11,633 bases of DNA from NCBI GenBank assembly GCA_003852805.1, contig RDDY01000258.1:1-11633 (forward strand), given 5' to 3'. The notes beneath the pieces are model-generated. The model was not told the origin of the DNA and ran no database searches. It saw only the letters and a list, made by a program, of their open reading frames with translations. A program made the translations under genes and the position numbers. This DNA comes from Chryseobacterium sp. (GTDB lineage: Bacteria > Bacteroidota > Bacteroidia > Flavobacteriales > Weeksellaceae). Positions 1 through 11,633 of the stretch are shown piece by piece; within the stretch, counting starts at the first letter, position 1, and the number at the start of each line of letters is the position of its first letter.

Positions 1-426
1 CCTTTCACCTTTGAATATTCGACGCTTGCCCAAGTGGTTCCCACGGATCGAAACTGTTGGTTTGGTCTCAATTATAAAGGAATGAAGGCAACCGTCTTCA
101 TCAGCCACTATCCGCTGACGAACAATTTGGTAGAACACATCAAAGACGCCGAGAAGTTGGTATACGAGCATACGGTGAAAGCCTCGGCCATCGAGACCAA
201 GAGTTTCAGCTATTCCGACAAAAAAGTATACGGAAATTTTTACCGCCTGCAAGGTCATTCCGCGTCCAATGTCCAGTTCTACATCACCGACAGTACGCGC
301 AATTTCATCAGCGGAAATCTTTATTTCAAAGCTCGGCCGCAGCCTGATTCTTTGGCGCCGGCGGTACAATATATAGAGAATGACATTCGGCATTTGATAG
401 AAACCTTCGAATGGAAGAAACAGTAA
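1..426 (+). CDS. gldD: GldD-family gliding-motility lipoprotein, 3' end only
   Basis: The frame is open from base 1, so the signal peptide and N-terminal part lie outside the window; 141 residues are visible. Family recognition rests on the C-terminal pattern of GldD: a Y-P-F/T-F-E-Y segment at the left edge, a W-x-G/N-x-x-Y-K-G stretch, KAS-x-I-E, then QFYITDSTRNFISG and LYFKARPQPDSLAP, ending in LIETFEWKK. GldD is an outer-envelope lipoprotein first found as needed for gliding and type IX secretion in Flavobacterium. Homologues also occur in non-gliding Bacteroidales, where the role is less clear. A GTG at 34 is only an internal codon. The next gene starts 16 bases after the stop, so the two are probably co-transcribed. 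I infer, but cannot see, that gldE lies upstream, as is common in this phylum. Confidence 0.85.
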   Translation, partial: PFTFEYSTLAQVVPTDRNCWFGLNYKGMKATVFISHYPLTNNLVEHIKDAEKLVYEHTVKASAIETKSFSYSDKKVYGNFYRLQGHSASNVQFYITDSTRNFISGNLYFKARPQPDSLAPAVQYIENDIRHLIETFEWKKQ

Positions 427-442
427 AACTTGATTTTTAACT

Positions 443-1363
443 ATGAAATTACTGACAGTAGGAACAGTAGCCTTCGACGCGATTGAAACCCCTTTCGGGA
501 AGACGGATAAGATCTTGGGAGGCGCAGCTACTTATATAGGAATTGCCGCAGCGGCACTGGACGCCGAAGTGCATTTGGTCTCCGTGGTGGGCGGAGATTT
601 CCCGAAAGATTATCTGCGCATGATGAACGAGCGCGGAATACGGACCGAAGGTATTGAGGTGATAGAGGACGGCAAAACCTTTTTTTGGTCCGGGCGTTAT
701 CACAATGACCTCAACTCCCGCGACACGCTGGTGACAGAGCTTAATGTCTTGGAGAACTTTGAGCCCAAAGTCCCCGAAGCGGCGGCCGATGCCGAGGTCT
801 TGATGTTGGGTAACCTGCATCCGGCCGTACAGTTGAGCGTTTTGTCTCAAATGAAAAAACGCCCGCAGTTGGTCATTTTGGACACCATGAATTTCTGGAT
901 GGATCTGACCTGGGATTTGCTGATGGAAGTGATTGCCAAGACAGATGTGATCACCATCAACGACGAAGAAGCGCGTCAGCTCTCCGGCGAATACTCACTG
1001 GTTAAAGCAGCGAAAAAGATTCACACGTTGGGCCCGAAGTACGTAATCATCAAAAAAGGCGAACACGGCGCGCTGTTGTTTCACGACGGAAAGATCTTTG
1101 CAATTCCGGCCATGCCGTTGGAAGAAGTGTTTGATCCTACCGGTGCCGGAGATACCTTTGCAGGCGGATTTGCGGCGCAATTGGTGCGCAGCGGCAGACC
1201 GGATTTTGAGAGCATGAAGACCGCTCTGCTCGTGGGCAGCGCAATGGCGTCGTTCACCGTAGAGAAGTTCGGTACCGAGCGCTTGTTGGAAACTACGCCC
1301 GAATTGTTGAGAGAACGCATCGCCGCGTTTCGGGAATTGACCGCTTTCGAAGCTGAGATCTGA
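443..1363 (+). CDS. PfkB-family sugar or nucleoside kinase
   Basis: This is a cytosolic ribokinase/PfkB-fold kinase of 306 residues, the usual family length. The N-terminal signature appears as a Gly-Gly-Ala substrate-binding motif (GGAATYIGIAAA, near residues 26-37). The C-terminal PfkB signature DPTGAGDTFAGG sits at about residues 231-242: D237 is the expected catalytic base and the GAGD turn forms the anion hole. The sugar acceptor cannot be told from sequence; ribokinase-like, fructokinase-like and nucleoside-kinase-like members share these motifs. It starts 16 bases after gldD, most likely within the same transcript, and is followed by a 97-base AT-rich gap holding the promoter of the SurA-like gene. 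Family assignment is firm; substrate and pathway are unknown. Confidence 0.9.
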   Translation: MKLLTVGTVAFDAIETPFGKTDKILGGAATYIGIAAAALDAEVHLVSVVGGDFPKDYLRMMNERGIRTEGIEVIEDGKTFFWSGRYHNDLNSRDTLVTELNVLENFEPKVPEAAADAEVLMLGNLHPAVQLSVLSQMKKRPQLVILDTMNFWMDLTWDLLMEVIAKTDVITINDEEARQLSGEYSLVKAAKKIHTLGPKYVIIKKGEHGALLFHDGKIFAIPAMPLEEVFDPTGAGDTFAGGFAAQLVRSGRPDFESMKTALLVGSAMASFTVEKFGTERLLETTPELLRERIAAFRELTAFEAEI

Positions 1364-1460
1364 TGGGCTGAAAATCGGAACTTTAAGAAATAATTATAAT
1401 AAATTATAGGGCATATCTCGGCCATATCTATAATTTTGCAGCATTCAAAAATCGATTGAA
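1364..1460 (+). other. AT-rich gap between the PfkB kinase and the SurA-like gene
   Basis: No coding potential is seen. It holds an imperfect AT-rich palindrome (TATAAT, two bases, ATTATA at 1395-1408) that has no GC stem and no T-tract, so it is not a convincing terminator. The -7 box of the next gene follows. Confidence 0.5.
1431..1438 (+). promoter_or_regulatory. Bacteroidetes -7 promoter box for the SurA-like gene
   Basis: TAATTTTG matches the Bacteroidetes primary-sigma -7 consensus TAnnTTTG at all six defined positions. It lies 22 bases before the ATG at 1461, predicting a short leader. No TTG -33 element is evident at the usual 17-23 base spacing. Confidence 0.6.
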
Positions 1461-2834
1461 ATGAATATCAAACGCCGATTCTTCGGTATACTTATGGTTT
1501 TTGCGGGCCTTTTTGCAGGTTCGCAAATGCATGCGCAGCAGATTGCGAAGGGTCAATTGGTTGACGGTATCGCAGCCGTGATCGGCAATGAAATCGTGCT
1601 GGAGTCCGATGTGGTCGACCAAGAAAATTATGCGCGCCAGCAAGGGATGCAGACGGGCAGCCGTTGCGAGTTTTTGGAGAATATGATCAGCAGCAAGTTG
1701 CTGTTGTACTACGCCAAGAAAGACACCTTGATTCAGGACAGATCAAAGGAGATCCGCGAGGCCGCCGACCGCAAATACCAAAGTATTCAGGCGTCTTTTC
1801 CTAATGAGCGCGCCATGCTGGACGCCTATAAATTCCGTACATCTTATGAAATGAAGAACGCCATTTCCAAGATCGATACAGAGCAATATTACACGCAGCA
1901 GAAATACGGCCTGATTACGCAAGGCGTAGATGTTACGCCCAACGAGGTTTCTGATTTCTACGCTTTGTACAAAAGCCAATTGCCGCAGATAAACGACGAG
2001 GTTGTACTCAGCCGAATCGTACTGTATCCGCAATTGACCGAAGAACATAAGCAAGACATTATAAACCGTCTGAAGAAGATAAAGCAAGACATACTGAACG
2101 GTGAAAGCTTTGAAAGCCAAGCCCGCATCTATTCCGAGGACGAAGGTTCTGCTGCCAACGGAGGTCTTTACCGCAATGTTCCCCGCGGCCAGATGGTGAA
2201 GCCGTTTGAAGCGGCTGCACTCAATCTGCAAGAAGATGAAATCTCAGATCCTGTAGAAACCGAATTCGGCTTCCATATCATTCAGCTTTTAAAGAAAAGC
2301 GGAAAGCTTTATGACGCGCGCCATATCCTGATCAAATCAGAGCCGACGGCGGCCGAGCTGGAAACAACCAAGCAGAAACTCAGAGACATAAAGGCGGAAA
2401 TAGAGTCGGGGAAAATCACATTCAAAGAAGCGGCGCACAAGTATTCTGACGATAAAACGACCAAGTTTAACGGCGGCTTGACGAGCGATGAGCGCACGGG
2501 CAGCGACCGCCGGGAGAAACTAGATTTGGAGCCTGTCATCTCTTATCAAATTGCCGGACATAAAAAAGGCGAAATCACCGATCCGTTCGAACATGAGTTG
2601 AACCGCCGCAAAACGGTCGAGATCATCCGCATCGAAGACGAGATTCCCGCGCATCCGTTGGATTTGTCCACAGATTACGAACGCGTGAAAGATTATGCGT
2701 TGAACAAAAAGCGGAACGAGGTTTTGGAAGCGTGGGTAGAACAGCGTCTGCCCGAAACCTTTATCTCGATCGATAAGCGTTATAACGATTGCAACTTCAA
2801 AACAAACTGGAGCAAAGAAGCGCTCTTCAAATAA
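1461..2834 (+). CDS. SurA-like periplasmic peptidyl-prolyl isomerase / chaperone
   Basis: This 457-residue exported protein starts with a signal peptide (KRR, then a hydrophobic core, predicted cleavage after MHA near residue 25). A SurA-type N-terminal chaperone segment follows (VDGIAAVIGNEIVLESDV, about residues 35-52). Two parvulin (PpiC) domains come next. The first, about 180-280, contains the parvulin SEDEGSAANGGLY and FGFHIIQLL motifs. The second, about 285-390, opens with ARHILIK and contains YSDDKTTKFNGG. SurA chaperones unfolded outer-membrane proteins across the periplasm. The two-parvulin architecture and order match E. coli SurA, but Bacteroidetes often carry several such paralogues, so the symbol is withheld. 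The gene has its own -7 box and ends 9 bases before a strong terminator, so it is probably monocistronic. Confidence 0.9.
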   Translation: MNIKRRFFGILMVFAGLFAGSQMHAQQIAKGQLVDGIAAVIGNEIVLESDVVDQENYARQQGMQTGSRCEFLENMISSKLLLYYAKKDTLIQDRSKEIREAADRKYQSIQASFPNERAMLDAYKFRTSYEMKNAISKIDTEQYYTQQKYGLITQGVDVTPNEVSDFYALYKSQLPQINDEVVLSRIVLYPQLTEEHKQDIINRLKKIKQDILNGESFESQARIYSEDEGSAANGGLYRNVPRGQMVKPFEAAALNLQEDEISDPVETEFGFHIIQLLKKSGKLYDARHILIKSEPTAAELETTKQKLRDIKAEIESGKITFKEAAHKYSDDKTTKFNGGLTSDERTGSDRREKLDLEPVISYQIAGHKKGEITDPFEHELNRRKTVEIIRIEDEIPAHPLDLSTDYERVKDYALNKKRNEVLEAWVEQRLPETFISIDKRYNDCNFKTNWSKEALFK

Positions 2835-2842
2835 CTTATATC

Positions 2843-2867
2843 AAGCCATCGGAGACGATGGCTTTTT
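2843..2867 (+). terminator. Intrinsic terminator 1 after the SurA-like gene
   Basis: A perfect 9-bp stem, AAGCCATCG (2843-2851) with CGATGGCTT (2856-2864), is closed by a GAGA tetraloop of the GNRA class. A T-rich tract runs directly out of the 3' arm. Confidence 0.85.
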
Positions 2868-2872
2868 CTTTG

Positions 2873-2908
2873 CCTCTGCGCCAAAACCGGAATCGCAGAG
2901 GTTTTTTT
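2873..2908 (+). terminator. Intrinsic terminator 2, in tandem with the first
   Basis: The stem is CCTCTGCG (2873-2880) with CGCAGAGG (2894-2901), 8 bp, around a 13-base loop, followed by seven T residues at 2902-2908. It lies only a few bases beyond the first terminator. Its T-tract runs into the candidate -7 box of the next gene. Confidence 0.75.
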
Positions 2909-2915
2909 ATCTTTA
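2908..2915 (+). promoter_or_regulatory. Candidate -7 box for the flavoprotein gene (imperfect)
   Basis: TATCTTTA matches TAnnTTTG at five of six defined positions and is placed 18 bases before the ATG at 2934. Two terminators precede the gene, so it needs its own promoter; this is the best candidate in the gap. Confidence 0.45.
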
Positions 2916-2933
2916 GGCAAATTATAAAAAACG

Positions 2934-3869
2934 ATGAACAGAATTACCGATTTGTTCCGGATAAAATATCCCATCATCCAAGGCGGAATGATCTGGCACA
3001 GCGGTTGGCGGCTGGCCTCGGCAGTGTCCGATTGCGGCGGTTTGGGTTTGATAGGCGCGGGCAGCATGTATCCTGATGTTTTGCGCGAGCATATACGGAA
3101 ATGCAAGGCCGCAACCGACAAACCTTTCGGCGTAAACGTGCCGATGCTGTATCCCAATTTGGAAGAGATCATCAACATTATTTTGCAAGAAGATGTGAAG
3201 ATTGTTTTCACATCGGCGGGCAACCCCAAGACTTATACATCACAACTGAAAGCAGAAGGCGTGCGCGTGGCGCATGTGGTATCGAGCGTAAAGTTTGCCG
3301 TTAAATGCCAAGAGGCAGGCGTAGATGCGGTGGTGGCAGAAGGCTTTGAGGCAGGCGGACACAACGGTCGCGAGGAAACCACAACCCTTTGCCTTATCCC
3401 CAACGTGCGCCGTTCCATCGATATACCGTTGATTGCGGCGGGCGGCATAGGCACAGGATCTCAGATGAAAGCAGCCATGCTTTTGGGCGCCGACGGAGTG
3501 CAAATCGGGTCGCGTTTTGCGGCCAGCGAAGAAGCCTCGGGACACGCCGATTGGAAGAATATGATTACGCAGCTAAGCGAAGGCAGTACACACCTGACCT
3601 TGAAAGAACTGGCGCCCGTACGCTTGGTCAAAAACAAATTCTACAACGAGATAGACGCCCTTTACGACAAAGGCCGCGATGCCGAAGCGTTGAAGTTGGC
3701 CTTGGGCCGCGCACGGGCCAAACGCGGCATGTTTGAAGGAGATTTGGAAGAAGGCGAACTGGAAATAGGACAGGTTTCGGCCCTTATTGATGAGGTTCTT
3801 CCTGTGGATAAAATCTTTGAAAAACTCATTCAAGAATACAACTCGTCAAAAGTGGCAGAATTATTGTAA
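2934..3869 (+). CDS. FMN-dependent nitronate monooxygenase / FabK-like enoyl reductase family protein
   Basis: This is a 311-residue TIM-barrel flavoprotein of the 2-nitropropane dioxygenase/FabK family. Visible landmarks are the N-terminal YPIIQGGM (12-19), the GGLGLIG strand near 35-41, the active-site motif EGFEAGGHNG with H143 in the position of the FabK catalytic histidine, the FMN-phosphate motif AAGGIGTG (168-175), and GADGVQIGSRF (185-195). Members either oxidise alkyl nitronates or act as the NADH-dependent enoyl-ACP reductase FabK of type II fatty-acid synthesis. The two activities share this fold and the EAGGH motif, and I cannot separate them from sequence alone. No fatty-acid genes are adjacent, which gives no support to FabK. 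The gene is preceded by two terminators and followed 37 bases later by a small lipoprotein. Confidence 0.85.
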   Translation: MNRITDLFRIKYPIIQGGMIWHSGWRLASAVSDCGGLGLIGAGSMYPDVLREHIRKCKAATDKPFGVNVPMLYPNLEEIINIILQEDVKIVFTSAGNPKTYTSQLKAEGVRVAHVVSSVKFAVKCQEAGVDAVVAEGFEAGGHNGREETTTLCLIPNVRRSIDIPLIAAGGIGTGSQMKAAMLLGADGVQIGSRFAASEEASGHADWKNMITQLSEGSTHLTLKELAPVRLVKNKFYNEIDALYDKGRDAEALKLALGRARAKRGMFEGDLEEGELEIGQVSALIDEVLPVDKIFEKLIQEYNSSKVAELL

Positions 3870-3872
3870 TTA

Positions 3873-3902
3873 CTTGGTCAATAATAAACATTAAAGACCA
3901 AG
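3873..3902. repeat. Inverted repeat in the gap before the small lipoprotein
   Basis: CTTGGTC (3873-3879) and GACCAAG (3896-3902) are perfect 7-bp complements separated by 16 AT-rich bases. No T-tract follows, so it is a poor terminator. It could be a protein-binding site or a weak mRNA structure just before the start codon at 3907. Confidence 0.4.
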
Positions 3903-3906
3903 AATT

Positions 3907-4071
3907 ATGAAAAAGTATGCGTTATTCAGTTTGTTGGCGGCAGTGTCATTGATGATGACAAGTTGTGAGGCCATCGGCGATATCTTCAAAGCCGGAATGT
4001 GGTGGGGGATTATTGTAGTGGTTGGCGTAATTGCGCTGATTATATGGCTGCTGAGCCGTGCAGTAAAATAG
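3907..4071 (+). CDS. Small 54-residue lipoprotein with one membrane segment
   Basis: The protein begins MKKYALFSLLAAVSLMMTSC: a short basic start, a hydrophobic core and a lipobox ending in C20, the expected lipidated cysteine. The mature part is only about 35 residues: CEAIGDIFKAG, then a hydrophobic stretch (about residues 31-49, MWWGIIVVVGVIALIIWLL) and a short basic tail (SRAVK). Tiny Bacteroidetes proteins of this shape (lipobox, then an I-G-x-I-F-K-A-G-M-W-like segment, then a membrane helix) are, to my recollection, widespread and often carry an unsupported 'phosphatidate cytidylyltransferase' label; nothing here supports that enzyme. The function is unknown. It may be co-transcribed with the flavoprotein 37 bases upstream and is closed by a strong bidirectional terminator. 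Confidence 0.7.
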   Translation: MKKYALFSLLAAVSLMMTSCEAIGDIFKAGMWWGIIVVVGVIALIIWLLSRAVK

Positions 4072-4092
4072 AAACGCAACGGCGCCAAAAAT

Positions 4093-4122
4093 AAAAGGAG
4101 CAATTTTAATTGCTCCTTTTTT
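4093..4122. terminator. Bidirectional intrinsic terminator between convergent genes
   Basis: GGAGCAATT (4097-4105) and AATTGCTCC (4108-4116) form a near-perfect palindrome. It is flanked by AAAA on the left (4093-4096) and six T residues on the right (4117-4122). It therefore works as a stem plus U-tract for both the plus-strand lipoprotein and the minus-strand rhodanese, whose stop codon is at 4124-4126. Confidence 0.85.
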
Positions 4123-4123
4123 G

Positions 4124-4411
4124 TTATTGTATATCTTCCAGCGCTTGCCGAACGTCCTCATAACCACCGCCGTTGTAGACATCTGTCATTCCTTCCTTGC
4201 CGAAGTATTCCACTGCCTTGCCCGAGCGGCCGCCTGAACGGCAGAAAAATATCTTGGTTCCTTTCAGGTTGGTCACTTCTTGTTTGCGGTCTTCCAGTTC
4301 GCCCAGCGGAATGTTCATGGCATCTTCAATCTTGCCATCCATTTCCAGTTCCATGGGTTCGCGCACATCTATCAGGTGGTAGTTTCCTGCCTTCAGAATA
4401 TCGTGTAGCAT
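4124..4411 (-). CDS. Single-domain rhodanese-like sulfurtransferase
   Basis: This is a 95-residue stand-alone rhodanese domain with no signal peptide, so it is probably cytosolic. It shows the N-terminal LIDVREPMELEMDGKIEDAMNIP pattern (the DVRE-x-x-E and A-x-NIP motifs of the fold) and the active-site loop CRSGGRSG with catalytic C57. The six-residue loop after the cysteine is typical of sulfurtransferase rhodaneses rather than Cdc25-type phosphatases. Such proteins carry persulfide sulfur in cyanide detoxification, thiolation or redox signalling; the acceptor is unknown. Its start lies 14 bases after the stop of the acid phosphatase, so the two likely form one operon. A weaker -7-like TACTTTTA (minus strand, 4433-4440) could give it an extra promoter. 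Confidence 0.9.
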   Translation of the reverse strand: MLHDILKAGNYHLIDVREPMELEMDGKIEDAMNIPLGELEDRKQEVTNLKGTKIFFCRSGGRSGKAVEYFGKEGMTDVYNGGGYEDVRQALEDIQ

Positions 4412-4425
4412 AATCGGTATGAATT

Positions 4426-5253
4426 TTAATTTAAAAGTACAGATTTTTTCGGGACGGAATAAGAATTCAGACTGCGAATTTTTACTTCTCTGCGGTTGGT
4501 TTTTCCGGGGTTCTGCTTCATCAGCGCACTTTCCCAGTCTCCGTACATCGGGTTGGGCAGGATGATGAACTTGCTGCCGAACAGGTAAGCGTTTTCTTTC
4601 ACCACTTGCACTGCGGGTTTACTGCCGTTCTCGTAATAGAACATATCGGAGAAATCGCTGAGGTTGTCGCCGAAGAACAAGACTATATCGTATTTTTCCG
4701 ATAGTTGACGACGACGCTCCTTCTTGCTGCTTGTCGTCGTTTTTAAGATCAGGTGCTCGTTATCGGCAAAGGGGAAATGCTTGTTTTGCAAATTGCGGAG
4801 TGTGGCACTGCGCTCAGATTCATTACGATTGGAAACGTAGAAAATCTCAACGCCGTTATTTTTTGCGAAGTTCAAGAAATCCAATGCGCCGGGGATGGGT
4901 TCTGCGATGGCCAAGGCGGTCCACTTTTCCCATTCGTTTTGGTCGAAGCTGCGGCCGCTCAAGATTTCGTGCGCCTCATACGGAGAATTGTCCAGCACGG
5001 TTTCATCTATGTCCAGTACCACAGCGCGTGGCTTGGTCAGCGGTTCTTGGGTAATGATTTGTGCCAGGCGCATTTTTCCTAATTGGTATGCCTGAAGATT
5101 CAGTGCAGCCCATTCGCCCGAAGTCTGCGTCCATGCCGTGGCGTTTATGAGGTCTTTGCCGTCGTTTTCAAACTTTTGCGCGCTCACCGGTGCGGCCGTG
5201 ATGAACGCCAGCGCGCAGAACGTCATTATTTTCTTCATAGAGATTGTTTTCAT
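4426..5253 (-). CDS. Exported HAD-superfamily acid phosphatase / 5'-nucleotidase (e(P4)-like class)
   Basis: Counting from the ATG at 5253, the protein has 275 residues. A signal peptide ends in AAPVSA (cleavage about residue 25). All four HAD motifs follow: DIDETVLDN (D81 nucleophile, D83 acid/base), VSNR (S141), a KK pair near 177-178, and GDNLSDF (D196, D200). The DxDET-x-LDN form is that of class B/C acid phosphatases and the Haemophilus lipoprotein e(P4). These dephosphorylate nucleotides or other phosphomonoesters in the periplasm. Unlike e(P4) there is no lipobox cysteine, so a soluble periplasmic enzyme is inferred. The start is uncertain: ATGs at 5277, 5253 and 5238 are in frame, and the last two both give a good signal peptide. 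The rhodanese follows 14 bases downstream. Confidence 0.85.
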   Translation of the reverse strand: MKTISMKKIMTFCALAFITAAPVSAQKFENDGKDLINATAWTQTSGEWAALNLQAYQLGKMRLAQIITQEPLTKPRAVVLDIDETVLDNSPYEAHEILSGRSFDQNEWEKWTALAIAEPIPGALDFLNFAKNNGVEIFYVSNRNESERSATLRNLQNKHFPFADNEHLILKTTTSSKKERRRQLSEKYDIVLFFGDNLSDFSDMFYYENGSKPAVQVVKENAYLFGSKFIILPNPMYGDWESALMKQNPGKTNRREVKIRSLNSYSVPKKSVLLN

Positions 5254-5281
5254 AAAGGCTTCTTCTTGCCGATTCAAGTTT

Positions 5282-5289
5282 CAAATTTA
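5282..5289 (-). promoter_or_regulatory. -7 promoter box for the phosphatase-rhodanese unit
   Basis: On the minus strand this reads TAAATTTG, a full match to TAnnTTTG. Transcription would start near 5275-5277, at or just before the most upstream ATG (5277). That favours translation from 5253 or 5238 unless the mRNA is leaderless. Confidence 0.6.
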
Positions 5290-5305
5290 CTTAAAAACTA
5301 TGACG

Positions 5306-5313
5306 TAATTTTG
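5306..5313 (+). promoter_or_regulatory. -7 promoter box for queG
   Basis: TAATTTTG is a full match to TAnnTTTG, with only four bases between it and the ATG at 5318. The predicted transcription start falls on or next to the start codon. Confidence 0.6.
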
Positions 5314-5317
5314 CCGC

Positions 5318-6253
5318 ATGAACAGCGCGGAGATTCATACGGCTCTTATCAAGCAGGCGGCGGCGGAGTTCGGCTTCCAATCTTGCGGAATTTCGGAAGC
5401 GGGATTTTTGGAAGAAGAAGCTTTGCCGTTAGAGCGTTGGCTGAAGGCGGGCCGGCACGGCGAGATGGGTTATATGGAGAACTATTTCGACAAAAGGTTG
5501 GATCCGCGTCTGTTGGTTGACGGCGCCAAATCGGTCATATCCTTGTCGTACAATTATTTTCCCGCCGAGTTTCAGCGGCAAGATTCGTTCAAGATTTCAA
5601 AGTACGCCTACGGCAAAGACTACCACGATATCATCAAGGAAATCCTGCGCGATATGGTCGCACGGTTGCAGGAACAAATCGGCGAGTTTTCATTTAGAAT
5701 CTTTGTGGATTCTGCGCCGGTCTTGGAGCGCGCGTGGGCGAAGAAATCGGGCATCGGTTGGGTGGGGAAAAACGCAAATATATTAACCAAAAAACACGGT
5801 TCCTTTTTTTTCTTGGCCGAGATTATTTGCGATTTGGAATTGATTGCCGATAGACCTACCACAGACCACTGCGGCAGTTGCCGTCGCTGTATCGACGCAT
5901 GCCCGACAGGAGCCATTGTGAACGAGCGCGTGGTGGACGGCAGCAAATGCATCTCTTACGCGACCATTGAATTGAAAAACGAGATTCCCGATTTTTTCAA
6001 CGGTAAAATGCAAGATTGGATTTTCGGCTGCGACATTTGCCAAGATGTCTGCCCGTGGAATCGGTTCTCCGCGCCGCACTCCCAGTCGGCATTTGCGCCC
6101 AATGATCCCGTTCGGCAATATTCAAAAACCGAATGGAAAGAAATTACGCAAGAAATCTTCTCAGAGATTTTCCGCAAATCTCCGGTAAAGCGCACCAAGT
6201 TTGCCGGCTTGTTGAGAAACATCCGTTTCAATATGCCGGACGGAACCGACTAA
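5318..6253 (+). CDS. queG: Epoxyqueuosine reductase QueG
   Basis: QueG catalyses the last step of queuosine synthesis, reducing epoxyqueuosine to queuosine in the wobble position of GUN-anticodon tRNAs, using a cobalamin cofactor and two [4Fe-4S] clusters. The 311-residue protein starts with the family pattern ([12 protein letters not shown], then [12 protein letters not shown]). The catalytic-site stretch [13 protein letters not shown] has D131 as the likely catalytic acid, followed by [10 protein letters not shown]. Eight cluster cysteines are present: C185, C188, C191, C195 ([12 protein letters not shown]) and C211, C238, C241, C245 ([11 protein letters not shown]). The length fits short QueG forms that lack the C-terminal HEAT repeats. 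No queuosine genes are adjacent. Its stop overlaps that of the convergent FrnE-like gene. Confidence 0.93.
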
Positions 6254-6954
6254 ATTTCGCAACCTTCGGGACCGCAGGCACCTGCTTCTTCGTCGCCTTT
6301 CATCTTGAATTTCGGTTGTGCTTCTTGATAAGCTTGCTTCAGCGTTTCTACAAAGACCTGCACAGGCTGCGCGCCGGAAACGCCGTATTTTCGGTCAACC
6401 ACAAAAAACGGAACGCCCGATATGCCCAACCGTTGCGCCTCGTGGATGTCGGCTTTCACTTCCATGCTCAGGTCATCGGTTTCCAAAAATGCTTTGGCTT
6501 CGTCTTTGTTTAGGCCGATTTCCGCGGCCAAGTCGGCCAGCACGTTTATATCGCCTACATTCTTTCCGTCGGTAAAATGGGCTTTGAACAATGCTTCCTC
6601 GGCCTCGTTGCCTTTGCCTTCGTTCTGCGCATAATGGATAAAACGATGGGCGCGGAAGGTATTGACGGGTATGGCGCGATCCATTTGAAAATCGATCCCC
6701 GCCTGTGCGCCGCTCTGTTTCAGCTGCATCATCATGCCGTCCACCTGTTGCGCAGGCATACCTTTTTTCTGCAATAGATAATCGCGCGTTGTGGTTGTCT
6801 CACCGTCCATCGGCAATGTGGGGTCGAGTTGGAAGCTCTTCCATTCTACCTCGATCTCGTCTCCGAAATCGATTTGTTCCAATGCGCTTTCGAAATGTTT
6901 TTTGCCGATATAACAAAACGGACACATCACGTCCGACCATATTTCAATTTTCAT
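6250..6954 (-). CDS. FrnE/DsbA-family thioredoxin-fold oxidoreductase
   Basis: The start is set at the ATG at 6954, giving 234 residues beginning [17 protein letters not shown]. This places the first beta strand and the CPFC redox motif (C11, C14) at the very N terminus, as in FrnE and HCCA-isomerase-like DsbA proteins. An in-frame ATG at 7029 would add 25 residues with no family resemblance. The cis-proline loop is [11 protein letters not shown]. The C terminus ends in ACGPEGCEI, a C-x4-C pair (C227, C232) like the second redox motif described for Deinococcus FrnE. There is no signal peptide, so it is cytosolic, probably a thiol-disulfide isomerase or oxidoreductase with an unknown client. 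Its TAG stop overlaps the TAA of queG on the other strand. Confidence 0.9.
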
Positions 6955-7133
6955 AATCTGTTGTTTAAAATAGCTCCGCCTATCGACACCAACTATTGAG
7001 CCGAAGTGTCGCAAAGGCAATATTGGCAATCATAGATCGCTACGACAAGCGTGGAATACTTTCTTGTTTTTTTTGATCGATGCTTGTTTGTGTGGTTTTT
7101 ATTCCTACATTTGTCCAATAGCAATCGCAAATA
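6955..7133 (+). other. Divergent gap between the FrnE-like gene and the trp leader
   Basis: This stretch holds no gene I can support. Its right part (7084-7113) is the trp promoter. No full -7 match was found for the minus-strand FrnE-like gene, so its promoter is not identified. Confidence 0.5.
7084..7113 (+). promoter_or_regulatory. Promoter of the trp leader-trpB unit
   Basis: A -33 TTG at 7084-7086 and a -7 box TACATTTG at 7106-7113 (full match to TAnnTTTG) are separated by 19 bases, within the 17-23 range known for Bacteroidetes. Transcription would start near 7119, about 15 bases before the leader-peptide ATG. It is the only promoter in the window in which both elements are clear. Confidence 0.7.
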
Positions 7134-7220
7134 ATGCATCAATTTCTTAACAATAACTGGTGGTGGCCATCGTTTCTCGGCAGACGATGCGCACCGGTAT
7201 GTTGTGATGTGATGAATTGA
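7134..7220 (+). CDS. trp leader peptide (28 residues, three consecutive Trp codons)
   Basis: A short open frame starts about 15 bases after the predicted transcription start, reads MHQFLNNNWWWPSFLG and then RRCAPVCCDVMN, and stops with TGA at 7218-7220. The three Trp codons are TGG-TGG-TGG at 7158-7166. A WWW run in a tiny frame between a promoter and an attenuator upstream of a tryptophan synthase gene is the hallmark of ribosome-mediated attenuation. The peptide itself is presumably non-functional; the ribosome's position at the Trp codons is the signal. Trp-codon leaders upstream of trp genes in Bacteroidales are known from comparative genomics, which I recall as the 'Bacteroid-trp' RNA motif. 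No other start codon in this frame lies close upstream. Confidence 0.85.
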   Translation: MHQFLNNNWWWPSFLGRRCAPVCCDVMN

Positions 7221-7281
7221 TTCGCTTAAAATATTACGACAAAAAGGTACAGGCCGTCTGCAATTGCAGGCGGCCTTTTTT
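7158..7281 (+). promoter_or_regulatory. Tryptophan attenuator: alternative leader RNA structures
   Basis: Two exclusive folds can be drawn. The first hairpin pairs GGTG..CATCGT (7162-7173) with ACGATG..CACC (7184-7195) across a small internal mismatch; its 5' arm overlaps the second and third Trp codons. The antiterminator pairs GCAGACG (7180-7186) with CGTCTGC (7255-7261), seven contiguous bp. That removes the 5' arm of the terminator hairpin at 7251-7276. A ribosome stalled at 7158-7166 for lack of Trp-tRNA would cover the 5' arm of the first hairpin, freeing 7180-7186 to form the antiterminator, so trpB is transcribed. With ample Trp the first hairpin and the terminator form and transcription stops. 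The pairings are seen in the sequence; the switching is inferred from the classical attenuation model. Confidence 0.8.
7251..7281 (+). terminator. Attenuator terminator before trpB
   Basis: An 11-bp stem with one G-T wobble, AGGCCGTCTGC (7251-7261) with GCAGGCGGCCT (7266-7276), is closed by an AATT loop and followed by T at 7276-7281. It is strong, GC-rich and lies 27 bases before the trpB ATG. Confidence 0.9.
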
Positions 7282-7308
7282 ATTGTTTAATCTTTAACAC
7301 TTTATAGT

Positions 7309-8688
7309 ATGAACACAAAGAAGTTTTTTTTGAACGAGAACGAAATGCCACAATACTGGTATAACATTGTAGCGGATATGCCGGTAAAACCGTTGCCCCC
7401 GCTGCATCCCGGAACGCGCGAACCGATTACGCCCGACATGCTGTCGCCGTTGTTTCCCGATGAGCTTATTCGTCAAGAATTGACCGACGAGCGTTTTGTG
7501 AAAATCCCCGACGCTGTGCTGGAGAAATATAAGATTTACCGCCCATCGCCATTGATCCGTGCCACCGAGTTGGAAAAAGCTTTGAACACAGATTGCCGCA
7601 TTTATTACAAATATGAGGGCGGAAGCCCAAGCGGTTCTCACAAGCCCAATACGGCGATACCGCAGGCGTACTACAATGCACAGGCAGGCGTGAAGAAGAT
7701 TACGACGGAAACCGGTGCGGGACAGTGGGGCACGGCACTCAGCTTTGCCTGCGCGCAATACGGAATAGAATGCGAGGTGTATATGGTAAAGGCAAGCTAC
7801 GAGCAAAAGCCGTATCGTAAAATCATGATGAATACTTTCGGGGCAAAAGTACATCCGTCGCCGAGCGACAGGACGGAAGCCGGACGAAATTTCCTGGCGC
7901 ACAATCCTCAAACCGGCGGCAGTCTCGGCATGGCGATCTCCGAGGCCATTGAGATGGCGGTGCAAGATGAGCATACGAAGTATTCGTTGGGCTCGGTGCT
8001 GAACCATGTTTTGTTGCACCAAACCGTCATCGGTGAAGAAGCCATCAAGCAATTCGATCTTGCCCAAGACAGTCCCGATGTTATCATTGCCCCGCTCGGT
8101 GGCGGTTCCAACTTTGCGGGATTGGCGTTTCCGTTTTTGCGCGAAAAGTTGACAGGCGGCGGCTCACAGAGGTTTGTGGCAGTAGAACCGGCCTCGTGCC
8201 CGAAACTGACGAAAGGAGAATTTATGTACGACTTTGGCGATACGCAGGGCTATACGCCGTTGTTGCCTATGTATACGCTCGGTCACAATTTCGAGCCGGC
8301 GTCCATCCACGCAGGCGGACTGCGTTATCACGGCGCCAGCGTTCTCTGTTCGCAATTGCTGAAAGACAGATTGATAGAAGCGGCGTCCGTAGACCAGTTG
8401 GAATGCTTCGCGGCCGGCAGTATTTTCGCAAAGGCAGAAGGAATCATCCCGGCGCCCGAAAGTAACCATGCCATTGCCCAAGTCTTGAGAGAAGTGGAGC
8501 AGGCGCGCGAGGAAGGAAAGCAGAAGACCATTCTCTTCAACCTCAGCGGTCACGGGTTTGTGGATATGATGGCCTATGCCGATTATCACGACGGCAAATT
8601 GCAAGAACACGAACTGACACGCGCCGAGATACAAGCAAGCCTGAAAGAAATAAAAGAGTTGCAGCCCGCGGCTGTTTCCGAAATCTAA
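7309..8688 (+). CDS. trpB: TrpB2-type tryptophan synthase beta chain
   Basis: This PLP enzyme condenses indole (or indole delivered by TrpA) with L-serine to give tryptophan. At 459 residues with an extended N-terminal region (WYNIVADMPVKPLPP, IYRPSPLIRATELE), it belongs to the longer TrpB2 class rather than the roughly 400-residue TrpB1. Landmarks are GSPSGSHKPNTA with K112 as the PLP lysine, TETGAGQWG with E134 in the place of the catalytic glutamate, and the PLP-phosphate loop GGGSN (264-268). No trpA or other trp gene is adjacent. The gene is preceded by a full trp attenuator, which argues that it really serves tryptophan synthesis or indole salvage and not another beta-elimination reaction. 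It is followed by a hairpin and the proC promoter, so it is probably monocistronic. Confidence 0.92.
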   Translation: MNTKKFFLNENEMPQYWYNIVADMPVKPLPPLHPGTREPITPDMLSPLFPDELIRQELTDERFVKIPDAVLEKYKIYRPSPLIRATELEKALNTDCRIYYKYEGGSPSGSHKPNTAIPQAYYNAQAGVKKITTETGAGQWGTALSFACAQYGIECEVYMVKASYEQKPYRKIMMNTFGAKVHPSPSDRTEAGRNFLAHNPQTGGSLGMAISEAIEMAVQDEHTKYSLGSVLNHVLLHQTVIGEEAIKQFDLAQDSPDVIIAPLGGGSNFAGLAFPFLREKLTGGGSQRFVAVEPASCPKLTKGEFMYDFGDTQGYTPLLPMYTLGHNFEPASIHAGGLRYHGASVLCSQLLKDRLIEAASVDQLECFAAGSIFAKAEGIIPAPESNHAIAQVLREVEQAREEGKQKTILFNLSGHGFVDMMAYADYHDGKLQEHELTRAEIQASLKEIKELQPAAVSEI

Positions 8689-8694
8689 ATTACT

Positions 8695-8714
8695 GCGCAG
8701 GGTTTTCCCTGCGC
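8695..8714 (+). terminator. Hairpin after trpB, possible terminator
   Basis: GCGCAGGG (8695-8702) and CCCTGCGC (8707-8714) form a perfect 8-bp GC-rich stem with a TTTT loop. The bases after it (GGTTTATCTTTG) are only partly T-rich, so termination may be leaky. It sits where the -33 region of the proC promoter should be. Confidence 0.6.
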
Positions 8715-8718
8715 GGTT

Positions 8719-8726
8719 TATCTTTG
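8719..8726 (+). promoter_or_regulatory. -7 promoter box for proC
   Basis: TATCTTTG is a full match to TAnnTTTG. Only six bases separate it from the proC ATG at 8733, so the transcript would have almost no leader. The box also covers a TTG at 8724, which is therefore unlikely to be the start codon. Confidence 0.6.
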
Positions 8727-8732
8727 TCTGTT

Positions 8733-9551
8733 ATGAAAGTGACTATTTTAGGCGCGGGCAAAATGGGCGTCTCCTTCGCGCGCTCGTTCTGCAAATACGA
8801 GAAAATCAAGCCGAGCGATTTACGCTTGGTCACAAGAAGCAACCGGAATCATCAGGAACTGAGAAGGCAGTTTCCGCAGGCTGAAATTCTGTGCTTTGAC
8901 GAGCTGGAAACCATTGCCGAAGGCGTTCTGATTCTTGCCGTAAAGCCGCAGGACTTTGGTAAGATGATGGAATCTGCCCGAGTGCAAATCGATGGAAATG
9001 TTTTGGTATTGTCGATCATGGCTGGCATTACCCTAAGCGAGATTCAACGCAAACTGCGGCACAAGCGTGTGGTGCGAGCCATGCCGAATGCTCCGTCTTT
9101 GGTGGGTGCCGGCGTGACAGGATATTTCCCTTCTGCCGAAATCGATGTCCGAGATTTATTGCAAATAGAACGCCTGTTGAGCTGCACGGGTATGTCGATG
9201 GTTTTGGACAATGAGACGCAGCTGGACAGTGTCACGGCTTTGTCGGGCAGCGGCCCGGCTTATTTCTATTACATCGTCGATGCCATGATTCAAGCCGGAA
9301 AAACGATGGGCCTCGATGAAAATGTGGCGAAACAGTTTGTGAAGCAGACCATGCTCGGCGCTTATTATCTGATTCAGAATTCCGAGAAAGATTTGTCGGA
9401 TCTGATCTCGGATGTGGCATCGCGCGGCGGAACAACCGAAGCCGCCCTGCGCCATTTTGAACAACAGCATTTAGCAAAAATATTGTCTGACGGAATTTTG
9501 GCGGCCGAAGCGCGGTCGAAGGAACTGAGTGCCGTTACCGTTCTGCCGTAG
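8733..9551 (+). CDS. proC: Pyrroline-5-carboxylate reductase
   Basis: ProC reduces 1-pyrroline-5-carboxylate to L-proline with NAD(P)H, the final step of proline synthesis, in the cytosol. From the ATG at 8733 it is 272 residues, the usual length, and starts directly with the Rossmann strand MKVTILGAGKMG. Further family marks are ILAVKPQD, RAMPNAPSLVGAGVTGY, the ALSGSGPAYFYYIVDAM stretch of the substrate-binding dimer domain, and the C-terminal DVASRGGTTEAALRHFE signature. A TTG three codons upstream is rejected because it lies in the -7 box. The gene stands alone without proA/proB. Its TAG is directly followed by the stop codon of the convergent sirtuin gene, with no terminator between them. 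Confidence 0.94.
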   Translation: MKVTILGAGKMGVSFARSFCKYEKIKPSDLRLVTRSNRNHQELRRQFPQAEILCFDELETIAEGVLILAVKPQDFGKMMESARVQIDGNVLVLSIMAGITLSEIQRKLRHKRVVRAMPNAPSLVGAGVTGYFPSAEIDVRDLLQIERLLSCTGMSMVLDNETQLDSVTALSGSGPAYFYYIVDAMIQAGKTMGLDENVAKQFVKQTMLGAYYLIQNSEKDLSDLISDVASRGGTTEAALRHFEQQHLAKILSDGILAAEARSKELSAVTVLP

Positions 9552-10247
9552 TCAGTCGGCGCTGAGTTCCATCAATTCCCCCCAAATAATCTTCATGCCT
9601 TCCGTGGCCGATGCCGGAATTACTTGAATGTTCCGGTGGAAAGATTGTGTGCAGGCAGGTCTCGGGTCGATGTAGTAAACGACCGCCTCGCTCGGCGCAT
9701 AATCGATGAGTGACGCTGCGGGATAAACCTGGAGCGATGTCCCGATGATAATCACCACATCTGCCGTGGACACAAGTTCGGCGGCGCGCGGCAATTCGGG
9801 AACCATCTCGCCAAACCAAACGATATGCGGCCGCAGGCTGTGGCCCTTATCGTTGCGGTCATTCACCGTCAGGTCGGTATGCCAATCGTAAATCAGCGCG
9901 TCGTCCTCTTCGCTGCGAACCTTAAGCAGTTCTCCGTGCAAGTGCACCACGTCTGTGGCACCGCCGCGTTCGTGAAGATCATCGACATTTTGAGTGATGA
10001 CGGTGACATTGAAATATTTCTCAAGTTCTGCAATCGCTCTGTGGGCGTCGTTAGGCTCACATTCCAAAAGCTGTCGACGCCGATCGTTGTAGAATCTCAG
10101 CACCAGCTCCTTATTTGCGCGCCAGCCCTGCGGCGACGCTACTTCTTGCACATCGTGATTTTCCCAAAGACCGTTGCTGTCTCGGAAAGTGCTGATGCCG
10201 CTCTCGGCGCTGATCCCCGCACCGGAAAGTATGACGAGTTTTTTCAT
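9552..10247 (-). CDS. NAD-dependent protein deacylase, sirtuin (CobB-like)
   Basis: Sirtuins remove acyl groups from protein lysines, using NAD+ and releasing nicotinamide. The 231-residue protein shows the NAD-binding GAGISAESGISTFR (9-22), TQNVDDLHERGG (85-96), the catalytic histidine H104 in HLHGE, IGTSLQVYPAA, and the class III FYNDRRR motif. In that motif Y53 and R56 match the residues CobB/SIRT5 use to bind acidic acyl groups, so desuccinylase-type activity is plausible. The usual four zinc-binding cysteines are absent: the stretch after HLHGE has none, and only two cysteines (near 63 and in PACTQSF) exist in the whole protein. I recall this being common in Bacteroidetes sirtuins. The gene converges on proC with no gap and has its own -7 box. 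Confidence 0.92.
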   Translation of the reverse strand: MKKLVILSGAGISAESGISTFRDSNGLWENHDVQEVASPQGWRANKELVLRFYNDRRRQLLECEPNDAHRAIAELEKYFNVTVITQNVDDLHERGGATDVVHLHGELLKVRSEEDDALIYDWHTDLTVNDRNDKGHSLRPHIVWFGEMVPELPRAAELVSTADVVIIIGTSLQVYPAASLIDYAPSEAVVYYIDPRPACTQSFHRNIQVIPASATEGMKIIWGELMELSAD

Positions 10248-10264
10248 GACTGAGCTCTAAGTTC

Positions 10265-10272
10265 CAAAGATA
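10265..10272 (-). promoter_or_regulatory. -7 promoter box for the sirtuin gene
   Basis: On the minus strand this reads TATCTTTG, a full match to TAnnTTTG, 17 bases before the ATG at 10247. No clear -33 TTG is seen. Confidence 0.6.
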
Positions 10273-10306
10273 GTTCTTCTTGCAGGCACAGCCGGTATGA
10301 AGCAGA

Positions 10307-11633
10307 TTATATAATAGGCGCATAGTAATAATAGGAATGTACAGGATGCTGCATTTCCACCGATGCCGTAAGAATGCCTTCCAAACCATCTATCAGATCC
10401 TGAAAGTGTGAAATGACCTCGATGTCTTCGGGGATAACTTCATATTCAGTTTCTGTATCGTCAGGTTTTTCTTCGAGCTGTACCGGAAATCTCACTCCGA
10501 TTTTGAAAGATTTAGCGTTCGGGTCAATGTATCCTACGGATTCATCTTTATCGGTTATAATCATTATAAAATGATCGGCTTTAAATACAACCCACTTTTG
10601 TATGCTGCCATGGGTTTCTTTTTCTTCCAGAATATAAAAATGATTGTCGCTCAGTACCATAAACATATTCTCGTCAAACCTCTTTATCTCTGATGTAATT
10701 CCGGGATAAGTATAATCCACAATTTTCTTACTGTGTTTATCGCGCAGGACGGTTCTTGTGTAGGGGTGTTTTCGCGATTTTAATCTTTGCAGTTCCTGAA
10801 GCGCTTTAAGAGTAACATCGGGCTGCAACGGTTGATCGTAATCAAGAATAAGGTGGTTGATCAGAGTTGGGTAATTATCCGGATCAATTTCGCCGAGCAC
10901 TGATTTAAAGGACTCAAATCGCTTGTGATTTGCAAGTACGCCCTGCCGAAAAATCATATCGGGATGCCTGCACGCCGTTTCTCTCCATTCTTCGAATTCA
11001 TAAATAGCATCGTTATATGCTTCGACCGCCAATGCATCGCCCGGGTCCGGCTTCGGAATATCGAGCATCCAGCCTTCCGCACCCAGTTTCACAAAGAATT
11101 CATATGGCGGTGGGACGGTCTTGCCTTGCGGATAACAGTTACAGCATACATACACGAAATAACGCATCAGTTCACCGTCGGACAATATTTGCTCCCATTT
11201 GTCAAAGCGCCTCGCTTGGGAAACAAGAATGCGTCGATCTTCGATAGAGAGTTGCGTTGTGTAGAACTTGGTCTCGTCCAATCTTTTCCACGATGCCGGC
11301 AGTATTCGGTTAAAGGCGTCTCTTGATATCGCAACACGCTTTGCGCTGTCCATAATAATGGCGTAATCTTTTACCACCACAATGTTTTCACCCAGATACG
11401 GCAGATAAGTGATGTGTTTTTTAATTTCGGCCGCGCCAATGGGTCTGGCATCTACGAACGGCAGACGGTTGTATTTGTAATTCAGGTCTCTGAAGAGTTC
11501 CTCGATTTTCGTGGCAATGGCCAGCGGTGTGTCCAATCCGCTCATTACATAAGACCCTATATCTATACTACTGTTGGGACCGAATAAAGTAATTATGGAG
11601 CCGTCATGCTCTACAAGTATCTTTATGATTTCG
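10307..11633 (-). CDS. Unrecognised protein, N terminus outside the window
   Basis: I do not recognise this family. The frame is open from the TAA at 10307-10309 to the window edge, so at least 441 residues are visible. The ATG at 11545 is probably internal, because the 29 codons before it read as normal protein (EIIKILVEHDGSIITLFGPN, then SSIDIGSYV) with no stop. There are no obvious membrane segments or nucleotide-binding loops. Features seen: a charged helical part (KIEELFRDLNYKYNR), a V-x-x-CCNCYP cysteine cluster, a long acidic helix rich in E/W/R (YEFEEWRE), and beta-rich alternating strands (ENMFMVLSDNHFYILEEKE, WVVFKADHFIMIITDKDES). An acidic linker (PDDTETEYEVIPEDIEVI) precedes an end with a YYYY tract. 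Base composition looks slightly more AT-rich than its neighbours. The sirtuin lies downstream on the same strand with its own promoter. Confidence 0.75.
   Translation of the reverse strand, partial: EIIKILVEHDGSIITLFGPNSSIDIGSYVMSGLDTPLAIATKIEELFRDLNYKYNRLPFVDARPIGAAEIKKHITYLPYLGENIVVVKDYAIIMDSAKRVAISRDAFNRILPASWKRLDETKFYTTQLSIEDRRILVSQARRFDKWEQILSDGELMRYFVYVCCNCYPQGKTVPPPYEFFVKLGAEGWMLDIPKPDPGDALAVEAYNDAIYEFEEWRETACRHPDMIFRQGVLANHKRFESFKSVLGEIDPDNYPTLINHLILDYDQPLQPDVTLKALQELQRLKSRKHPYTRTVLRDKHSKKIVDYTYPGITSEIKRFDENMFMVLSDNHFYILEEKETHGSIQKWVVFKADHFIMIITDKDESVGYIDPNAKSFKIGVRFPVQLEEKPDDTETEYEVIPEDIEVISHFQDLIDGLEGILTASVEMQHPVHSYYYYAPII

Follow-up and report, generated by a model that had tools for sequence, protein, structure and literature searches.

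What orphan TrpB2 proteins do is an unsettled matter, and a leader with Trp codons in front of such a gene tells what the cell would measure when making the enzyme. One such gene lies in the window analysed here, the whole stretch of 11,633 nucleotides from a Chryseobacterium sp., in which the leader occupies the interval between trpB2 and a DsbA-like gene on the opposite strand. A preliminary description of this DNA had interpreted the leader as a Trp attenuator controlling a lone trpB2, and had proposed that the enzyme works in Trp supply, perhaps for indole salvage. Our analyses support the first proposal, since relatives conserve the Trp codons as well as the alternative helices and the motif of the promoter, and the second through the absence of TrpA from most related genomes carrying trpB2. 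We hold it to be likely that ribosome-mediated Trp attenuation operates here and that the attenuated TrpB2 serves Trp supply, probably from salvaged indole; as far as sequence evidence goes, attenuation of trpB2 is well supported, and salvaged indole is the Trp source that we infer.

The class of the enzyme was established from profile scores. The protein lies above the curated cut-offs of the TrpB2 models (706 bits against NF009057, cut-off 366; 613 bits against TIGR01415, cut-off 519) and below that of the TrpB1 model TIGR00263 trpB (153 bits, cut-off 392), and the best-scoring solved chains were 6hul_B, 4qys_B and 6hte_B. The parts of the locus are collected in Table 1.

Table 1. Features of the trpB2 locus in the window and the evidence for each of them.
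Feature	Position	Strand	Evidence
Promoter-like pair	TTGTTTG 7084-7090 (-33 element); TAnnTTTG as TACATTTG 7106-7113	+	Sequence
Leader peptide ORF, MHQFLNNNWWWPSFLGRRCAPVCCDVMN	7134-7220	+	28 codons, WWW at codons 9-11
Control codons, TGG x3 in tandem	7158-7166	+	Invariant in 8/8 aligned leaders
1:2 hairpin	7168-7175/7182-7189	+	Folding; 59/64 cells paired in relatives
Antiterminator 5' arm (region 2), GCAGACG	7180-7186	+	54/56 cells paired; one pair GC/AU/UA
Antiterminator inner stem	7193-7195/7246-7248 and 7200-7210/7231-7241 (11 bp)	+	Folding; relatives
Intrinsic terminator	Arms 7251-7261/7266-7276, T6 7276-7281	+	11 pairs, one G-U; terminator scan; 83/88 cells paired
Antiterminator 3' arm (region 3), CGTCTGC	7255-7261	+	Lies within terminator 5' arm
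trpB2, TrpB-like PLP enzyme, 459 aa	7309-8688	+	Profile scores

The leader peptide with its TGG-TGG-TGG, the antiterminator, whose regions 2 and 3 are perfect complements over 7 bp, and the terminator with its T-run were all recovered nearly base for base as first described, while the inner stem of the antiterminator is a feature that the preliminary description did not contain. No ORF with WWW arose in 3000 shuffles of the 400 nt upstream of trpB2. A terminator scan of positions 6950-7320 returned two sites, including 7251-7281, against a shuffle mean of 0.4, and the RNA 7136-7281 folded at -53 kcal/mol (z -4.98), with none of 200 shuffles equally good. An Rfam match to RcsR1 at the terminator (26 bits, cut-off 60) was rejected as a chance terminator match.

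The conservation of this arrangement was assessed in 83 trpB2 loci, after leaving out six duplicates, two loci whose matches start inside the gene and one with its upstream region cut. In the 400 nt before trpB2, 16 of the 83 loci have a short ORF with WWW, which none of 1660 shuffles produced, and 29 of the loci have a short ORF that begins with ATG and contains W-W or W-x-W, as compared with 34 of the 1660 shuffles; two of the 29 (L072 and L074) are not leader-like, and three real leaders (L006, L088 and L104) fall outside the rule. Both elements of the proposed promoter are present in the window, where a generic sigma-70 scan of the leader region found no match. TAnnTTTG, a Bacteroidetes-specific promoter sequence (PMC6414381), precedes the leader start by no more than 45 nt in 22 of 29 leaders examined, as against 9 of 396 background windows from the same loci, L063 having been omitted from this count because of too little upstream sequence.

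The window's leader was then aligned with those of its seven nearest relatives. Cultured relatives that share the arrangement are Chryseobacterium koreense (L031) and Chryseobacterium sp. R2A-55 (L103). All eight rows retain WWW, preceded by NNN or NTN, together with regions 2, 3 and 4, and region 3 reads CGTCTG without exception, which would be expected of one strand common to two helices. Helices were controlled by shifting their partners by 1-3 columns, which leaves 27-59% paired (27-57% for 2:3 and 3:4), and by shuffling. Covariation, suggested earlier as a check, gave a divided answer: compensatory changes are clear in the terminator, with two-sided change in four pairs (reached by 2 of 500 shuffles), but weak in the antiterminator, where the single pair with a two-sided change was matched by 408 of the 500 shuffles and is thus no evidence by itself, such changes being too few alone; the covariation score and percentage paired of the 2:3 helix were reached by 15 of 500 shuffles. 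The first hairpin (1:2; two pairs with two-sided change, reached by 59 of 500 shuffles), which had been described as overlapping the Trp codons, stands in the part just 3' of them, but its outer trunk across the codons (7161-7165/7192-7196) pairs in just 25 of 40 cells and is not conserved.

The stretch of RNA that a stalled ribosome would approximately leave free, beginning 12 nt past the last Trp codon and ending with region 3, was folded by itself, and the 2:3 helix was in the minimum-energy structure of all eight rows, with z between -1.95 and -3.99 (Stouffer z -8.1, or -7.5 without the near-duplicate L103). An inner stem lies within the 2:3 loop in each of them, differing in sequence and keeping its shape, and it could serve to bring regions 2 and 3 together. 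When region 4 is included in the window's RNA, the 3:4 terminator replaces 2:3 in the folding and the inner stem persists. Sequence and conservation thus give tandem Trp codons in a short ORF and an intrinsic terminator before the first gene, while folding and conservation give an antiterminator that excludes the terminator and is favoured with a ribosome on the control codons. That these elements could be a chance product or a vestige, namely a Trp-rich ORF and a terminator devoid of any present regulatory role, is highly improbable, given on the one hand the complete absence of WWW ORFs from the 1660 shuffles and on the other the retention in relatives of both the promoter motif and the alternative helices.

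A leader of this kind might also work otherwise, through control at the level of translation, through Rho-dependent termination or through arrest of a nascent peptide that senses free Trp. We regard this as quite unlikely for the window, which shares with all seven aligned relatives the terminator, the T-run and the competing antiterminator; it draws on the recurrence of the peptide context NNWWW or NKNWWW in both trpB2 and trp-operon leaders, and on eight Bacteroidales loci (L080, L084, L086, L089, L090, L092, L093 and L095) in which the scan found no terminator with a T-run, a scan that missed visible ones in L005, L033 and L091. The trpB2 leaders of these eight loci carry WSWWWP, WAWGWWR and similar peptides, most of them with a GAGC...GCTC-like hairpin after the ORF, as judged by eye, and their control may be translational or Rho-dependent.

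The relationship of the window's leader to the Bacteroid-trp RNA (Rfam RF01692; Weinberg 2010, PMC2864571) was examined next. The Rfam search that had been recommended gave no support: RF01692 (gathering score 49 bits) matched the window neither at E 1 nor at E 10, the latter with 221 bases as the query, and it matched nothing in the window's assembly. Of 120 family genomes, 51 gave a match to the same model at E 1, with 21 over the cut-off, and twelve inspected matches were WWW leaders, mostly with NNWWW. At E 1 it found no match in five trpB2 leader loci (L128, L129 and L132-L134) nor in three of three trpE leader loci (L135, L137 and L138); since the trpE leaders were missed too, its failure does not in itself set the window's leader apart.

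A covariance model, R1, was built from the eight aligned trpB2 leaders (147 positions as against 131 in RF01692). It matched 12 of 12 leaders found by RF01692, at 34-51 bits, and in 320 family genomes gave seven matches above 100 bits, each of them followed by trpB2; five are training rows and two are new (in genomes G674 and G686). Its next eight matches (at most 60 bits) precede a TrpE-like gene, five by profile and three by eye, the profile check having TIGR00564 as the best model on 400-aa pieces scoring below the full-length cut-off. R1 also gave weak matches outside leaders, for instance in L050 and on the reverse strand of L085, and at E 0.01 gave some match in 202 of the 320 genomes, 15 of these matches being the ones examined. 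These results mark the trpB2 leaders as a tight group, akin to trp-operon leaders in plan and partly in sequence. Both kinds come from Bacteroidetes and share WWW in an NNWWW context and a terminator; unlike RF01692, the trpB2 leader model is longer, has an antiterminator with an inner stem and precedes a lone trpB2. The window's leader may be a divergent relative of the Bacteroid-trp RNA rather than a separate kind. As a separate observation, NNWWW or NKNWWW occurs in most trp-operon leaders (among L110-L121 and L135-L142) and in the window-type trpB2 leaders; its Asn codons show synonymous changes, and the context may be more than a passive run of codons.

The remainder of the Trp pathway was sought in genomes with trpB2. 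Searches at E 1e-100 recovered trpB2 from 9 of 320 genomes of the family and from 9 of 395 of the order, with three (the window's own assembly G000, G014 and G085) common to both sets, and TrpA was absent from seven of the nine family genomes, including the one-contig G686. A search for trpA and a second trpB, as had been advised, found neither TrpA nor TrpB1, TrpC or TrpD in the window's assembly, an absence that is soft in an assembly 93% complete, of which 12 of 32 sampled contigs (all those under 3 kb) read as N. The same four proteins were not found in the relatives G014, G069, G085 and G086, and TrpA, the sole gene searched there, was not found in G674 and G686. Single absences are soft, many of these assemblies being MAGs and the contig sets omitting anything below 3 kb, and since trp genes elsewhere are mostly clustered, one missing stretch could hide every trp gene of the window's assembly; the argument is carried by the one-contig G686 (TrpA only) and by G014, G085, G086 and G674 (TrpA only), which are 98-99% complete.

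Across 62 genomes with trpB2, leader-bearing genomes lacked the trp genes searched in 25 cases and had trp genes in 7, whereas leader-less genomes lacked them in 4 cases and had them in 26 (Fisher 2.5e-7, on counts that are not phylogenetically independent). Leader-less genomes were a sample of 28 of 54 leader-less or unreadable loci. The pathway was scored from TrpA, TrpB1, TrpC and TrpD in 56 of the 62 genomes, leaving out TrpE and TrpF, from TrpA and TrpD for L123-L126, and from TrpA alone for L128 and L129. L088 and L104, leader-less in the 400-nt scan, were scored as leader-bearing after a 1000-nt scan, and L006 (TTG start, WRW) was counted as a leader by eye; L070 and L072 entered the count a single time, under L122 and L123, and L127, from genome G189, where neither TrpA nor TrpD matched, was left out with its upstream region cut. 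The genome of L034 was scored as lacking the pathway, with a TrpA match of 27.3 bits (cut-off 27) that covers 56 of 259 positions only, and G123 as having it, its TrpB1 running off a contig and TrpC and TrpD being present. Exceptions to the rule include L070/L122 (Schleiferia thermophila), L072/L123 (Thermaurantimonas aggregans) and L071, which have no recognised leader and whose genomes gave no TrpA or TrpD above the cut-off. A TrpB2 tree shows at least 6 changes in the leader state and 12 in that of the pathway. Supported branches provided three independent contrasts, of which a mean of 2.6 pointed toward a leader with pathway loss and none in the opposite direction (sign test p 0.25). The contrasts lean toward an association of the leader with pathway loss, are not significant and are too few to decide.

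The origin of the window itself was also considered. Contamination is unsupported in a light test: the window's QueG finds relatives such as Riemerella and Chryseobacterium at about 75%, and the tetranucleotide correlation of the window was 0.72-0.91 with the eight readable contigs of its assembly, with two other family genomes reaching 0.69. In the window's leader group, no conserved cluster with a window gene besides trpB2 was found among the neighbours of trpB2. Neighbours in this group included a monomeric isocitrate dehydrogenase upstream in six loci (its family checked in L103 alone), a 93-104-aa protein in three loci and a 274-aa protein in three. In four other loci (L083, L094, L096 and L101), trpB2 with its leader lies downstream of aromatic amino acid genes, among them AroA (over the cut-off) and a DAHP-synthase-like protein (under it) in L083 and a prephenate dehydrogenase (over the cut-off) in L101, those of L094 and L096 being assigned by similarity. 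Elsewhere in the window, the + strand gene at 2934-3869 encodes a relative of FabK-like enoyl-ACP reductases, scoring 299.6 bits against a FabK cut-off of 453.1, and, being below that cut-off, its product is perhaps another flavoprotein. A hairpin at 4089-4121, flanked by A and T tails, is likely a bidirectional terminator, and Rfam matches there to the plastid psbA 3'UTR were far under the cut-off.

The chemistry of TrpB2 is the point at which a different explanation has to be weighed, namely that the attenuator is real and TrpB2 performs another reaction, for example on serine or phosphoserine, within a general response to Trp starvation. A serine deaminase role was once proposed for TrpB2, and for the lone trpB2o of Pyrococcus horikoshii another function was said not yet to have been identified, but the deaminase activity measured for TrpB2o was called poor (PMC1854888). 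The separation of TrpB2 from TrpB1 by profile scores and the seven leader-bearing genomes that also carry trp-pathway genes are compatible with such a role; however, the use of Trp codons in the control points to Trp as the product, other TrpB2 enzymes are described as Trp synthases with high indole affinity that use O-phosphoserine (PMC11917138, citing Hettwer and Sterner 2002, Busch 2014), and TrpB2 is said to participate in the indole salvage of Thermococcus kodakarensis (PMC11085991, citing Hiyama 2014). We consider another reaction unlikely. The lack of TrpA and TrpC, together with these statements on other TrpB2 enzymes, leads us to infer indole as the substrate, and the cell would need an external supply of it, because the other trp enzymes searched were not found in most such genomes.

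The attenuation and indole salvage that we favour would proceed as follows. With charged tRNA-Trp plentiful, the ribosome would clear all three Trp codons, no 2:3 antiterminator would form, and the 11-bp terminator would halt RNA polymerase 27 nt before trpB2. With tRNA-Trp uncharged, the ribosome would stall at TGG-TGG-TGG and open the 1:2 hairpin, region 2 would pair with region 3 atop the inner stem, and polymerase would read through into trpB2, whose putative reaction is the conversion of indole to Trp with serine or O-phosphoserine. Stalling, termination, the reaction of TrpB2 and the source of its indole are thus steps predicted from the locus and its relatives.

Individual parts of this arrangement have counterparts. 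Unlike the E. coli trp attenuator, the one described here precedes a single gene, and its 2:3 helix encloses a large inner stem. The two are alike in their control codons and in the logic of 1:2, 2:3 and 3:4 pairing (outlined in PMC6414381). In the Trp auxotroph Chlamydia trachomatis, a leader with Trp codons is likewise annotated upstream of a salvage synthase, in trpRBA, where trpB is accompanied by trpA and the repressors are TrpR and YtgR, whereas TrpB2 stands alone in the window with no TrpA found; attenuation of trpRBA is said to want robust experimental evidence (PMC6504234, citing Merino and Yanofsky 2005). Orphan trpB2o genes resemble that of the window in encoding TrpB2 outside operons, P. 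horikoshii carrying a lone trpB2o and none of the other trp genes, but the passages of PMC1854888 that describe them mention no leader, while the window's gene has one with Trp codons. The Corynebacterium diphtheriae trpB2A genes have a Trp-codon attenuator before a gene named trpB2, which is followed there by trpA (PMC1262725). Gut strains with TrpA and TrpB alone have been classed as users of indole precursors (PMC9026213), and a transcriptome of F. psychrophilum suggested leader-peptide attenuation upstream of amino-acid operons (PMC9723704). In a literature search that covered few subscription papers, trpB2, leader peptide and attenuation occurred together only in PMC1262725 among the matches listed, and trpB2 together with Bacteroidetes in none of those listed.

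The type of regulation described here is well known, and its attachment to an orphan TrpB2, in genomes where the pathway is not found, makes an old question testable. R1 provides a searchable model for a form of leader that RF01692 misses. For the Bacteroidota as a whole, we lean slightly toward a reading in which orphan TrpB2 is a Trp-regulated indole-salvage enzyme, the only Trp-forming enzyme of lineages that lost the trp operon, under an attenuator of its own that Rfam misses. If true, this would give orphan trpB2 genes a function, and it predicts that the bacteria bearing such leaders live partly on the indole of their neighbours.
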